A stretch of DNA of 64,000 nucleotides from an uncultured Clostridia bacterium (GTDB taxonomy: Bacteria > Bacillota > Clostridia > Lachnospirales > CAG-274), in contig CALWLD010000003.1 of assembly GCA_944381435.1 (NCBI GenBank), positions 62,001 to 126,000 of the forward strand, in the 5' to 3' direction. Both the position numbers and the translations under genes were made by a program. The notes below the pieces were generated by a model that saw nothing but the letters and a program-made list of their open reading frames with translations, made no database searches and was not told the origin of the DNA. Below, piece by piece: positions 1 through 64,000 of the stretch. Position 1 is the stretch's first letter, and each line of letters opens with the position of its first letter.

Positions 1-1171
1 CCCCTGTTTTTAAAACTCTTATAATAGTTTCTAAAGAATAAGGATTTTTTAAAACATCATCTATATGTAAAATTAAATAACCACCATTAGCTTTATGTAA
101 TATACCTGCTTTTATCTTGGTATAATCTGTTGTAAAATTGCCAAGTTCGTTTTCAAATTCAACTTCGCCTACAAGGTTTGTATAGCTAGGATTATAGTTT
201 ATTACAACAGGTGCTCCTTGTAGGTTGCTGTTATCAACAATAAGGTTTACTTTATATTTTGCAAAAAGCTCCTCATCGCTTTTTTTGCTTAACATAGGTA
301 AAATAGGCATATTTTCATCTTCTTCTATGTCTTCTTCTAAAAAGTTATCTATATTTTCTATGATATCTTCTTTTAATTGAGTTAAATATTCTGTAACCTG
401 TTTGTTGTTTTTATATTTAGCTTGTATAGGGTTTATATAATGGCCTACTGTAAAAAGGCTTAAGTTATATTCCATATTGTCTATTTCTTTTTTAGCCTCT
501 TTTTCTAAATCTCTTATAAGCTTCATTGTTTTTGTAGTATCTTCTTGTAATTTATCTGATTTTTGGCTTATAATTTCTTTTTCTTCTTCGTCTAAATCTT
601 CATATTCTTCTTCAGATATGGTAACCCCGTCTATAATAGGCATAAAATAAATACCTGTGTTAGAATTTTTTATGCCAAAATCTTGTTCTTTTGCTATTTC
701 TGTTATTTGTTTTATAATTTCTTCCCTTTTTATGTCATATTCTTTTATTATTTTTGCCTTTTCTTCTTCTTGTTCTTTACAAGAAAAAGCTTTTGGTATT
801 TCAACGCTAAGGGTATATATTAAATCTTCTATTTCCTCTTTAAATTCTTTGCCAAGCCCTGCTGTTAAAAACAATGCTTTAGGGCATTTAGGGTTTTCAA
901 AATTATAAACATAAGCTAAATCATCTGGAGTTTTTTCATTAATAGCATATTTTTTTGCATATTTTTCAGAAAATGTAGTTTTGCCAGAGCCAACAGGACC
1001 ACTAACATATACATTATATCCTTTGTTTTTTATGTTAAGAGCAAATTCTAAAGCTTCTATAGCCTTTTTTTGCCCTATAACATTATCATCTGCCTGTATA
1101 TCTTGTAGTTTTTCTATTAGTTTTATATCACATACACTTTTTAAATCTTTATATTTAAGCTCTTTAATCAT
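1..1171 (-). CDS. Lon-like AAA family ATP-dependent protease, N-terminal part (cut by window edge)
   Basis: The reading frame is open from an ATG at 1171 to the window edge, so only the first 390 or so residues are visible. The start is preceded by AAGGAG at good spacing. Near residue 60 the P-loop GPVGSGKTT follows an IGQKKAIEALEFAL segment. This is the arrangement of the Lon-type proteases with an AAA_32 domain (LonB-like), which carry a C-terminal S16 serine-lysine protease domain; that domain would lie outside the window. The middle is charged and probably helical. Its start is 20 bases after rimI, so it probably ends the tsaE-tsaB-rimI transcript. Family assignment is good; the protease half is inferred, not seen. 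Confidence 0.8.
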   Translation of the reverse strand, partial: MIKELKYKDLKSVCDIKLIEKLQDIQADDNVIGQKKAIEALEFALNIKNKGYNVYVSGPVGSGKTTFSEKYAKKYAINEKTPDDLAYVYNFENPKCPKALFLTAGLGKEFKEEIEDLIYTLSVEIPKAFSCKEQEEEKAKIIKEYDIKREEIIKQITEIAKEQDFGIKNSNTGIYFMPIIDGVTISEEEYEDLDEEEKEIISQKSDKLQEDTTKTMKLIRDLEKEAKKEIDNMEYNLSLFTVGHYINPIQAKYKNNKQVTEYLTQLKEDIIENIDNFLEEDIEEDENMPILPMLSKKSDEELFAKYKVNLIVDNSNLQGAPVVINYNPSYTNLVGEVEFENELGNFTTDYTKIKAGILHKANGGYLILHIDDVLKNPYSLETIIRVLKTG

Positions 1172-1191
1172 CAAAACCACTCCTTCTTAGC

Positions 1192-1632
1192 TTATAAATG
1201 CCTCCACATTAAGATAGCATCTTCCTTGTTATCATCATAATATTCTTTTCTTATTCCTTCTATAATAAAGCCATTTTTCTTATAAAGACTTTGAGCTTTT
1301 ATGTTGCTTGTTCTAACTTCTAATGTAATGCCTATCATTTCTTTTTCTTTAGCAATGTTTATAAGCTCATTTATAATTTTATTACCTATCCCTTTGCCTC
1401 TGTGCTCCTTTTTAACAGCTACATTTGTTATATGCCCTTCGTTTATAACGTGCCACATACCACCATAGGCTATTATATCATCACCATCTTTAGCTATTAT
1501 ATATATAGCCATTTTGTTTTTTGTAAGCTCATCATAAAAAGATTTTTCGCTCCAAGGGATAGAAAAGCAATCTTCTTCTATTTTATGTACATCTTTTATA
1601 TGCTCTGTTGTCATTGGTAAAATCTCTATCAT
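1192..1632 (-). CDS. rimI: ribosomal-protein-alanine N-acetyltransferase RimI
   Basis: A 146-residue GNAT protein, the usual size for RimI, which acetylates the N-terminal alanine of ribosomal protein S18 with acetyl-CoA. The acetyl-CoA binding motif HRGKGIG lies near residues 77-83, and the C-terminal NIKAQSLYKKNGF segment is typical of the family. Its start overlaps the tsaB stop by four bases, which indicates translational coupling. The tsaB-rimI pairing is common in Firmicutes and supports RimI over the many other GNATs. Substrate specificity is inferred from family and context. Confidence 0.85.
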   Translation of the reverse strand: MIEILPMTTEHIKDVHKIEEDCFSIPWSEKSFYDELTKNKMAIYIIAKDGDDIIAYGGMWHVINEGHITNVAVKKEHRGKGIGNKIINELINIAKEKEMIGITLEVRTSNIKAQSLYKKNGFIIEGIRKEYYDDNKEDAILMWRHL

Positions 1633-2333
1633 TGTTTACCTTCCCTTTCTTCAAGCTCTCTTTGTGCCTGTGGCTTTCTTAAATATTCTATTTCTACGTT
1701 GTTATAGCCTACGTATTTTTCGTCTTTTATATATTGTAAAGAAAGAGCTAAAAGAGAGCTTGCCTTTTGCATATTTAAAGACATAGGAGCAAAATTTTCT
1801 TCTTTAAAATGTTTGTTAATAATATCTTTGTAAGCTATAGAACCATCGCCTAAAAATATAGGTTCTATGTCATTATCTAATATATAGGTTAAAAGCTCGT
1901 TTATATCTGTTGCATAATCTTCTACAACAGGCTCAAGCTTGCCATTTTCATTTTTATAAATCCCAGCAAAAACACGCTCTGCCTTTGCATCTATGATAGG
2001 CACAATAAACCTGCCATTATCTACAATATTAAAAGCCATAGCTTGTAGAGTTGATATAGGAACTATCTTTTTATCAAGGCTATGTGCCATAGCTTTTACG
2101 GTGCTTGCCCCTATCCTAAGCCCTGTAAAAGAGCCTGGACCTTTTGTAAAAGCAAAATAATCTATTTCTTCTATGTCCATATCAAGCATTTTTAAAAGGC
2201 TATCTATCATAGGCATAATAGTTACAGAATGATTTTGCTTGTAATTTAATGTTATTTCCCCTAATATTTTATCTTCATTTCCAATTGCAACAGATGCAAC
2301 TATCCCGCTTGTATCAATAGCTAATATGTTCAT
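1629..2333 (-). CDS. tsaB: tRNA threonylcarbamoyladenosine biosynthesis protein TsaB
   Basis: A 234-residue protein beginning MNILAIDTSG, the actin-like ATPase-fold start of TsaB. The conserved segment KGPGSFTGLRIG follows at about residues 64-75. TsaB is the non-catalytic partner of TsaD in the complex that makes the universal t6A37 modification of ANN-decoding tRNAs. It overlaps tsaE upstream and rimI downstream by four bases each, so the three are translated as a coupled set. tsaD is not in the window. Confidence 0.93.
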   Translation of the reverse strand: MNILAIDTSGIVASVAIGNEDKILGEITLNYKQNHSVTIMPMIDSLLKMLDMDIEEIDYFAFTKGPGSFTGLRIGASTVKAMAHSLDKKIVPISTLQAMAFNIVDNGRFIVPIIDAKAERVFAGIYKNENGKLEPVVEDYATDINELLTYILDNDIEPIFLGDGSIAYKDIINKHFKEENFAPMSLNMQKASSLLALSLQYIKDEKYVGYNNVEIEYLRKPQAQRELEEREGKQ

Positions 2334-2752
2334 TTTATCACCTCTATTAACCTGTAATCTTCTCCTTTTTCAAGGTTTTTAGATATTTTTATCCATATAG
2401 CATTTTTAGGTATAATTTCTTTTACCATATCTGCCCATTCTATAAGGCAAACGCCATTTCCAAAAAAATATTCCTCATAGCCAATGTCATATAGCTCTTC
2501 AATATCGTTTATTCTATAAACATCAAAATGATAAAAAGGTAACCTACCTTGGCTATATTCATTTACAATGGTAAAGGTAGGGCTTGTAATATCTTCATCT
2601 ATTAAAAGCCCTTTGCTAAAGCCTTTGCTAAATAAGGTTTTGCCTGTGCCTAAATCTCCGCAAAGGCAATAAATTTCACCTTCTCTAGCCTCTTTACCCA
2701 TATCATATGCAATTTTTTCTGTCTCTTCTTTACAAAAAACTTCTATCTTCAT
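2330..2752 (-). CDS. tsaE: tRNA threonylcarbamoyladenosine biosynthesis ATPase TsaE
   Basis: TsaE is the P-loop ATPase that drives the TsaB-TsaD t6A complex. The P-loop GDLGTGKT is at residues 32-39 and the TSPTF segment after it is diagnostic. I chose the ATG at 2752 (140 residues), which has an AGGTTGG sequence upstream. A longer in-frame start at 2833 would add 27 lysine- and isoleucine-rich residues unlike the family and has no ribosome binding site. It is the first gene of the tsaE-tsaB-rimI operon and overlaps tsaB by four bases. Confidence 0.92.
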   Translation of the reverse strand: MKIEVFCKEETEKIAYDMGKEAREGEIYCLCGDLGTGKTLFSKGFSKGLLIDEDITSPTFTIVNEYSQGRLPFYHFDVYRINDIEELYDIGYEEYFFGNGVCLIEWADMVKEIIPKNAIWIKISKNLEKGEDYRLIEVIK

Positions 2753-2845
2753 AAATAACCAACCTAAATATATATTATTAAAAATAATCTTTTTATATGT
2801 TTTTATATTAAGATATTTTTTATATTTTAACATATTTTTAGGCTT

Positions 2846-3793
2846 TTAACAATATTTCTGCAAAAATAATGAAATCCTACGCCAATATATTTTTCTTTCA
2901 ACCATTTCTGATACAATATGCCCTGCATTGTTTACTAGCATTAGCTCTTTTTCACAGTTAGCATTTTTATAAAGCTCAAAAACCATATAAGTAGGTACAA
3001 ATTCATCGTTAGCACCGTGTATAAAAAATATAGGAAGTTTATTTTTCTTAATTTGCTTTATAGCAGATGCTTGTTTTAATGAATAGCCATTTTTTATTTT
3101 ACAAAGGATATTCATCATAAAAACAAAAGGTATAGAAGGCACTCTTTTTGTATTTTTAAGTTGATATTTAAAAACATCATAAGCCGATGTAAATGCACAA
3201 TCTGATATAATGCACTTTACGTTTTTAGGCAATTTTTCACCTGATGCCATAAGGGCAGTGGTTGCACCCATAGAAACCCCATATAGCACAATTTCTGCAT
3301 TTTTATCTATCTTTCTTATTTTTTTAATCCATTTAATAACATCTAACCTATCGTACCAGCCCATACCAACATAGGTACCTCCGCTAATTCCGTGCCCTCT
3401 TAAATCTGGCACTAGCACGTTATATCCTTTTTTATAAAATCTTCTAGCTACATAATACATAAGCCTTCCATTAGCCCCATATCCGTGAAGCACAATAACC
3501 CATTTATGCCCTCTGTTTATAAACCATTCTGCAAACAATATAGTTTTATCAAATGTTTTTATTTTAAGCCCTTTTACTAATGTATTTTTAAGCCATTTTC
3601 TTATTTTTTCTTTTTCTTCTTCAAAGTCATCTAAAACAATTTTTGTTTCCCTTTTAACGTTTAATAGCTTCATCATTGGAAATTTGTTACTTCTTGTTAG
3701 GCATATATTGTATAGATAAATAAGGGCAAAGTAAAATTCCCTTATAAAAATTATTCCTGTAATAATAAAAATAATATTTCTAAATTTTTTCAA
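2846..3793 (-). CDS. membrane-anchored alpha/beta hydrolase
   Basis: A 315-residue serine hydrolase. A hydrophobic N-terminal anchor covers about residues 5-28. The catalytic domain has the oxyanion-hole motif HGYG (about 103-106), the nucleophile elbow GVSMG with Ser174, a likely acid in HGANDEFVP, and a likely catalytic His in NNAGH. This layout is that of the clostridial and bacillary YqkD-like alpha/beta hydrolases; the substrate is unknown. The start is a TTG with GAGGTGG upstream. It sits 93 bases before tsaE on the same strand and may share its transcript. Confidence 0.8.
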   Translation of the reverse strand: MKKFRNIIFIITGIIFIREFYFALIYLYNICLTRSNKFPMMKLLNVKRETKIVLDDFEEEKEKIRKWLKNTLVKGLKIKTFDKTILFAEWFINRGHKWVIVLHGYGANGRLMYYVARRFYKKGYNVLVPDLRGHGISGGTYVGMGWYDRLDVIKWIKKIRKIDKNAEIVLYGVSMGATTALMASGEKLPKNVKCIISDCAFTSAYDVFKYQLKNTKRVPSIPFVFMMNILCKIKNGYSLKQASAIKQIKKNKLPIFFIHGANDEFVPTYMVFELYKNANCEKELMLVNNAGHIVSEMVERKIYWRRISLFLQKYC

Positions 3794-3872
3794 GCTACCA
3801 CCTCTTTTTTATTATACCCTTAATATTTTTAATATATATATTCCATTTTTTTACATTTTTATTTAAGTTATA

Positions 3873-3901
3873 TTGACAAATTTTATTGTTAGTATTATAA
3901 T
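3873..3901 (+). promoter_or_regulatory. sigma-A promoter of the lipoprotein gene
   Basis: TTGACA at 3873-3878 and TATAAT at 3896-3901, both perfect, with a 17-base spacer. It lies 86 bases before the ATG of the lipoprotein gene. Confidence 0.8.
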
Positions 3902-3987
3902 TCATATGTCAAAGTGATTAAAATTTAATTTTAATCATAAATTTATAATATTTATTATTAAAAATTATTTTATTTTAGGAGGTATCT

Positions 3988-4566
3988 ATGAAAAATCTTT
4001 TAAAAATTTTAGCTTTTGTTTTAACATTTTCTACATTAACATTAAGCCTTACAGCTTGTGGTGGCGACCCTACAAAGGAAGCACAAGCTGTTGTTGAAAA
4101 GGAATTTGAAGTTTTAAAAAATCCAGATGATAAAGCTTACGAAGAATATTTAGGCCTTGATGAGCTTTCTGCTTTAGGCGTAACAGATGAAGCTTCACAA
4201 GAAAACGTTAAAAAAATAATTGATAAAATACTTACTAGCATCGAATATTCTATCGTTTCTTCAGAAAAAGTAGACAATGAAAACGTTACTGTAAAAGTTG
4301 ATGTAACTTCTTTAGATATGGAAATGGCTATGCAAAATTTTACGACAGAATTTATAGCTTTTAGTATGACCGAAGAAGCTGCAAACCTTTCAGATGAAGA
4401 GCTTAACAACAAAATGCTTGAAATATTGTTAGAGGTTCTTTCTAACCCTGATTTAGAAACTGTTAAAAACACTATAGATATTAACGTAACAAAAGTTGAT
4501 AATGAATGGGTTATTGAACAAAATGAAGAATTAATCAATTCTTTAGCTAGTGCTTTTGGAATGTAA
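3988..4566 (+). CDS. small lipoprotein of unknown function
   Basis: A 192-residue exported lipoprotein. The signal peptide ends in a lipobox LTAC with the lipidated cysteine at residue 24. The mature part is acidic and helical, and resembles the Firmicutes lipoproteins annotated as DUF5105, though I cannot confirm the match. It has AGGAGG before the ATG, its own consensus promoter and a strong terminator directly after it, so it is a single-gene unit. No catalytic motif is visible. Confidence 0.75.
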   Translation: MKNLLKILAFVLTFSTLTLSLTACGGDPTKEAQAVVEKEFEVLKNPDDKAYEEYLGLDELSALGVTDEASQENVKKIIDKILTSIEYSIVSSEKVDNENVTVKVDVTSLDMEMAMQNFTTEFIAFSMTEEAANLSDEELNNKMLEILLEVLSNPDLETVKNTIDINVTKVDNEWVIEQNEELINSLASAFGM

Positions 4567-4580
4567 TCTTTTAAATATAT

Positions 4581-4612
4581 AAAAAGGTGTAGATAAAATC
4601 TACACCTTTTTT
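4581..4612. terminator. bidirectional intrinsic terminator
   Basis: A 13-bp stem (arm AAAAAGGTGTAGA) with a five-base TAAAA loop and T-runs on both strands. It ends the lipoprotein gene on the plus strand and can end the minus-strand transcript from 4736. It belongs to the window's family of hairpins with a TAGA-loop-TCTA core. Confidence 0.9.
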
Positions 4613-4735
4613 ATATATTTAAGTTTAAAATAACAATGTTATGTTTGCTATAAACCTTTCATAAAATTTATAACCCTTAAGATGTTTTATATAAGGCTAT
4701 AAGTAAATAAAGCTTAAAAAGATAACAAAAATTTA

Positions 4736-5317
4736 TTATGTTATATTGTAATTTTCATCTGTGTTATACCAGCCTGTTATTTTCCATTTATCCCCTTCTA
4801 GCTCTAGGTAATAAACCTGATAATATGTTTGAAACAGGCTATCTTTAGTATCTACCTTAACGTAAGCTTTTTTGTTGTTTTTTTGGTCATATACAGTAGG
4901 CTTTATATCTACGCTTGTTACCTTAACTTCATTAGATTTTAAATTTTCTATGCTAGCTAAAACACTTTCTGTTTGGTCTTCTAAAGAGTTTTTAGCAACA
5001 AGGTTATCTGATAATAAAATCCTTTGTTTTTCTAATATAGCTGGCACGATAGACGTATCTTTTATTTTGTCTCCATATAAAAGTTTATTAACATCTGTAA
5101 ATAAAGAAACAACCTCTTCTGGAGTTTTAGGGTAAGCCTCTTCGCTTAATGCCATAATTTTATCATATAAAGGCTGTGCCACAGATTCGGCATCTTTGTA
5201 AAAATAACCTGCGGTTTCTCCGTTTTTAAGCATAGAGTAAGAAAAAAATCCTACTATTATAAAAGCAACTAAAATTATAACTAATGCACCTATTGTATTA
5301 TTCCCTTTTTTTGTCAT
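4736..5317 (-). CDS. hypothetical protein with one N-terminal membrane segment
   Basis: A 193-residue protein of unknown function. One transmembrane segment is clear at about residues 10-30, followed by an extracellular domain. The C-terminal part alternates beta-like stretches ending in DKWKITGWYN, as in NTF2/DUF4829-like lipoprotein domains where a Trp-Lys-Ile strand closes the fold. Similar small proteins occur in Lachnospirales, perhaps DUF6715, but I cannot assign it firmly. GAGGTGG precedes the ATG. It starts 10 bases after engB, so it is co-transcribed with that GTPase. Confidence 0.65.
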   Translation of the reverse strand: MTKKGNNTIGALVIILVAFIIVGFFSYSMLKNGETAGYFYKDAESVAQPLYDKIMALSEEAYPKTPEEVVSLFTDVNKLLYGDKIKDTSIVPAILEKQRILLSDNLVAKNSLEDQTESVLASIENLKSNEVKVTSVDIKPTVYDQKNNKKAYVKVDTKDSLFQTYYQVYYLELEGDKWKITGWYNTDENYNIT

Positions 5318-5327
5318 AATACCACCT

Positions 5328-5912
5328 CTATTCTATAACGTTTTTGATAATTTCCCAAAGCTTATCTCTTCCATCTCTGCTTTCGCTAGAAAAAGGAATT
5401 AATATATCTTCTTTGCTTATATTAAGACTTTTGGATATCATTGCTGTATGCTTGTTTATTTGGCTTCTTTTAAGCTTATCGCTTTTTGTTGTAACAATTA
5501 TTATTTTATATCCATAATGCTTTAACCAGTCATACATCATTTTGTCGTTTCCGCTAGGTTCGTGCCTTATATCTATAAGAAGTATGATAGATTTTAGCTG
5601 AGGTCTTTCTAAAAGATATTCCTCAATCATTTTACCCCATTTAGCAATTTCTTCTTTAGATGCTCTGGCATATCCATATCCTGGTAAATCTACAAAATGC
5701 ACTATGTTTTCCACGTTATAAAAATTTATAGTTCTAGTTTTTCCTGGGTTTTGGCTTGTTCTAGCTAACGATTTTCTGTTAACCATACAGTTTATAAGAG
5801 AAGATTTCCCTACGTTAGATTTGCCAACAAAAGCAACCTCTGGTAAATCTGTATCTGGGTATTGGTCTTTTCTGCCACAAACTGCTGTTAGTTCTACATT
5901 GTTTACATTCAT
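5328..5912 (-). CDS. engB: ribosome biogenesis GTP-binding protein EngB (YsxC)
   Basis: A 194-residue GTPase of the YihA/EngB/YsxC family, needed for late assembly of the 50S ribosomal subunit. Motifs in order: G1 GKSNVGKS (about 30-37), the G2 region with KTRT, G3 DLPGYGYA, and G4 TKSDK. Length is typical. AAGGAG precedes the ATG. It is followed after 10 bases by the small membrane protein gene. Confidence 0.95.
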   Translation of the reverse strand: MNVNNVELTAVCGRKDQYPDTDLPEVAFVGKSNVGKSSLINCMVNRKSLARTSQNPGKTRTINFYNVENIVHFVDLPGYGYARASKEEIAKWGKMIEEYLLERPQLKSIILLIDIRHEPSGNDKMMYDWLKHYGYKIIIVTTKSDKLKRSQINKHTAMISKSLNISKEDILIPFSSESRDGRDKLWEIIKNVIE

Positions 5913-6010
5913 AACTTTCTCCTTATACTTATGTATAATTATTTATCATATATATATTATTTACCTTTAATTACTATTTGTCAATAGATATTTATATTTT
6001 ATAAAAATAT

Positions 6011-6039
6011 TTGAAATATTTTACATTGTATAGTATAAT
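6011..6039 (+). promoter_or_regulatory. sigma-A promoter of uppP
   Basis: TTGAAA at 6011-6016 and TATAAT at 6034-6039 with a 17-base spacer, 57 bases before the uppP start codon. Confidence 0.75.
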
Positions 6040-6096
6040 TAAAATTTAGGAAAGTTTTTTATTAAAATAAATATATTTTTATAAAGGAGGTAGATT

Positions 6097-6924
6097 ATGG
6101 AAAACATAATAGAAATTTTAAAGGCTATATTTTTAGGTATTGTTGAAGGTATAACAGAATGGTTGCCTATCAGCAGTACAGGGCATATGATTTTGGTAGA
6201 AGAGCTTTTGCCCCTTAGCTTAAACGATAGCTTTAAGGAAATGTTTTTTGTTGTTATACAGCTAGGTGCAATCTTGGCGGTTATGTTTATATATTTTAAC
6301 AAGCTAAACCCCTTTGCCCCTTCCAAAACTAAATCTCAAAAAAAACAAACGTTTATCCTTTGGTATAAGGTAATTTTTGCCTGCATACCTGCTGGGGTTA
6401 TAGGTCTTTTATTTGATGATAAAATAGATGAGCTATTTTATAATTATCATACAGTAGCTGCTATGCTAATTATATATGGTGCATTGTTTATATACATAGA
6501 AAATATCCATAAAAACAAATCTTTTAAAATAAATACATTAAACGCTTTAACTTATAAAACAGCTTTTATGATAGGGCTTTTTCAAGTTTTAGCTTTAATC
6601 CCTGGTACATCTCGCTCTGGGGCAACTATCATTGGTGCTATGCTTGTAGGCACATCTAGGGTTGTTGCTGCCGAGTTTACATTCTTTTTAGCAATACCTG
6701 TTATGTTTGGTGCAAGCCTTTTAAAAATGGTAAAATTTGGCTTTAACTTTACACCTTTAGAGCTTCAGGTTTTATTATCTGGCTGTATAGTTTCTTTTGT
6801 AGTTTCTATATTGGCTATCAAGTTTTTAATGAACTATATTAAAACTAATAACTTTAAGGTATTTGGTTATTATAGAATAGTCCTTGGTATCGTTGTTTTA
6901 GGCTATTTTTTATTAAATAAATAA
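6097..6924 (+). CDS. uppP: undecaprenyl-diphosphate phosphatase UppP (BacA)
   Basis: A 275-residue polytopic membrane enzyme that recycles the cell-wall lipid carrier by dephosphorylating undecaprenyl diphosphate. The two signature motifs are present: [14 protein letters not shown] at residues 17-30 and [10 protein letters not shown] near residue 168. Length matches the family. AAAGGAGG precedes the ATG. The D,D-carboxypeptidase gene follows 65 bases later on the same strand, so two peptidoglycan functions are adjacent. UppP can confer bacitracin resistance. Confidence 0.95.
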
Positions 6925-6989
6925 TTGTAATAATATAATAAAAACTGGGAAAAATAATTTCATAAATTTATTAAAGGAGCTTGTTAGCA

Positions 6990-8129
6990 ATGAAAAAATT
7001 TATATTATTTTTCTTGGTTTTTTTTATTTTCCCAAAAAATATAGCTTTTGCAAATGATGAGGTTACCATTGATGCACAAGGTGCAATACTTATAGATTAC
7101 AAAACAGGTAAAGTTTTATACGAAAAAAATGCAAACGAGCCTTTAGCTATGGCTAGCACAACAAAAATAATGACAGCTATGTTGGCAATAGAAAATGGAA
7201 ATTTAGATGACGTAGTTACCGTTAGCAAAAACGCCACAAAAGCCCCTCCTGTTAAAATGTTTTTAAAAGAAAACGAAGAAATTAAGCTAAAAGATTTGTT
7301 ATATGCCTTAATGCTTCAATCTTCTAACGATGCTGCTGTTGCAATAGCAGAGCATATATCTGGCGATGTAGATACATTTTGTGATTTAATGACAAAAAAG
7401 GCAAAAGAGCTTGGAGCAAAAGACACCGTTTTTAGAACGCCTAACGGGCTAGATAAACTAGACCATCATTCCACCGCCTATGATATGGCTTTGATTGCTA
7501 GATATGCTTTAAATAATGAGCAGTTTGTAGATATTATAAACACAAAAGAGGTTTCTTTTAAAACAAATAAATCTAGCTATAATATAACAAATAAAAATAA
7601 ACTTTTACAAGAATTTGAAGGGGCAAACGGCGTTAAAACAGGATATACAGGTAAAGCTGGCCATTGCTTTGTAGGCTCTGCAACACAAGGTGATATTACC
7701 CTTATATCGGTTGTTTTAGCTAGTGGCTGGGGAGAAAAAGGCAAAGCTCAAAAATGGATAGATACAAAAACTTTATTAAACTATGGATTTGATAACTTTT
7801 CTTACGAAACAGTGTTAAAACAAGAAGACTGCACAGATACCCTTCTTATAAACAAAGGCGAAAAAGATAGTTTATCTCTATATTTTGATAAAGATATAAC
7901 CTTGCCTTTATCTAAAGAAGAAAAAGAAAATGTTTCTATAAAGCTTGACTATATAAAAACCTTAGATGCACCTGTTAAAAAAGATGAAAAGATAGGTGTA
8001 GCTAACGTATATATTAACAATGAGCTTGTGGCTCAAGCTAACATACTAACCAAAGAAAGCGTTGATAAAAAAGCTTTTTCATCTTATATGGATGATATAT
8101 TTAAAAACTGGGCTAATATTTTAGCTTAA
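6990..8129 (+). CDS. D-alanyl-D-alanine carboxypeptidase (DacF/PBP5 type)
   Basis: A 379-residue secreted class C penicillin-binding protein that trims the terminal D-alanine from peptidoglycan stem peptides. A signal peptide ends near residue 21. Catalytic motifs are SxxK at 56-59, SSN at 111-113 and KTG at 216-218. The C-terminal region after about residue 265 matches the PBP5-associated beta domain. I chose the ATG at 6990, ten bases from AAAGGAG; an in-frame TTG at 6981 is too close to that site. A shared bidirectional terminator follows. Confidence 0.92.
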   Translation: MKKFILFFLVFFIFPKNIAFANDEVTIDAQGAILIDYKTGKVLYEKNANEPLAMASTTKIMTAMLAIENGNLDDVVTVSKNATKAPPVKMFLKENEEIKLKDLLYALMLQSSNDAAVAIAEHISGDVDTFCDLMTKKAKELGAKDTVFRTPNGLDKLDHHSTAYDMALIARYALNNEQFVDIINTKEVSFKTNKSSYNITNKNKLLQEFEGANGVKTGYTGKAGHCFVGSATQGDITLISVVLASGWGEKGKAQKWIDTKTLLNYGFDNFSYETVLKQEDCTDTLLINKGEKDSLSLYFDKDITLPLSKEEKENVSIKLDYIKTLDAPVKKDEKIGVANVYINNELVAQANILTKESVDKKAFSSYMDDIFKNWANILA

Positions 8130-8164
8130 ATTTATATACAAAAGTAATTACCTATTCTTTTGTA

Positions 8165-8213
8165 TGCAATAAAAAAATGATGTAGACAAAGTCTACATCA
8201 TTTTTTTATTGCA
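8165..8213. terminator. long bidirectional terminator overlapping the gltB stop
   Basis: A perfect 23-bp stem (8165-8187 with 8191-8213) around an AAA loop, containing T-runs on both strands. It ends the carboxypeptidase gene (plus) and gltB (minus). The last codons and stop of gltB lie within its right arm. Confidence 0.93.
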
Positions 8214-11200
8214 CTGCACTTTTAAAAGCTTTCATCATAGCCTCATCATCAGATAAGCCTTCTGCTTTAGCAAGGTTTATTTGTTCTATAACCTCTTTAT
8301 AAGCTTTAGGTATAACTTTTATAAATTTATTAATTTCTGTGTTAAAATTATTTAATAGGCTTTCAGCTTTTTTGCTATTTGTATATTTAATATGATTTTC
8401 TAACAATAGTTTAACTTGTTCATTATCTTCAGTATCAAGGCTTTCTAATAAAATAAGCTCCATATTGCATTTATCTTTAAAGCTTCCGTCTTCGTCATAA
8501 ACATAAGCAATACCTCCGCTCATACCAGCACCAAAGTTTCTTCCTGTTTTACCTATTATTAAAACTTTACCACCTGTCATATATTCAAGGCCGTGCTCGC
8601 CTATACCTTCAACAACAGCAGTAGCACCACTGTTTCTTACGCAAAAACGCTCCCCTGCTATACCGTTTATATAAGCCTCACCTTTTATAGCCCCAAATAA
8701 ACAAACATTACCTACAATAACATTTTCCTCAGGCACAAGGCTACTTTTTTCGCTAGGTGTAACTATTATTTTACCACCGCTTAAGCCTTTACCTACATAG
8801 TCGTTACAATCACCTAAAACTTTCATTGTAACACCATTTGATAAAAATGCACCAAAGCTTTGCCCTGCCGAGCCTTCAAAAGTAAGGTTTATGCTATCTT
8901 CTTCTAAACCTTTATCTCCTTTTATTTTTGCTATATCGCTAGATAAAACTGTACCACAAACACGGTTTATATTTGTTATGCTAAATTTAGCGTTAACTTT
9001 TTTACCTTCATAAATAGCAGGCTCACATAGTTTTAATAACGTGTTATAATCAAAAGATTTTTCTATGTTATGGTTTTGAGGTGTGTTAAAATATCTTTCT
9101 TTATCAGATACACTGCCTTTAGGCTGATATAAAATGCTAGATAAATCTACCGTTTTGGCTTTATAATTATCTACCTTTCTAGGCACTAATTTTTCAACAC
9201 GACCTACCATTTCCTCAATAGTTCTAAAGCCTAATCTAGCCATTTGCTCTCTTAAATCCATAGCTACAAATTTCATAAAGTTTTCTACATGTTCAGGCTT
9301 ACCTTTAAATCTTTTTCTAAGCTCAGGGTTTTGGGTAGCAACACCAACTGAACAAGTATCCATATGGCATACCCTAAGCATAGCACAACCTATAGCTATA
9401 AGAGGAGCTGTTGAAAAGCCAAATTCTTCTGCACCAAGTAAGCAAGACACTAAAACATCTCTACCTGTAAGCATTTTACCATCTACCTCAAGCACAACTC
9501 TGTTTCTTAAATTATTAAGAAGAAGGGATTGATGTGTTTCGCTAAGACCAAGCTCCCAAGGTAGACCTGCGTGTCTTATGCTTGTACGAGGAGCAGCACC
9601 TGTACCTCCGTCATATCCGCTTATTAATATAACATCTGCAAGGCTTTTTGCAACACCAACTGCAATGGTACCAACGCCAGCCTCACTAACTAATTTTACG
9701 CTTATTCTTGCATTTCTATTAGCATTTTTTAAATCGTGGATAAGCTGTGCTAAATCTTCTATAGAATAAATATCGTGGTGTGGTGGTGGTGATATTAATG
9801 AAACACCTGGTGTAGAGTTTCTAGCTTTTGCTATCCAAGGATAAACTTTTTTACCTGGTAAATGTCCACCTTCCCCAGGTTTTGCCCCTTGTGCCATTTT
9901 TATTTGTATTTCAACTGCATTTTGTAAATAATTTATAGATACGCCAAAACGTCCAGATGCAACCTGTTTTATAGCAGAGCATTTGCTATCCCCATTTTCT
10001 AAAGGTATAAACCTTTCAGGCACTTCCCCACCTTCGCCACTGTTAGATTTACCACCTAACCTGTTCATAGCTATAGCAAGGCATTCGTGTGCCTCTTGGC
10101 TTAATGAACCATAGCTCATAGCACCTGTTTTAAACCTTTTTACAATGCTTTCAACGCTTTCTACCTCGTCTATATTAATAGGCTTTGCATTAAAGCGTAC
10201 ATCTAACATACTTCTAATAGTACATAGCCCTTCGTTATGGCTATCCATAAGTTTTGCATATTCTTTATATATGCTATAATCTCCCTCACGCACTGCCTTT
10301 TGTAAAAGGGTTACAGTTTGTGGGTTAAACATATGGTATTCTCCACCTTTACGCCATTTAAACTCTCCACCATAACTTAAATCTTCATCGTTTAAAAAGG
10401 CTTCGTTATGTCTTATTTGTGCCTCTTTTTCTATATGCTCTAAATCTATACCACCTATTCTTGTTGTAGTGTTTGTAAAGAACTTATCAACAACATTTTC
10501 ACATATACCAAGAGCTTCAAAAATTTGTGCACCTTGATAGCTTTGTAACGTGGATATACCCATTTTAGACATTACTTTTATAATACCTTTAGTAATAGCC
10601 TTTACATAAGTATTTATAGCATTTTCGCTATCTTCAAAGTTATCTTCTATAGTTTCAAAAGTTAAATAAGGGTTTATAGCGTTAGCTCCATATCCTATTA
10701 AAAGAGCAAAGTGATGTACCTCTCTAGGCTCTGCCGATTGTAAAACTATGCTTGTTTTTGTTCTGTTACCTGTGTTTATTAAATGATGATGAACCCCTGC
10801 TGATATTAATAAAAGAGGTATAGGCATATTATCTTTATCTACACCTTTATCTGATAAAATTAATATGTTAGCCCCATTTTCAACTTGCTCATCTACCTTA
10901 TCAAATACATCATTTATAGCTTTTTCCATATCTTTTTCATTTTTGTTATAAACTATAGATATGTTAGCCACTTTAAAATCTTTGTTATTAATATTTTTTA
11001 TTTTAGCAAAATCTTGGTTTGTAAGGATAGGCGTATCAAGCTTTATCCTTTTACAATTATTGCTGTTAGGCTTTAATAAATTACCTTCTCCACCTAAATA
11101 AGCTATAGTGCTAGTTACTATCTGCTCTCTTATAGCATCTATAGGTGGGTTTGTAACTTGTGCAAAAAGCTGTTTAAAGTAATTGTATAAAAGCTGTGTT

Positions 11201-12732
11201 CTTTCAGAAAATACTGCTAAAGGTGCATCATTACCCATAGCACCTATAGGGTCTTCCCCTTTTTCTACAATATCTTTTATAGTAAGCTCTATGTCTTCTT
11301 TTACATAGCCAAATGCTTTTTGCCTTGTAAGCAAATCTAGGCTTTCTTTATCATCTTCTTGTACGTTTTCTAATTTATCTAAAGAAAGTAAATTTTCATT
11401 AAGCCAAGCAGAATAATCATTTTCTTTTGCTATATTTTCTTTTATTTCATTATCTTCAATAATTTTTCCTTGCTTTGTATCTATAAGTAGCATTTTACCT
11501 GGTGTAAGCCTATCTTTTTTAAGTACATTTTCTTCCTTTATAGGTAAAACCCCAACCTCTGATGATAAAATTACATAATCATCTTTTGTTACATAATATC
11601 TAGCAGGTCTTAAGCCGTTTCTATCTAACGTAGCCCCTATTACATCACCGTCTGTAAAGCCAACTGCCGCAGGGCCGTCCCAAGCCTCGCCCATTAAGCT
11701 ATTGTAAGCATAAAAAGCTCTTTTTTCCTTGTTCATATTTTCATCATTTTCCCAAGGCTCTGGTATAGCCATCATAATAGCTTTTGGTAAGCTATATCCG
11801 CAAAGTGTAAGCATTTGTATATAGTTATCAAGCATTGCCGAATCGCTACCATCTTCGTTTATAACAGGTAATATTTTAGCTAAATCTTCTTTGCTAAATG
11901 CATCTGTTGCAAACATTTTTTCACGAGTTTTTACCCAGTTTACGTTACCTCTAATAGTATTTATTTCTCCGTTATGAATAAGGTATCTGTTAGGGTGGGC
12001 TCTTTCCCAGCTAGGAAATGTGTTTGTGCTAAAGCGAGAATGCACTAAAGCTAAAGCACTTTCAAAGTCTAAGTCAAGTAAATCTATATAAAATCTATCT
12101 ACCTGTTCAGGTGTAAGCATACCTTTGTAAACAATAGTTTTGCAAGATAATGAAGTAAAATAAAAATAAGGGTCATTATCTTTACAATATCTTATTTCTT
12201 TTTCTGCTCTTTTAGATATTATAAAAAGCTTTCTTTCAAAATCTTCTTCTGTTTTTATGCTATCTTGTTTTTTTATAAAAACTTGCATAATATAAGGCAT
12301 AGAATCTTTAGAAGATTTTCCTACACATTTGCTATATGTAGGTACAGCTCTAAAACCTAATATTTCTTGTTCTTCTTCTTTTATAATGTTTGTAAGTTTT
12401 TGTATAGTATTTTTTCTTATATCTTCATTATGAGAGCAGAAAAACATACCTACCCCATATTCTCTTTCTTTTGGTAAAGATATACCCTCGTTTTTACAAA
12501 CCTTTTCCATAAATTTATGAGGTATTTGTGTTAAAATACCAGCCCCATCGCCTGTATCTTCTTCGCTACCAACCCCACCTCTATGTGTAAGATTTTTAAG
12601 TATCTGTATAGCATCTGTAATTATGTTATGGCTTTTTTTACCCTTTATATTGGCAATAAACCCTATCCCACAGTTGTCGTGTTCAAATTTTGGGTCATAA
12701 AGCCCTTGCTTTTTTGGCAAACTATAATGCAT
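8206..12732 (-). CDS. gltB: glutamate synthase large subunit (GltB)
   Basis: A 1508-residue glutamate synthase alpha chain, full length for the family. It makes glutamate from glutamine and 2-oxoglutarate. In order: a class II amidotransferase domain whose nucleophile is Cys21 in DNCGIGF after a short propeptide, a central domain, the FMN-binding synthase domain with the iron-sulfur cysteines in CHMDTC, and the C-terminal GXGXG beta-helix domain. I chose the ATG at 12732, eight bases from GAAAGGG; an in-frame GTG at 12741 overlaps that site. No gltD is adjacent, so the reductase partner must be elsewhere. Its 3' end lies in the shared terminator. Confidence 0.96.
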   Translation of the reverse strand: MHYSLPKKQGLYDPKFEHDNCGIGFIANIKGKKSHNIITDAIQILKNLTHRGGVGSEEDTGDGAGILTQIPHKFMEKVCKNEGISLPKEREYGVGMFFCSHNEDIRKNTIQKLTNIIKEEEQEILGFRAVPTYSKCVGKSSKDSMPYIMQVFIKKQDSIKTEEDFERKLFIISKRAEKEIRYCKDNDPYFYFTSLSCKTIVYKGMLTPEQVDRFYIDLLDLDFESALALVHSRFSTNTFPSWERAHPNRYLIHNGEINTIRGNVNWVKTREKMFATDAFSKEDLAKILPVINEDGSDSAMLDNYIQMLTLCGYSLPKAIMMAIPEPWENDENMNKEKRAFYAYNSLMGEAWDGPAAVGFTDGDVIGATLDRNGLRPARYYVTKDDYVILSSEVGVLPIKEENVLKKDRLTPGKMLLIDTKQGKIIEDNEIKENIAKENDYSAWLNENLLSLDKLENVQEDDKESLDLLTRQKAFGYVKEDIELTIKDIVEKGEDPIGAMGNDAPLAVFSERTQLLYNYFKQLFAQVTNPPIDAIREQIVTSTIAYLGGEGNLLKPNSNNCKRIKLDTPILTNQDFAKIKNINNKDFKVANISIVYNKNEKDMEKAINDVFDKVDEQVENGANILILSDKGVDKDNMPIPLLLISAGVHHHLINTGNRTKTSIVLQSAEPREVHHFALLIGYGANAINPYLTFETIEDNFEDSENAINTYVKAITKGIIKVMSKMGISTLQSYQGAQIFEALGICENVVDKFFTNTTTRIGGIDLEHIEKEAQIRHNEAFLNDEDLSYGGEFKWRKGGEYHMFNPQTVTLLQKAVREGDYSIYKEYAKLMDSHNEGLCTIRSMLDVRFNAKPINIDEVESVESIVKRFKTGAMSYGSLSQEAHECLAIAMNRLGGKSNSGEGGEVPERFIPLENGDSKCSAIKQVASGRFGVSINYLQNAVEIQIKMAQGAKPGEGGHLPGKKVYPWIAKARNSTPGVSLISPPPHHDIYSIEDLAQLIHDLKNANRNARISVKLVSEAGVGTIAVGVAKSLADVILISGYDGGTGAAPRTSIRHAGLPWELGLSETHQSLLLNNLRNRVVLEVDGKMLTGRDVLVSCLLGAEEFGFSTAPLIAIGCAMLRVCHMDTCSVGVATQNPELRKRFKGKPEHVENFMKFVAMDLREQMARLGFRTIEEMVGRVEKLVPRKVDNYKAKTVDLSSILYQPKGSVSDKERYFNTPQNHNIEKSFDYNTLLKLCEPAIYEGKKVNAKFSITNINRVCGTVLSSDIAKIKGDKGLEEDSINLTFEGSAGQSFGAFLSNGVTMKVLGDCNDYVGKGLSGGKIIVTPSEKSSLVPEENVIVGNVCLFGAIKGEAYINGIAGERFCVRNSGATAVVEGIGEHGLEYMTGGKVLIIGKTGRNFGAGMSGGIAYVYDEDGSFKDKCNMELILLESLDTEDNEQVKLLLENHIKYTNSKKAESLLNNFNTEINKFIKVIPKAYKEVIEQINLAKAEGLSDDEAMMKAFKSAVQ

Positions 12733-12779
12733 AAACTTCACCCTTTCATATATATTAAATGTAAATTATAACTTTTATT

Positions 12780-12940
12780 TGTAAAGTATATTTTAATATA
12801 TTTTTTTAAAAAAATCAATAAATTTATATATTTTTGATTTATTTTTTTATTTTTATTTCATTTTTTTATATTTTTGCCTTGTTTTTACCTTATTTTTGAA
12901 ATTTTTTATATATATTATTTCATTTTTCAGACTTTTTAAT
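12780..12940. other. T-rich spacer upstream of gltB
   Basis: The 231-base gap between gltB and the next gene holds repeated T-tracts on the plus strand (A-tracts upstream of gltB in its own direction), roughly one per helical turn. A TATAAT for gltB lies at 12765-12770 on the minus strand, but I see no good -35. A-tracts upstream of a promoter can act as UP elements or bend DNA; that role is inferred. Confidence 0.4.
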
Positions 12941-12980
12941 AACATAAAAGGCTATAGATAAGTCTATAGCCTTTTATGTT
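12941..12980 (-). terminator. terminator overlapping the end of the GNAT gene
   Basis: A perfect 18-bp stem (12941-12958 with 12963-12980) with a four-base loop and the TATAGA/TCTATA core. The stop codon of the acetyltransferase gene (12964-12966) lies in one arm. The T-run on the minus strand is interrupted, so efficiency is uncertain. Confidence 0.75.
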
Positions 12981-13389
12981 CCATAATATACTCTATTTCA
13001 GATGTATCTTCATCTAAATTTTCTTTTAAAACAATAAAATTTTGTTTCTTATAAAAATTTATTGCTTTAATATTCTTTTTATAAACTTTTAAAGTTAAAT
13101 TATCGTATAAATTTTTTATATAATTAATAAGAATAGCACCTATACCTTTGTTTTGGCTATTTTCTTTAACAAAAATACCTTCTACATAACTATCATTTAA
13201 ACCTATAAAACCTAATATTTCATTGTTTTCTTCATATACAAAAATATTAGCACTTAGTAAGGCTTCTTTTACATAATTAAAATTGTTTATATAATAATTT
13301 TTATCTATAAAGCTATGTGCATTAATATTTACATTAAGCCATATTTCTAATACCTTATCTAAATCTTCATTTTTAAACTTTCTAACCAT
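12964..13389 (-). CDS. GNAT family N-acetyltransferase
   Basis: A 141-residue acetyltransferase resembling the YjaB/ElaA-type GNATs. The acetyl-CoA loop SQNKGIG lies near residue 82 and IKAINFYKKQNF near residue 112. The substrate is unknown. I chose the ATG at 13389 because GAGG lies six bases upstream; an upstream ATG at 13401 has no site. The start overlaps the end of coaBC by eight bases, so it is translationally coupled to coenzyme A synthesis. Its 3' end is inside a terminator hairpin. Confidence 0.8.
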   Translation of the reverse strand: MVRKFKNEDLDKVLEIWLNVNINAHSFIDKNYYINNFNYVKEALLSANIFVYEENNEILGFIGLNDSYVEGIFVKENSQNKGIGAILINYIKNLYDNLTLKVYKKNIKAINFYKKQNFIVLKENLDEDTSEIEYIMEHKRL

Positions 13390-14584
13390 TTTTTGCCTCA
13401 TTTAAAATGTTATCAACAATTTTGTTAGCCAGTTCAAATTTGCTTAGCTTATCAAAATGTATTTCTTTATCTTTTGATATAAGGCTAGCTATATTTGTGT
13501 CTACGTTAAATCCTGCTCCTTCTTCTTTTAGGTTATTAGCAACTATATAATCTAAATTTTTTCTTAAAAGTTTGTTTTTAGAATTTTCTATTAAATTTTC
13601 TGTTTCCATAGAAAATCCACAAAGTATTTGCCCTTTAGGCTTGTTTTCACCTAAATATTTTAAAATATCTTTTGTTTGCTTAAGCTCTATGTTGTTATCT
13701 GTTACGGTATGTTTTTTTACCTTTTCTGTATATACATTTACAGGGGTAAAATCTGACACTGCTGCTGTCATAAAAATCATATCAAAGTTTTTATGAACAT
13801 CTTTAAATGCATTAAACATATCCTCTGCTGATACAGTGTTTATTACATTACAAAACATAGGTGGATTTACAGATGTTTTGCCACAAACAATAGTAACATT
13901 TGCCCCTTTTAGCATACAAACTTTAGCAAGAGCAAAGCCCATTTTCCCGCTAGATGGATTTGTAATATACCTAACAGGGTCTATATATTCACAAGTTGCC
14001 CCTGCCGATATTAAAACATTTTTGCCTAACATAGTTTTTTCAAAAGCTAGCTCTTTTAATATATATTCAAATAAAACTTCAGGCTCTGGCATTTTGCCTA
14101 CGCCTACATCGTTACAAGCTAAAAGCCCAACGCTTGGCTCTATAATTTTAAATTTATAATGTTTTAATTTTTCTATGTTATCTTTTGTTATTTCATTTTC
14201 ATACATATTAGTATTCATAGCAGGAGCTACTATCTTTTTACATTTGCTAGCTAAAACTGTTGTTGTAAGCATATCATCTGCTATACCGTTTGCCATTTTT
14301 GCAATTATATTAGCTGTAGCTGGGGCTATCATTATAACATCTGCCTTTTTAGCTAAAGATATATGCTCCACATCATAGTTTGCCTTTCTTTCAAAAGTAT
14401 CTACAACACATTTGTTGCCACTTAATGTTTCAAAAGTTAAAGGTGATATAAATTCTGTAGCGTTTTTTGTCATTATAACATTTACATCTGCCCCTGCCTT
14501 TTTTAACATACTAACAAGGTTTGCCACCTTGTAACAAGCTATACCACCTGTAACACCTATTACAACACATTTTCCCTTTAACAT
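13382..14584 (-). CDS. coaBC: bifunctional phosphopantothenoylcysteine decarboxylase / phosphopantothenate-cysteine ligase
   Basis: A 400-residue fused CoaBC (Dfp) enzyme for two steps of coenzyme A synthesis. The flavin-dependent CoaC half begins with GVTGGIACYK, has the His of VEHISLAKKAD, and carries the PAMNTNMY substrate motif. The CoaB half has ITNPSSGKMGFALA and the downstream KKHTVTDNNIELKQT segment expected for the CTP-dependent ligase. Length is typical. AAGGAG precedes the ATG. Confidence 0.95.
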   Translation of the reverse strand: MLKGKCVVIGVTGGIACYKVANLVSMLKKAGADVNVIMTKNATEFISPLTFETLSGNKCVVDTFERKANYDVEHISLAKKADVIMIAPATANIIAKMANGIADDMLTTTVLASKCKKIVAPAMNTNMYENEITKDNIEKLKHYKFKIIEPSVGLLACNDVGVGKMPEPEVLFEYILKELAFEKTMLGKNVLISAGATCEYIDPVRYITNPSSGKMGFALAKVCMLKGANVTIVCGKTSVNPPMFCNVINTVSAEDMFNAFKDVHKNFDMIFMTAAVSDFTPVNVYTEKVKKHTVTDNNIELKQTKDILKYLGENKPKGQILCGFSMETENLIENSKNKLLRKNLDYIVANNLKEEGAGFNVDTNIASLISKDKEIHFDKLSKFELANKIVDNILNEAKNG

Positions 14585-14695
14585 AAGCTTTCTCCTTTGT
14601 TTTTTTGTATTATACCATAAAATATAGACTTTTTATATATTTAATTAAAAAAAATAACTAATAATTAAAATTTTTTAATTATTTTATTAAAATTC

Positions 14696-14724
14696 TTGAT
14701 TAATTTGGTTTTATTTTGTATAAT
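14696..14724 (+). promoter_or_regulatory. sigma-A promoter of the polyamine operon
   Basis: TTGATT at 14696-14701 and TATAAT at 14719-14724 with a 17-base spacer, 65 bases before the first start codon of the operon. Confidence 0.75.
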
Positions 14725-14789
14725 AAATCTTACAAAAACAATTGTTATTGTTAATAGAATAAATTTTTTGTTTGGAGGATAAAGAAGAA

Positions 14790-15989
14790 ATGGGAAAAGC
14801 CTTAATTATTGGTGCTGGTGGGGTTGCTAGCGTTACTGTTCATAAATGCTGCCAAAACCCTGATGTTTTTGAAGAAATTTGTATTGCTAGCCGTACAAAA
14901 TCTAAATGTGATGCTTTAAAAGAAAAGCTAGATGGCGGACGCACTAAAATATCAACTGCTCAATTAGACGCAGATAATGTTGATGAAATTATTGCTTTAA
15001 TTAATGACTTTAAGCCAGATGTTGTTATAAACCTTGCACTACCTTATCAAGATTTAACAATAATGGATGCTTGCCTTGCTACAAAGGTACATTATGTAGA
15101 CACTGCTAACTATGAACCTCTTGACACTGCTAAATTTGAGTACAAATGGCAATGGGCTTATAGAGAAAAATTTAAAGAAGCAGGTATAACAGCTCTTTTA
15201 GGTAGTGGTTTTGACCCTGGCGTTACAGGGGTATTTTCTGCTTATGCATTAAAACACCATTTTGATGAAATACATTATATAGACATTTTAGATGCAAACG
15301 CAGGTGACCACGGTCATCACTTCGCTACAAACTTTAACCCAGAAATAAACATTAGAGAGATTACATCTAAAGGTAGATATTTTGAAGATGGTAAGTTTGT
15401 AGAAACAGAGCCTATGGAAATTAAAAGAGTTTATAATTTCCCTGAAATTGGCCAAAAAGATATGTATCTTTTATACCACGAAGAGCTAGAATCTTTAGCC
15501 CTTAATATACCTGGTATTAAAAGAATAAGATTTTTTATGACTTTTTCAGAAAAATATTTAACACACCTTAGAGTTTTAGAAAACGTAGGTATGACAAGCA
15601 TTGAGCCTATCAACTTTGAAGGTAAAGAAATTGTACCTATCCAGTTTTTAAAAGCTATTTTACCAGACCCAGCAAGCCTAGGTCCTAGAACAAAAGGTAA
15701 AACAAACATAGGTTGTATATTTAAAGGTATTAAAGACGGCAAAGAAAAAACTTATTACCTTTACAACGTTTGCGACCATCAAGAATGTTATAAAGAAGTT
15801 GGCTCTCAAGCTATCTCTTATACAACAGGTGTGCCTGCTATGATTGGTGCTATGATGATAATGACTAAAAAATGGAACAAAGCTGGTGTATATAACATAG
15901 AAGAGTTTGACCCAGACCCATTTATGGAAGAACTTAACAAATGGGGCTTACCTTGGAAAGAAAGCTTTAATCCAGATATGGTAGACTAA
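14790..15989 (+). CDS. carboxynorspermidine/carboxyspermidine synthase (saccharopine dehydrogenase family)
   Basis: A 399-residue NAD(P)-dependent enzyme. The N-terminal Rossmann motif IGAGGVASVTVHKC and the saccharopine-dehydrogenase-like body match carboxynorspermidine synthase (CASDH). This enzyme joins a diamine to aspartate semialdehyde as the first step of an S-adenosylmethionine-independent spermidine route. The nspC decarboxylase downstream makes this function very likely rather than lysine metabolism. I chose the ATG at 14790; GGAGG lies upstream and overlaps an unlikely in-frame TTG. A short hairpin follows the stop before the acetyltransferase remnant. Confidence 0.9.
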   Translation: MGKALIIGAGGVASVTVHKCCQNPDVFEEICIASRTKSKCDALKEKLDGGRTKISTAQLDADNVDEIIALINDFKPDVVINLALPYQDLTIMDACLATKVHYVDTANYEPLDTAKFEYKWQWAYREKFKEAGITALLGSGFDPGVTGVFSAYALKHHFDEIHYIDILDANAGDHGHHFATNFNPEINIREITSKGRYFEDGKFVETEPMEIKRVYNFPEIGQKDMYLLYHEELESLALNIPGIKRIRFFMTFSEKYLTHLRVLENVGMTSIEPINFEGKEIVPIQFLKAILPDPASLGPRTKGKTNIGCIFKGIKDGKEKTYYLYNVCDHQECYKEVGSQAISYTTGVPAMIGAMMIMTKKWNKAGVYNIEEFDPDPFMEELNKWGLPWKESFNPDMVD

Positions 15990-15994
15990 TTTTA

Positions 15995-16019
15995 AGGCTA
16001 AAGACTTTGTCTTTAGCCT
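15995..16019 (+). terminator. intergenic hairpin inside the polyamine operon
   Basis: An 11-bp perfect stem (arm AGGCTAAAGAC) with a three-base loop just after the synthase stop. No T-run follows on the plus strand, so it may attenuate or stabilise the mRNA end rather than terminate fully. Confidence 0.5.
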
Positions 16020-16042
16020 ATAATAATGTTAAAGGTGAAATC

Positions 16043-16493
16043 TTGAAAATAGAATTTATAAAAGCTAACAAAAAAAATAGAAAAATTTTATATAAATTAA
16101 AAGTGAAAAAACACCAAAAAAGACATATAGAAACTGTATATAACTGTATAAAAGAAGCAAGAAAATATAAATGCTGGCGTCCTTTTTGGTATAAAAATAG
16201 ATGATAAGTACATAGGCTTTTTTATGTACGGCTTATGGTTAAATGAAGGTAAAAAGGGCAGAGTTTGGTTTGATAGATTTTTAATAGATAAAAAATATCA
16301 AAATTTAGGATATGCTAAAATAGCTGCCCCTTTGATTATTGAAAAAATTAAAAATGAATATAATTACGATAAATTGTATTTAAGCGTTTATGAAGATAAC
16401 TATGTTGCCATTAATTTTTATAAAAAACTAGGCTTTAAATTTAACGGGGAAAAAGATATTAACGGTGAACTGGTTATGGTAAAAAAATTTTAA
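16043..16493 (+). pseudogene. BltD-like polyamine N-acetyltransferase, frameshifted
   Basis: Two adjacent reading frames together form one GNAT protein of about 149 residues closely resembling spermine/spermidine acetyltransferase BltD: KIEFIKANKKNRK, KYKCWRP, then FFMYGLWLNEGKKGRVWFDRF, IDKKYQNLGY and a C-terminal FNGEKDINGE segment. The frame breaks at a run of five T at 16183-16187. Removing one T restores a continuous protein through CWRPFGIKIDDKYIGFF. The likely start is a TTG at 16043 after AAAGGTG. Its place between the two polyamine biosynthesis genes supports a polyamine substrate. It may be a true pseudogene, a sequencing error in a homopolymer, or slippage. Confidence 0.85.
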
Positions 16494-16503
16494 GGAGGAA
16501 TAT

Positions 16504-17640
16504 ATGAACATAGATTTTAATAAGTTAGAAACACCTTGTTATATAGTAGATGAGGCTTTGCTTAGAAAAAATTTAGAAACATTAAAATATGTACAAGATA
16601 AAACAGGATCTAAAATACTTCTTGCAACAAAAGCATTTTCTATGTTTTCCACATTTAATATTGTAGGAGAATATTTAGAGGGTGTAACTTCAAGCTCTTT
16701 GTTTGAGGCAAGGCTTGGCTATGAAGAAATGGGCAAAGAAGTGCATATATATGCCCCTGCGTATAGCGATAAAGATTTTGATGAAATATTAAAATATAGC
16801 GACCATATAGTTTTTAATAATTTTAATCAATACAAAAAATTTAAACCAAAAATTGAAGCTTGTGGCAAAAAAATACAAACAGGTGTTAGGATAAACCCTG
16901 AATATTCTGAAATAGAAACAGATATTTATAACCCTTGCTTTAAAAACTCTAGAATGGGCACTACCCTAGAAAACTTTGAAAAAGACTATATAGACGGCTT
17001 AGATGGGCTACATTTTCACACTATGTGTGAGCAAAATTCTGATACATTAAAACGTACTATAGAAGTTGTAGATAAAAAATTTGGTAAATATATAAAAAAT
17101 ATGAAATGGCTAAATTTTGGTGGTGGACATCATATCACAAGAGAAGATTATGACATAGATACCCTTATAGAATGTATTATGTTTATAAAAAACAAATATA
17201 ATATAGATGTTTATTTAGAACCTGGAGAGGCTATAGCATTAAATACAGGATTTTTAGTTTCAAGCGTTTTAGATGTTATGCAAAACGGTATGGATATAGC
17301 TATTTTAGATACTTCTGCAACTTGTCATATGCCTGATGTTTTAGAAATGCCTTATAGACCTAAAATAATAGGTTCTGGAGAAGCTAATGAATATGAATAT
17401 ACTTATCGTCTTGGCTGTCCTACTTGCCTATCTGGTGATGTTATAGGAGATTATTCTTTTAAAGAGCCTTTAAAAGAAGGAGATAAATTAGTATTTTGCG
17501 ATATGGCAATTTATTCTATGGTTAAAAACAATACTTTTAACGGTATAAACTTACCTTCTATATATTTTAACACTCAAAATGACGGTGTTAAATTAATAAA
17601 AAAATTTGGATATGAAGATTTTAAAAATAGACTTTCTTAA
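16504..17640 (+). CDS. nspC: carboxynorspermidine decarboxylase
   Basis: A 378-residue PLP-dependent decarboxylase of the alanine racemase fold. The PLP lysine is Lys43 in ATKAFSMF. HFHTMCEQN, the glycine-rich NFGGGHH and EPGEAIA, which line the PLP phosphate and substrate pocket, follow in the expected order. It decarboxylates carboxy(nor)spermidine to (nor)spermidine, the second step after the synthase encoded upstream. AAGGAGG precedes the ATG. A 20-bp terminator stem follows. Confidence 0.95.
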   Translation: MNIDFNKLETPCYIVDEALLRKNLETLKYVQDKTGSKILLATKAFSMFSTFNIVGEYLEGVTSSSLFEARLGYEEMGKEVHIYAPAYSDKDFDEILKYSDHIVFNNFNQYKKFKPKIEACGKKIQTGVRINPEYSEIETDIYNPCFKNSRMGTTLENFEKDYIDGLDGLHFHTMCEQNSDTLKRTIEVVDKKFGKYIKNMKWLNFGGGHHITREDYDIDTLIECIMFIKNKYNIDVYLEPGEAIALNTGFLVSSVLDVMQNGMDIAILDTSATCHMPDVLEMPYRPKIIGSGEANEYEYTYRLGCPTCLSGDVIGDYSFKEPLKEGDKLVFCDMAIYSMVKNNTFNGINLPSIYFNTQNDGVKLIKKFGYEDFKNRLS

Positions 17641-17713
17641 AAATTTTATTTTAATATTAAATAAAAATTAAAGATTATTACTAATAATTTAAAGTTTAAA
17701 TTATAACTTTTAA

Positions 17714-17758
17714 AAAATTCTAAAAGAGGTAGATAAAATCTACCTCTTTTAGAATTTT
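17714..17758. terminator. bidirectional terminator after nspC
   Basis: A perfect 20-bp stem (17714-17733 with 17739-17758) and a TAAAA loop, with T-runs in both orientations. It separates the polyamine operon from the convergent gene at 17782. Confidence 0.92.
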
Positions 17759-17781
17759 CATATTTATAATTTTCATAAAAA

Positions 17782-18189
17782 TTATTTTGTTAATATTTTT
17801 TCTATTTGTTTTAGAGTTTCATTAAGCTTTTCAGAGTGTATCATAACGGCACCTTCTTTTATATCTGTAAAAAATGCCCTATCTTCTTCAGTTAATTTAT
17901 CTAATACCTTTATATGCCTATCTTTTAAAACTCTAAGCCCCATTTTAGCTTCTACAAGCTCTGCCAATAAACATACTGCATTATAATTGAAGCTTTCATC
18001 TGTTAAATGATATTCTTTTCTATCTAACGTTCTAATGCTTATTCTATAAGTACCAGTAGCTTTTTCATTAGTGGTTTTTTGAACTGCCATAGGGTTGTTG
18101 GTAACCCCAAAATATTTTATTGCGTGAGGGAATATAGTCTTGTATACATTACCAGTAGCAACTTCGCGAACAACTTTACAAATTAACAT
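17782..18189 (-). CDS. hypothetical protein, 135 residues
   Basis: I do not recognise this family. The protein is soluble, without signal peptide or membrane segment. A beta-rich first half (TGTYRISIRTLDRKEYHL) is followed by a helical second half. The ATG at 18189 follows AGGAGAGG; an in-frame GTG two codons earlier is less likely. It has a good promoter of its own, divergent from the ImmA/IrrE peptidase gene, and ends against the terminator shared with nspC. Confidence 0.65.
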   Translation of the reverse strand: MLICKVVREVATGNVYKTIFPHAIKYFGVTNNPMAVQKTTNEKATGTYRISIRTLDRKEYHLTDESFNYNAVCLLAELVEAKMGLRVLKDRHIKVLDKLTEEDRAFFTDIKEGAVMIHSEKLNETLKQIEKILTK

Positions 18190-18220
18190 AAGCACCTCTC
18201 CTTTTCTATTCTATATATAT

Positions 18221-18249
18221 ATTATAATTTATTTTTTATAATTTTACAA
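18221..18249 (-). promoter_or_regulatory. sigma-A promoter of the hypothetical gene at 17782
   Basis: On the minus strand, TTGTAA (18244-18249) and TATAAT (18221-18226) with a 17-base spacer, about 30 bases before the start codon. Confidence 0.7.
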
Positions 18250-18278
18250 GTTTTTTATAATTTAATATTTAATACTAA

Positions 18279-18307
18279 TTGTATTATACTATTTTTTGTC
18301 ATATAAT
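18279..18307 (+). promoter_or_regulatory. sigma-A promoter of the ImmA/IrrE peptidase gene
   Basis: TTGTAT at 18279-18284 and TATAAT at 18302-18307 with a 17-base spacer, back to back with the minus-strand promoter at 18221-18249. Confidence 0.7.
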
Positions 18308-18345
18308 GTATGTAAAAAATATTTTTAATACATCTTGGAGGTTTT

Positions 18346-19002
18346 ATGGATACAAGGGAAATTGCATATTATTTTTTATTACAAAATAATATATATAATA
18401 TAGAAATAAACTTAAAAATATTAAAAGATATTTGCAAGAAAAATAATTGGAATCTAGGTTGCTATTCTAAAAATATAAAGTTTATAGAAATTAGCAATTT
18501 GTTAGATAAAATGCATTTACAAGCCTTTACATATTATTATAAAAATGAAATCTTTATATTTTATAATAATACTATAGAAAAAAAGGAAATGATATTTAGC
18601 ATACTTCACGAAATAGGTCATATTTTATTAAAACATAAAACTTGCGACTTAAATAATCTTTTTCAAGAAATGGAGGCTAACCTATTTGCCTGTGAGGTTT
18701 TAGCTCCTTCTTGTTTAATAAAACATTTAAAGCTAACTAAAATAGATTGTATATTAAATACTTTTAATTTACCACCTAAATATATCTTAGGATATATAAA
18801 TAGTTTTAAAAACTATAATCATTCTGATAGCTATTTATCAAAGTTAATAATAAAAAAATTTAATAATGTTAAAAATCATAAATTTTTTTTAAAAAAAATA
18901 AATATTTTTATATTCTCAACAAAAATTTTTTTATATATGTTTACTTTTATAAATAGAAAAAAAGGTATAGAGAAAAGATTCTATACCTTTTTTATATATT
19001 AA
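18346..19002 (+). CDS. ImmA/IrrE family metallo-endopeptidase
   Basis: A 218-residue protein with the zinc-protease motif HEIGH (His88, Glu89, His92) and a downstream EMEANLFACEVL helix supplying the third ligand. ImmA/IrrE proteins cleave repressors or anti-regulators under stress, often next to an XRE-type target. Here no helix-turn-helix gene is adjacent, so the target is unknown. TTGGAGG precedes the ATG. The C-terminal tail is lysine- and phenylalanine-rich and its last dozen or so codons are encoded by a terminator hairpin, so the protein may be slightly shorter in function than in frame. Confidence 0.85.
   Translation: MDTREIAYYFLLQNNIYNIEINLKILKDICKKNNWNLGCYSKNIKFIEISNLLDKMHLQAFTYYYKNEIFIFYNNTIEKKEMIFSILHEIGHILLKHKTCDLNNLFQEMEANLFACEVLAPSCLIKHLKLTKIDCILNTFNLPPKYILGYINSFKNYNHSDSYLSKLIIKKFNNVKNHKFFLKKINIFIFSTKIFLYMFTFINRKKGIEKRFYTFFIY
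18958..18993. terminator. terminator hairpin within the 3' end of the peptidase gene
   Basis: AAAAAAGGTATAG pairs with CTATACCTTTTTT around a short loop, with T-runs on both strands. It lies between this gene and the convergent glycosidase gene, and it is translated as the peptidase C-terminus. Confidence 0.88.
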
Positions 19003-19034
19003 TTTATTTACGACTTTTTTAATATAAAAACTAA

Positions 19035-21902
19035 TTATTTATTATATACATTGCATATTTCGTATTTTAAGTCATTTTCACTAGCTCTTATTTTTAAATA
19101 TTTATAATTATTTAAGTTATTAGGTTCGCTATTTGTTAAGCCATTTAATGTAATATATCTAACACCATCTTTAACCATAACATTTGTTTTGTCAGATACA
19201 GCAGATACAACTATTACGTTTTTACCTGTTTTAGCTACAAAATCTTTTAAAATTTTATGGAAAAGTTCATTTTCTCTAGTGCCTGTAAGTCCATTGTTTT
19301 TATCCCATATATTTTTATCCATATTTATTAAAATGTTATTTTTACTTTGGTTTTCTAAATAGCTTTGTAACCATCTCCATTGGTCTGGGCTTTCTGTACG
19401 CATAACTCCACTTTTAGTAGCCAGATTTATGATAGATAAATAGCTAGTGTTTGTAGTAGTGTATTTATTATTCCAAGAAACAGTGCTAACCCCTGTGTTT
19501 ATGCCTTCAAGGTTTGTAGAACCTGCAAAAACCATAGCTCTTGCATTAGGCTTCATAGCGTTTATGCTATCTTGTAATACTGTTTTAGAGTTAGAATGTG
19601 GCTTTGTAGCAGTTTGTCCAAAAACATTTATATCCTCTTCTGCCCCTGTAGGTGCAGTTTGGCTTATTTCTTGGTTAAGAGGGTCTTTATAAGCATTTGT
19701 TAAAACACCGCCGTCTGTACGTTTGCTCATAGCATTTACACCATCAATATATATAGTGCCACTTTCTTTAGCAGTGGTATTTAATGTAGCAACATATAGC
19801 TTATCTATTCTTATAGGATAAGCAACACCTGCTGGTATATTAACGCTAGCAGTAACCCAATCTTTAGATGTCATACTATCTAAAACAGGTAAAACATATT
19901 CTTTGTTATTTTTATCTTTAAGAACCATTTTTACCATATTACCGCTACCATCACCTTTTATCTGCATTTGTATAGCATTTGGTGTACCTGCTATATTTAT
20001 AGGCTGTCTTTCAAAGCAAACATAGCTAGCTTGAGGAGTTGGTACATTTTCTTTAAAGTTATAGCTTAATAAAAGGCTGTTCTTACCATCATAAGCTACA
20101 GAATTTGTAATGCCTGCACCACCAGATACCGTTTTATCTGCTGGGAAATACATCATAAATAAGTTTCTTGTTTCTTCAAAAGATGTAACAGGAGCTGGAC
20201 TGCTACCTATAGCAATAGTTATAGATGCACTAATGTTATTATAAGTAGCTGTTAATGTAGCAACACCTTCTGCTTTAGCATAGAAGTTACCATTTTGTAT
20301 ATAACCTAAATTAGCATCATTAACGCTCCAGCTTACCTGAGAGCTATCAACACCTTTAGAGAAACCATCTATATTAACAGCCTCTAAAGAAAGTGCAGAG
20401 CTTTCTCCTATATATAAAGATGTTTTGCTAGCCTTAGGAATAATAGCAGATAAAGGTTCTTCTGCCTTAAAGGTAACTTGTCCTGTTGCTCCGTTAGGAT
20501 AGCTTGCATTTATTGTAAATTCTCCTGAATTATTGCATAAAAAGTAGCTACCATTTATAGTTCCGTCTGTTTCGTTAGAAAAAGTATATACAACTTGGTT
20601 TGGGTCTATGTCAACAGGATTTTTAAAAGCATCTACACCTGTTACTTTTAATGTATAAGTTTGTCCTGCAAGGATAGCTTCTTCATCTTTTTTATCAATG
20701 GTAACTAATAAAGAGGCAACATCACCTGTAGGGTTAGTAGATTTAACACCTATTGCATTAGGTACCAACCTAGGAGAGCTATCTGAAACATCATTTACTA
20801 TTTTAACATCTCTTTCTCCTTCTTCTCTTAATGCAACTGTTGTAGAGCCACCACCATCTAAATGTATAGCATCATAAGCACCATATTCTAAAAGTATATT
20901 AGCCATTTCATCTTGAGTAGCACCTATGCTCTCTCCTCGTCCATCAACTGCAACCAATATAAGCTTATTTTTTTCTTTATTTACACCAACAGCACTTCGA
21001 GGATTTCTAGATTGAGGTGATATAGCAAGCCCTGTAGATATGGCTCTACCATCTCTTAAAATTTCACCACCTGCTGATATACCTGTTGTAACTTCTGATA
21101 TATTTTTGTCTTCTCTAAATACAAATTGATAACTTTCTGTAAATGTTAAGCTATCACCTACGTTAAATAAAGCTAACTTTTCTGATGCAGTTGTCTTATC
21201 CATAACTATTATATAGCCATTTTCTGGTATTTCTACAACTTCTCCTGCACCTGCTTTTTTAACAATCTTTTTATCTTGAACAACTATTTTAAATAAATCA
21301 TTTCTTCTTTTATCTAAATCTGCTGTGCTAGTTATAGCAGTTCTATCAAAATAAATAGGTTTTTTAAAATCTGTTATTTTATTTTTAGCTTGCAATTCTA
21401 AAGAAACCTTATCGTTATATAGCCTTAAATTAGATTTTATATAATCTATAAATGCATTACCATATTTATCTAAAAATACACCAGCATATTTATTAACAGA
21501 TGCATTATAATAATTTTGTGCTTCTTTTACGTTATTATCTACTATTATTTGCCCCATACTAGAACCAGGATTTCCAGAGCCAAAAAAATCTGCATTTATA
21601 CCTGCTACAGCATTATTTTCCTTTGTAAGAGTTTCAACATTTTTTTTAAGCCCGTGCTCTGTGTTAGAATCTAATATTTCTATATCTATGTTAGGGTTTG
21701 TTAAATCTGCTATTAAAACGTGTACATCTTTCCAACCTGATTTATATAAACGCTCACTTTTTTCATAAGTAAGACCATCTGTTATAGTTTGAACTTCTTT
21801 ATCTATATATAACAAATTAGAATCTGCAAAAACATCTTTAGGCATAAATGTAGATAAGCTTAAAGATATGGCTAAAGCTAACGTTAAAATTTTTCTTTTC
21901 AT
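19035..21902 (-). CDS. secreted phosphodiester glycosidase (NAGPA domain) with Ig-like and degenerate phosphoesterase-like regions
   Basis: A 955-residue secreted protein. The signal peptide ends near residue 26. Residues about 70-390 form a phosphodiester glycosidase (NAGPA, formerly DUF2233) domain with GINADFFG and HLDGGGSTTV. Two beta-rich Ig-like (BIG2-type) stretches and a carbohydrate-binding-like jelly-roll region follow. The final 200 residues resemble a calcineurin-like phosphoesterase fold but lack the usual metal motifs. NAGPA proteins act on cell-surface glycans. AGGAGGG precedes the ATG. It starts 21 bases after the LCP gene, which attaches glycopolymers, so both probably serve the envelope. 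Confidence 0.85.
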   Translation of the reverse strand: MKRKILTLALAISLSLSTFMPKDVFADSNLLYIDKEVQTITDGLTYEKSERLYKSGWKDVHVLIADLTNPNIDIEILDSNTEHGLKKNVETLTKENNAVAGINADFFGSGNPGSSMGQIIVDNNVKEAQNYYNASVNKYAGVFLDKYGNAFIDYIKSNLRLYNDKVSLELQAKNKITDFKKPIYFDRTAITSTADLDKRRNDLFKIVVQDKKIVKKAGAGEVVEIPENGYIIVMDKTTASEKLALFNVGDSLTFTESYQFVFREDKNISEVTTGISAGGEILRDGRAISTGLAISPQSRNPRSAVGVNKEKNKLILVAVDGRGESIGATQDEMANILLEYGAYDAIHLDGGGSTTVALREEGERDVKIVNDVSDSSPRLVPNAIGVKSTNPTGDVASLLVTIDKKDEEAILAGQTYTLKVTGVDAFKNPVDIDPNQVVYTFSNETDGTINGSYFLCNNSGEFTINASYPNGATGQVTFKAEEPLSAIIPKASKTSLYIGESSALSLEAVNIDGFSKGVDSSQVSWSVNDANLGYIQNGNFYAKAEGVATLTATYNNISASITIAIGSSPAPVTSFEETRNLFMMYFPADKTVSGGAGITNSVAYDGKNSLLLSYNFKENVPTPQASYVCFERQPINIAGTPNAIQMQIKGDGSGNMVKMVLKDKNNKEYVLPVLDSMTSKDWVTASVNIPAGVAYPIRIDKLYVATLNTTAKESGTIYIDGVNAMSKRTDGGVLTNAYKDPLNQEISQTAPTGAEEDINVFGQTATKPHSNSKTVLQDSINAMKPNARAMVFAGSTNLEGINTGVSTVSWNNKYTTTNTSYLSIINLATKSGVMRTESPDQWRWLQSYLENQSKNNILINMDKNIWDKNNGLTGTRENELFHKILKDFVAKTGKNVIVVSAVSDKTNVMVKDGVRYITLNGLTNSEPNNLNNYKYLKIRASENDLKYEICNVYNK

Positions 21903-21923
21903 AAGTCCCTCCTGTTATTCTTA

Positions 21924-22985
21924 TTAATTAGTAGTTTCTGTTTGGCTTGTTTCTGTAACAATTTCTTTATCTGGGTCTGTGTTCCCATAGAAAAATCTGT
22001 CAATAATCTCATTTGTAGCCTCGCTATCCATTACATAGTAAGATAAACCATCTATCGTTTGAGATGTTCCTGGAAGTGTTGCTGTGTTCATTTTGTTAGT
22101 ATCTATGTTAGGAATAACTGTTAAATATTTAGGTACGTCTGCCACGTCAAAATCTGTCTCTACATATTTTATAAGGTTTAAAATAATATCTCCTAAGTTG
22201 CTCATTAAAGTTTCCTTATCTAAAATTTGAGTTATAAATTCTTTTATAAATTGTTGTTGCACTTCAACACGCTTTAAATCTTGTGCTGCATATCCTTTTC
22301 TAAAACGAACTAAGCCTTCTGCTTGCTTACCATCTAAAAGTTGTCTTCCTTCTTTAAGGTTTATATATAAATCTTGGGTTGGGTCACTGTATCTAAGACC
22401 ACCTTCTGGAACATCAAAATATATTCCTCCAACGGCATCTACAATAGATACAAAGGCATCTAAGTCAACTTTTACGTAATAATCTATTTTTATACCTAAC
22501 ATAGATTCTACACTAGACTGTAAAAAAGACATTCCGCTTTTTTTTGTATAAGCATAAACAGAGTTCATTTTCATATAGCTAGGTGCACCTCTATTTATAT
22601 CTCTAAGAGCAGTTAAATCATCTCCTTTGAAAGATATGTATGTATCTCTAGGTATAGATAATAAATTTATCTCCCCTGTTGTGCTAATATAGCTAGCAAC
22701 CATTATAACATCTGTTAGGCTTTCTTGCTCATCTACACCTGTTATTAAAATATTTGTTCTTATAGGAGGGGTAAATATCCCATTAGATGTTTGCTCTACC
22801 TGCTGTTTTATTTCTTTTTCTGTAATTAAGGTAGAATCTCTTTGTTTAGAAGGGTCATAAGCTTGGTCTGCACTTAAAAATTTATATCCAAAAAAGATAA
22901 ATAGTAAACCTATTAAAAATATACTGACCATAGTTGTAGATATTTTAAAAAACTTCTTTTTATACTTATTTTCTAAATTTTTCAT
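21924..22985 (-). CDS. LytR-CpsA-Psr (LCP) family cell-envelope glycopolymer ligase
   Basis: A 353-residue membrane-anchored protein with one N-terminal transmembrane segment at about 15-35 and an extracellular LCP domain. Diagnostic segments are ITGVDEQESLTDVIMVASY, LSIPRDTYI and VRFRKGYAAQDLKRVEVQQQ. LCP enzymes transfer teichoic acids or capsular polymers from undecaprenyl carriers to peptidoglycan. GGGAG precedes the ATG. It is followed closely by the phosphodiester glycosidase gene. The acceptor and polymer are not evident from the sequence. Confidence 0.93.
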   Translation of the reverse strand: MKNLENKYKKKFFKISTTMVSIFLIGLLFIFFGYKFLSADQAYDPSKQRDSTLITEKEIKQQVEQTSNGIFTPPIRTNILITGVDEQESLTDVIMVASYISTTGEINLLSIPRDTYISFKGDDLTALRDINRGAPSYMKMNSVYAYTKKSGMSFLQSSVESMLGIKIDYYVKVDLDAFVSIVDAVGGIYFDVPEGGLRYSDPTQDLYINLKEGRQLLDGKQAEGLVRFRKGYAAQDLKRVEVQQQFIKEFITQILDKETLMSNLGDIILNLIKYVETDFDVADVPKYLTVIPNIDTNKMNTATLPGTSQTIDGLSYYVMDSEATNEIIDRFFYGNTDPDKEIVTETSQTETTN

Positions 22986-23080
22986 ACTTAAACTCCCAAA
23001 ATATTAATCGTATTAAAGTATATCAAAATATAGCCTTATTTTCAAGGTTAAAACATATTTTTTTACAATTTATTAATATT

Positions 23081-23097
23081 TGTAACCATATTGTAAT
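23081..23097 (+). promoter_or_regulatory. WalR-box-like direct repeat
   Basis: TGTAAC and TGTAAT separated by five bases match the WalR consensus TGTWAH-N5-TGTWAH. The site lies about 96 bases upstream of the LCP gene but in the opposite orientation, so its function is uncertain. Confidence 0.35.
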
Positions 23098-23132
23098 ATG
23101 TCTATATTTATATATATTAATAAATTATGGAA

Positions 23133-23265
23133 AAATCAATTTTTTGAATACTTTGTATTCAAAAACAGGCACTCCTAAAATTTATTTAACTAAAATTTAA
23201 TACAAAAAGCCGTATATAAATTTTAATTAAATAAATTAAGTCGTACCTTAATTGTAATTAATAAA
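23133..23265 (+). repeat. dispersed intergenic repeat, copy A
   Basis: This 133-base segment matches, in inverted orientation, the segment at 31037-31153. The first 22 bases of the core (23134-23155) are identical to the reverse complement of 31130-31151, and a 51-base block (23215-23265) differs at only three positions. The copies differ by a small insertion in the middle. Copy A contains an 11-bp perfect hairpin (TTTTTGAATAC and its complement). No ORF or terminal inverted repeat is seen. Confidence 0.85.
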
Positions 23266-23291
23266 AAGGGCATAGACTTTATCTACACCCT
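23265..23291 (-). terminator. terminator downstream of phoU
   Basis: Read on the minus strand, AAGGGTGTAGA pairs with TCTATGCCCTT with two mismatches and is followed by TTTTTATT. It is 107 bases beyond the phoU stop and directly abuts the dispersed repeat. Confidence 0.65.
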
Positions 23292-23397
23292 TAAAACTTT
23301 CAAAACTTATAAATTATAAAAATCTTAAATTAATAGTTTTATTTAATATATAGTAAATATTATAACAAAACAAATTTAATTAAATATCTTATATATA

Positions 23398-24060
23398 TTA
23401 TAATATCCTACTATTTTTATATTCCCCTGTTTCATTAAATTCTACCCATTCACAAATATTCTCTGCGTGGTCTCCTATTCTTTCAAAATATTTAGCAATC
23501 ATAAGGAAATCTATGCACATATCTGATAAATCGTTAGATTTTTTTATCATTTCTATAACTTCAGATTTAACTTTTGTAAATAAGTTATCAACTTCATCAT
23601 CTATCTCTATTATTTTTTTAGTAAGCTCTGTATCGCCTTTAACAAAAGCTTCAATGGCACCTTTAACCATTTTTTTTGCAAGTAAAGCCATTTCTGGAAT
23701 ATGCTCTACTATTTCAAAAACGTGGTCACCGTCCATTTTTAAAATAATACTAGCTATGTCTGATGCGTGGTCTCCTATTCTTTCCATATCTGTAACCATT
23801 TTTAAAGCAGTAGAAACTATCCTTAAGTCTTTAGCAACTGGTTGTTGACGTAATATTAAAGATAAGCAATGGCTTTCTATTGATTTTTCTGCATCATCTA
23901 TCTCTCTATCTTTTTTTATAATCTCTTTAGCCAAGCTATGGTCTTGTTTTTTAAAAGCTATAATTACATTTTCTATAGCTTCTTCTATTAAAGTTCCCAT
24001 TCTTATAAGCTCTACATTTAGTTTTTCTATTTCATTTTGAAATCCAAGTCTACCAGGCAT
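23398..24060 (-). CDS. phoU: phosphate transport system regulator PhoU
   Basis: A 220-residue all-helical protein with two PhoU repeats, each with the acidic metal-binding segment around RIGDHA (ERIGDHASDIA and ERIGDHAENI). PhoU links Pst transporter status to the phosphate-sensing kinase. AGGAGGG precedes the ATG. It is the last gene of the pstSCAB-phoU operon, 33 bases after pstB. Confidence 0.96.
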   Translation of the reverse strand: MPGRLGFQNEIEKLNVELIRMGTLIEEAIENVIIAFKKQDHSLAKEIIKKDREIDDAEKSIESHCLSLILRQQPVAKDLRIVSTALKMVTDMERIGDHASDIASIILKMDGDHVFEIVEHIPEMALLAKKMVKGAIEAFVKGDTELTKKIIEIDDEVDNLFTKVKSEVIEMIKKSNDLSDMCIDFLMIAKYFERIGDHAENICEWVEFNETGEYKNSRIL

Positions 24061-24093
24061 ATTATCCCTCCTAATTTAAAATCACAATTAATA

Positions 24094-24855
24094 TTATCCA
24101 AATCTTCCTGTAATATAATCTTCTGTTCTTTTATCTTTCGGTCTTGAAAATATATCATCTGTTGTTCCCATCTCTACCATTTCACCTACTAAGAAAAATG
24201 AAGTATAATCTGATATCCTAGCTGCTTGTTGCATATTATGGGTAACTATAACAACTGTATATTCTTTTTTCAGCTCTGCCATAAGCTCTTCTATTTTTAT
24301 AGTAGATATTGGGTCTAGGGCTGATGTTGGTTCGTCCATTAATAAAACTTCTGGCTTAACAGCTAAAGCTCTAGCTATACAAAGCCTTTGTTGTTGCCCA
24401 CCAGATAAACCTAAAGCAGATTTTTTTAATCTATCTTTAACCTCATCAAAAATAGCTGCTCCTTTTAAGCTTGTTTCCACTATTTCATCTAAAACTGCTT
24501 TAGATTTTATACCGTGTATTCTAGGCCCATAAGCAATGTTATCATATATGCTCATAGGAAATGGGTTTGGTTGTTGAAAAACCATACCAACTTTTTTTCT
24601 AAGAAGGGTAGTATCAACTTTAGGAGAATATATATCTTCTCCATCTAATAATATTTTACCATCTATTTTAACGTTTTCTACAAGGTCGTTCATTCTGTTA
24701 AGTGTTTTTAAAAAAGTAGATTTCCCGCAGCCAGAAGGGCCTATAAAAGCAGTTATCTTACCATTTACTATGTTCATATTTATATCTTTAAGTGCGTGAT
24801 GTGCACCATAATATAAATTTAAGTTTTCAACAGAAATTTTAGTATTATTTTCCAT
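24094..24855 (-). CDS. pstB: phosphate ABC transporter ATP-binding protein PstB
   Basis: A 253-residue ABC ATPase. Walker [10 protein letters not shown] is at residues 39-47, the signature LSGGQQQR near residue 150 and Walker [12 protein letters not shown] after it. The KTLNRMNDL segment is specific to PstB. GAGG precedes the ATG. It lies between pstA and phoU. Confidence 0.97.
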
Positions 24856-24875
24856 TTTTATTCCTCTTTCATCAA

Positions 24876-25727
24876 TTATTTTTTGCCACCTTTTAATATA
24901 AGCTTTGTAATGATATTAAGTAAAAATACCAAGCATAATAATACAAAACCTATACCAAACGCATTATCATATTCTGCTTTAGACATACTAAGATACATTT
25001 GTATTGTAAGCGTTCCACCAGAACTAAAAATATGTGTAAAAAGGGTTCTAGGCAATAGATAAACACTACCTGCTGTAAATAACAATGCTGCTGATTCACC
25101 TATTATTCTACCTATTGCAAGGATAGTCCCTGTTACTATACCAGGAGCTGCACTAGGTAATATAATAGTTCTTATCATATACCATTTTGTAGTACCAATA
25201 CCTATTGCACCATCTCTATATCCTTTAGGCACTGTTCTTAAAGATTCTGTAGTTGTTCTTATTATAACAGGTAAAATCATTATGGTAAGGGTTAAGCTTC
25301 CGCATAAGATTGAAAATTTCAGGTTTAAAGTTATGCCAAAAAATACCATACCAAAAAGACCATATATTATAGAAGGTATACCTGCTAATGTTTCTGTTGT
25401 AAACTCTATAACACGTACAAACTTCTTATTTTTAGCATATTCATTTAAATATATAGCAGAGCCTATCCCAATCGGTAAAGCTATTAATAACGTAATAACT
25501 ATAATATATAATGTATTAATTATATTACCTAATATACCAAAAGTTTCGTTAATAGTAGAAGGGACTGTAGATATAAATTGCCAATTAACCTTAGATATAC
25601 CTCTATATGTTACATATCCTATTATCCATAATAATATAGTTACTGTTACTATCATAGATAAATATATTAGCCCAAGTAAAATATTATCTAAAGGTCTAGT
25701 TTTTTTATTATATATACTATTTTCCAT
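24876..25727 (-). CDS. pstA: phosphate ABC transporter permease PstA
   Basis: A 283-residue membrane protein with about six transmembrane segments and the ABC permease coupling loop [19 protein letters not shown]. Its ATG overlaps the pstC stop by one base (TAATG), which indicates translational coupling. AAGGGGG lies upstream. Confidence 0.95.
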
Positions 25728-26656
25728 TATTTATCCCCCTTCTTTAATATTCTATTTATAATTATGTTTATTACCATTATAAATACAAATAATACAAGGC
25801 CTATTGTAAATAATGCTTGTCTATGTAAACCGGAAGAATATGACATTTCTGATACTATACCAGTTGTTAAAAACCTTACAGAATTAAATGGTAAAGGCAG
25901 GTTAACAGTATTACCAGAAACTAACACTATTGCCATAGCTTCACCTATAGCTCTACCAATACCTAATACTATCGCTGTTATTATACCTGACTTGGCAACT
26001 GGTATACACACTTTAAATATAGTTTGTACATATGTAGCACCTAGTGCCAAAGAGGCTTGCTTTAAGCTAACAGGCACTGCCCTTAAAGCTGTTTCGCTAA
26101 CATTTATAACAGTTGGTAAAATCATTATAGCTAAAACTAATATTGCTGCTAAAAGGTTAGCTCCACCTGTAAATTGATGATTAGGGTCATTTTTAAACAA
26201 GTATAGCTCTATTTTATATATTATAGGGTTTATTATTAAAAGACCAAATAAACCATATATTATAGAAGGTATACCTGCTAAAAGCTCTATACAAGGCTTT
26301 ATAATTTTATATGATTTTTTTCCTGCTATGTCAGATAAAAACACCGCCGTAAGAACACCTATAGGAACACCTATAAGTATTGATAAAAATGTACCTACTA
26401 TAGATGTTAAAATAATATATGCTATACCAAAAGATGGTGTTTCTGCTGTTGGTTTCCAAACTGTATTAAATAGCATATCTTTTATACCTATTTTAAATAT
26501 AGCAGGTGTACCAGCTATAATCATATAAATAGTTATAGCAAAAACTGCTATAATAGCCGCTAAAGAACATACCAAAAAAATTATATGCATACTTTTTTCT
26601 AAAATGGCATTATTTTTATTCTTAGAAAAAATACTTTTATTTTCATTTGTATCCAT
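25727..26656 (-). CDS. pstC: phosphate ABC transporter permease PstC
   Basis: A 309-residue membrane protein with about six transmembrane segments. The periplasmic-side FNTVWKPTAETPSFG and the coupling segment YVQTIFKVCIPVAKSGI are typical of PstC. It pairs with PstA to form the high-affinity phosphate channel and follows pstS by 93 bases. Confidence 0.95.
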   Translation of the reverse strand: MDTNENKSIFSKNKNNAILEKSMHIIFLVCSLAAIIAVFAITIYMIIAGTPAIFKIGIKDMLFNTVWKPTAETPSFGIAYIILTSIVGTFLSILIGVPIGVLTAVFLSDIAGKKSYKIIKPCIELLAGIPSIIYGLFGLLIINPIIYKIELYLFKNDPNHQFTGGANLLAAILVLAIMILPTVINVSETALRAVPVSLKQASLALGATYVQTIFKVCIPVAKSGIITAIVLGIGRAIGEAMAIVLVSGNTVNLPLPFNSVRFLTTGIVSEMSYSSGLHRQALFTIGLVLFVFIMVINIIINRILKKGDK

Positions 26657-26749
26657 ATTAAATTGCCTTTCTATTAAATAAAATTATTTAAAGAAGAATA
26701 TAATAAAAATTTATTATATTCTTCTTTATAAACCTAATTTTTTATTAAA

Positions 26750-27634
26750 TTAATTTAATGCAACTAAACCAACTTTTTCTATTAAATCTTTACCTTCTGC
26801 ACTATTTAAGAAGTTAAATAATTCTTGTACTTCTGGTTTTTGTTCTGATATTTCTCCTTTAGTTGCCATAACGAATGGACGAGAAAGCATATATTCTCCA
26901 GATTTTATATTTTCTGCTGTTGGTTCAACACCGTCAAGGCTTAAAGGTTTTGCAGTTGAATTATGTATAACGTCTAAAGATACATAACCAATAGAACCTG
27001 GTGTAGATTCTACTTTACCTACAACTGCACCTGTAGAATCTATTTCTTGAGTATAAACACATTTGTCTTCTAAATCTAAAATTTCTTCAAAAGCACCTCT
27101 AGTACCAGAGCCTGCTTCTCTACCTATAACAACTATGCCCATATCTTCTCCGCCAACTTCTTTCCAATTTTTTATTGTACCATCATATATACCTTTAAGT
27201 TGGTCTAAAGTTAAATTTGAAACAGTGTTTTCTGGGTTAGTTATAGTTGCAATACCATCAATAGCTACTATATTTTCTACAATACCTTTTTCTTTTTCTT
27301 CATCTTTTAAATTTCTAGAAGAGTTACCAATATCTACTGTTCCGTTAGTAACTGCTTCTACACCAGCACTAGAACCTGTAAACTGAGCTGTAACTGTAAC
27401 ATTAGGATATTTTTGCATAAATACTTCTGATAATGAATTTGCTAATTTTTCCATAGATGTAGAGCCATTCATTGTTATGCTTCCACTTAAATCAACAGTG
27501 CTACTTTCATCAGCATTGTTAGCTTGCTCTGTATCGTTTGTAGCAGTTGTGTCATTTGTAGCAGCTGTGCCACAGCCAACTAATGTTGTGAAAACTAATG
27601 TTGTTGTTAATAAGAATTTAAATATTTTTTTCAT
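26750..27634 (-). CDS. pstS: phosphate ABC transporter substrate-binding lipoprotein PstS
   Basis: A 294-residue lipoprotein that captures phosphate outside the membrane. The lipobox LVGC places the lipidated cysteine at residue 21. Phosphate-binding segments NGSTSMEKL, FTGSSAGVEAV, REAGSGTRGAFEE and the C-terminal FLNSAEGKDLI are in order. I chose the ATG at 27634, eight bases from GGAG; an ATG two codons earlier is too close. It heads the pstSCAB-phoU operon behind a PHO-box-like repeat. Confidence 0.96.
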   Translation of the reverse strand: MKKIFKFLLTTTLVFTTLVGCGTAATNDTTATNDTEQANNADESSTVDLSGSITMNGSTSMEKLANSLSEVFMQKYPNVTVTAQFTGSSAGVEAVTNGTVDIGNSSRNLKDEEKEKGIVENIVAIDGIATITNPENTVSNLTLDQLKGIYDGTIKNWKEVGGEDMGIVVIGREAGSGTRGAFEEILDLEDKCVYTQEIDSTGAVVGKVESTPGSIGYVSLDVIHNSTAKPLSLDGVEPTAENIKSGEYMLSRPFVMATKGEISEQKPEVQELFNFLNSAEGKDLIEKVGLVALN

Positions 27635-27675
27635 AGTCATCTCTCCAAATTTTTTAATATTTTTAATTCAAGTGT

Positions 27676-27740
27676 ATTATATAACATTTATTTTTATATT
27701 AATATCAATATATATATATTTTTTGTAAAATTTTTGTAAA
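27676..27740 (-). promoter_or_regulatory. pstS promoter region with PHO box
   Basis: On the minus strand, two TTTACA hexamers (27735-27740 and 27724-27729) are spaced 11 bases start to start, matching the PhoP-type PHO box of Firmicutes (TTHACA-N5-TTHACA). A TATAAT (27676-27681) lies downstream without a well-placed -35, as expected for an activator-dependent promoter. Phosphate control through PhoP is inferred from the motif and the downstream genes. Confidence 0.65.
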
Positions 27741-27924
27741 GTTTTTAATTGAGAAGTACTTTTATTAATCTAAACTTTTTGTATATAAATTAAATATAAA
27801 CCTTTTATTTATAACGATAATCTTAAGTATCCTCTTTAATTTTCCATTTAATAACCTTATAAGATTATCTTATTTTTATATCTAAAATTTATCAACTATA
27901 TATGCCTTATTTTATATAAAAAAA

Positions 27925-27946
27925 AGACTGTAGAACCTACAGCCTT
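27925..27946 (-). terminator. terminator of rpmE
   Basis: On the minus strand, AAGGCTGTAG pairs with CTACAGTCTT (one G-T wobble) and is followed by a run of eight T. Confidence 0.85.
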
Positions 27947-28002
27947 AAATTATAGATAAAGCATCTATAAAATTAATCGTTTTAAATTTTTTAGTTAAGA
28001 AA

Positions 28003-28212
28003 TTATTGATTAGCTCTACCGTATTTTTTGTTGAATTTATCAACACGACCGCCAGCATCTAATAAAAGTTTTTGGCTACCAGTGTAATAAGGGTGGCATT
28101 TAGAGCAAACCTCAACACGAATTTCTTCGTTTGTAGAACCAGCTACAAACTCGTTACCACAGTTACATTTTACTTTTGCTTGAAAGTATTCTGGATGAAT
28201 TCCTTCTCTCAT
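28003..28212 (-). CDS. rpmE: 50S ribosomal protein L31, zinc-binding form
   Basis: A 69-residue L31. The four zinc-binding cysteines are present (Cys16, Cys18, Cys36, Cys39), so this is the zinc-dependent C+ paralogue. The [18 protein letters not shown] segment is standard. GAGGTG precedes the ATG. It has its own promoter and terminator and lies near rho, a common arrangement in Firmicutes. Confidence 0.97.
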
Positions 28213-28239
28213 TGTAAAACACCTCTTTCTTAAAAATTG

Positions 28240-28259
28240 AGATACATTTTGGCATCTCT
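28240..28259 (-). promoter_or_regulatory. hairpin in the rpmE leader
   Basis: In the rpmE mRNA, GAGATGC pairs with GTATCTC (seven pairs, one G-U) around a six-base loop, just upstream of the ribosome binding site. L31 leaders with autoregulatory structures are known in Firmicutes; whether this one qualifies needs a covariance model. Confidence 0.4.
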
Positions 28260-28278
28260 ATATTAACATAACAAATAA

Positions 28279-28307
28279 ATTATATCATATAAAACAATAT
28301 ATGGCAA
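28279..28307 (-). promoter_or_regulatory. sigma-A promoter of rpmE
   Basis: TTGCCA (28302-28307) and TATAAT (28279-28284) on the minus strand with a 17-base spacer, 67 bases before the start codon. Confidence 0.75.
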
Positions 28308-28318
28308 GCATTTTTTAA

Positions 28319-28720
28319 CTAAAACCCTTGGTTTATTAGCTCCCAGTTGCTTTTGTTATTTTCTCTTTTAAAAACCCAAGCATATCCGTTGTAAGTGCCT
28401 TTGCTAAAGACAGGGTTGTCCCCTTCTTTTTCAACATAGAAATCTGTAAAAATTACAATTTTATTTTCTTTTTCCATATCTTTATATAAATCATCTATAC
28501 TTAAGATTTTATTGCTAAGCTCTTCATCATAATATATTTTTAATATTTTAGCTCCTATAAAAAAGTTTTCTTTTACATAATTTATAGCTTGGTCTATATC
28601 TTCCTCTTTAAATATTGAAGAATTACCTATTTGTATATCTATTTCTTCTTTTTTATTTTCTTTAGAGCAATCTATCAAAGCCAAAGATAACATTAAAAAA
28701 ATAATTATCCTTTTGTGCAT
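28319..28720 (-). CDS. small exported protein, DUF4829-like
   Basis: A 133-residue protein. A hydrophobic N-terminal segment ends in LALIDC, which looks like a lipobox but has an unusual Asp before the Cys. The C-terminal pattern KGTYNGYAWVFKRENN then NWELINQGF resembles the DUF4829 proteins of clostridia, whose function is unknown. I chose the ATG at 28720, six bases from AGGTGG. It starts 17 bases after the rho stop, so it is probably co-transcribed with rho. Confidence 0.65.
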   Translation of the reverse strand: MHKRIIIFLMLSLALIDCSKENKKEEIDIQIGNSSIFKEEDIDQAINYVKENFFIGAKILKIYYDEELSNKILSIDDLYKDMEKENKIVIFTDFYVEKEGDNPVFSKGTYNGYAWVFKRENNKSNWELINQGF

Positions 28721-28737
28721 ATATGCCACCTATAAAG

Positions 28738-30072
28738 TTAGTTTATTTCACATTTTTGTAAAATATTGAAAAACTCTTGGTTGTCCTTTGTAGTTTTTAA
28801 CATAGAAAGTATTTTTTCTGTTATATCTATATTTTGCATTTGGTTGTTACCTAGATATTTTCTAATTTTATAAGAAGCCTCTAAATAATCTTTGTCTAAT
28901 AAAAGTTCTTCTTTTCTTGTGATAGATTTTGCTATATCAACAGCAGGAAAAATTCGTCTTTCAGCAATCTTTCTATCTAATACAAGCTCCATATTTCCTG
29001 TACCTTTAAACTCTTCAAATATAACATCGTCCATTTTGCTACCTGTGTCAACTAAAGCTGTTGCAAGGATAGTAAGGCTTCCTCCTTCTTCTATGTTTCT
29101 TGCTGCTCCAAAAAATTTTTTAGGCATATATAATGTGGCAGGGTCTAAGCCACCTGATAACGTTCTTCCGCTAGATGGTGTTAAAATATTGTAAGCTCTA
29201 GAAAGCCTAGTTATACTATCTAATAATATTACCAAATCTTTTCCTTGCTCTGCAAGCCTTTTAGCACGCTCTAAAACCATTTCGGCAACTCGTCTATGAT
29301 GGTCTGGTTGTTCATCAAATGTAGAATATACAACTTCTATATTATCGCCTATAATAGAACGTTGCATATCTGTAACCTCTTCTGGTCTTTCATCTATCAA
29401 AAGCACAATCAAATGTACCTCTGGGTGATTTTTTATTATAGAGTTTGCAATAGTTTTTAAAAGAGTTGTTTTTCCTGTTTTAGGAGGTGCAACTATCATA
29501 CCACGTTGCCCTTTACCTATAGGACAAACTATATCTATTATCCTGCCTGCAAGGCTATTTTGATTTATTTCTAGTTGTAGCTTTTCTTCTGGATATATAG
29601 GTGTTAGCTTTTCAAAATTAGGTCTTGTAGTTATAGATGTTGCTAAATCTCCGTTTACTGTTTTTACAAATAAAAGTGCTGGAAATTTTTCATTTTCTTT
29701 AGGTATGCGAAGTGTACCTTTTATAAAATCACCTGTTCTTAAATTAAACCTTCTAATATGTGCTGGTGATACATAAATATCATTAGAACCTGAAAGATAA
29801 TTGTTACTTCTTAAAAAACCATAACCATCTGATAAAACTTCAAGTATACCTTCTGCTTCAATGCCACTATCTAGCTCTTTTAAATATGTTGCCTTATCAA
29901 ATTGAGCATTATAAGGCTTGTCCATTTGCTCTTCTTCTTTAACTTGTTGTTCTTCTTCAAAATCTTGCAAAAGCTTTATAAGCTCATCTTTTTTATATGT
30001 TGTAATAGATTTTATATTTCTTTCTTTAGCCTTCTCTCTAAGCTCTGATAAAGTTAGGTTATTATAATCCAT
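28738..30072 (-). CDS. rho: transcription termination factor Rho
   Basis: A 444-residue Rho. The N-terminal SAP-like helix ([15 protein letters not shown]) is followed by an acidic linker and a cold-shock RNA-binding domain with DGYGFLRS. The ATPase core has the P-loop [12 protein letters not shown], Walker [16 protein letters not shown] and the Q-loop region. Rho terminates transcripts by translocating on RNA as a hexamer. AGGAGG precedes the ATG. The LysM gene ends eight bases upstream, so the two are in one operon. Confidence 0.97.
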
Positions 30073-30080
30073 ATTTCCTC

Positions 30081-30917
30081 CTAGTTAAGCTTTGGTATAA
30101 TAAGCTTTTGCCCTGGTTTTAAAACACTGTTTTCTGTAAGCTTATTAGCATCTAATATTTTTTGATAATGAGCGCCATTTCCATATACTTGCTTACTAAT
30201 ATTCCAAATAACGTCTCCCTCTTTAACAATATATTCAGATACTGTAGAATTATTACTATTATTTGAAGAAGTGTTACCTGTTGTTGTATTGTTTGTGTTA
30301 TTATTTTTAACAGTAGTTTGTTCTGTTGCTTTATCTGTAGATTTTTCTCCTGAATTAGCCTTTAAGCTTTCATTTTCTGCTTTTAAGCTTTCATTTTCAT
30401 TTTTTAATGCTTCTTCTGCTATTTTATTTTCTGTTTCAACTTTATCATCTAATAATTCTTCTATTTGAGCTTTAGCCTCTGTAAGTTCATTTTTTGTTTT
30501 AACTAAGCTAAATGCTAAAAAGGTTGTAGATATAGTTAAAACTATTATAATAGAAAATGATATAACCTTCCCTATTATAGAAGATGGTGATTCGTCATAA
30601 CCATAGTCATCTTCATCATCAAAAAAGTCTTTACCATACATTTCTATGTTTTTTCTATATTGGTTTTCTCTTCTATTTTTAGGTTGTTCTCTTCTTGTGT
30701 ATCTTCTTTCTGTTTCTTCTTCGTATTCATCATATCCATCATCATAATCTTCGTAGTCGTCATATTCTTCATATTCTATATTAAAGCTAGATGTATTTTC
30801 TCTTGTATCTTCTTCTATGTTATTTTCTACATTGTCATCTAAAATTTTTTTTACTAAATTCTTGGTAATATCTTCATTAAAAATTGGTTGAGAATTTTGG
30901 TTATCTTTATTAGACAT
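30081..30917 (-). CDS. LysM-domain membrane protein with acidic cytoplasmic region
   Basis: A 278-residue protein. Residues 1-115 are highly acidic with Glu/Asp/Tyr clusters. One transmembrane segment lies at about 117-138. A coiled coil ([15 protein letters not shown]) and a low-complexity Asn/Thr linker follow, and the last 50 residues form a LysM domain ([18 protein letters not shown] to GQKLIIPKL) for peptidoglycan binding. This matches a bitopic wall-binding protein with its N-terminus inside. AGGAGG lies upstream. It heads the rho transcript. Confidence 0.85.
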
Positions 30918-31036
30918 ATTAAGCCTCCTAAATTTATTTTTTTACAAAATAAGCAAATAATTGCCTCATCTTACAATTTTATAACCTTAGCTATAAAAAG
31001 TCAACTTTAAATTAAATATTTTAATATTATTTTTTA

Positions 31037-31153
31037 TTTATTAATTACAATTAATGTACCACTTAATTTAGTTAATTAAAATTTATATAGGTTTTTTATA
31101 TTAAATTTTAGAAGTAGCTGTTTTTAACGCAAAGTATTCAAAAAATTGATTTA
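31037..31153 (-). repeat. dispersed intergenic repeat, copy B
   Basis: The reverse complement of this 117-base segment matches copy A at 23133-23265, with a 22-base identical block at one end and a 51-base block with three mismatches at the other. Copy B lacks about 16 bases from the middle of copy A, and its hairpin is partly decayed. Confidence 0.85.
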
Positions 31154-31197
31154 GTTATATATATTTTTTATATACATAATTTCTAAATACTGCATCA

Positions 31198-31232
31198 AAA
31201 AAGACATACACAATTAATGTCTATGTCTTTTT
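31198..31232 (-). terminator. terminator of the 31250 gene
   Basis: AAAAAGACATA pairs with TATGTCTTTTT around a 13-base loop, just after the stop codon of the minus-strand gene at 31250. Confidence 0.8.
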
Positions 31233-31249
31233 AATATATTTCATATAAC

Positions 31250-31855
31250 TTATTTTTGACCTGATGTATCTTTACCTTGCCATTTATCAAAAGTTTCCAT
31301 AACTTTGTCATAAGTTTGTTGTGATATTTCTGGAAGCTTATCTCCCCACATTTTTTCTGCTTGTTTAAAGCCTTTTTCTACAGCATCACGCATTTGTTGT
31401 AGCTTTTTAGGGTCATCACCTGCAACTGCTCTTGCAAAGCTTAATATTCTGTCTGATGTTTGTTTAACACCGTAATAACCATCTTCTGATATGTCTTTTT
31501 TAGCTTGTTCAATAGTTTTTGCATCTACAGTTAAGTTTTTATAGAAATTTTTTAAATTTCCATTGTAAGCCATATTAATAAGACCTGCTTTGTTAGACTG
31601 TTTTTGGAAAATACTAGAAACTAATTTTTCAAAATTTTTAGTTTGGTTTTCTGCTTGGCTTATCATATAAGATAGCTCTTTATTTCTTTGTGTTTTAGAT
31701 AAATCAACATATTTGTCATATTTATCTGTGTTATTTTCTGGCTTATCTACACCTTCGTTTTTATTGCCATTTTCAACTTCCTTGTTTTTATTTTCTTTTA
31801 AATTTTTATATGTAGGCACATAGGTAGTAGAAGCTTTAAAAATATTATTTACCAT
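31250..31855 (-). CDS. conserved hypothetical protein, 201 residues
   Basis: Function unknown. The first 60 residues are polar and disordered (Asn/Lys/Glu rich). The rest is helical and carries the pattern GYYGVKQTSDRILSFARAVAG then GFKQAEKMWGDKLPEISQQTYD. This recurs in uncharacterised proteins of clostridia and some Proteobacteria (possibly related to DUF5610). There is no signal peptide or membrane segment. It lies downstream of the wal cluster after a short AT-repeat spacer and ends in a terminator, so it could be the last gene of that operon or stand alone. Confidence 0.7.
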   Translation of the reverse strand: MVNNIFKASTTYVPTYKNLKENKNKEVENGNKNEGVDKPENNTDKYDKYVDLSKTQRNKELSYMISQAENQTKNFEKLVSSIFQKQSNKAGLINMAYNGNLKNFYKNLTVDAKTIEQAKKDISEDGYYGVKQTSDRILSFARAVAGDDPKKLQQMRDAVEKGFKQAEKMWGDKLPEISQQTYDKVMETFDKWQGKDTSGQK

Positions 31856-31946
31856 ATAATTACCTCCCTGTATTATATATTATATATTGTATATCTTATA
31901 TCTTACATATTATATATCGGTAAATATTTTAAAATATTAACATTTT
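31856..31946. repeat. short low-complexity AT repeat
   Basis: The spacer between yycI and the 31250 gene contains iterated TATATT/TATATC units. It also carries the CCTCC complement of the downstream gene's ribosome binding site. A promoter cannot be picked out reliably. Confidence 0.4.
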
Positions 31947-32825
31947 TTAGAATATTTCTTCTGTATTAAATACAATATTTTCATATTCAAATGTATTGGT
32001 ATAAGCATTTACATAAAAAGGTTCACTATTATCCTTTATATAAAATCTATAATAAGGCTCAAAAGATAGATTTATATTTTCATCATTTATTTTAAGATAA
32101 TATCCTAAATCTATTTGTCTTATATATATTTCTTGGTCAGGTATTAAGTTTTTTATTTCTTTAACAAAGGTGTATATAGCCTCATCTGGAGAACATATAT
32201 TAAGCTTTTTACTTAAAACATCTTTTTTTGAATAGTTATTAAAGTATAGCTCTATCTCTCCATCTTTGTAAACCTTTATATTTAATGTGTTATTAAAAAT
32301 TTTGTATCCATCTGTTTTTTGTATATAAGATATAAAGTAATATTCTTTTTCATCTGTTGCCCTATCCAGATACATTTTTCCATAAATATCTTCTAAACTT
32401 TCTTTGTATCTTTCAGCAACATTTATACAGTTTTCTTTATCATATAAAAACCCTTGTTTTTTATCTAAATCACTAAAATGTACAAACAAGTTATTTACCT
32501 TTAATGTTTTATTATCTTGTTTAAATATTGTGTCTTCAAACCTTTCTGTTCTAGTAACAGTATTGTTAGTATCAAAAAATATGTTTTGCAACAAAAGGTT
32601 ATCGTGCTTCGTTTTTTTCATAGTAATTTTAGGCATAGGCAAATATTTTTTAGGTATTTTAGTATATATTTTTACGTTTTCTTTTTCAAGATAAGATATT
32701 ATTGTATCTTCTTGTTCTTTTGTTATTTTATATTTTTCTTCTAAAAAAAAACTAATAGCAAATAACAATATATTTAGTACTAATAAAAATATTATAGTAT
32801 AGTTTTTGGCTAGCTTTGTATCCAT
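31947..32825 (-). CDS. yycI: WalRK accessory membrane protein YycI
   Basis: A 292-residue protein with one N-terminal transmembrane segment (about 8-28) and an extracytoplasmic domain rich in Tyr and Lys. Size, topology and position after yycH in the walRK cluster identify it as YycI (WalI), which with YycH modulates the WalK kinase. Sequence conservation in this family is low, so context carries much of the call. GGAGGG precedes the ATG and the yycH stop is two bases upstream. Confidence 0.8.
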   Translation of the reverse strand: MDTKLAKNYTIIFLLVLNILLFAISFFLEEKYKITKEQEDTIISYLEKENVKIYTKIPKKYLPMPKITMKKTKHDNLLLQNIFFDTNNTVTRTERFEDTIFKQDNKTLKVNNLFVHFSDLDKKQGFLYDKENCINVAERYKESLEDIYGKMYLDRATDEKEYYFISYIQKTDGYKIFNNTLNIKVYKDGEIELYFNNYSKKDVLSKKLNICSPDEAIYTFVKEIKNLIPDQEIYIRQIDLGYYLKINDENINLSFEPYYRFYIKDNSEPFYVNAYTNTFEYENIVFNTEEIF

Positions 32826-32827
32826 AT

Positions 32828-34186
32828 TTACCCTCCATATGCTACATCTTCATAATATATTGTATCATTTATATTTATAAACCATTTTATATAAACAGGC
32901 TCTTCTATATCATTAAAGCTATAGCATAATTTCATTTCATCTATATGTTCAACTTTTGTATCTATGTTTAATATTAAGCTGTCTATAGCCTCTATAAAAG
33001 ACTTTTCTATAGTTTGAAGGCTTTCATCTATGGTAAAATCATAAACTATTCGTCTGTATTTAGATACGCTGTTATCTTCTATTGTAATTTCTATCATACT
33101 TTCCATATTAGTTTCTTCCATTTTTTGTTTAGACAGTATGATAGGAAGATTGTTTATTTTATAATCAAAATAAAATATAATTTTATTATCTTCTATTTTA
33201 TAATTAGATAAATAGTATTCATTTTTTATGTTAGTATCTTTAGCCAAAAACTGTAACGCAACGCTATAAGAGCTAGATTGTTTATCTGCACTTGTGCTTC
33301 CTTTATATTTAACATATTCTAATACCCCATTTGGATAATACTTAACAATAACGTTTTCATCATTATAGGTATAAGTATTATTAATAAAAGAGCTAACCTT
33401 TGTAATAGGGTTATCAAAAAATATATCTACATATTTTTCACTTTCAGATAACAAAATGCCTCCATCTTGCTCTAAAGGGTTTGTTACTGCTATACTATTG
33501 GTATTAAACACACTTTCTTTAGCTTTTATTAAAAATTGATTACTGTTAAACAAAGATATGCCACTTTCTTCGCTAGATATATAATAAAAATCTTTTTGTT
33601 CAAAGTTACCAAAATCATTTATAATATTAGTTATACTTTGGTTTAAGCTATCTTTAGATATTTTAAGCTCATAAGCATTTAAAGTTTTAGAGCATAAAAG
33701 TATAGTTTTAATATTGTATTTTTCTTCTAATATAGGCATAATTATTATAGTATCAAACTGTTTAATTTTTGATATATGGCTTCCTTTAAAGTTAAAAACT
33801 TTAGACATATCTTCCCCTTTAAATGTAAAGTCATAAGTGTATATAACGGATTTGTTATTTAATATTTCATTTATGTTAAATTGTTGTATATAAGAGAAAT
33901 CTCCTTTTTCAATACATAAACTTATAGCTTCATCAAATACCTTTTTATAGTCTGCATTAGATATATTGTTATATTTTTTTATAAATTTATTATTGCCAGT
34001 ATTTATTAATATACTTTCTGTTAAATACATAGTATCTTTTTGCATATTAGCTTTATCATCTTCATTTTTTATTAAGTAAAAAAGGCTATGGGTTGAAAAA
34101 TTTTCAAACCATAGCCCTGTAGTTTGATAAATAGCTAAAAACACTAAAAAAATTATAATAAAAGTTTTCCATTTACTTAAATACAT
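32828..34186 (-). CDS. yycH: WalRK accessory membrane protein YycH
   Basis: A 452-residue protein beginning with a short cytoplasmic stretch, one transmembrane segment (about 8-25) and a large extracellular part. The opening YLSKWKTFIIIFLVFLAIYQ then LWFEN is typical of YycH (WalH). It and YycI act on WalK across the membrane. AAAGGTG precedes the ATG. It lies between the small secreted protein gene and yycI. Confidence 0.82.
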   Translation of the reverse strand: MYLSKWKTFIIIFLVFLAIYQTTGLWFENFSTHSLFYLIKNEDDKANMQKDTMYLTESILINTGNNKFIKKYNNISNADYKKVFDEAISLCIEKGDFSYIQQFNINEILNNKSVIYTYDFTFKGEDMSKVFNFKGSHISKIKQFDTIIIMPILEEKYNIKTILLCSKTLNAYELKISKDSLNQSITNIINDFGNFEQKDFYYISSEESGISLFNSNQFLIKAKESVFNTNSIAVTNPLEQDGGILLSESEKYVDIFFDNPITKVSSFINNTYTYNDENVIVKYYPNGVLEYVKYKGSTSADKQSSSYSVALQFLAKDTNIKNEYYLSNYKIEDNKIIFYFDYKINNLPIILSKQKMEETNMESMIEITIEDNSVSKYRRIVYDFTIDESLQTIEKSFIEAIDSLILNIDTKVEHIDEMKLCYSFNDIEEPVYIKWFININDTIYYEDVAYGG

Positions 34187-34207
34187 ATTATCACCTTTAA
34201 GCTTTGG

Positions 34208-34645
34208 CTATTTTCTCACCCTAGGTAAGATAACAGCTTGTTCTAGTTCATTTTTTATCTCACTTTTTTTACGATTGATAGATTCTGATATAGTATCTGT
34301 GTTGTTGTTTTTATCTTTAACGCTTATTTTTATAACATTTTCTCCAACATTAAGGTTTATGGTTTGGCTAAAATATCCAGATGCCCCAACCACTATCTTA
34401 TATGTTTCTATTTCTTTTAGTTCTTCTTCTTTTTCAAGAGTTTTTTCATAAACACTAATAGTAACAATAGATTTTTCATCTGCTTTACCTGTAATAGTTC
34501 TAGTTTTATCGAAAGTGGTTTTAGATTCTAGACCACTAGTTATAGCAAAATTCACTTGACTAGTATTAGATTCTGCAAATACAAAAAAACTATTTGTAAA
34601 AACTAAAAGAAAAATTGTAGATAATGTTAAAATTAATTTTTTCAT
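34208..34645 (-). CDS. small secreted protein with an Ig-like (glucodextranase-B type) domain
   Basis: A 145-residue exported protein. The signal peptide ends at VFAES near residue 24. Residues 30-130 form one beta-sandwich: TRTITGKADEKSIVTISVYEK then YFSQTINLNVGENVIKISVKD. This is the pattern of the glucodextranase domain-B/Ig-like modules. There is no anchor or enzyme domain. AGGAGG precedes the ATG. It sits between walK and yycH, and a WalR-type box lies upstream, so it may be both a member and a target of the wal regulon. Confidence 0.75.
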   Translation of the reverse strand: MKKLILTLSTIFLLVFTNSFFVFAESNTSQVNFAITSGLESKTTFDKTRTITGKADEKSIVTISVYEKTLEKEEELKEIETYKIVVGASGYFSQTINLNVGENVIKISVKDKNNNTDTISESINRKKSEIKNELEQAVILPRVRK

Positions 34646-34684
34646 AACAGACCTCCTTTACTAGCTATATTATTATATGGTAAT

Positions 34685-34717
34685 ATTATACACCACTATT
34701 GTTACAATTATGTTACA
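34685..34717 (-). promoter_or_regulatory. WalR box and promoter inside the wal locus
   Basis: On the minus strand, two TGTAAC hexamers (34712-34717 and 34701-34706) are separated by five bases, a perfect match to the WalR consensus TGTWAH-N5-TGTWAH. They are followed ten bases later by TATAAT (34685-34690). The site precedes the small secreted protein gene and yycHI in the correct orientation, which suggests autoregulated expression of the second half of the cluster. Confidence 0.65.
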
Positions 34718-34785
34718 ATCACTTTACTTTTAAATTACATAAATTACTAATAATATAAAAAAATGTTATTTTTAGAAGGATTATG

Positions 34786-36612
34786 TTAGAAATTTTGATT
34801 TTCATAGTTAAATTTTAATGTATTTTCTATGTTTTCTCTTTCTTTATATTTTTTAAATATAACCTGCATAGTTGTACCTTCTCCTATTTTGCTATAGGCT
34901 TTTATATCTCCGTTATGCTCTTGCATTATTTCTTTTGCAATAGATAGGCCAAGCCCGTTACCTCCCATAGCTCTGCTCCTTGCCTTATCAACACGATAAA
35001 ACCTTTCAAATATCCTTCCTAAATCTTCTTTTGGTATGCCTATGCCATTATCTTTTATATTAACTATAAAGTTATCCTCTAGCTCATCTATATTTATTTC
35101 TATAGTTGTGTTTTCATAGCTATATTTAATGGCATTAGATAAAATGTTATTTAAAACTTGATTTATCCTTCCTGTATCAACCATTACAAGCATTTGCTTA
35201 TTTAAAGGTTCATTTAATACTATTTGTTGGTTTTTCTTGCTAGCTATAATTATATTTTGCTTAACACAACCTACAACTATGTCATATAAATTACTAATTT
35301 TAAAGTTAAAGCTAATTTTACCACCATCTAAACGAGAAAGCTCTAAAAGGTCATCTGTTAAAAACTTCATTCTATCAGATGCTTCGTTTATTGTGTTTAA
35401 AAAGTCTATTGCTAGCTCTTTATCTTCTAAAGCACCTTCTAAAAGTGTTTCTGTGTAACTTTTTATAGTTGTAATAGGAGTTCTTATTTCGTGAGAAACG
35501 TTAGCAACAAATTCTTTTCGCATATCGTCTAGTTTTTTTTGCTTTGTAATGTCTTTTAAAACTATCATTATACCTTCTATAAAGTTATTTTTATCTGTAT
35601 AAGGTATAAGCACAACTTGTATATATTTCCCATTTTCATCTATTAATATTTCTGTATTTTTATTAAGCCTTATTTGGTTTTTAGCTAAATTTATTTTACG
35701 TAAGAAATAATCTAGGTTTATTTTGTAATTTTCTTCTTCATCTAGCCCCATAAGCTCATAAAATTCTTTGTTAGCGTGTATAAGGCTACCTAGCTCATCA
35801 AAAGCTACAACCCCATCTGTCATATTATGTAAAACTATTTCTAGCTTGTTGTTTTCATTTTCCATTTCAGAAACAGTTTTCCTAAGCTCTCTTGCCATAT
35901 GGTTAAAGCTTCTTGTAAGTTGCCCTATCTCATCTTCACCTCGAACTATTATATGTTGCTCTAAATGTCCTTTAGCTAGCAAATTAGCCTTTCTTGTAAG
36001 AAGAGATATAGGCGATGTTATAGTTGTAGAAAACATACTTCCTAAAGTTATAGCTAAAACTAAAGCTATTATAACGGCAAACCCTATAGTACTTGTAGTT
36101 TGCTTTAATGTTTCGTTTATATTGGTAGCATCTGTTTGTACATAAATTACATATTGTAAATTGTTATCATCATCTAAAACAGGCTGTGCATAGCATAGCC
36201 ATTCGTTTATATCTAAGTTTTCATCTAGGCTTTTTTTAGATTTTTCAAATTTTTCTTTTCCATTTAAAGCTGATATAACCGTAGAGTTTTTATATTGGTA
36301 AGGGCCTTGTGTTTCAGAAAAGTTAGTCCCTGCAATAGTTTTGCCATCTTTATCTATTATAGCCCCTTGTATGTTTTGTGTAAAAACTCTTTTCATAAAA
36401 AGGTCTGTAAAGCCTGTTTGAAAATCATTTATATCTTCGTATTGGTCTATTATTTGTTCTTTTATAGCTTTTGAAAAGCTTTTAAGCTCATCTTCCACCT
36501 TGCTAGTTTCTTGTTTTTGTATAGTAAATATTATAAAAGTACCACTTATTATCATAACGATAAAAACTAATATAAAATATATAAAAATTAATTTAAAACG
36601 TATACTTTTCAT
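34786..36612 (-). CDS. walK: sensor histidine kinase WalK (VicK/YycG)
   Basis: A 608-residue membrane kinase that controls peptidoglycan turnover. In order: a transmembrane segment at about 8-30, an extracellular sensor region, a second transmembrane segment at about 172-195, HAMP, a PAS domain (about 255-360), HisKA with the phosphoacceptor in VSHEIRTPITTIKSY near residue 370, and an HATPase domain with NILSNAIKYS, DNGIGIP and GGNGLGLSIAKEI. This is the full WalK layout. AGGAAAG precedes the ATG. walR lies 15 bases upstream. Confidence 0.95.
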   Translation of the reverse strand: MKSIRFKLIFIYFILVFIVMIISGTFIIFTIQKQETSKVEDELKSFSKAIKEQIIDQYEDINDFQTGFTDLFMKRVFTQNIQGAIIDKDGKTIAGTNFSETQGPYQYKNSTVISALNGKEKFEKSKKSLDENLDINEWLCYAQPVLDDDNNLQYVIYVQTDATNINETLKQTTSTIGFAVIIALVLAITLGSMFSTTITSPISLLTRKANLLAKGHLEQHIIVRGEDEIGQLTRSFNHMARELRKTVSEMENENNKLEIVLHNMTDGVVAFDELGSLIHANKEFYELMGLDEEENYKINLDYFLRKINLAKNQIRLNKNTEILIDENGKYIQVVLIPYTDKNNFIEGIMIVLKDITKQKKLDDMRKEFVANVSHEIRTPITTIKSYTETLLEGALEDKELAIDFLNTINEASDRMKFLTDDLLELSRLDGGKISFNFKISNLYDIVVGCVKQNIIIASKKNQQIVLNEPLNKQMLVMVDTGRINQVLNNILSNAIKYSYENTTIEINIDELEDNFIVNIKDNGIGIPKEDLGRIFERFYRVDKARSRAMGGNGLGLSIAKEIMQEHNGDIKAYSKIGEGTTMQVIFKKYKERENIENTLKFNYENQNF

Positions 36613-36627
36613 CTTTCCTGTCCTTAT

Positions 36628-37326
36628 CTATGGCATAAAATAATATCCTATCCCTCTTTTTGTAACTATATATCTAGGCTTGCTGGCATCATCTTCTATC
36701 TTTTCTCTAAGCCTTCTTATAGTAACATCAACAGCTCTTACATCTCCAAAATATTCATATCCCCAAACCTGAGATAACAAAGCTTCTCTTGTAAATATTT
36801 GGCTTTTTTTAAGAGCTAAAAATTTTAAAAGCTCAAACTCTCTTATGGTAAGGTTTATAGGCTTATCTTTTTTAAAAACTTCATATCTTTCAAAATCTAT
36901 TTTAAGATCACCAAAAACAGCTACCCCTTCAGGCTCTTCTTGTTTTTCTTCTTTCTTTAAATTAGTTTTTCTTCTAAGGTTTGCTTTAACACGTGCTATA
37001 AGCTCACGGTTGCTAAAAGGCTTTGTTACATAGTCATCTGCTCCTATTTCAAGGCCTAAAACTTTGTCCACCTCATCTGCACGAGCAGTAAGCATAATTA
37101 TAGGAACTTCGCTTTTATCACGTATTCTTTTACAAACTCCATACCCGTCTATCTTAGGCATCATTATATCTAAAAGAATCAAATCTGGGTTTTCTTTTTC
37201 AAAAACTTCTATAGCCATTTCACCATCTTCTGCTGTTACAACTTGAAATCCTTCTTTTTTTAAATTAAAAGCAATAATGCTCATTATGCTTTGCTCATCA
37301 TCAACAACTAATATTTTATCAGACAA
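36628..37326 (-). CDS. walR: response regulator WalR (VicR/YycF)
   Basis: A 232-residue OmpR-family regulator. The receiver domain has the phosphoacceptor Asp53 in LLDIMMP and Lys in VTKPFSNREL. The C-terminal winged helix contains QVWGYEYFGDVRAVDVTIRRLR, very close to WalR of Bacillus and Staphylococcus. The start is a TTG, six bases after GGAGGG. It is paired with walK downstream. Confidence 0.95.
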   Translation of the reverse strand: MSDKILVVDDEQSIMSIIAFNLKKEGFQVVTAEDGEMAIEVFEKENPDLILLDIMMPKIDGYGVCKRIRDKSEVPIIMLTARADEVDKVLGLEIGADDYVTKPFSNRELIARVKANLRRKTNLKKEEKQEEPEGVAVFGDLKIDFERYEVFKKDKPINLTIREFELLKFLALKKSQIFTREALLSQVWGYEYFGDVRAVDVTIRRLREKIEDDASKPRYIVTKRGIGYYFMP

Positions 37327-37387
37327 TAAAATCCCTCCTAACTTTTATATTTTAAACGTAAAAAATTTATCTTTGTTCCATTTTTAT

Positions 37388-38620
37388 CTAATTTTTATTT
37401 AGTACCACTTTTTTGTTTAAATCATCTACAACCATTTTCATATTATTATTTTTTAATACATTTTCTATATTATAATACTTTTTACCATCTATTTCCACAG
37501 TATTTTGTAAATAAATATCTTCTATTTTTAAATTGTTTAGCTGAAAATATCTATCATCTATAAAAAAGTTATTATTTATTTTATAAACTAAGCAATTTAG
37601 CTTATTTTCTTGTATTATTTTTCTTTTATTATCTGCAAATATAACTGTGTCTAAAAATATATCGTTATTTAAAGCTTCTTCATAAGCATTTAATATTTTT
37701 TTATTATCTGTTAAAAGGTAATTTTGTTTATTAACTTTTTCTGTTTTAAAAGTATCTATGTTTATATAGTTAATCATTTTTATTCTTTCATATTTGCTAG
37801 GCATATATTTAAAATATCTATCTAGCTCTTTTATTTTATCATCTATGTTATAGTTATAAGATGTACTTGCAAAATGAGATATAGCTATGTTTAAAAAAAT
37901 AGGCTTTTTATAAGCATAGTTTTTATAAAAAAAATCTAGTTCTTTAAACATTATATCAAGCTTATTATCTTCTTGTATATTTTCATATATATTAAGCCCA
38001 ACCCAATCTACATAGTTATCACCAGGATAAAAATCTTTTACATTATATGCTAAATCTTTATCTATGCTAAAAACCAAGCAAACATTAGGTGCATAAAGGT
38101 TAAAATATGTTTTAGCATCTTGTAAAAATTTTATATATTCTGTGTTTTTTCCTATAAAGCTATTGTCTACAGGATATATATTAACAAACATAGGTATTTG
38201 TAAGTTACCAAAATCTTTTGCTAAATTTTTTAAATGCTTTGTATCAAAAATATCTTTTTCATCATCAGGAGGTAATATGGTTATAAAAGGTGTTTTTAAA
38301 TTAGAATAACAGTTTAAAACCCAAGATAAAGGATAGCTTTCATCTATCTTTTGGCTATACATATATATGCTGTTTTTAACATTTGTATATTCTTCAAATT
38401 CTTTTATAAACTCTCCTTCTGTTTGTTCTAAAAAAACACCTGTATATACTCCTTCAGGTTCATATTTTTTTAATGTATAATCTTCTTTAACATAAACGTT
38501 ATATAGCTCTATGTTTTGGTTACTTTTTGCCACGTTTACCATAACAGCGTCTTCTTCTATGTCCTTATTACAACCTACTAAAAAAATACCTATCATAAGG
38601 CTTAATATAATTTTTTTCAC
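37388..38620 (-). CDS. lipoprotein with GH26/TIM-barrel-like region and stalk domain
   Basis: A 410-residue lipoprotein. The signal peptide carries a lipobox (GIFLVGC). The central region has features of glycoside-hydrolase-like barrels of the GH26 type, including DNYVDWVGLNIYEN and KPIFLNIAISHFAST. The catalytic glutamates are not obvious, so activity is doubtful. The last 55 residues resemble a copper-amine-oxidase-like stalk domain. I chose the GTG at 38620, which follows GAAGGTG; an ATG at 38641 overlaps recU and has no site. It lies between recU and walR, in an envelope-related cluster. Confidence 0.7.
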   Translation of the reverse strand: MKKIILSLMIGIFLVGCNKDIEEDAVMVNVAKSNQNIELYNVYVKEDYTLKKYEPEGVYTGVFLEQTEGEFIKEFEEYTNVKNSIYMYSQKIDESYPLSWVLNCYSNLKTPFITILPPDDEKDIFDTKHLKNLAKDFGNLQIPMFVNIYPVDNSFIGKNTEYIKFLQDAKTYFNLYAPNVCLVFSIDKDLAYNVKDFYPGDNYVDWVGLNIYENIQEDNKLDIMFKELDFFYKNYAYKKPIFLNIAISHFASTSYNYNIDDKIKELDRYFKYMPSKYERIKMINYINIDTFKTEKVNKQNYLLTDNKKILNAYEEALNNDIFLDTVIFADNKRKIIQENKLNCLVYKINNNFFIDDRYFQLNNLKIEDIYLQNTVEIDGKKYYNIENVLKNNNMKMVVDDLNKKVVLNKN

Positions 38621-38633
38621 AAACACACCTTCT

Positions 38634-39167
38634 TTAATCATTTTCTTTTAAGTATGTGTTTAATGCTTCTAGGTAATGAACATAAAATTTACCCTTTTGT
38701 TTTATAATATATTTTTTATCAAAAGCTTTATATGGTATAGATTTTCTTCCACCATTGTTAGCATCTTGCCAAAATTTATATATATCTTTAAAAGGTAAAT
38801 AATAATATTCATCATACATTTTAAAATAAACTAGCATAAAGGCTACACCTTGTTGTTTTTCAAAATCAACCATAAAATCTATCTGGTGCTTATGTATATT
38901 TTGTAAAGCTAAATACCCTTGGCTTGTTTCTTTTGCATCAAAACATACTGGTATACCTTGCACCACACCCATATAATCTACTGTGCTTTTTTCGCTAAAA
39001 TAAGCAAGTGTTATCGTTTTGTTTTCGTTATTTATTTTTACAGGTGTTATAGGTGTTGGTATTTTTTGTATTATTGCCAAGTTTTTTTCTCTGTATACAT
39101 CGTTTGTAAGGTTTATAAATTCTTCTAAAGTGCTTCCTCTAAGCCCACGACTGTTAAAATATGCCAT
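38634..39167 (-). CDS. recU: Holliday junction resolvase RecU
   Basis: A 177-residue RecU-family nuclease. The N-terminal NSRGLRGSTLEEFINLTN, the acidic VDYMGV and the FDAKET segment form the PD-(D/E)xK active site. RecU resolves Holliday junctions during recombination and segregation in Firmicutes. I chose the ATG at 39167 after AAAGGTG; an ATG six codons upstream overlaps queG. It is coupled to queG, whose stop lies just inside the recU start region, and precedes the lipoprotein gene. Confidence 0.93.
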   Translation of the reverse strand: MAYFNSRGLRGSTLEEFINLTNDVYREKNLAIIQKIPTPITPVKINNENKTITLAYFSEKSTVDYMGVVQGIPVCFDAKETSQGYLALQNIHKHQIDFMVDFEKQQGVAFMLVYFKMYDEYYYLPFKDIYKFWQDANNGGRKSIPYKAFDKKYIIKQKGKFYVHYLEALNTYLKEND

Positions 39168-39171
39168 TTTT

Positions 39172-40152
39172 TCACCTTTTACCATTTAATTTTTCTATTG
39201 CCCATAAGGCATAATTTTTTATATCTTCTCTTGTGTCATTTTTGGCTTTTTCTAATATATCCATTGCCTCTTTGCTATATTTATAATTAGCTAAAGCTAT
39301 TATTGCATTTCTTTGTAATATTTTTTTGCCACGCCAACCACAAGCTGTTTTTTTATATGTATTTTCAAAATCTTTGTTAGTAATATTTAAAATATGTTCT
39401 ATGTTAGGATAAAAAACATCTATATCTGCTATTTCCTCTGTATAAACATCTTTGTTATAAGGGCAAACCTTTTGGCAAATATCACAACCGTATATTTGCC
39501 TGTTTATAAGTTCTTTTTCTTTTTCTGTTTCTAGCTCTTTTTTTTGTGTAAGATAAGATATGCAAGTTTTATAGTTAAAGCCCTTTTCTAGTATAGATTT
39601 TCCTGGGCAAGCTTTTATGCATTTATCACAATCTTTGCATAAATCTTCGTTATATATATTTTTGCTAGGCTTAAGCTCTATATTTGTTATTATATAACCT
39701 ATAAAAAATATAGAGCCAAGCTTTTTGTTAATAAGGTTGCCACTTTTACCTATATATCCAAGCCCACATCTTTTAGCAACTTCTCTATCTACCAAAGGGC
39801 CTGTGTCCACAAATATATCTCCTTCTATGTTAAGGGTATTTTTTATATGTAAAAGCTTGTCTTTTACTAAATGATGATAGTCTGTTCCCATAGCCCCTAT
39901 AGAAATTTTACCTCTTATTTTGTTATCTAGCTTACCTACAAATTTTTTATTATAGCTAAGCCCTAAAGCTATAATGCTTTTAGCATCTTCTCTTATAAGC
40001 ATAGGATTTATCCTTTTTTCTATATCCTTTTCTACAAAAGGTGTGTCTGTATCTTCTAAAATAGGCTTTATATCATAAAAAGGCTTTGCATCTCCTATAC
40101 CTATAACTGTATTTTCTTCTTCAAAACTATAAATTTTTTCTTCTAATGTCAT
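39172..40152 (-). CDS. queG: epoxyqueuosine reductase QueG
   Basis: A 326-residue cobalamin- and iron-sulfur-dependent enzyme for the last step of queuosine tRNA modification. Two ferredoxin-like [4Fe-4S] motifs are clear: CKDCDKCIKACP and CDICQKVCP. The N-terminal segment GDAKPFYDIKPIL and the C-terminal HEAT-like helices fit the family. It is three bases from the GH18 gene upstream and overlaps the recU region downstream, so it is part of the long minus-strand cluster. Confidence 0.93.
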   Translation of the reverse strand: MTLEEKIYSFEEENTVIGIGDAKPFYDIKPILEDTDTPFVEKDIEKRINPMLIREDAKSIIALGLSYNKKFVGKLDNKIRGKISIGAMGTDYHHLVKDKLLHIKNTLNIEGDIFVDTGPLVDREVAKRCGLGYIGKSGNLINKKLGSIFFIGYIITNIELKPSKNIYNEDLCKDCDKCIKACPGKSILEKGFNYKTCISYLTQKKELETEKEKELINRQIYGCDICQKVCPYNKDVYTEEIADIDVFYPNIEHILNITNKDFENTYKKTACGWRGKKILQRNAIIALANYKYSKEAMDILEKAKNDTREDIKNYALWAIEKLNGKR

Positions 40153-40155
40153 AAA

Positions 40156-41853
40156 TTATCCCTTTAGCTTATCTTTTAATATATCCCAAATTTCTTCTTT
40201 TTCAAGGCCTCTTTTCCAAGCCCCTGCTCCTGCTATATCATATTCTAAAACTAAATCTAGCCTTTTAGCTATGCTTTGTTCATCTTCTAGCCAAACTTTA
40301 TATGTTTTGTTATCTTCTTTAGCCTCGCCATAGTTTTGCCCTGTTTCTTCATCATAAGAAAAGCTACCGCCTTTTTCTTCTATAAAGTTATAAGCACCGT
40401 TCATACCATAAGCTTTAGATGATAAGCTTATCTCACCATCTTCTAAAGTTTCTGTCCATACACGAGCATAAAATGGTATGCCTAATATAAGCTTTTCTTT
40501 AGGTACACCTTCTTTTAAGGTATCTTCTATAGCTATCTTGCTCCAGTTCATAGATGCAACACTACCTGCATTTTCAGAGCCTGCATAATGCTCATCATAT
40601 CCCATTACTATTACATAATCTGCAATTTTTCCAACATCATTTCTGTTATAATGAGCTGTCCAAGGTTTTGGCACAAATAAATCTACAGATAAAACTGCTC
40701 CCTCTTCTCTTAAAGCTGGTGCAAGCTCTCTTAAAAACTGTATAAAGTTTTCACCGTCTTCTTTAGGTACATTTTCAAAATCTATGTTTATGCCGTCTAG
40801 GTCGTACATAGAAACATATGCTAAAAGCTGTTTTATAACATATTCCCTTGTTTCTGTAGAAGATAAGATGCTATGGGATATTTTGCTATCAAAATTATCT
40901 GTTATTAAGCCCCAAACCTTGTAACCGTTGCTATGAGCTAAATCTACATAGCTCTTATCTGCTATATTAACTATTTTTCCGCTTTCATCTTTAAAAGAAA
41001 ACCAAGTAGGCACTAAAACATCTACCCCTTCTATATATGTTTTTCTCATTTCAGAGCTGTTAGCTACCACATTTTGCATTTGGTCAAAAACAAGGTTTAT
41101 TTTGCCATTATCAACAGTCCAAGGAGCTTTAGCTATGTAATCGTTTTCATAATTGTTTTCCACTTTTATATCTTCTATATTAGTTAATAACTTTGTAGGT
41201 ACAAAGCCACTATAACCACTTTTGGTAGTTACCCTTGTGTATCCGTTTTCTTCATTTTCATAAAAATATACACTTTCACCTTTTTTAACCTTTTCTATAT
41301 AAGGTGCTTTTTTGTTTGCCCCTGCTCTAACCTTTGTATTTTTAGATACTGTAGCCATTTTATAATCTTCTTTTAATATATTTAACATTTTGCTATCTTC
41401 TATATATTCAAATTTTAGCTCATAAAAATCTTCTAAAAAAGTTTTAGGCATATAAGCTACACCTTCTATATTATATATAGGTAAATCTAACTCTAAAGGC
41501 TCGCTATTTACAAAATATTCAAGCTCTTCTGTTTGCATACGTATAACGTTATATTCGTTTGTTATTGTAAGGGTATTTTCTTCCATATCCCAATAAATAT
41601 AGTTATCTATGTATTTTTTTACAAAGTCTACAGGTAAATATATTTCACCTTCTTGATAAAGAGGTATGTTTTTCATAGGTATATAGTCTAACTGCATATT
41701 TATCCCTATTTCATCTGTGGCTAACTTAACGCTGTCTCTATAGTCTATATACTTAAAACTAGGCAAATATTTTTTACCTAAAAATACTAAAGCTATTATA
41801 AAAACAAATAAGAAAAATATTTTAAATATTATGCTTTTCTTTTGTGTTTTCAT
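40156..41853 (-). CDS. GH18 family protein with stalk and SH3b domains
   Basis: A 565-residue membrane-anchored protein. One N-terminal transmembrane segment (about 8-28) is followed by a copper-amine-oxidase-like stalk domain (about 50-165), an SH3b domain (about 170-225, TKVRAGANKKAPYIEKVKKGE) and a C-terminal GH18 barrel. The GH18 catalytic motif DGINIDFE (DxxDxDxE) is intact, so it may hydrolyse peptidoglycan or related glycans, like the spore-associated YaaH-type enzymes. I chose the ATG at 41853 after AAAGGG; an in-frame GTG lies three codons earlier. It heads the operon that leads to walRK. Confidence 0.88.
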   Translation of the reverse strand: MKTQKKSIIFKIFFLFVFIIALVFLGKKYLPSFKYIDYRDSVKLATDEIGINMQLDYIPMKNIPLYQEGEIYLPVDFVKKYIDNYIYWDMEENTLTITNEYNVIRMQTEELEYFVNSEPLELDLPIYNIEGVAYMPKTFLEDFYELKFEYIEDSKMLNILKEDYKMATVSKNTKVRAGANKKAPYIEKVKKGESVYFYENEENGYTRVTTKSGYSGFVPTKLLTNIEDIKVENNYENDYIAKAPWTVDNGKINLVFDQMQNVVANSSEMRKTYIEGVDVLVPTWFSFKDESGKIVNIADKSYVDLAHSNGYKVWGLITDNFDSKISHSILSSTETREYVIKQLLAYVSMYDLDGINIDFENVPKEDGENFIQFLRELAPALREEGAVLSVDLFVPKPWTAHYNRNDVGKIADYVIVMGYDEHYAGSENAGSVASMNWSKIAIEDTLKEGVPKEKLILGIPFYARVWTETLEDGEISLSSKAYGMNGAYNFIEEKGGSFSYDEETGQNYGEAKEDNKTYKVWLEDEQSIAKRLDLVLEYDIAGAGAWKRGLEKEEIWDILKDKLKG

Positions 41854-41875
41854 TATGTACACCCTTTCTTTATAT

Positions 41876-41926
41876 AAAATTATACTTTTTTAATTGTACG
41901 ATTTTTATATAAAAAAGTATAATTTT
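41876..41926. repeat. 16-bp perfect inverted repeat between sulfatase and GH18 genes
   Basis: Arms 41876-41891 and 41911-41926, AT-only apart from one C or G each, with a 19-base spacer. Each arm carries a six-base A- or T-run. It may terminate the sulfatase transcript and overlaps the likely promoter of the GH18 gene. Confidence 0.7.
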
Positions 41927-43361
41927 AGCTTAAAATATATTTTTCTTTTTCAATGGTAAATAAGCTTTTACCATCTGTAAATCCTTCTTCTCTATCTATT
42001 AATTCATTTATAAGATATTTCTTAAGCTCTTTTATTCTATCTTTATATTTAGCATCATTTATAAGGTCTTTTTCTTCCATTTTATCTTCATCTAAGTTAA
42101 AATATTGTTCTTTACCTGTTTTATAATACCATATATATTTATCATTTTTTGTAACTATAAAATGGTTAGATTTATCTCCATAAGAATGTTCTCCGTGTAA
42201 ATATGTTCTTATTTCTTTATTGGTATCTTCTAATAAAGGTAATAAACTTTTACCATCTATGTTATCAACATTTCCTCCTGCATAATCTAAAATAGTAGGA
42301 AATATATCTCTAAGCTCTACAATGCTATTGCATACTTTATTTTTATGTTTAAAAACATTGTATCCACCAGATATAAAAAATGGTATATGAGAAGAACCTT
42401 CATAAGCTAAAGCTTTTCTAAATAAATTATGGTCCATCAAAAGCTCTCCGTGGTCTGATACAAATAATATTATTGTATCATCATATAGCTGGCGTTCTTT
42501 AAGCTCTTGTATCAACCTTCCTATTTGGTGGTCTAAATGGGTTATGCAAGCATAATATCCTATTTTAGCCTGTCTTATAAGCTCCTCATCATCTGGTGCA
42601 ATGCTAGATGCAAAATCTTTAGGTGTATTTTTTCTTATTTCTTCATCTACCCAATCTCCTATAGGGCTTTTTGGTATTTCAGCATTTTCATATAAATCAA
42701 AATAATAGCTAGGTGCATCAAAAGGAGGGTGTGGCCTAACATAAGATGCCATTAAAAAGAAAGGCTTATCTCTATCTCTTCTTCTTAAAAAATCTATGCT
42801 TTTTGTAGTTACCCAGTTTGTAGGGTGATATTTTTCATCATATATCCAAGGTCTTGCCACCCAAGAATTACAGTCTATGCCTGTATCTGCTGTATCTGCT
42901 TCTATGCCTAGCTCGTTTTTTAAGTAATAGTAATAATCATCTGCTATTTTTTGATTTTCAAAGGAGGGAGTTGTTTCTCTTCTATAATAATGTAAATAAC
43001 CATCGTGTAAATCTATGTTATGAAAACCAAGGCTGTTTCTAAGAGGAGCAACGTGCATTTTACCTACACATTGTGTGTAATATCCTTGTTTTGAAAGCTC
43101 TGAAGGTAAAGTTTTTTCATAGTCCCATTTTATACCATCTGCATATCCTATCCTTTTATGATTTTTCTGTGAAAGCCCTGTAAAAAGAGCTACTCTTGCT
43201 GGTATACAGCTAGGACAAGATGAATAAGCCTTGTTAAATACAACCCCTTCTCCTGCTAATGTATCTATATGGGGTGTTTTTACAACATTATGCCCCATAA
43301 AACCAAGGGTATCAAACCTTAATTGGTCTATCATTATTAATAATATATTAGGTTTAGTCAT
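41925..43361 (-). CDS. Cys-type sulfatase (alkaline phosphatase superfamily)
   Basis: A 478-residue sulfatase. The signature CIPAR at residues 52-56 carries Cys52, the residue converted to formylglycine. The metal-binding ILLIMIDQLRFDTLG near the N-terminus and FVSDHGELLMDHNLFRK downstream complete the active site. There is no signal peptide, so it is probably cytoplasmic. No formylglycine-generating enzyme is nearby, so an anSME encoded elsewhere would be needed. Substrate unknown; other members act on choline sulfate or sulfated glycans. AGGAGG precedes the ATG. Confidence 0.88.
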   Translation of the reverse strand: MTKPNILLIMIDQLRFDTLGFMGHNVVKTPHIDTLAGEGVVFNKAYSSCPSCIPARVALFTGLSQKNHKRIGYADGIKWDYEKTLPSELSKQGYYTQCVGKMHVAPLRNSLGFHNIDLHDGYLHYYRRETTPSFENQKIADDYYYYLKNELGIEADTADTGIDCNSWVARPWIYDEKYHPTNWVTTKSIDFLRRRDRDKPFFLMASYVRPHPPFDAPSYYFDLYENAEIPKSPIGDWVDEEIRKNTPKDFASSIAPDDEELIRQAKIGYYACITHLDHQIGRLIQELKERQLYDDTIILFVSDHGELLMDHNLFRKALAYEGSSHIPFFISGGYNVFKHKNKVCNSIVELRDIFPTILDYAGGNVDNIDGKSLLPLLEDTNKEIRTYLHGEHSYGDKSNHFIVTKNDKYIWYYKTGKEQYFNLDEDKMEEKDLINDAKYKDRIKELKKYLINELIDREEGFTDGKSLFTIEKEKYILS

Positions 43362-43483
43362 AACAAAGCCTCCTATTCTCTTTTTTATTTAGTATATTAC
43401 TATTTATATAATAAATCAATATATTTGTAATATAAAATAAGCTATGCGTAATAAAATATTATATACTTTATTGGAGGTATAGT

Positions 43484-44014
43484 ATGAAAATATTTATAGA
43501 TCCAGGACACGGCGGAAAAAACCCAGGTGCAATAGGTCCTAACGGCTTATACGAGGCTAATGTAAATTTAGATATAGCCTTAAAGCTTGGACGTATATTA
43601 ACCAACTGGGGTTATGAGATAAATTATTCCAGAACAAATGATATAACAGTTACCCTATCTGAAAGAGCAAGAATGGCTAATGAATGGGGAGCAAATTATT
43701 TTGTTAGCATACATTGTAATTCTAACGTAAACCCAGAAGCTAACGGCACATCTACCTATTTTTATAGAACAGGTACAATAGCAGAAAATTTTGCAAAAAT
43801 TGTAAATAACAATTTAGTAAGACAAATAGAGCTTAAAGATTTAGGCATATTTTCTGCAAATTTTGCAGTTCTTAGGCTTACAAGAATGCCTGCTATTCTT
43901 GTAGAAACTGCCTTTATATCTAACCCTTATGAAGCTAGCTTGCTTGCTACAAATACATTTAGGCAAAATTGTGCTGTTGGCATTGCAAACGGCATTGCAC
44001 AATTTACAACATAA
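43484..44014 (+). CDS. N-acetylmuramoyl-L-alanine amidase (Amidase_3)
   Basis: A 176-residue zinc amidase consisting of the catalytic domain only. Zinc ligands are His9 (FIDPGHGG), Glu24 and His77 (SIHCNS), and the catalytic Glu is Glu141 (LVETAF). It would cleave the bond between muramic acid and the stem peptide. There is no signal peptide or wall-binding domain, so it is either exported otherwise or phage-lysin-like; no phage genes are nearby. GGAGG precedes the ATG. It is divergent from the sulfatase. Confidence 0.92.
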   Translation: MKIFIDPGHGGKNPGAIGPNGLYEANVNLDIALKLGRILTNWGYEINYSRTNDITVTLSERARMANEWGANYFVSIHCNSNVNPEANGTSTYFYRTGTIAENFAKIVNNNLVRQIELKDLGIFSANFAVLRLTRMPAILVETAFISNPYEASLLATNTFRQNCAVGIANGIAQFTT

Positions 44015-44016
44015 AA

Positions 44017-44042
44017 AGCTGTAGACAATTTTGTCTACAGCT
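44017..44042. terminator. terminator between the amidase and a small membrane protein gene
   Basis: AGCTGTAGACAA pairs with TTGTCTACAGCT. The T-run is clear on the minus strand (TTTTTAT), so it mainly serves the convergent gene at 44053; for the amidase it is weaker. Confidence 0.75.
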
Positions 44043-44052
44043 ATGCTAATAC

Positions 44053-44373
44053 TTAAAAATTTATCTTTTTAAGCTTTATAGCTAAAATATTTATAAAGTT
44101 TAATATAAAAGTAACCCCTATAAGAACAGTACAAGCTAAAGCTATAAAATCATTAGTATCTAACAATGCACTCCAGTCTGATTTTTTTACTAAATAGTTA
44201 GTATATAAAAACTGTAAATATATAGAAACAGCAGTTAAGCTAATACTCAATATAGAAATATTTAAAACGCGTTTATATTTTTTTCCCTTTAAATAAAACA
44301 TAGCAATAAAAGGTAATGCCCAAGCTATTAAACCAAATATAAAGCTAAAAACATTTAATAAAGATATATCCAT
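44053..44373 (-). CDS. small hypothetical membrane protein
   Basis: A 106-residue protein with three clear hydrophobic segments (about 8-28, 38-60 and 74-98) joined by short basic loops. No recognised family and no functional motif. GGAGTG lies upstream of the ATG. It is convergent with the amidase and divergent from adhE. Confidence 0.65.
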   Translation of the reverse strand: MDISLLNVFSFIFGLIAWALPFIAMFYLKGKKYKRVLNISILSISLTAVSIYLQFLYTNYLVKKSDWSALLDTNDFIALACTVLIGVTFILNFINILAIKLKKINF

Positions 44374-44390
44374 AATAACACTCCTTTATA

Positions 44391-44455
44391 ATTATATAAT
44401 TTTTGTAAATAACTTTTTTATATTATATAATATTATATAATTTTTGTAAATAACT
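44391..44455. repeat. 24-base direct repeat upstream of adhE
   Basis: Two perfect 24-base copies at 44391-44414 and 44432-44455, each ending TTTTTGTAAATAACT. They are 41 bases apart start to start (about four helical turns), upstream of the adhE promoter. Confidence 0.8.
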
Positions 44456-44538
44456 ATAGTAATTTTGATTAAATAAGGGTATAATAAATAATATAAATTA
44501 AACATTTAAAACAAAAATAAAAAAAAGTAAAATATATA

Positions 44539-44567
44539 TTGACAAATAAATAACAATGGTATATAAT
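44539..44567 (+). promoter_or_regulatory. consensus promoter of adhE
   Basis: TTGACA at 44539-44544 and TATAAT at 44562-44567 with a 17-base spacer: a perfect sigma-A promoter, 102 bases before the adhE start. Confidence 0.85.
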
Positions 44568-44570
44568 GTA

Positions 44571-44602
44571 ATTGTTAAATAAATATCAAACAATTTAACA
44601 AT
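44571..44602. promoter_or_regulatory. Rex-like palindrome at the adhE transcription start
   Basis: A perfect 10-bp inverted repeat (ATTGTTAAAT and ATTTAACAAT, 12-base spacer) begins four bases after the -10. TTGTTAAATAAATATCAA within it resembles the Rex site TTGTTAANNNNTTAACAA, with an imperfect right half. Rex is the NADH-sensing repressor of adhE in clostridia. The position would block transcription. Confidence 0.5.
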
Positions 44603-44637
44603 ATCTATTTTTAGATATTAAAACCTATCTTTAGGTT
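44600..44637 (+). promoter_or_regulatory. two small hairpins in the adhE leader
   Basis: AATATCTA/TAGATATT and AACCTA/TAGGTT form two successive short stem-loops in the untranslated leader, about 30 bases before the ribosome binding site. They may stabilise or process the mRNA. Confidence 0.4.
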
Positions 44638-44669
44638 ATTAAATATATTATTTCTTAGGAGGAAAATTT

Positions 44670-47294
44670 ATGGCTACAAAAAAACAACCTGTAACTATCG
44701 TTAATAGTGCAGAAACTTTAAAAGCAAGAATGAACGAGCTTAAAGAAGCTCAAAAAGTATTTGCAACTTATACTCAAGAACAAGTAGATAAAATCTTTGC
44801 TGCTGCTGCTTTAGCTGCTAACAAACAAAGAATTTATCTTGCTAAAATGGCTGTTAAAGAAACTGGTATGGGTATTGTAGAAGATAAAGTTATCAAAAAC
44901 CACTATGCTTCTGAATATATCTATAACAAATATAAAAACACTAAAACTTGTGGTGTTTTAGAAGAAGATACATCTTATGGTACAAAAGTTATTGCAGAAC
45001 CTATTGGTACAATAGCTGCTGTTATCCCTACTACTAACCCTACTTCTACTGCAATTTTTAAAACATTACTTGCTTTAAAAACTAGAAACGCTATTATCAT
45101 AAGCCCTCACCCTCGTGCTAAAGGTGCTACTATTGAAGCTGCTAAAATCGTTTTAGAAGCTGCTGTTAAAGCTGGTGCTCCTGAAGGCATTATCGGTTGG
45201 ATTGATGAGCCTTCTTTAGAGCTTACAAACCAAGTTATGGCAGATGCAGATATTATCCTTGCAACAGGTGGTCCTGGTATGGTTAAAGCTGCTTATTCTT
45301 CTGGTAAACCTGCTCTTGGTGTTGGTGCTGGTAATGTTCCTGCTATCTTTGATGAAACAGCTAACGTAAAACTTGCTGTAAACTCTGTTATCCTTTCTAA
45401 AACTTTTGATAACGGTATGATTTGTGCTTCTGAGCAATCTGTTATCGTTAGCGAAAAAATCTACAAAGAAGTTAAAGATGAATTTATTGCTAGAGGTTGC
45501 CACGTTTTATCAGAAGCTGAAGTTAAAAAAGTTAAAGAAACTATCTTAATTAAAAAAGGTGATACTTGTGCATTAAATGCAGATATAGTTGGTCAACCTG
45601 CTTACAAAATTGCTGAAATGGCTGGTGTAAAAGTTCCTAAAGAAACTAAAATCTTAATAGGTGAAGTTACATCTGTTGACCCTTCTGAGCCTTTTGCTCA
45701 CGAAAAATTATCTCCAGTTTTAGCTATGTACAAATTTAAAACATTTGATGAAGCTTTACAAAAAGCTGACACATTAGTTAAAGATGGTGGTTATGGTCAT
45801 ACATCTTCTATCTTTATTGATACATTAGTAGGTAAAGAAAGATTAGAACAATTTGAACATATGATGAAAACTGGACGTATCGTTGTAAATATTCCTTCTA
45901 CTCACGGTGGTATTGGTGATTTATTCAACTTTAACGTTGCTCCTTCATTAACTCTTGGTTGCGGTACTTGGGGTGGAAACTCTGTTTCTGAAAACGTTGG
46001 TGTTAAACACTTAATCAATACTAAAGTAGTTGCTGAAAGGAGAGAAAATATGCTTTGGTTTAGAGCTCCACAAAAAGTTTACTTCAAAAAAGGTTGTTTA
46101 CCAGTTGCTCTTGATGAGCTTAAATCTGTAATGGATAAAAAGAGAGTGTTTATCGTTACTGACTCTTTCTTATTTAAATCTGGTGTAACAAAACAAATTA
46201 CTAACAGATTAGATGATATGGGTATTAAACATACTACATTCTTCGAAGTTGAGCCAGACCCAACTCTTGCTTGTGCTAAAGCTGGTGCTGAAGCTATGAG
46301 AGCTTTTGAACCTGACTGTATTATAGCTGTTGGTGGTGGTTCTGCAATGGACGCTGCTAAAATTATGTGGGTTATGTATGAACACCCAGAAGTAGACTTC
46401 TTAGATATGGCTATGAGATTTATGGATATTAGAAAACGTATCTATACATTCCCTAAAATGGGTGAAAAAGCATACTTTATTGCTATTCCAACATCTTCTG
46501 GTACTGGTTCTGAGGTTACTCCTTTTGCCGTTATCACAGATGAAACTACAGGTACTAAATATCCTTTAGCTGATTATGAATTACTTCCTAATATGGCTAT
46601 TGTTGATGCAGACTTAATGATGAGCCAACCTAAAGGCTTAACTGCTGCTTCTGGTATTGACGCTTTAACTCACGCTTTAGAAGCTTATGCTTCTCTTTTA
46701 GCTACAGACTATACTGATGGTCTTGCTCTTAAAGCACTTAAAAATATCTTTGGATATTTACCAAGAGCTTTTGAACAAGGTGAAACAGATGTTGAAGCTA
46801 GGGTTAAAATGGCAGATGCTTCTACTTTAGCTGGTATGGCTTTTGCTAACTCATTCTTAGGTATTTGCCACTCTATGGCACATAAATTAGGTAGCTACCA
46901 CCACTTACCACACGGTGTTGCTAACGCATTATTAATTACAGAAGTTATGAAATTTAATGCTTCTGAAGCTCCTACAAAAATGGGTACTTTTGCTCAATAT
47001 GAATATCCTAAAGCTATCGAAAGATATGCAGAAGTTGCTGATTTCTTAGGTATTAAAGGTAACTCTAACAAAGAAAAATTTGATAACCTTGTTAAAGCTA
47101 TTGAAGAATTAAAAGCTAAAGTTGGTATCAAAAAATGCATCAAAGATTACAACGTTGATGAAAAAGTGTTCTTAGAAACTTTAGATCAAATGGTTGAAGA
47201 TTCTTTCGATGACCAATGTACAGGTGCTAACCCAAGATATCCTCTTATGAGCGAAATGAAAGAAATGTTCTTAAAAGTTTACTATGGTAAATAA
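44670..47294 (+). CDS. adhE: bifunctional acetaldehyde-CoA/alcohol dehydrogenase AdhE
   Basis: An 874-residue fusion that reduces acetyl-CoA to acetaldehyde and then ethanol, regenerating NAD+. The N-terminal aldehyde dehydrogenase half has the catalytic Cys252 in FDNGMICASEQ. The C-terminal iron-dependent alcohol dehydrogenase half has GGGSAMDAAK for NADH and HSMAHKLGSYHHLPHG for iron. Length is typical of the spirosome-forming enzyme. AGGAGG precedes the ATG. Codons such as GCT, GGT and AAA dominate, consistent with high expression. A Rex-like palindrome lies at its promoter. Confidence 0.98.
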   Translation: MATKKQPVTIVNSAETLKARMNELKEAQKVFATYTQEQVDKIFAAAALAANKQRIYLAKMAVKETGMGIVEDKVIKNHYASEYIYNKYKNTKTCGVLEEDTSYGTKVIAEPIGTIAAVIPTTNPTSTAIFKTLLALKTRNAIIISPHPRAKGATIEAAKIVLEAAVKAGAPEGIIGWIDEPSLELTNQVMADADIILATGGPGMVKAAYSSGKPALGVGAGNVPAIFDETANVKLAVNSVILSKTFDNGMICASEQSVIVSEKIYKEVKDEFIARGCHVLSEAEVKKVKETILIKKGDTCALNADIVGQPAYKIAEMAGVKVPKETKILIGEVTSVDPSEPFAHEKLSPVLAMYKFKTFDEALQKADTLVKDGGYGHTSSIFIDTLVGKERLEQFEHMMKTGRIVVNIPSTHGGIGDLFNFNVAPSLTLGCGTWGGNSVSENVGVKHLINTKVVAERRENMLWFRAPQKVYFKKGCLPVALDELKSVMDKKRVFIVTDSFLFKSGVTKQITNRLDDMGIKHTTFFEVEPDPTLACAKAGAEAMRAFEPDCIIAVGGGSAMDAAKIMWVMYEHPEVDFLDMAMRFMDIRKRIYTFPKMGEKAYFIAIPTSSGTGSEVTPFAVITDETTGTKYPLADYELLPNMAIVDADLMMSQPKGLTAASGIDALTHALEAYASLLATDYTDGLALKALKNIFGYLPRAFEQGETDVEARVKMADASTLAGMAFANSFLGICHSMAHKLGSYHHLPHGVANALLITEVMKFNASEAPTKMGTFAQYEYPKAIERYAEVADFLGIKGNSNKEKFDNLVKAIEELKAKVGIKKCIKDYNVDEKVFLETLDQMVEDSFDDQCTGANPRYPLMSEMKEMFLKVYYGK

Positions 47295-47310
47295 TTGACT
47301 TAATATATAA

Positions 47311-47344
47311 AATAAAAGAGAAGATTTATATCTTCTCTTTTATT
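47311..47344 (+). terminator. terminator of adhE
   Basis: A 15-bp perfect stem (47311-47325 with 47330-47344) with a four-base loop, ending in a T-rich arm. Confidence 0.88.
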
Positions 47345-47415
47345 TCATATATAGTAAATTTATAATGCTATATTAATATAAATATTTAAATTAAATATAT
47401 CAAAGGAGGTTATTT

Positions 47416-47886
47416 ATGAATATATCTTTTAAAATTCCTGAATTTGATCAACTTATGTTTCGTCAATATTTAATGTCTGATGAAAATACTATGTTATATA
47501 ACAAAAAATATGGTGGTACAATACCATTTCCTAAAGAAAATTGGGAACCTTGGTATAAACGTTGGATTTTAGATAATTCAAATGATTGTTATTATAGATA
47601 TATATTTGATGAAGATATTAATAAATTTATAGGAGAAGTTTATTATTATAAAGATAAGAATGAAAATTGTTATAATTGTGGTATAATAATTTTATATGAA
47701 TATAGAAATAAAGGTTATGGCAAAAAAGCATTAAGTATGCTTTGTAACGTTGCAAAACAAAATGGTATAGTTTCTTTGTTTGATAGCATTGGTTTAAATA
47801 ACCCTTCTTTACATATGTTCTTAAAATTTGGATTTAAAATATGTTATCAAAATGACGAATTTATAAGAGTAAAACTTAACCTATAA
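47416..47886 (+). CDS. GNAT family N-acetyltransferase
   Basis: A 156-residue acetyltransferase of the GNAT type. The acetyl-CoA loop YRNKGYGKKAL lies near residue 95 and NNPSLHMFLKFGFKI near residue 130. N-terminal aromatic residues (WEPWYKRW) suggest a specific small-molecule or peptide substrate, which I cannot name. AAAGGAGG precedes the ATG. It is monocistronic. Confidence 0.82.
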   Translation: MNISFKIPEFDQLMFRQYLMSDENTMLYNKKYGGTIPFPKENWEPWYKRWILDNSNDCYYRYIFDEDINKFIGEVYYYKDKNENCYNCGIIILYEYRNKGYGKKALSMLCNVAKQNGIVSLFDSIGLNNPSLHMFLKFGFKICYQNDEFIRVKLNL

Positions 47887-47979
47887 TTTTCATATATTAA
47901 CAAAAATTAACCATCATAAAATAAATTTTAATATTTTATGCTTTAGCTAATTTTTATTATATAATATTTAATTATAAAC

Positions 47980-48024
47980 ACTCTAAATAATATTTAAAAT
48001 TTAATTGTAAATATTATTTAGAGT
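47980..48024. repeat. 16-bp perfect inverted repeat
   Basis: Arms 47980-47995 and 48009-48024 (ACTCTAAATAATATTT and its complement) with a 13-base spacer, about 95 bases after the acetyltransferase stop. No T-run follows, so a terminator role is doubtful. Confidence 0.7.
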
Positions 48025-48416
48025 ATTATCATATACTTTATATATAATTATTAAGTTTCCCTATATTTTAAATTCTCCTTATCCTTTAACTTTATATATA
48101 AATTAAATATAACTAATTTTTTACTATTTAAGTTCTCTATAAATTATCTTATACCATCTTTAATTCTATTCCTTTAATATTTTTATTTTTATATATTATT
48201 CTTTATTTGTACCCTATATATTTTACCATTTTTTATGTCATAATTTAATAAATATTTATAATATAACTAAAACTATTCATTCCTCTTGTCAAAAAAATTA
48301 TTATATTTTATTTTATTTTTTAAATCAATTTTGTTCTATCATTATAAAGTTTTTGCTTTTCTTAAAAGTTTATCTAATTTAACATATTAATACTTATTCA
48401 CAATTAATATACAAAA

Positions 48417-48457
48417 AGGCTATAGATAAATCTATAGCCTAAAGCACAAATGTGCTT
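48417..48457 (-). terminator. tufA terminator with adjacent second hairpin
   Basis: AGGCTATAGA pairs with TCTATAGCCT around a TAAA/TTTA loop, followed by TTTTTG on the minus strand. A second small hairpin (AAGCACA/TGTGCTT, 48442-48457) lies between it and the tufA stop. Confidence 0.82.
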
Positions 48458-48471
48458 ATTAAACATTATAA

Positions 48472-49659
48472 TTATTCGATAATAGAAACAACCGCACCAG
48501 AACCTACTGTTCTACCACCTTCACGGATAGCAAAACGTAAACCTTCTTCCATAGCGATTGGAGAGATAAGTTCGATAGTCATTTCGATGTTATCGCCAGG
48601 CATACACATTTCTGTACCTTCTGGAAGGTTGATAACACCTGTAACGTCTGTAGTTCTGAAGTAGAACTGTGGTCTATAGTTGTTGAAGAATGGTTTATGA
48701 CGGCCACCTTCATCAGCTTTTAATACGTAAACTTGAGCAGTAAATTTAGTGTGAGGAGTGATTGAACCTGGTTTACATAATACTTGACCTCTTTCAATCT
48801 CATCTCTTTGAACACCACGAAGAAGAGCACCGATGTTATCACCAGCTTCTGCAGTGTCAAGAAGTTTACGGAACATTTCGATACCAGTAACAACTACTTT
48901 ACGAGATTCTTCAGTAAGACCAACGATTTCAACCTCGTCAGAAACGTTAAGAGTACCTCTTTCTACTCTACCAGTAGCAACAGTACCACGACCTGTAATA
49001 GAGAATACGTCTTCTACAGGCATAAGGAATGGTTTATCAGAATCTCTTTCTGGGTTAGGGATATATTCATCAATAACTTCGAATAATTTAATGATGCAAT
49101 CGCCCCATTTGCCAGATGTATCTTGAAGAGCTTGGTAAGCAGAACCTCTGATAACTGGAGAATCTTCGAAACCTTGCTCAGCTAAAAGGTCTGTGATTTC
49201 CATTTCAACTAATTCTAATAATTCTTCGTCATCAACCATATCGCATTTGTTCATAAATACAACGATTTTAGGAACACCTACTTGGCGAGAAAGAAGGATA
49301 TGCTCTCTAGTTTGAGCCATAGGACCATCTGTAGCAGCAACAACAAGGATAGCACCGTCCATTTGAGCAGCACCAGTGATCATGTTTTTAACGTAGTCAG
49401 CGTGTCCTGGACAGTCAACGTGAGCGTAGTGTCTGTTAGGAGTTTCATATTCTACGTGAGTAGTAGAGATAGTGATACCTCTTTCTTTTTCTTCTGGAGC
49501 TTTGTCGATTTTATCGAAATCAACAGCACTACCTAATTGATATCTATCTGCTAAAGTTTTAGTGATAGCAGCAGTTAAAGTAGTTTTACCGTGGTCAACG
49601 TGACCGATAGTACCGATATTAACGTGTGGTTTATTTCTTTCAAATTTTGCCTTAGCCAT
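48472..49659 (-). CDS. tuf: elongation factor Tu
   Basis: A 395-residue EF-Tu, the GTPase that brings aminoacyl-tRNA to the ribosome. P-loop GHVDHGKT is at residues 19-26, DCPGHADY and [10 protein letters not shown] follow, and the C-terminal beta barrels ([22 protein letters not shown]) are intact. AAGGAGG precedes the ATG. It is separated from fusA by 253 bases and has its own strong promoter. Confidence 0.99.
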
Positions 49660-49710
49660 TGAAAATTTCCTCCTTAAATAGAAAATATAAATTTATAATG
49701 TTTATAATTT

Positions 49711-49739
49711 ATTATAGTAAATATTTGCAAAAAATGCAA
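49711..49739 (-). promoter_or_regulatory. tufA promoter
   Basis: TTGCAT (49734-49739) and TATAAT (49711-49716) on the minus strand with a 17-base spacer, 52 bases before the start codon. It allows tufA to be expressed independently of rpsL-rpsG-fusA. Confidence 0.8.
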
Positions 49740-49777
49740 GCACTATTTGTATTTTCTGCAAACATTTTTATTTATTA

Positions 49778-49818
49778 TACTCAAAATTTTGAATATAAAA
49801 TATCCAAAATTTTGAGTA
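49778..49818. repeat. 14-bp inverted repeat between fusA and tufA
   Basis: TACTCAAAATTTTG and its complement, with a 13-base spacer, 39 bases upstream of the tufA -35. It may be a terminator or processing site for the str transcript, or an operator; there is no long T-run. Confidence 0.65.
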
Positions 49819-49912
49819 ACATTAAGCTATAATTTAGCTATTTAAAGCTAAAAAACAACTAAAATTAAATTTATAATATAAAAAATTATAATTATTTATG
49901 TTATTATAAAGA

Positions 49913-52021
49913 TTATTCTTGAGTTCTACCAGCAGCAACTTTTTCTTGAATGCTTTTTGGAACTGCTTCATAGTGATGTACTTCCATAGTGTAAGTACCA
50001 CGACCTTGTGTTTTAGAACGAAGGTCAGTAGAGTAACCAAACATTTCTGCAAGAGGTACAAAGCCGTGAACAACTTGCATACCGTTTAATGGTTCCATAC
50101 CTTCAATTCTACCACGACGGCTATTCATATCACCAATAACCTCGCCTGTGTAATCTTCAGGTACAGTAACGTCTACTTTCATAATAGGTTCAAGTAAAGC
50201 AGGGTCAGATTTTTTCATAGCATCTTTAAATGCCATAGAACCTGCAATTTTAAATGCCATCTCAGAAGAGTCAACCTCGTGGTAAGAACCATCATAACAT
50301 ACAGCTCTTAAACCAACAACAGGGTAACCACCGATAATACCAGATTGCATAGCCTCTTGGATACCTTTATCAACAGCTGGTATATATTCTTTAGGTATAG
50401 CACCACCAACGATTTCGTTAACGAATTCGTAAGTTTTACCTTCGTTAGCATCCATAACCTCAAATCTGATTTTACAGTGACCATATTGACCTTTACCACC
50501 AGATTGTCTTGCATATTTGCTTTCAACGTCAACATCTTTTCTAAATGCTTCACGATAAGCAACTTGAGGAGCACCAACGTTAGCTTCAACTTTAAACTCT
50601 CTTAAAAGACGGTCTACGATGATTTCAAGGTGAAGCTCACCCATACCAGCGATGATAGTATCGCCTGTTTCTTGGTTAGTGTAAGTTTTAAATGTTGGGT
50701 CTTCTTCTGCAAGTTTAGCAAGAGCGATACCCATTTTATCTCTACCTTCTTTAGTTTTAGGCTCGATAGCAACAGATATAACAGGCTCTGGGAAGTTCAT
50801 AGATTCAAGGATAACTTCGTGGTTTTCATCACAAAGAGTATCACCAGTAGTAGTAAGTTTTAAACCTACTGCTGCTGCAATATCACCAGCATAAACTTTA
50901 TCTATTTCTTCACGAGAGTTTGCGTGCATTTGAAGAATACGTCCAATACGTTCTTTTTTACCTTTAACAGAGTTATAAACGTAAGAACCAGATTCTAATA
51001 CACCAGAGTAAACCCTAAAGAAAGCAAGCTTACCAACAAATGGGTCATTCATAATTTTGAATGCTAAAGCTGCAAAAGGCTCATCATCAGAAGAAATTCT
51101 TTCAATTTCGTTTTCTTCATCACCTGGGATATGACCTTTGATAGCAGGTATATCAGTAGGAGCTGGCATATATTCTAATACACCATCAAGAAGTTTTTGA
51201 ACCCCTTTATTTCTGTAAGCAGAACCACAGAAAACAGGAACAGCTTTACAAGCTATACAAGCTTCACGAAGACCTTTTTTAAGCTCTTCCATAGTGAAAG
51301 CTTCTTCGCCCTCTTCAAAATATTTATCCATAAGCTCATCTGATGTTTCTGCAATAGATTCAATCATTTGAGTTCTGTATTCGTTAGCTTTGTCAAGCAT
51401 ATCTGCAGGGATATCTTCTACAGAAATGTCTGTACCTTGTTTATCTTTGTAGATGTAAGCTTTCATTTCCATAAGGTCAATGATACCTACAAAGTCATCT
51501 TCTGCACCAATAGGAAGTTGCACAGGAACAGCATTAGCTTTAAGTCTGTCTTTAATCATAGAAACAACGTTGTAGAAGTCTGCACCCATAATGTCCATTT
51601 TGTTTACAAAAGCCATACGAGGTACGTTGTATCTATCTGCTTGTCTCCAAACAGTTTCAGATTGTGGCTCAACCCCACCTTTAGCACAGAATACACCAAC
51701 AGAACCATCAAGAACACGAAGAGAACGTTCAACCTCAACTGTAAAGTCAACGTGTCCTGGTGTATCTATAATGTTGATACGATGCATAGGACCATTACCA
51801 ATGCTCCATTTAGTAGTTGTAGCAGCAGAAGTAATAGTGATACCTCTTTCTTGTTCTTGTTCCATCCAGTCCATAGTGGCAGTACCTTCGTGAGTATCAC
51901 CTATTTTATAGTTACGACCAGTATAGAATAAGATACGCTCAGTAAGAGTAGTTTTACCAGCATCAATGTGAGCCATAATACCAATATTTCTTGTTAATTC
52001 AAGCGGGCATGCTCTAGACAC
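49913..52021 (-). CDS. fusA: elongation factor G
   Basis: A 702-residue EF-G, the translocation GTPase. P-loop AHIDAGKT is at residues 17-24, with DTPGHVDF and [10 protein letters not shown] as further GTPase motifs. The C-terminal domain has [17 protein letters not shown]. The GTG start follows GGAGGAATAA. It follows rpsG by 108 bases. Confidence 0.98.
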
Positions 52022-52129
52022 ACTTATTCCTCCTTTTTTTAAATTTTATATATATAAAATTTACGAATTTTTATTTTAATTAATATGTTTTTCACAAAAA
52101 AACTATATATCTTTTTGTATAAGAAACTA

Positions 52130-52600
52130 TTACCATTTATAATGAGAGAAAGCTTTGTTAGCTTCTGCCATTTTATGAGTTTCTTCTTTTTTCTTAATAG
52201 CACCACCAGTGTTATTGATAGCGTCCATTATTTCACCTGCAAGACGAGCTTCCATAGTTTTTTCGCCTCTTTTTCTACTATACATAGTTAACCAACGAAG
52301 ACCTAAAGTTTGTCTTCTTTCTGGTCTAATTTCGATAGGTACTTGATAAGTAGCACCACCTACACGGCGAGCTTTAACCTCAAGAACAGGCATAATATTG
52401 TTAAGAGCTTGCTCAAAACCTTCTAAACCAGGGTTACCTGTTTTTTCTTCAACTATAGCAAATGCACCATAAACTATTTTTTGAGCAATACCTTTTTTAC
52501 CATCAAGCATAATAGAATTTATAAGTTTAGTAACTACTTTACTTTTATACATTGGATCTGGTAGTACTTCTCTTTTCGAAACATGACCTTTACGTGGCAC
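52130..52600 (-). CDS. rpsG: 30S ribosomal protein S7
   Basis: A 156-residue S7, the 16S rRNA 3'-domain assembly protein. [15 protein letters not shown] at the start, [23 protein letters not shown] and the C-terminal AFSHYKW are standard. The start is the GTG at 52600, after AAGGAGGG; an ATG seven codons earlier lies upstream of that site. A structured 166-base spacer separates it from rpsL. Confidence 0.97.
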
Positions 52601-52665
52601 GATTCTTCCCTCCTTAATCAAATATATTAATTCAACGGTACTTGACGCTTATAAAACGCCATTTC

Positions 52666-52717
52666 ATGCCTATGCACAACCAAATACCATAAACAGAGTA
52701 TTTAAAGTACACGGCAT
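52666..52717 (-). ncRNA. long hairpin in the rpsL-rpsG intercistronic mRNA
   Basis: On the mRNA, AUGCC/GGCAU, then GUGUAC/GUGCAU (two wobbles), then AAAUAC/GUAUUU pair as one 52-base hairpin with a bulged A and a ten-base loop. It is markedly more GC-rich than other spacers here and has no T-run. In E. coli the S12-S7 spacer is the site where S7 represses the str operon, so an analogous cis-regulatory role is plausible. Confidence 0.5.
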
Positions 52718-52766
52718 TTTAAAATTTTTAAAATACTTGCTAAAAATAAATTTTGTTAAATTAAAA

Positions 52767-53186
52767 TTATTTTTTAGCTTTAGCTTTTTTAGCACCATAT
52801 TTAGAACGAGCTTGCTTTCTATCAGCAACCCCTGCAGTATCAAGAGTACCTCTGATGATGTGATAACGAACACCAGGTACGTCTTTTACTCTACCACCTC
52901 TAATAAGAACAACGCTATGCTCTTGTAAGTTGTGTCCCTCACCTGGAATGTAAGCTGTAACCTCTATACCGTTAGAAAGTCTAACCCTAGCGATTTTTCT
53001 AAGAGCTGAGTTAGGTTTTTTAGGTGTAGCTGTTTTAACAGATGTACAAACTCCTCTTTTTTGTGGAGAACTCATGTTAGTTTGCTTTTTTCTAAGAGAG
53101 TTTAACCCTTTTTGTAAAGCAGGAGCAGTAGATTTTTCAATTTTTGTTTGTCTACCTTTTCTAACTAACTGATTAAATGTTGGCAT
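52767..53186 (-). CDS. rpsL: 30S ribosomal protein S12
   Basis: A 139-residue S12, part of the decoding centre. [26 protein letters not shown] and [28 protein letters not shown] are intact, with the unmodified lysines at the classic streptomycin-resistance positions. GGGAGGTG precedes the chosen ATG at 53186; 22 upstream in-frame residues are not conserved. It is the first gene of the str operon here. Confidence 0.98.
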
Positions 53187-53219
53187 TAATTGCACCTCCC
53201 TGTAAAATTTAAATACTTC

Positions 53220-53287
53220 TGTGTTGTAAGTAGTTAATATACATAAACACACTATTAAATTTTATCACTAACTTAAATAAAAGTCAA
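53220..53287 (-). promoter_or_regulatory. str operon promoter and leader hairpin
   Basis: TTGACT (53282-53287) and TAAAAT (53259-53264) with a 17-base spacer drive rpsL. The leader then contains TGTGTT/AACACA with a smaller inner GTA/TAC pairing (53220-53251), a weak stem-loop of unknown role. Confidence 0.7.
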
Positions 53288-53369
53288 TATTTTACTTTGC
53301 TTTTTTTTAAGTTTTTTAATAATATTATTGATTGTTTGCATTTTTTGTATATATATTATATATTTTGTT

Positions 53370-53459
53370 GAAATATAGGTTATTTTTTTATTATTTTTTT
53401 ATATTTTTAAAATATTTTTTTATATTTTATTAGACAATATACTTATAATGTGTTATAAT
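53370..53459 (+). promoter_or_regulatory. rubrerythrin promoter with phased T-tracts
   Basis: TAGACA (53431-53436) and TATAAT (53454-53459) with a 17-base spacer. Immediately upstream are T-tracts centred near 53386, 53397, 53406, 53418 and 53427, about one per helical turn, as in bent DNA or UP elements. TTATAATGTGTTATAA overlaps the -10 but does not match the PerR box spacing. Confidence 0.6.
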
Positions 53460-53504
53460 AAGATATAATATATTAAATATATTTATATAAAGGAGGATTT
53501 ACTT

Positions 53505-54041
53505 ATGAATTTAAAAGGTACTAAAACAGAAAAAAATTTATTAGAAGCTTTCGCTGGTGAATCTATGGCTAGAAATAAATACACTTATTATGCTAGTAAA
53601 GCTAAAAAAGAAGGCTATGAGCAAATAGCTAATTTATTCCTAGAAACTGCTAACAATGAAAAGGAACATGCAAAAATTTGGTTTAAGCTTTTACACGACG
53701 GTATGCCTGATACTATCACAAACCTTAAAGATGCTGCTAACGGTGAAAACTATGAATGGACTGATATGTATAGTCAAATGGCTAAAGATGCTAGAGAAGA
53801 AGGTTTCGACCATATTGCTGAACTTTTTGAAGGTGTAGCAAAAATAGAAAAAGAACACGAAGAAAGATATCTTGCTTTATTAAAAAATATGGAAGAAAAT
53901 AAAGTTTTTGCAAAAGATGAAGAAGTTGTATGGCAATGTGCTAATTGCGGTCATATCCATACAGGCAAAGAAGCCCCTAAAGGTTGTCCTGTATGTGCAC
54001 ACCCTCAAGCATATTTCCAAATTTTAGCTAAAAATTACTAA
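53505..54041 (+). CDS. rubrerythrin
   Basis: A 178-residue rubrerythrin, an NADH-linked peroxidase that protects anaerobes from hydrogen peroxide. The ferritin-like di-iron domain has GESMARNKY with Glu19 and two further EKEH helices. The C-terminal rubredoxin domain binds iron through Cys145, Cys148, Cys161 and Cys164. AAAGGAGG precedes the ATG. It is monocistronic between a strong promoter and a terminator. Confidence 0.96.
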
Positions 54042-54045
54042 TACT

Positions 54046-54087
54046 AAAGCACCCTTAAGTTTATCTTTTAAACAATAAGGGTGCTTT
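54046..54087 (+). terminator. terminator of the rubrerythrin gene
   Basis: AAAGCACCCTTA pairs with TAAGGGTGCTTT, with an inner GTTTA/TAAAC stem, and T-run at the end of the arm. Confidence 0.88.
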
Positions 54088-54098
54088 TTATATACTAT

Positions 54099-54426
54099 TT
54101 TCTTGATTGTGGTTTCATATTGTTAGGTTTTCTATTATAAACTGTATTTTACTATGTAAATAATCTTGAACAAGTCTTAAAGCTTCACCAAAATGTTGAA
54201 AATGCACAACTTCTCTTTCCCTTAAAAATTTAATAGGTGTTATTACATCTAGGTCGTCTGTCATATTTAATATATATTCATATGTTGATTTTACTTTTTG
54301 CTCTACTGCTAAGATTTCATATGTTACCTGTTGATTGTAATCAACCTACTGAAAAAATGATATGCCTCCTGCATTTACAGAATATATGCCTAAGCCGTGG
54401 TCACCTTATGTCAATATAAGACTTAA
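54099..54426 (-). pseudogene. degenerate cotJC-like remnant, copy 1
   Basis: This segment closely matches 57397-57736 along its length but has substitutions, a deletion and stop codons. Read in minus-strand pieces it still shows KFLREREVVHFQHFGEALRLVQDYL, here split by changes, which is the C-terminal di-manganese helix of the spore coat protein CotJC (manganese catalase family). Like copy 2 it lacks the N-terminal half. No promoter or ribosome binding site is seen. The 229 bases to the next gene are AT-rich with nothing recognisable. Confidence 0.8.
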
Positions 54427-54655
54427 AAATTTTTTAAACTATGCTCTTTTATAAGCTTAAATTAAAAATATATATAAACTATATTATTAAAATACTTTAT
54501 TGATTATACTCTGTTTACATTATCAACTTATTAAAATTTATATCTATTGTAATGTGGATATTTATTTATCATAGATAATTAATAATAAAAGTAAATTTTA
54601 ATTAAAATATACTCTTAGATATGTTGTGAATATCTTTACCAATAAATTTTTATAT

Positions 54656-55498
54656 CTACTTCTTATCAACCCACGAAATAATATAATGAAAATCTTTTGG
54701 TGGAATAGTATTAATTTGCTTAAATATTTCAAATTTTCCATCTAACCCCATTTCCAATAAAGTCTGATGAAAATGTGCAATTGCAATACCAAGGTCTACT
54801 TGTTTAATCATTGCTTCTCCCTCTGAAATATTCTGTTTATATGTTATGTAAAAATGATATATATTTCCATCTTTTAATACTCTCCAAGGCTGTGAGTTAG
54901 TAGCAGACGGTGCTAATCTCAACATTTCAAGAGGAGTAGCATATTTTTCAGCAGTATCAATTGTTAGTGGGGTTTCAAAATTTTTGTTATAAAAAAGTTC
55001 AGTCCATTGTTTTCTAGAAGATGACTTCATAGTCTTTCTCATTAACTTTTCTTGGATTGTTGATTTACTAGAAGGATATCCTATTGGCGAAATAGCAATA
55101 AAAATATCTTTTTCATCAATATTCATTGCATTGGAAAAACTATCTCTGCTAAATGTAGCAGCTAACCATACTGTTCCAAGTCCCATATATGTTGCATATA
55201 AAATAAGGTTTTCAAATTCATAACCAGCAGCTAATAATCCTAACTCATTTTTAGGTATTGATACCCCTAAAAATGTTTTGGCACCTTTTATAACACCATA
55301 AGTACCAAGTTTTTCTCCTTTATCGCTAATTCCTCTTTCTGTAATATGAAAGTTAACTTTTGAACCAAATGGATTAGATAATGTTTTCATATAGCTTATA
55401 ATTTTTTCTTTATCATCTGGTAATAGAGCTTTGCTTTCAAATGTTCTAACACTATGTCGTTTTTCAATTGTTTCTTTAATAGGTATTGATAATTTCAT
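54656..55498 (-). CDS. nitroreductase family protein (TM1586 type)
   Basis: A 280-residue flavin-dependent oxidoreductase of the putative TM nitroreductase family, which is an internally duplicated FMN fold. RHSVRTF at residues 14-20 is the FMN phosphate-binding start, and LAPSATNSQPWRV is the second-half FMN motif. It probably reduces nitro or quinone compounds with NAD(P)H. AGGAG lies upstream of the ATG. It follows the oxidoreductase gene by 53 bases, in one operon controlled from the divergent Rrf2 side. Confidence 0.85.
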   Translation of the reverse strand: MKLSIPIKETIEKRHSVRTFESKALLPDDKEKIISYMKTLSNPFGSKVNFHITERGISDKGEKLGTYGVIKGAKTFLGVSIPKNELGLLAAGYEFENLILYATYMGLGTVWLAATFSRDSFSNAMNIDEKDIFIAISPIGYPSSKSTIQEKLMRKTMKSSSRKQWTELFYNKNFETPLTIDTAEKYATPLEMLRLAPSATNSQPWRVLKDGNIYHFYITYKQNISEGEAMIKQVDLGIAIAHFHQTLLEMGLDGKFEIFKQINTIPPKDFHYIISWVDKK

Positions 55499-55551
55499 TT
55501 TTTTCTCCTTTTATTGATAAAATAATTTTAAAAATAAGATTATAATTGTTT

Positions 55552-56553
55552 CTAAAAATATACAATTACCTTTCCGTTAGTATGCCCTTTATATACTAAC
55601 TCTAATGCAGATTCTATCTCAAATAAATTGAATTTTCTTGAATCAAGTTTTGGAACTATCTGCTTTTCTTCTATTATTCTTGTAATTTCTTTGAGTTGTT
55701 CTCCATCAGAGCGAACAAACATAAATCTATATTCTTTTCCTTGAAGAGCAGCTGCATTGTCAAGTTTTTTTCCAACTTGCTCAAATAATTTTCTTTTTAA
55801 AAATGGCAATTTAATTTTTTCTGCAAATTTACCATTTGGTAAATTTCTCAAGCTTAATAAAATTCCACCTTTTTTAAGAACTGAAAGTTCATGTTCAAAC
55901 TCTTTTTCTCCTAATGTATCAATTACATAATCAACATTAGATAAAATATCCCAGTAATCTTCTTTTCTATAATCTAAATACTGGTCTGCACCAGCAGATA
56001 TAATACTATCTCTTGCACGTTCGTTTCCAGTAACAATTACATTTAATCCAAATGCTTTTGCAATAGGCACAGCAATTTGTCCAAAGCTTCCCGAACCACC
56101 TGTAATTAAAATACTTTCATTAGGCTTTGCTTTTAATTCTTCCATAATACCTTGATAAGCAGTTAATCCTGCTAATGGAATTGCTGCAGCTATATCAAAT
56201 GGATAATCTTTTGGCATTTTTGCAACAGCCTGACTATCAACTGCAACATATTCAGCAAAAGCACCTATTTTTTTAATAGGAAGTCTAGTATAAACAAAAT
56301 CTCCCTTTTTAAAGTTAGTAACTTTATTTCCAACTTCTTCAACAATTCCAGAACATTCATTTCCCAAAGTTAATGGCATTGAATAATCTTGAATAAGTTT
56401 TACACTTCCAGTAATGTTTAAAATGTCTAGTGGATTTACAGCAGCAGCCTTCACCTTTATTAATATTTCTGTATCTGAGATTTTTGGAATAGGAATGTCG
56501 TTTATAACAACCTTTATTTCTTTAGAATATTTTGTAATTTGTGCTGTTTTCAT
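55552..56553 (-). CDS. zinc-independent MDR oxidoreductase (quinone oxidoreductase-like)
   Basis: A 333-residue medium-chain dehydrogenase/reductase. The GroES-like N-terminal domain has GNECSGIVEEVG. The NAD(P) motif is GGSGSFGQIAVPIAKAFG. The zinc-ligand cysteines are absent, so this is the quinone oxidoreductase or enoyl reductase branch, not a classical alcohol dehydrogenase. AAAGAGG precedes the ATG. It is first in the operon with the nitroreductase gene and is transcribed away from the Rrf2 regulator. Confidence 0.88.
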   Translation of the reverse strand: MKTAQITKYSKEIKVVINDIPIPKISDTEILIKVKAAAVNPLDILNITGSVKLIQDYSMPLTLGNECSGIVEEVGNKVTNFKKGDFVYTRLPIKKIGAFAEYVAVDSQAVAKMPKDYPFDIAAAIPLAGLTAYQGIMEELKAKPNESILITGGSGSFGQIAVPIAKAFGLNVIVTGNERARDSIISAGADQYLDYRKEDYWDILSNVDYVIDTLGEKEFEHELSVLKKGGILLSLRNLPNGKFAEKIKLPFLKRKLFEQVGKKLDNAAALQGKEYRFMFVRSDGEQLKEITRIIEEKQIVPKLDSRKFNLFEIESALELVYKGHTNGKVIVYF

Positions 56554-56673
56554 AAATATTTACCTCTTTCCTATTTACTTTTTTCTTATATAGGTGTATT
56601 TTAAAATATGAAATATATTCTAATACACAATTAAATGCTATAATATTAATGTAATTTTTAAAGTTACATCAAA

Positions 56674-56714
56674 ATTATACTATTAGATAGATGTAAAGTC
56701 AATAGTTACATCTA
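56674..56714. promoter_or_regulatory. promoter with palindromic operator between the oxidoreductase operon and the Rrf2 gene
   Basis: On the minus strand TTGACT (56697-56702), a 17-base spacer and TATAAT (56674-56679) drive the oxidoreductase operon. A perfect 9-bp inverted repeat, TAGATGTAA-N9-TTACATCTA (56688-56714), is centred on the -35. A further TTACATC half site lies at 56664-56670. Binding by the adjacent Rrf2 protein would block the promoter. Confidence 0.65.
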
Positions 56715-56758
56715 ACAAACAACAAAATATTTATATATTTAGAAAGGAACTATTATTT

Positions 56759-57199
56759 ATGCAATTAAGTATGAAATGTTCAATTGCCGTTCATTGCTTG
56801 ATATTTATATATGAGGCAAAAGGAATTGCACGAGTTACTAGCTCTTTATTATCAGAAAGCACAGGATGTAATCCAGTAATTATTCGTAATATTATAAGTG
56901 CCTTGAAAAAAGCTGGAATAATAACTGTTGCAAGAGGAACTGGAGGTGCAGAGTTATGTAAAGACCCATCTCAAATTACATTACTTATGATTTATGAAGC
57001 ATTAGAGCCTAATGGTCTTTCATCATTAATTGGAATACATTCTTGTTCTGAACGTGCTTGTCCAATAGCAAAGAGTATTCAATCTATCCTTACTCCACAA
57101 TATAATAAAATTGAAGATTCTATCAGAAAATGTATGGAAAATATTACTTTAGAGTCTATGATTATTGATTTTCAAAATATTGAAAAATATAGTTCATAA
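56759..57199 (+). CDS. Rrf2 family transcriptional regulator
   Basis: A 146-residue winged-helix regulator of the Rrf2 family. The N-terminal MQLSMKCSIAVHCL, the recognition region TGCNPVIIRNIISALKKAGI, and the wing GTGGAELCKDPSQITLLMI are typical. The cysteine-containing SCSERACPIAK could sense thiol-reactive or electrophilic compounds, as in YwnA/CymR-like members, but lacks a clear iron-sulfur set. It has a weak upstream site (GAAAGGA) and is divergent from the oxidoreductase operon, its likely target. Confidence 0.9.
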   Translation: MQLSMKCSIAVHCLIFIYEAKGIARVTSSLLSESTGCNPVIIRNIISALKKAGIITVARGTGGAELCKDPSQITLLMIYEALEPNGLSSLIGIHSCSERACPIAKSIQSILTPQYNKIEDSIRKCMENITLESMIIDFQNIEKYSS

Positions 57200-57212
57200 G
57201 TAAAATTTTATA

Positions 57213-57248
57213 AAAAACCGAAGGTTATAACTTTTACCTTCGGTTTTT
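57213..57248 (+). terminator. terminator of the Rrf2 gene
   Basis: AAAAACCGAAGGT pairs with ACCTTCGGTTTTT around a ten-base loop. It is the only strong terminator here with a CCGAAGG core, unlike the TAGA/TCTA family used elsewhere, consistent with an acquired module. Confidence 0.9.
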
Positions 57249-57391
57249 GTAAGTTAAAAATTTTATTCTTATATAGTTATTAAACAATCTTTTCATAATT
57301 AAATAATCTATATGTTGGTATATATTTAATAATACCATATTTGTTTTATATTACTTATATATTATATATAAATAATGTTACTATAGTTGAA

Positions 57392-57736
57392 TTACATTCT
57401 TGGCTGTGGTTTCATATTGTTAGGCTTTTCAATTATAAATTGTCTTTTACTATCTAAATAATCTTGAACAAGTCTTAAAGCTTCACCAAAGCGTTGAAAA
57501 TGCACAACTTCTCTTTCCCTTAAAAATTTAATAGGTGTTATTACATCTGGGGCGTCTGTCATATTTAATATATATTCATATGTTGCTTTTGCTTTTTGCT
57601 CTGCCGCTAAGTTTTCGTATAAATCGGCAACAGGGTTACCTGTAGATTGAAGTCCATCTGCAGAAAATGGTACACCACCAGCATTTGCAGAATAGATTCC
57701 TAAGCCGTGGTCGGCTTCTGTCAATATAAGACTTAA
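57392..57736 (-). pseudogene. truncated cotJC-like gene, copy 2
   Basis: An open 110-residue frame (57724-57392, TTG start, no ribosome binding site) encodes only the C-terminal half of a CotJC-like manganese catalase family protein: DLYENLAAEQKAKATYEYIL and KFLREREVVHFQRFGEALRLVQDYL. Intact CotJC is about 190 residues, so the N-terminal half, with its share of the metal ligands, is missing. It is a near copy of the remnant at 54099-54426, and both lose similarity at the same upstream point, so the fragment was duplicated after truncation. Confidence 0.75.
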
Positions 57737-57845
57737 TATAAATATATTATTTTTATTAAACTATTTATTTTTATATATACCTCACTCTTACATTTTATAA
57801 TTAAATACTAATTTTAAAATTTTATATGAAAATAGTTATTTAAAT

Positions 57846-58862
57846 TTAGTATTTATTATTAATTGGCTTTATATTAAGCTTAAAAATAAAATATATCAAA
57901 CTTAATAAAAATATATTTATAATAATTAAAGATATAATTGTATATAAGTTTTTATCTATATTTATAAATATTAATGATTTATCTATCTGAATATAATTTT
58001 TAAAATTGATATAAAATCTTGTAAATAAATTTTTATAAAAATCAAAATCTGACCATTTATTTGGAATAAAGTTTATAGGTATTTTTAAATTTATATTTAA
58101 TACAAGATAAAATAATATAATCATAATTATTGCTAAAATTTGATAAATAGTATTTTTTATATTAAATTTATTTTTAAAATTAAGAACTTTAAAAAATATT
58201 ACAGTAGTTAATATTAGCATTAAAATTTTAGGTAATTGTAATAAGAAATATAAAGTATTAACTTTGCTATTAATATTATTTATATATATATTCTCACTAT
58301 TATTAAGTCTAATAAAGCTACTCATATTCATAACAATATTATTTGATTTATCAAAAAATACTTTTATATTATTAAACTTATCTTCTTTATCATTTCTTAC
58401 TATTATAGTTGATATTTCATCTTTAAATACACCACAAACAATATACTCTATATCGTTTATAAAAATTTTATTACCTATTACATTATTATTTTTGAAAAGA
58501 CTATAAGCTAAAGAATTGCTAATATAAGCTCCATTTTCTTCAAAATATGATTTATAAAGTATATCTTCTTTAGGGAATATTTTTTGGGGGTTTCCAAAAA
58601 TTTTTAATAATTTAGCTTCTTTAGACCTATTATAATCTTTTTCTAAAACATCTACAAAACCATCTGCACTTAATCCTATAATATCTGTTACGTTTTCATT
58701 TTGCTCTAAATAACTTTTAAGCAATTGTTCATTAGGATTATCATCTAAAAAAGATATATCTAAAATATTATCAAATTGTTTAATTTTTTCAAATTTATAA
58801 TTAGCAAAAAAATAAAAGAAAAGAATTGTTATAACTAAAGGATAATAAATTAATTTTTTCAT
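57846..58862 (-). CDS. membrane protein with MacB core-like extracellular region
   Basis: A 338-residue protein. One transmembrane segment at the N-terminus (about 5-22), an extracellular region to about residue 205, and about three hydrophobic segments after it. The extracellular part carries ISNSLAYSLFKNNNVIGNKIFINDIEY and IVCGVFKD, the pattern of the MacB periplasmic core domain found in FtsX/MacB-type ABC permeases. The FtsX permease domain itself is not clear, so this may be a divergent permease. The start overlaps the HlyD-like gene by four bases, so they are coupled. No ATPase gene is visible. Confidence 0.65.
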   Translation of the reverse strand: MKKLIYYPLVITILFFYFFANYKFEKIKQFDNILDISFLDDNPNEQLLKSYLEQNENVTDIIGLSADGFVDVLEKDYNRSKEAKLLKIFGNPQKIFPKEDILYKSYFEENGAYISNSLAYSLFKNNNVIGNKIFINDIEYIVCGVFKDEISTIIVRNDKEDKFNNIKVFFDKSNNIVMNMSSFIRLNNSENIYINNINSKVNTLYFLLQLPKILMLILTTVIFFKVLNFKNKFNIKNTIYQILAIIMIILFYLVLNINLKIPINFIPNKWSDFDFYKNLFTRFYINFKNYIQIDKSLIFINIDKNLYTIISLIIINIFLLSLIYFIFKLNIKPINNKY

Positions 58863-60691
58863 TTTTCACCTATACGAACATTATCATTTTCATTAATTTC
58901 TTTATTACTATAAATTATTATTTTATCATTTGGTTCAAAAGCACCTTCAATAGCTACTGTTCTATCTCCCTCCTCCAACTTATTTATATCAACTTTTGTA
59001 GCTAAAATTTGTTTTCCAATCATAGTATCTTTTTCTCTAGCTACTAAAACATATTCAGAGTTATTTCCTTTTCTTATAGCATCTTTATTAATAACCGTTT
59101 CATATTGTTTGCTTTCTTTTATAATCTCCATCTTTCCTTCAGAATTAGGCTTTGCATTTTCTAATAAAAATGATATAACTTTACCAGTTTTTCCATCTTC
59201 TCCAACATAATCTAATATTTTATATACAGGTACATCTTTTAGAGTTTCAGTATATAATTCAATTTTAGCTAAATCATCTTTTTCTATATTTTTAGCCTCA
59301 TCTTCAGATAGAAATACTTCAAAAATATAATTAGTATTAATAGGGACTAAAGAAATAACATTTTCAGCTTGTAAATTTTCACCTTCTTTAGCATTTATAC
59401 CTGCTATAATACCCTCATCAGATGCAAGTATACAATAATCATTTTTTATAAGATTTTTTAACTCATTTATATAGTCCTTTTTAGCATTTATATCTAATTT
59501 TAATATTTCTTTATCAATATTTTGTTTTTTAGCATCATTATTAGCTTTAACTTTGTTTTCATTTTCTAAAATTTTGCTATCTTCAATATTTTCATTAGCG
59601 TCTTGAATTTTTATATCATAATCTTGGCCAGATATTTCTTTATTATAGTTAGCATCTTTTAATAAATCTTGTTTATCAATTATGTTTTGTTCTGCTTGTT
59701 TAACAGCATTTTCTGCTTGTTTAATTTTTTCTTCTTCTGCTGATAGCTCTTTTTTGTTTAAATCTTCATTAGATGTGTTTTTAATTTCTTCTAAATCTTC
59801 ATTAGCTTTTTTAATTTGTTCATTAATGTCATTTAAAATTCTTTCATAATCTTTTTTGACAAATTCATATTCTAATTTAGCATTTTTTACAACTTTTTCA
59901 TTTTGTGGTAAATATTGTCCAGTTATCGTATCAAACAAAGAGCTTTCAGCATCTTTAATAGCTTCTTCTGCTTTTTGTAATGCTTTACTTTTTTCATAAG
60001 TTTTATCATCTAAATCTTTTTTTAATTTTTCAATAGCTTCTTCTGCCTCTTTTATTTTATCTTGTTTTAGCTTTTCATTATTTTTTAACAATTCTTTTTT
60101 AGCATCTTCATAGTCTTTTTTAGCATTAAAAAGCTCTAATTGTTTTTCTTTTAAGTCATTTTCTGCTTGGGCTATATCATCTTTTGCACTATTTATTTTA
60201 TCTTCTTCTTTTTGTAATGCAATATCTTTATCTCTTTCTAATTTTTCTAATTGTTTTTTAGCTTCTTCTACTGATTTATCATTAGTATAATTAGTAGTAT
60301 CTAATTCCATTTTAGCAAGCTGAAGTTCTAATTTTTTTAATTCTATTTCTAAAGTTTTTAAATACTCATCTATACTAGCTTTGTCAAATTTTATTAAAGG
60401 ATTTCCATATTTTACTTCTTCACTAATACCATAATATATTTTATCAACTAAAAATTCTCCTTTAAAATTTATGTTAATTTTATCTTCTGCTTTTACTACA
60501 CCATTTCCAGTTATTTTTTTAGAAATAGTACCACCGTTTATATTTTCAACATAAACAATAGGTGTTATTATTGAAGAAAAAGCTTTTGATATAATTGTAA
60601 GAATAATCATAATGATTACAAAATTTATTAATAGTTTTTTAGCTAATTTTTGCTTTTTCTCTTCATTATGTATATTTTCATTTTGTTCCAT
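58859..60691 (-). CDS. HlyD-type membrane fusion / periplasmic adaptor protein with long coiled coil
   Basis: A 610-residue bitopic protein. A transmembrane segment lies at about 22-44. A lipoyl-like half (GVVKAEDKININFKGEFLVDKI) is followed by a very long Lys/Glu-rich coiled coil (about 105-410), the second lipoyl half (CILASDEGIIAGINAKEGENL) and a beta-barrel with a C-terminal membrane-proximal domain. This is the layout of HlyD/EmrA or MacA-like adaptors that bridge exporters in Gram-positive bacteria. AGAAAGGA precedes the ATG. It is 19 bases from the permease gene upstream and overlaps the MacB-like gene downstream. Confidence 0.85.
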   Translation of the reverse strand: MEQNENIHNEEKKQKLAKKLLINFVIIMIILTIISKAFSSIITPIVYVENINGGTISKKITGNGVVKAEDKININFKGEFLVDKIYYGISEEVKYGNPLIKFDKASIDEYLKTLEIELKKLELQLAKMELDTTNYTNDKSVEEAKKQLEKLERDKDIALQKEEDKINSAKDDIAQAENDLKEKQLELFNAKKDYEDAKKELLKNNEKLKQDKIKEAEEAIEKLKKDLDDKTYEKSKALQKAEEAIKDAESSLFDTITGQYLPQNEKVVKNAKLEYEFVKKDYERILNDINEQIKKANEDLEEIKNTSNEDLNKKELSAEEEKIKQAENAVKQAEQNIIDKQDLLKDANYNKEISGQDYDIKIQDANENIEDSKILENENKVKANNDAKKQNIDKEILKLDINAKKDYINELKNLIKNDYCILASDEGIIAGINAKEGENLQAENVISLVPINTNYIFEVFLSEDEAKNIEKDDLAKIELYTETLKDVPVYKILDYVGEDGKTGKVISFLLENAKPNSEGKMEIIKESKQYETVINKDAIRKGNNSEYVLVAREKDTMIGKQILATKVDINKLEEGDRTVAIEGAFEPNDKIIIYSNKEINENDNVRIGEK

Positions 60692-60710
60692 AACTATATC
60701 CTTTCTAAAT

Positions 60711-61550
60711 TTATTCTTTCATACCAGAAGCTCTAATGCCATCTTCTAAATAGCTTTGCCCATATAAAAAGACTAAAAGAGATGGTAAAAGCATTATAAA
60801 GGCAGAAACAGTGGCTATACCTATATTTTCATAAGATATTTTTGATATATATAAAGATAATGGAAAAAGTGAAACATCTTTTAAAAACGCTAAAGGTTGT
60901 TCAATTAAATTCCAATATTCTAAAAAGTTTAAAATTAGTATAGAAATAATACCCGAACGTCCCATAGGTATAGCAATATTAATAAATATTTGAAAATTAT
61001 TAGCACCATCTATTTGGCTTGCCTCTATCATTTCTTTAGGAATATCTTTAAAAAACTGATATAATATAAAAACAGGAAATGTAGAAAAAATAGCTGGTAA
61101 AATTATACTAAATCTAGTATTTAATAAATGTAACTTATCTAATATTAAATAGTTAGATACCATCGACACTTGAAAAGGCATAACCATTAACAGCATATAT
61201 ATAAAAAATATCAAGTTTTTTAGTTTTCCAGTTAAATTAGCAAGTCCCCAAGCCATAGGCACTGCTATTATAATTTGGCCAAGCAATATGGGTATTACTA
61301 ATTTAACTGAATTCCAAAACATAACAAAAAACTCTGGACTATCAAACAAAAGTTCAACTAAAGGCTTTAAGCTTATATATTTTGGAAATAAGCTCCAAGT
61401 AGCATATCCATTATTATTTAACAAAACTGGTCCAAAATTTGCTTTAACTTCGTCAGCTGGCATAAATGTACTTGATAAAATCATAATAAAAGGTATCCAA
61501 ACGAATAAAGATAAAATTATAATAATTAAATTACCTATTTTATTTTTCAT
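60711..61550 (-). CDS. carbohydrate-type ABC transporter permease (MalG family)
   Basis: A 279-residue permease with six hydrophobic segments. The coupling motif EASQIDGANNFQIFINIAIP matches the MalG/UgpE EAA loop (EAAxxDGA). I chose the ATG at 61550 after AGGTG; it starts one base after the preceding permease stop. Its partner is the MalF-like permease upstream. No ATP-binding subunit is encoded in the window, as is common for systems that share an MsmK-type ATPase. Confidence 0.88.
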   Translation of the reverse strand: MKNKIGNLIIIILSLFVWIPFIMILSSTFMPADEVKANFGPVLLNNNGYATWSLFPKYISLKPLVELLFDSPEFFVMFWNSVKLVIPILLGQIIIAVPMAWGLANLTGKLKNLIFFIYMLLMVMPFQVSMVSNYLILDKLHLLNTRFSIILPAIFSTFPVFILYQFFKDIPKEMIEASQIDGANNFQIFINIAIPMGRSGIISILILNFLEYWNLIEQPLAFLKDVSLFPLSLYISKISYENIGIATVSAFIMLLPSLLVFLYGQSYLEDGIRASGMKE

Positions 61551-61551
61551 T

Positions 61552-62433
61552 TTATTCACCTATCCTTTTTTGAAACATTAATATTAAAATGAATATTACA
61601 ATACTTAAAACAGTTGCACCAGCTGAAAGCTTATCTATATCTAAAGAGTTAAACCAATTATTAAAGGTATGTTGTAACATATACATACTATTATGTGGAT
61701 ATTCTCCAGCAACAAGATAAGCCTCTCTAAATACTTTAAAAGAATTTAAAAGAGATAAAACAGAAACAGTAAAAATAGTAGGTATTAAATTGGGTAAAGT
61801 AATAAACATAAAAAGTTGTATTTTGTCAGCTCCATCTACGCTTCCAGCTTCATATAAACTTTTAGAAATATTGCTAAGTCCAGCAAGCCATAATATAATG
61901 TTGTAACCTAGATTACGCCAAATATATGTAAAAACTAAAATCCAAAAGGCAAAATCACTATTTAGCCAATCTATACTATTTATTCCAAATTTATTTAAAA
62001 TACCATTTATAACGCCTTTTTCATTAAACATTACTGACCATAATAAAACAACCGATGCAACAGGTATAGCCATAGGTATTAAAAATGTTGTTTTAAAAAA
62101 CTCTTGTTTTAAAGTTATATTATTTAATAAAATAGCTACAAATAAAGATAAACCTATCAATAAAGGTATACAAATAAATATAAACTTAAAAGTATTAAAA
62201 CTAGCTAATCTAAAAGCTTCATTGTTAAAAATATTAATATAATTTTTTAAAGCTACAAATTCACCACTAACTCCATTAAAAAATGATTTAAAAATCACAT
62301 CTAAAAATGGTATAAATATAAATATTGATGTCCCTAAAAGACTAGGTAATATATATATCAAATAAGGATTTAGTTTTTTATTCTGCAAGATATGTATTGG
62401 CTTTTTGTAAGATTGCTTTTGTTGTTTGTTCAA
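61552..62433 (-). CDS. carbohydrate-type ABC transporter permease (MalF/UgpA family)
   Basis: A permease of about 293 residues with six hydrophobic segments and the EAA-type loop LYEAGSVDGADKIQLFMFITLP. The start is uncertain: a TTG at 62433 lies nine bases after AAAGGTG, while an in-frame GTG at 62445 overlaps that site. Either way it overlaps the 3' end of the binding-protein gene by about 60 bases in another frame, which is a long overlap for this kind of operon. It pairs with the MalG-like permease. Confidence 0.85.
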   Translation of the reverse strand: MNKQQKQSYKKPIHILQNKKLNPYLIYILPSLLGTSIFIFIPFLDVIFKSFFNGVSGEFVALKNYINIFNNEAFRLASFNTFKFIFICIPLLIGLSLFVAILLNNITLKQEFFKTTFLIPMAIPVASVVLLWSVMFNEKGVINGILNKFGINSIDWLNSDFAFWILVFTYIWRNLGYNIILWLAGLSNISKSLYEAGSVDGADKIQLFMFITLPNLIPTIFTVSVLSLLNSFKVFREAYLVAGEYPHNSMYMLQHTFNNWFNSLDIDKLSAGATVLSIVIFILILMFQKRIGE

Positions 62434-64000
62434 TATCTTTTTCACCTTTAAAATATCCCTTCGATTCTTCTATTATAAAATTCATTAATACACTATCTTC
62501 TTTTGTCGGTTTAGATACTTTTTCTATTGTTTCATAAAATTTAACTTTATCTTCATCTGTTGGTCTATTAGTGCTTAAATCAATCATTCTATTTGGGTCT
62601 ACTGATACCATAATAATTAATTTAGTAGCCATATTTTCATCTTTTTCTTCTATCACTTTAAAGCTATCAAAAACTTTTTTATTAACAGTAAATCCACCTT
62701 CTGATAGCAAGAAATCTATTTTTTGTGTTTCTTCATTTAAAGCAGTTTTTATAATATCTTTTGCTATATCTACATTTTCACATTTAGAATTTATCCCTAT
62801 CATATTTAAAGGTGTAAAATATCCATTGTTGACCATATATGTAGCATCTCCATTCATTTTTATACTTGCATAGCTATGGTCAAGCTCTGTTATTGTCGTC
62901 ATATTTTGAAATTGTAATTCTGCATCTTTATAAGCTAAATATTCTAGCCCTGCTATATTTTTATCAAGCTCTGTCTCAATTACTACATCTAATTCTTTAT
63001 CACTAGATAATATTTTGATATTCTCTAAATATTTCTTTAGCTCATTTTCATTTAAACTTCCATCATCATTTAAAATCTGTGTATTTATTTTAAATGTTTC
63101 TTTTATAAGTTCTTCTGGCTTTGTAGGATAAAATACCATTTTTTCTTTATTTTCTTGTTGCCATTTAGCAAGACTGTCAAGCCCTGTATAGTTCTTTAAA
63201 ATTTCATTTGTACCCCATATTGTAGAAGGTGAAAACCTTGTAGGAATAGTATATATTTTGCCATCTTCTATAAAAGGATTAACTATATTTTCTAATATTT
63301 CTCCACTATCTATTAAAGGTGTTATTACATCTGATATATCTAACAAAGCACCTTTTTCTATATAGTTATCTGCATTAAGCCCATCTAATACAATTATATC
63401 TGGTCCTTTGCCTGATAGTATTTCAGTGTTTAGATTTTTAATAGCGTCTTCTTTTGTTATTCCATTGTGTTCATCATATCCTACTTGTATATTTATAGCT
63501 ACATCTGGATTAGATTTTTTATAATTAAATATTGCTTGTTTTATAAAAGGGTTATCTTGTAACATATATACATTCAAGCTAGCTTTAAAATTTTTATTAT
63601 AATTTTCATCATATTGATATTTAATTAATTTATTTCCTTCAGATGAATTAAAAAATAAACCTAAAAACTGTTTTTCATCTATTGATATAATATTGCTCAC
63701 AAAATTTGTAGGAATACCTAATGATGTACTGTTGCCATCAACTACTTTTTCAAATGTAGCTCTATCTTTTAATACTTTTTCAACACCATTTTTGCCGCAA
63801 ATGTAAATATTGTTATTACTATCAACTGATAAAATATCACTATAGTCTAAGTTTGGTTTAGATATATTATTTTTTTCTTCCCCTGTTTCTAAATCATATA
63901 TAACTAAAGATTTTTCTTTTAAATTTAAAGTTATAATTTCATTATTAACCACTGTGTATGTAAATGTTTCATTATTGTAAGATTTTAAAAGATTCCCTTC
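62378..64000 (-). CDS. extracellular solute-binding protein, 5' end outside the window
   Basis: The frame is open to the window edge, so the signal peptide and N-terminus are missing; at least 540 residues are visible. The first 115 or so resemble beta-propeller blades (YDLETGEEKN, DSNNNIYICGKNGVEKVL). A type-1 solute-binding fold follows, with LNVYMLQDNPFIKQAIFNYKKSNP, GKGPDIIVLDGLNADNYIEKG, and YTIPTRFSPSTIWGTNE. That is the architecture of sugar or peptide ABC binding proteins fused to a sensing or scaffold region. It lies just upstream of the two permeases and supplies their ligand specificity; the ligand is unknown. Confidence 0.82.
   Translation of the reverse strand, partial: EGNLLKSYNNETFTYTVVNNEIITLNLKEKSLVIYDLETGEEKNNISKPNLDYSDILSVDSNNNIYICGKNGVEKVLKDRATFEKVVDGNSTSLGIPTNFVSNIISIDEKQFLGLFFNSSEGNKLIKYQYDENYNKNFKASLNVYMLQDNPFIKQAIFNYKKSNPDVAINIQVGYDEHNGITKEDAIKNLNTEILSGKGPDIIVLDGLNADNYIEKGALLDISDVITPLIDSGEILENIVNPFIEDGKIYTIPTRFSPSTIWGTNEILKNYTGLDSLAKWQQENKEKMVFYPTKPEELIKETFKINTQILNDDGSLNENELKKYLENIKILSSDKELDVVIETELDKNIAGLEYLAYKDAELQFQNMTTITELDHSYASIKMNGDATYMVNNGYFTPLNMIGINSKCENVDIAKDIIKTALNEETQKIDFLLSEGGFTVNKKVFDSFKVIEEKDENMATKLIIMVSVDPNRMIDLSTNRPTDEDKVKFYETIEKVSKPTKEDSVLMNFIIEESKGYFKGEKDIEQTTKAILQKANTYLAE

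Follow-up and report, generated by a model that had tools for sequence, protein, structure and literature searches.

The stretch of DNA analysed here (the window; 64,000 nucleotides, G000:C3:62001-126000) lies within the 2.16-Mb genome of an uncultured Clostridia bacterium and contains an operon in which the genes of a sugar-type ABC importer are joined to those of an HlyD-type adaptor and a MacB-like protein. The best explanation, to which we assign a probability of about one half, is a single MsmK-powered CUT1-type importer bearing an export-type adaptor stalk that is held in place by a MacB module devoid of an ATPase. The analysis showed that the genes are conserved, assigned folds to their products, and found the EAA loops intact, the coupling elements lost, a suitable ATPase available and the families co-diverging; on this basis we read the operon as one machine and infer a physical complex, the function of the stalk, the direction of import and the class of ligand.

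Organization of the operon and its products

The following features were identified from the ORF list of the window and from an extended region that was also read (C3:118001-137000, L009; window coordinate = L009 coordinate + 56000).

57846..58862, minus strand: MacB-like protein of 338 aa, with TM1, a MacB-type extracellular domain and three more TM helices
58859..60691, minus strand: HlyD/MacA-type membrane fusion (adaptor) protein of 610 aa, with an N-terminal TM helix, a split lipoyl/barrel region and a coiled coil
60711..61559, minus strand: MalG/UgpE-like permease with an intact EAA loop (EASQIDGAN...IAIP)
61552..62445, minus strand: MalF/UgpA-like permease with an intact EAA loop (YEAGSVDGAD...ITLP)
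62378..>64000, minus strand: solute-binding lipoprotein (SBP), 727 aa in full, the N-terminal part continuing past the window edge to 64561 (G000:C3:126561)
L009 8719-9999, minus strand: histidine kinase, upstream of the binding-protein gene
L009 9989-10651, minus strand: OmpR-type response regulator, upstream of the histidine kinase

Read along the minus strand, the gene order is response regulator, histidine kinase, binding lipoprotein, MalF-like, MalG-like, HlyD-like and MacB-like. The SBP and MalF genes overlap by 68 bp (assuming that MalF starts at the upstream GTG), the MalF and MalG genes by 8 bp, and the HlyD- and MacB-like genes by 4 bp, and the gap between the MalG and HlyD genes is 19 bp; these overlaps and this gap suggest a single transcript from the binding-protein gene onward. 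The kinase gene ends 157 bp from the binding-protein gene. The preliminary description of this DNA was accurate in reporting five overlapping or abutting genes on the same strand; the operon itself reaches past the window edge, and the earlier reader saw the binding protein without its N-terminal part.

Both permeases contain the Pfam domain BPD_transp_1 (4e-14 and 9e-14), and their EAA loops are also conserved in relatives. The MalF family is marked by the signature NSFKVFREAYL-AG-YPH-QH-FNNWF and scores at least ~400 bits with the final profile, other sugar permeases of the same loci reaching at most ~150; the MalF/MalG-like permeases form a distinct subfamily. The binding protein carries a lipobox (VTAC) and SBP_bac_8 (Pfam, 4e-13), and its AF2 model (pLDDT 87.3) comprises an almost all-beta region (residues 46-318) and an SBP fold (residues 327-727). 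This model, together with profile matches to WD40/beta-propeller chains and to the sugar-binding protein CbpC, upholds the earlier proposal of a propeller-fused binding protein. CbpC is the best solved relative (sequence profile, 4e-39), and a fold search with the SBP part returned mostly sugar or oligosaccharide binders, with CbpC first at 1.3e-15.

No ATPase gene was found among the ORFs of the window operon. Because the EAA loops are kept in both permeases, a MalK-type partner is expected. A search of GTDB contigs with a MalF alignment identified 118 relatives, and 80 of the 118 loci, titled Clostridia or other Bacillota, were examined; an ATPase of MalK length lies beside the core genes in 16 of these 80, and the operon ATPases of relatives that were tested are of the MalK type (ABC_tran, OB_MalK and TOBE). 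The genome under study contains a single full-length MalK/MsmK-type match (C2:138426-139529), which shares 67% identity, over 368 residues, with the ATPase encoded in one such operon (L069). Inspection of its neighbourhood revealed no permease or binding-protein genes of the importer kind, so this ATPase is an orphan. In Anaerocellum bescii, one orphan MsmK powers several CUT1 importers (PMC12838199). Other BPD_transp_1 permease pairs are present in this genome, at least one of which (L148) is of the sugar type by similarity, and the orphan probably serves the window operon. Given the MalK-type ATPases in the operons of relatives and the shareable orphan in this genome, the absence of an ATPase gene is ordinary and not, as had been thought, a notable feature. 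The upstream search proposed at the outset did reveal an ABC ATPase (C3:129769-130215), but this ATPase is of the FecE siderophore type and is accompanied by permeases and a binding protein of its own; it was rejected as the missing motor. A complete FecBCDE-type siderophore importer occupies the next upstream module (L009 11481-15346) on the same strand.

The MacB-like protein retains the MacB extracellular fold and has lost the connection to a motor. Its AF2 model, built with 66 sequences (pLDDT 88.9), matches MacB (3ftj, 5e-10), YknZ (5f9q, 3.5e-9), the S. pneumoniae Spr pump and LolCDE in Foldseek, in agreement with the MacB-core-like extracellular domain noted previously, and the closest solved relative by sequence is YknZ (8.6e-5). 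MacB_PCD was detected in the window protein at 4e-4, below the curated cut-off, and in 33 of the 66 family members, none of which has a Pfam match to the FtsX domain (0/66). The NBD-coupling motif is absent from all 70 members inspected (0/70) and likewise from the distant relatives, several of which are predicted to possess two TM helices and no more. In MacB, the segment between TM2 and TM3 contains the major coupling helix, the C-terminus contributes a minor one, and TM1 is preceded by an amphipathic helix (PMC5985334). The TM2-TM3 loop of the window protein consists of 8 residues in the AF2 model (~14 by a hydropathy estimate) and ~5 residues precede TM1, compared with TM2-TM3 loops of 31-45 residues containing an EIGIRKSLGA motif in the canonical MacAB-like permeases of this genome, which served as a control. 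Because the NBD-coupling elements are absent, the protein is unlike a usable exporter permease, and this role was rejected for lack of the FtsX domain and coupling motif and for the short TM2-TM3 loop. Nor was a dedicated MacB/LolD-type ATPase found in the window operon, the core-linked ATPases of relatives being of the MalK type where tested. Selection keeps the extracellular domain, the part that holds the adaptor in MacAB, and a near-invariant P-x-x-WSDF motif (residues 267-273) is located in the TM3-TM4 extracellular loop. Two defining features of a MacAB-type (type VII) exporter are thus missing, and one feature of this type, the adjacency of genes for an HlyD/MacA adaptor and a MacB extracellular domain, is present. 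The features tested for a CUT1 importer were found, i.e. an SBP, two EAA-loop BPD_transp_1 permeases and a MalK-type ATPase with OB/TOBE domains (in the operons of relatives; as an orphan here).

In the adaptor, HlyD_3 was detected at 9e-4, also below the curated cut-off, and the family profile matches solved adaptors (6vej at 3e-22, MexJ, MacA and EmrA), which confirms the earlier HlyD-type assignment. The coil region extends from ~105 to 418 (about 310 residues), and its sole proline (262) and one of its two glycines (258) lie at the midpoint, pointing to one symmetric hairpin with arms of ~153 residues; as straight helices at 1.5 Å per residue, these arms would measure ~23 nm. The barrel of Spr0693 is 56 Å (5.6 nm) (PMC5768738). 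Coil lengths among family members range from 104 to 477 residues with no single length conserved, which would fit a spacer more readily than a fixed docking tip and weighs against a fixed stalk in the one-machine reading. A scan for a TolC partner with PF02321 (OEP/TolC) gave weak coiled-coil matches, one of them an HlyD itself. A 521-aa frame at G000:C8:4910-5713 has two weak OEP/TolC-family matches, which may reflect mere coiled-coil similarity.

Conservation and co-divergence of the gene set

A first survey of 97 genomes detected the MacB-like protein both within the genus and in distantly related families, preceded by MalF-MalG-HlyD where the contig was readable. A six-frame recheck of the 80 loci (of the 118 relatives) identified all five genes in 62 and MalF, MalG, HlyD and MacB without SBP in 7 others; most of the other 11 are cut by contig ends, and L070, L098 and L101 look incomplete, with L098 containing SBP and MalF and lacking the rest. 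Carriers of all five genes include the complete chromosomes of Blautia parvula, Hungatella hathewayi and Anaerocolumna. Three main orders occur in these 80 loci, namely SBP-MalF-MalG-HlyD-MacB (37 loci), SBP-HlyD-MacB-MalF-MalG (14 loci, most with a MalK-length ATPase next) and MalF-MalG-HlyD-MacB-SBP (6 loci), the remainder being mostly partial, and HlyD directly precedes the MacB-like gene in each main order. In the ATPase-containing clade, an extra small lipoprotein is encoded between SBP and HlyD (L041 6188-6814, L028 6452-6985 and L053 6131-6787). It ends in a conserved motif like QADGTYLADRIIMIEF, and the L041 copy, searched with its first 14 residues left off, had no Pfam match.

In a wider search (E <= 1e-60), the MalF family was detected in 44 of 391 genomes at the class level and in 8 of 398 at the phylum level. 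By manual tally, 34 of the 44 class genomes have a MacB-domain match no more than ~5 kb from the MalF match, on the same strand of the contig. The view that the weak MacB-domain matches of class genomes were all ordinary MacB was withdrawn in part, as many coincide with distant MalF-family operons. In a set of 20 loci, mostly from the distant group and including other classes, MalF-MalG-HlyD-MacB occur in this order in nearly all, and several distant-group loci from other classes contain a MalK-type ATPase and an SBP of 460 aa, too short for a propeller, after the core. The propeller therefore looks like a clade-specific addition to a MalF-MalG-HlyD-MacB core. One locus (L171 6171-14437) contains the core twice in tandem, with a second HlyD of 146 aa that is too short for a coil.

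It had been suggested that the adjacency might be fortuitous if the five genes co-occurred only in this genome, or if a complete importer lay upstream and a separate intact exporter existed. The latter condition is partly borne out, by the siderophore importer described above and a separate intact MacAB-like exporter (L146 5722-10279), but the five genes are found together in many genera and are not limited to this genome. Chance adjacency, an assembly artefact or a recent fusion of neighbouring operons, for which the location of the operon in a repeat-rich stretch of cotJC-like fragments might speak, was rejected as vanishingly improbable in view of the conservation of the five genes across 62 related loci, complete chromosomes included. 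Four such fragments are present on the same strand of G000:C3 (window 54100-54402 and 57393-57712; L009 11002-11321 and 15581-15985). Each corresponds to a ~320-bp 3' part of a manganese-catalase gene, is 85-95% identical to the longest copy and has a sharp 5' border near GACCACGGCTTAGG. The fragments bound successive modules (redox genes, the importer/adaptor operon and the siderophore importer) beside a phage-like region, and look like the result of repeated insertion at one site.

The operon might also encode two independent systems on one transcript, i.e. an ordinary importer dependent on MsmK, and an adaptor/MacB-like pair that is unrelated to it apart from shared regulation. Either half resembles a separate known kind and the order of the halves varies among clades; however, the halves stay together in all main orders over very divergent genomes, the MacB half lacks a dedicated ATPase, and co-divergence between the halves is about as strong as within them. 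In a mirror-tree analysis of pairwise protein distances over the 62 loci, with the species tree not removed, r was 0.92 for MalF-HlyD and 0.91 for MalF-MacB, compared with 0.93 for MalF-MalG and 0.945 for HlyD-MacB. The five families co-diverge at r of 0.83-0.95, and a regulator control, perhaps not orthologous everywhere, gave 0.63-0.69. Because of these two properties of the data set, the co-divergence is supportive of one unit and not proof of it. Two independent systems are, in our judgement, very unlikely.

Neighbouring genes and alternative roles in sensing and defence

Two-component genes are the only clearly recurrent class of neighbours, the others being heterogeneous: such a gene lies no more than three ORFs away in 50 of the 80 loci (of the 118 relatives). 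No recurrent catabolic family was found near the core among the 25 commonest families listed (86 neighbours), and a plain nutrient-import role is weakened by this lack of consistent sugar catabolism. It is conceivable that MalFG and the binding protein import or sample a ligand, with the HlyD/MacB-like pair forming a sensory scaffold outside the cell that passes signals on to the neighbouring OmpR-type two-component system, by a logic that may be comparable to the transport-coupled signalling of the BceAB type. The MacB-like protein, devoid of the parts through which an ATPase could drive it, would suit such a passive role, but several loci have no nearby two-component system, and co-divergence with the core is weaker for the regulator than among the core genes themselves, so that the regulatory pair looks exchangeable. 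This sensor-transporter arrangement is considered unlikely.

Alternatively, the substrate may not be a nutrient sugar: the complex may remove or take up wall-targeting compounds or fragments of the wall, which the HlyD/MacB-like tube would carry off the membrane as in YknWXYZ or Spr0693-0695. In their extracellular parts, the HlyD and MacB-type proteins are similar to Gram-positive pumps for antimicrobial peptides. One subclade has VanZ-family genes adjoining the ATPase, Clostridium has undecaprenyl-phosphate translocase-like genes in the vicinity, and in L165, L167 and L169 MalF is preceded by an exporter-type ATPase and by a large membrane protein, along with a GntR regulator for which L165 and L169 were checked. 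However, the VanZ, translocase-like and GntR/ATPase neighbours are confined to subclades, VanZ is common outside resistance loci as well, and the sole coupled ABC module is of the importer type with a sugar-type binding protein; envelope defence is regarded as unlikely. The VanZ-family gene was tested in L041 (12816-13427), where it directly follows the MalK-type ATPase, and genes of the same length occupy L058, L064, L066 and L072 of the same subclade. The GntR regulator, a PmtA-like ATPase and a DUF6449 membrane protein of 724-730 aa were found ahead of MalF in one distant clade (L165 9803-13246 and L169 2540-6001). Together, the two-component genes, the subclade VanZ, the undecaprenyl-phosphate translocase-like gene and the GntR/PmtA-like module make a role in envelope sensing or defence possible. 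PADLOC gave no match.

Proposed mechanism and comparison with known systems

In the preferred reading, i.e. a single importer bearing an adaptor stalk, MalF and MalG would form a CUT1-type importer driven by a shared ATPase of the MalK/MsmK type whose gene lies at another site in the genome. The MacB-like protein would be a former type VII ABC permease whose extracellular domain was kept as a docking platform when the ATPase link was lost, and the HlyD-like protein may oligomerize on this platform as MacA does on MacB, its coiled-coil hairpin forming a stalk or tube across the wall zone above the importer. The propeller-bearing lipoprotein would capture an oligosaccharide-like or wall-derived ligand and hand it over to MalFG, and the adjacent two-component system probably adjusts expression of the operon. 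Of the arrangements considered at the outset, an envelope-spanning or sensor-transporter device is possible and favoured.

CUT1 importers with a shared MsmK/UgpC ATPase, such as Athe_0595-0598 with MsmK of Anaerocellum bescii (PMC12838199), likewise consist of a lipoprotein SBP, two EAA-loop permeases and a MalK-type ATPase, whose gene may lie within the operon or separately. In contrast to these, the window operon adds an HlyD-type adaptor, a MacB-like protein and an SBP propeller, and its family has a distinct permease subfamily and no consistent glycoside hydrolase neighbours. The Gram-positive MacAB-like pumps Spr0693-0694-0695 (PMC5768738) and YknWXYZ share the HlyD/MacA adaptor beside a protein with a MacB extracellular domain, whereas the window system lacks a MacB-type ATPase, the coupling loop and a recognizable FtsX domain (some relatives having two TM helices), is tied to a CUT1 importer, and has an adaptor coil predicted to be far longer than the Spr0693 barrel. 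The extracellular domain fold is common to MacAB-TolC and other type VII ABC mechanotransducers (MacB, LolCDE and BceAB; MacB and LolCDE by fold search), but the window MacB-like protein has neither a coupled ATPase nor a coupling helix. Each part is of a known kind, and the combination is apparently undescribed in the open-access literature. The search of that literature found no described counterpart of the combined operon, in line with the initial impression that no characterized system has this order (in the single paper that seemed promising, MACB was the name of a strain), and its restriction to open-access sources makes this weak evidence of absence.

HlyD/MacA adaptors are understood as parts of exporters, and the reason for their presence in bacteria that lack an outer membrane is still an open question (PMC5985334). 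The operon provides a concrete test system for this question, as about one-tenth of the genomes sampled from the class (44 of 391) encode its permease family, in most cases together with the adaptor and the MacB-like protein, and named gut species are among the carriers. An adaptor and importer operon with no link to an exporter motor would, if the proposal is true, mean that HlyD/MacA adaptors serve uptake or sensing too. We tentatively suggest, as a possibility, that the operon specifies an undescribed class of envelope machine. In it, an adaptor tube of the exporter type would stand on a MacB module without an ATPase and prolong the uptake path of an ABC importer across the wall; components of tripartite exporters would thus have been redirected to import or to sensing coupled to uptake. 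Should the adaptor prove to act in uptake, the system would merit a separate class.
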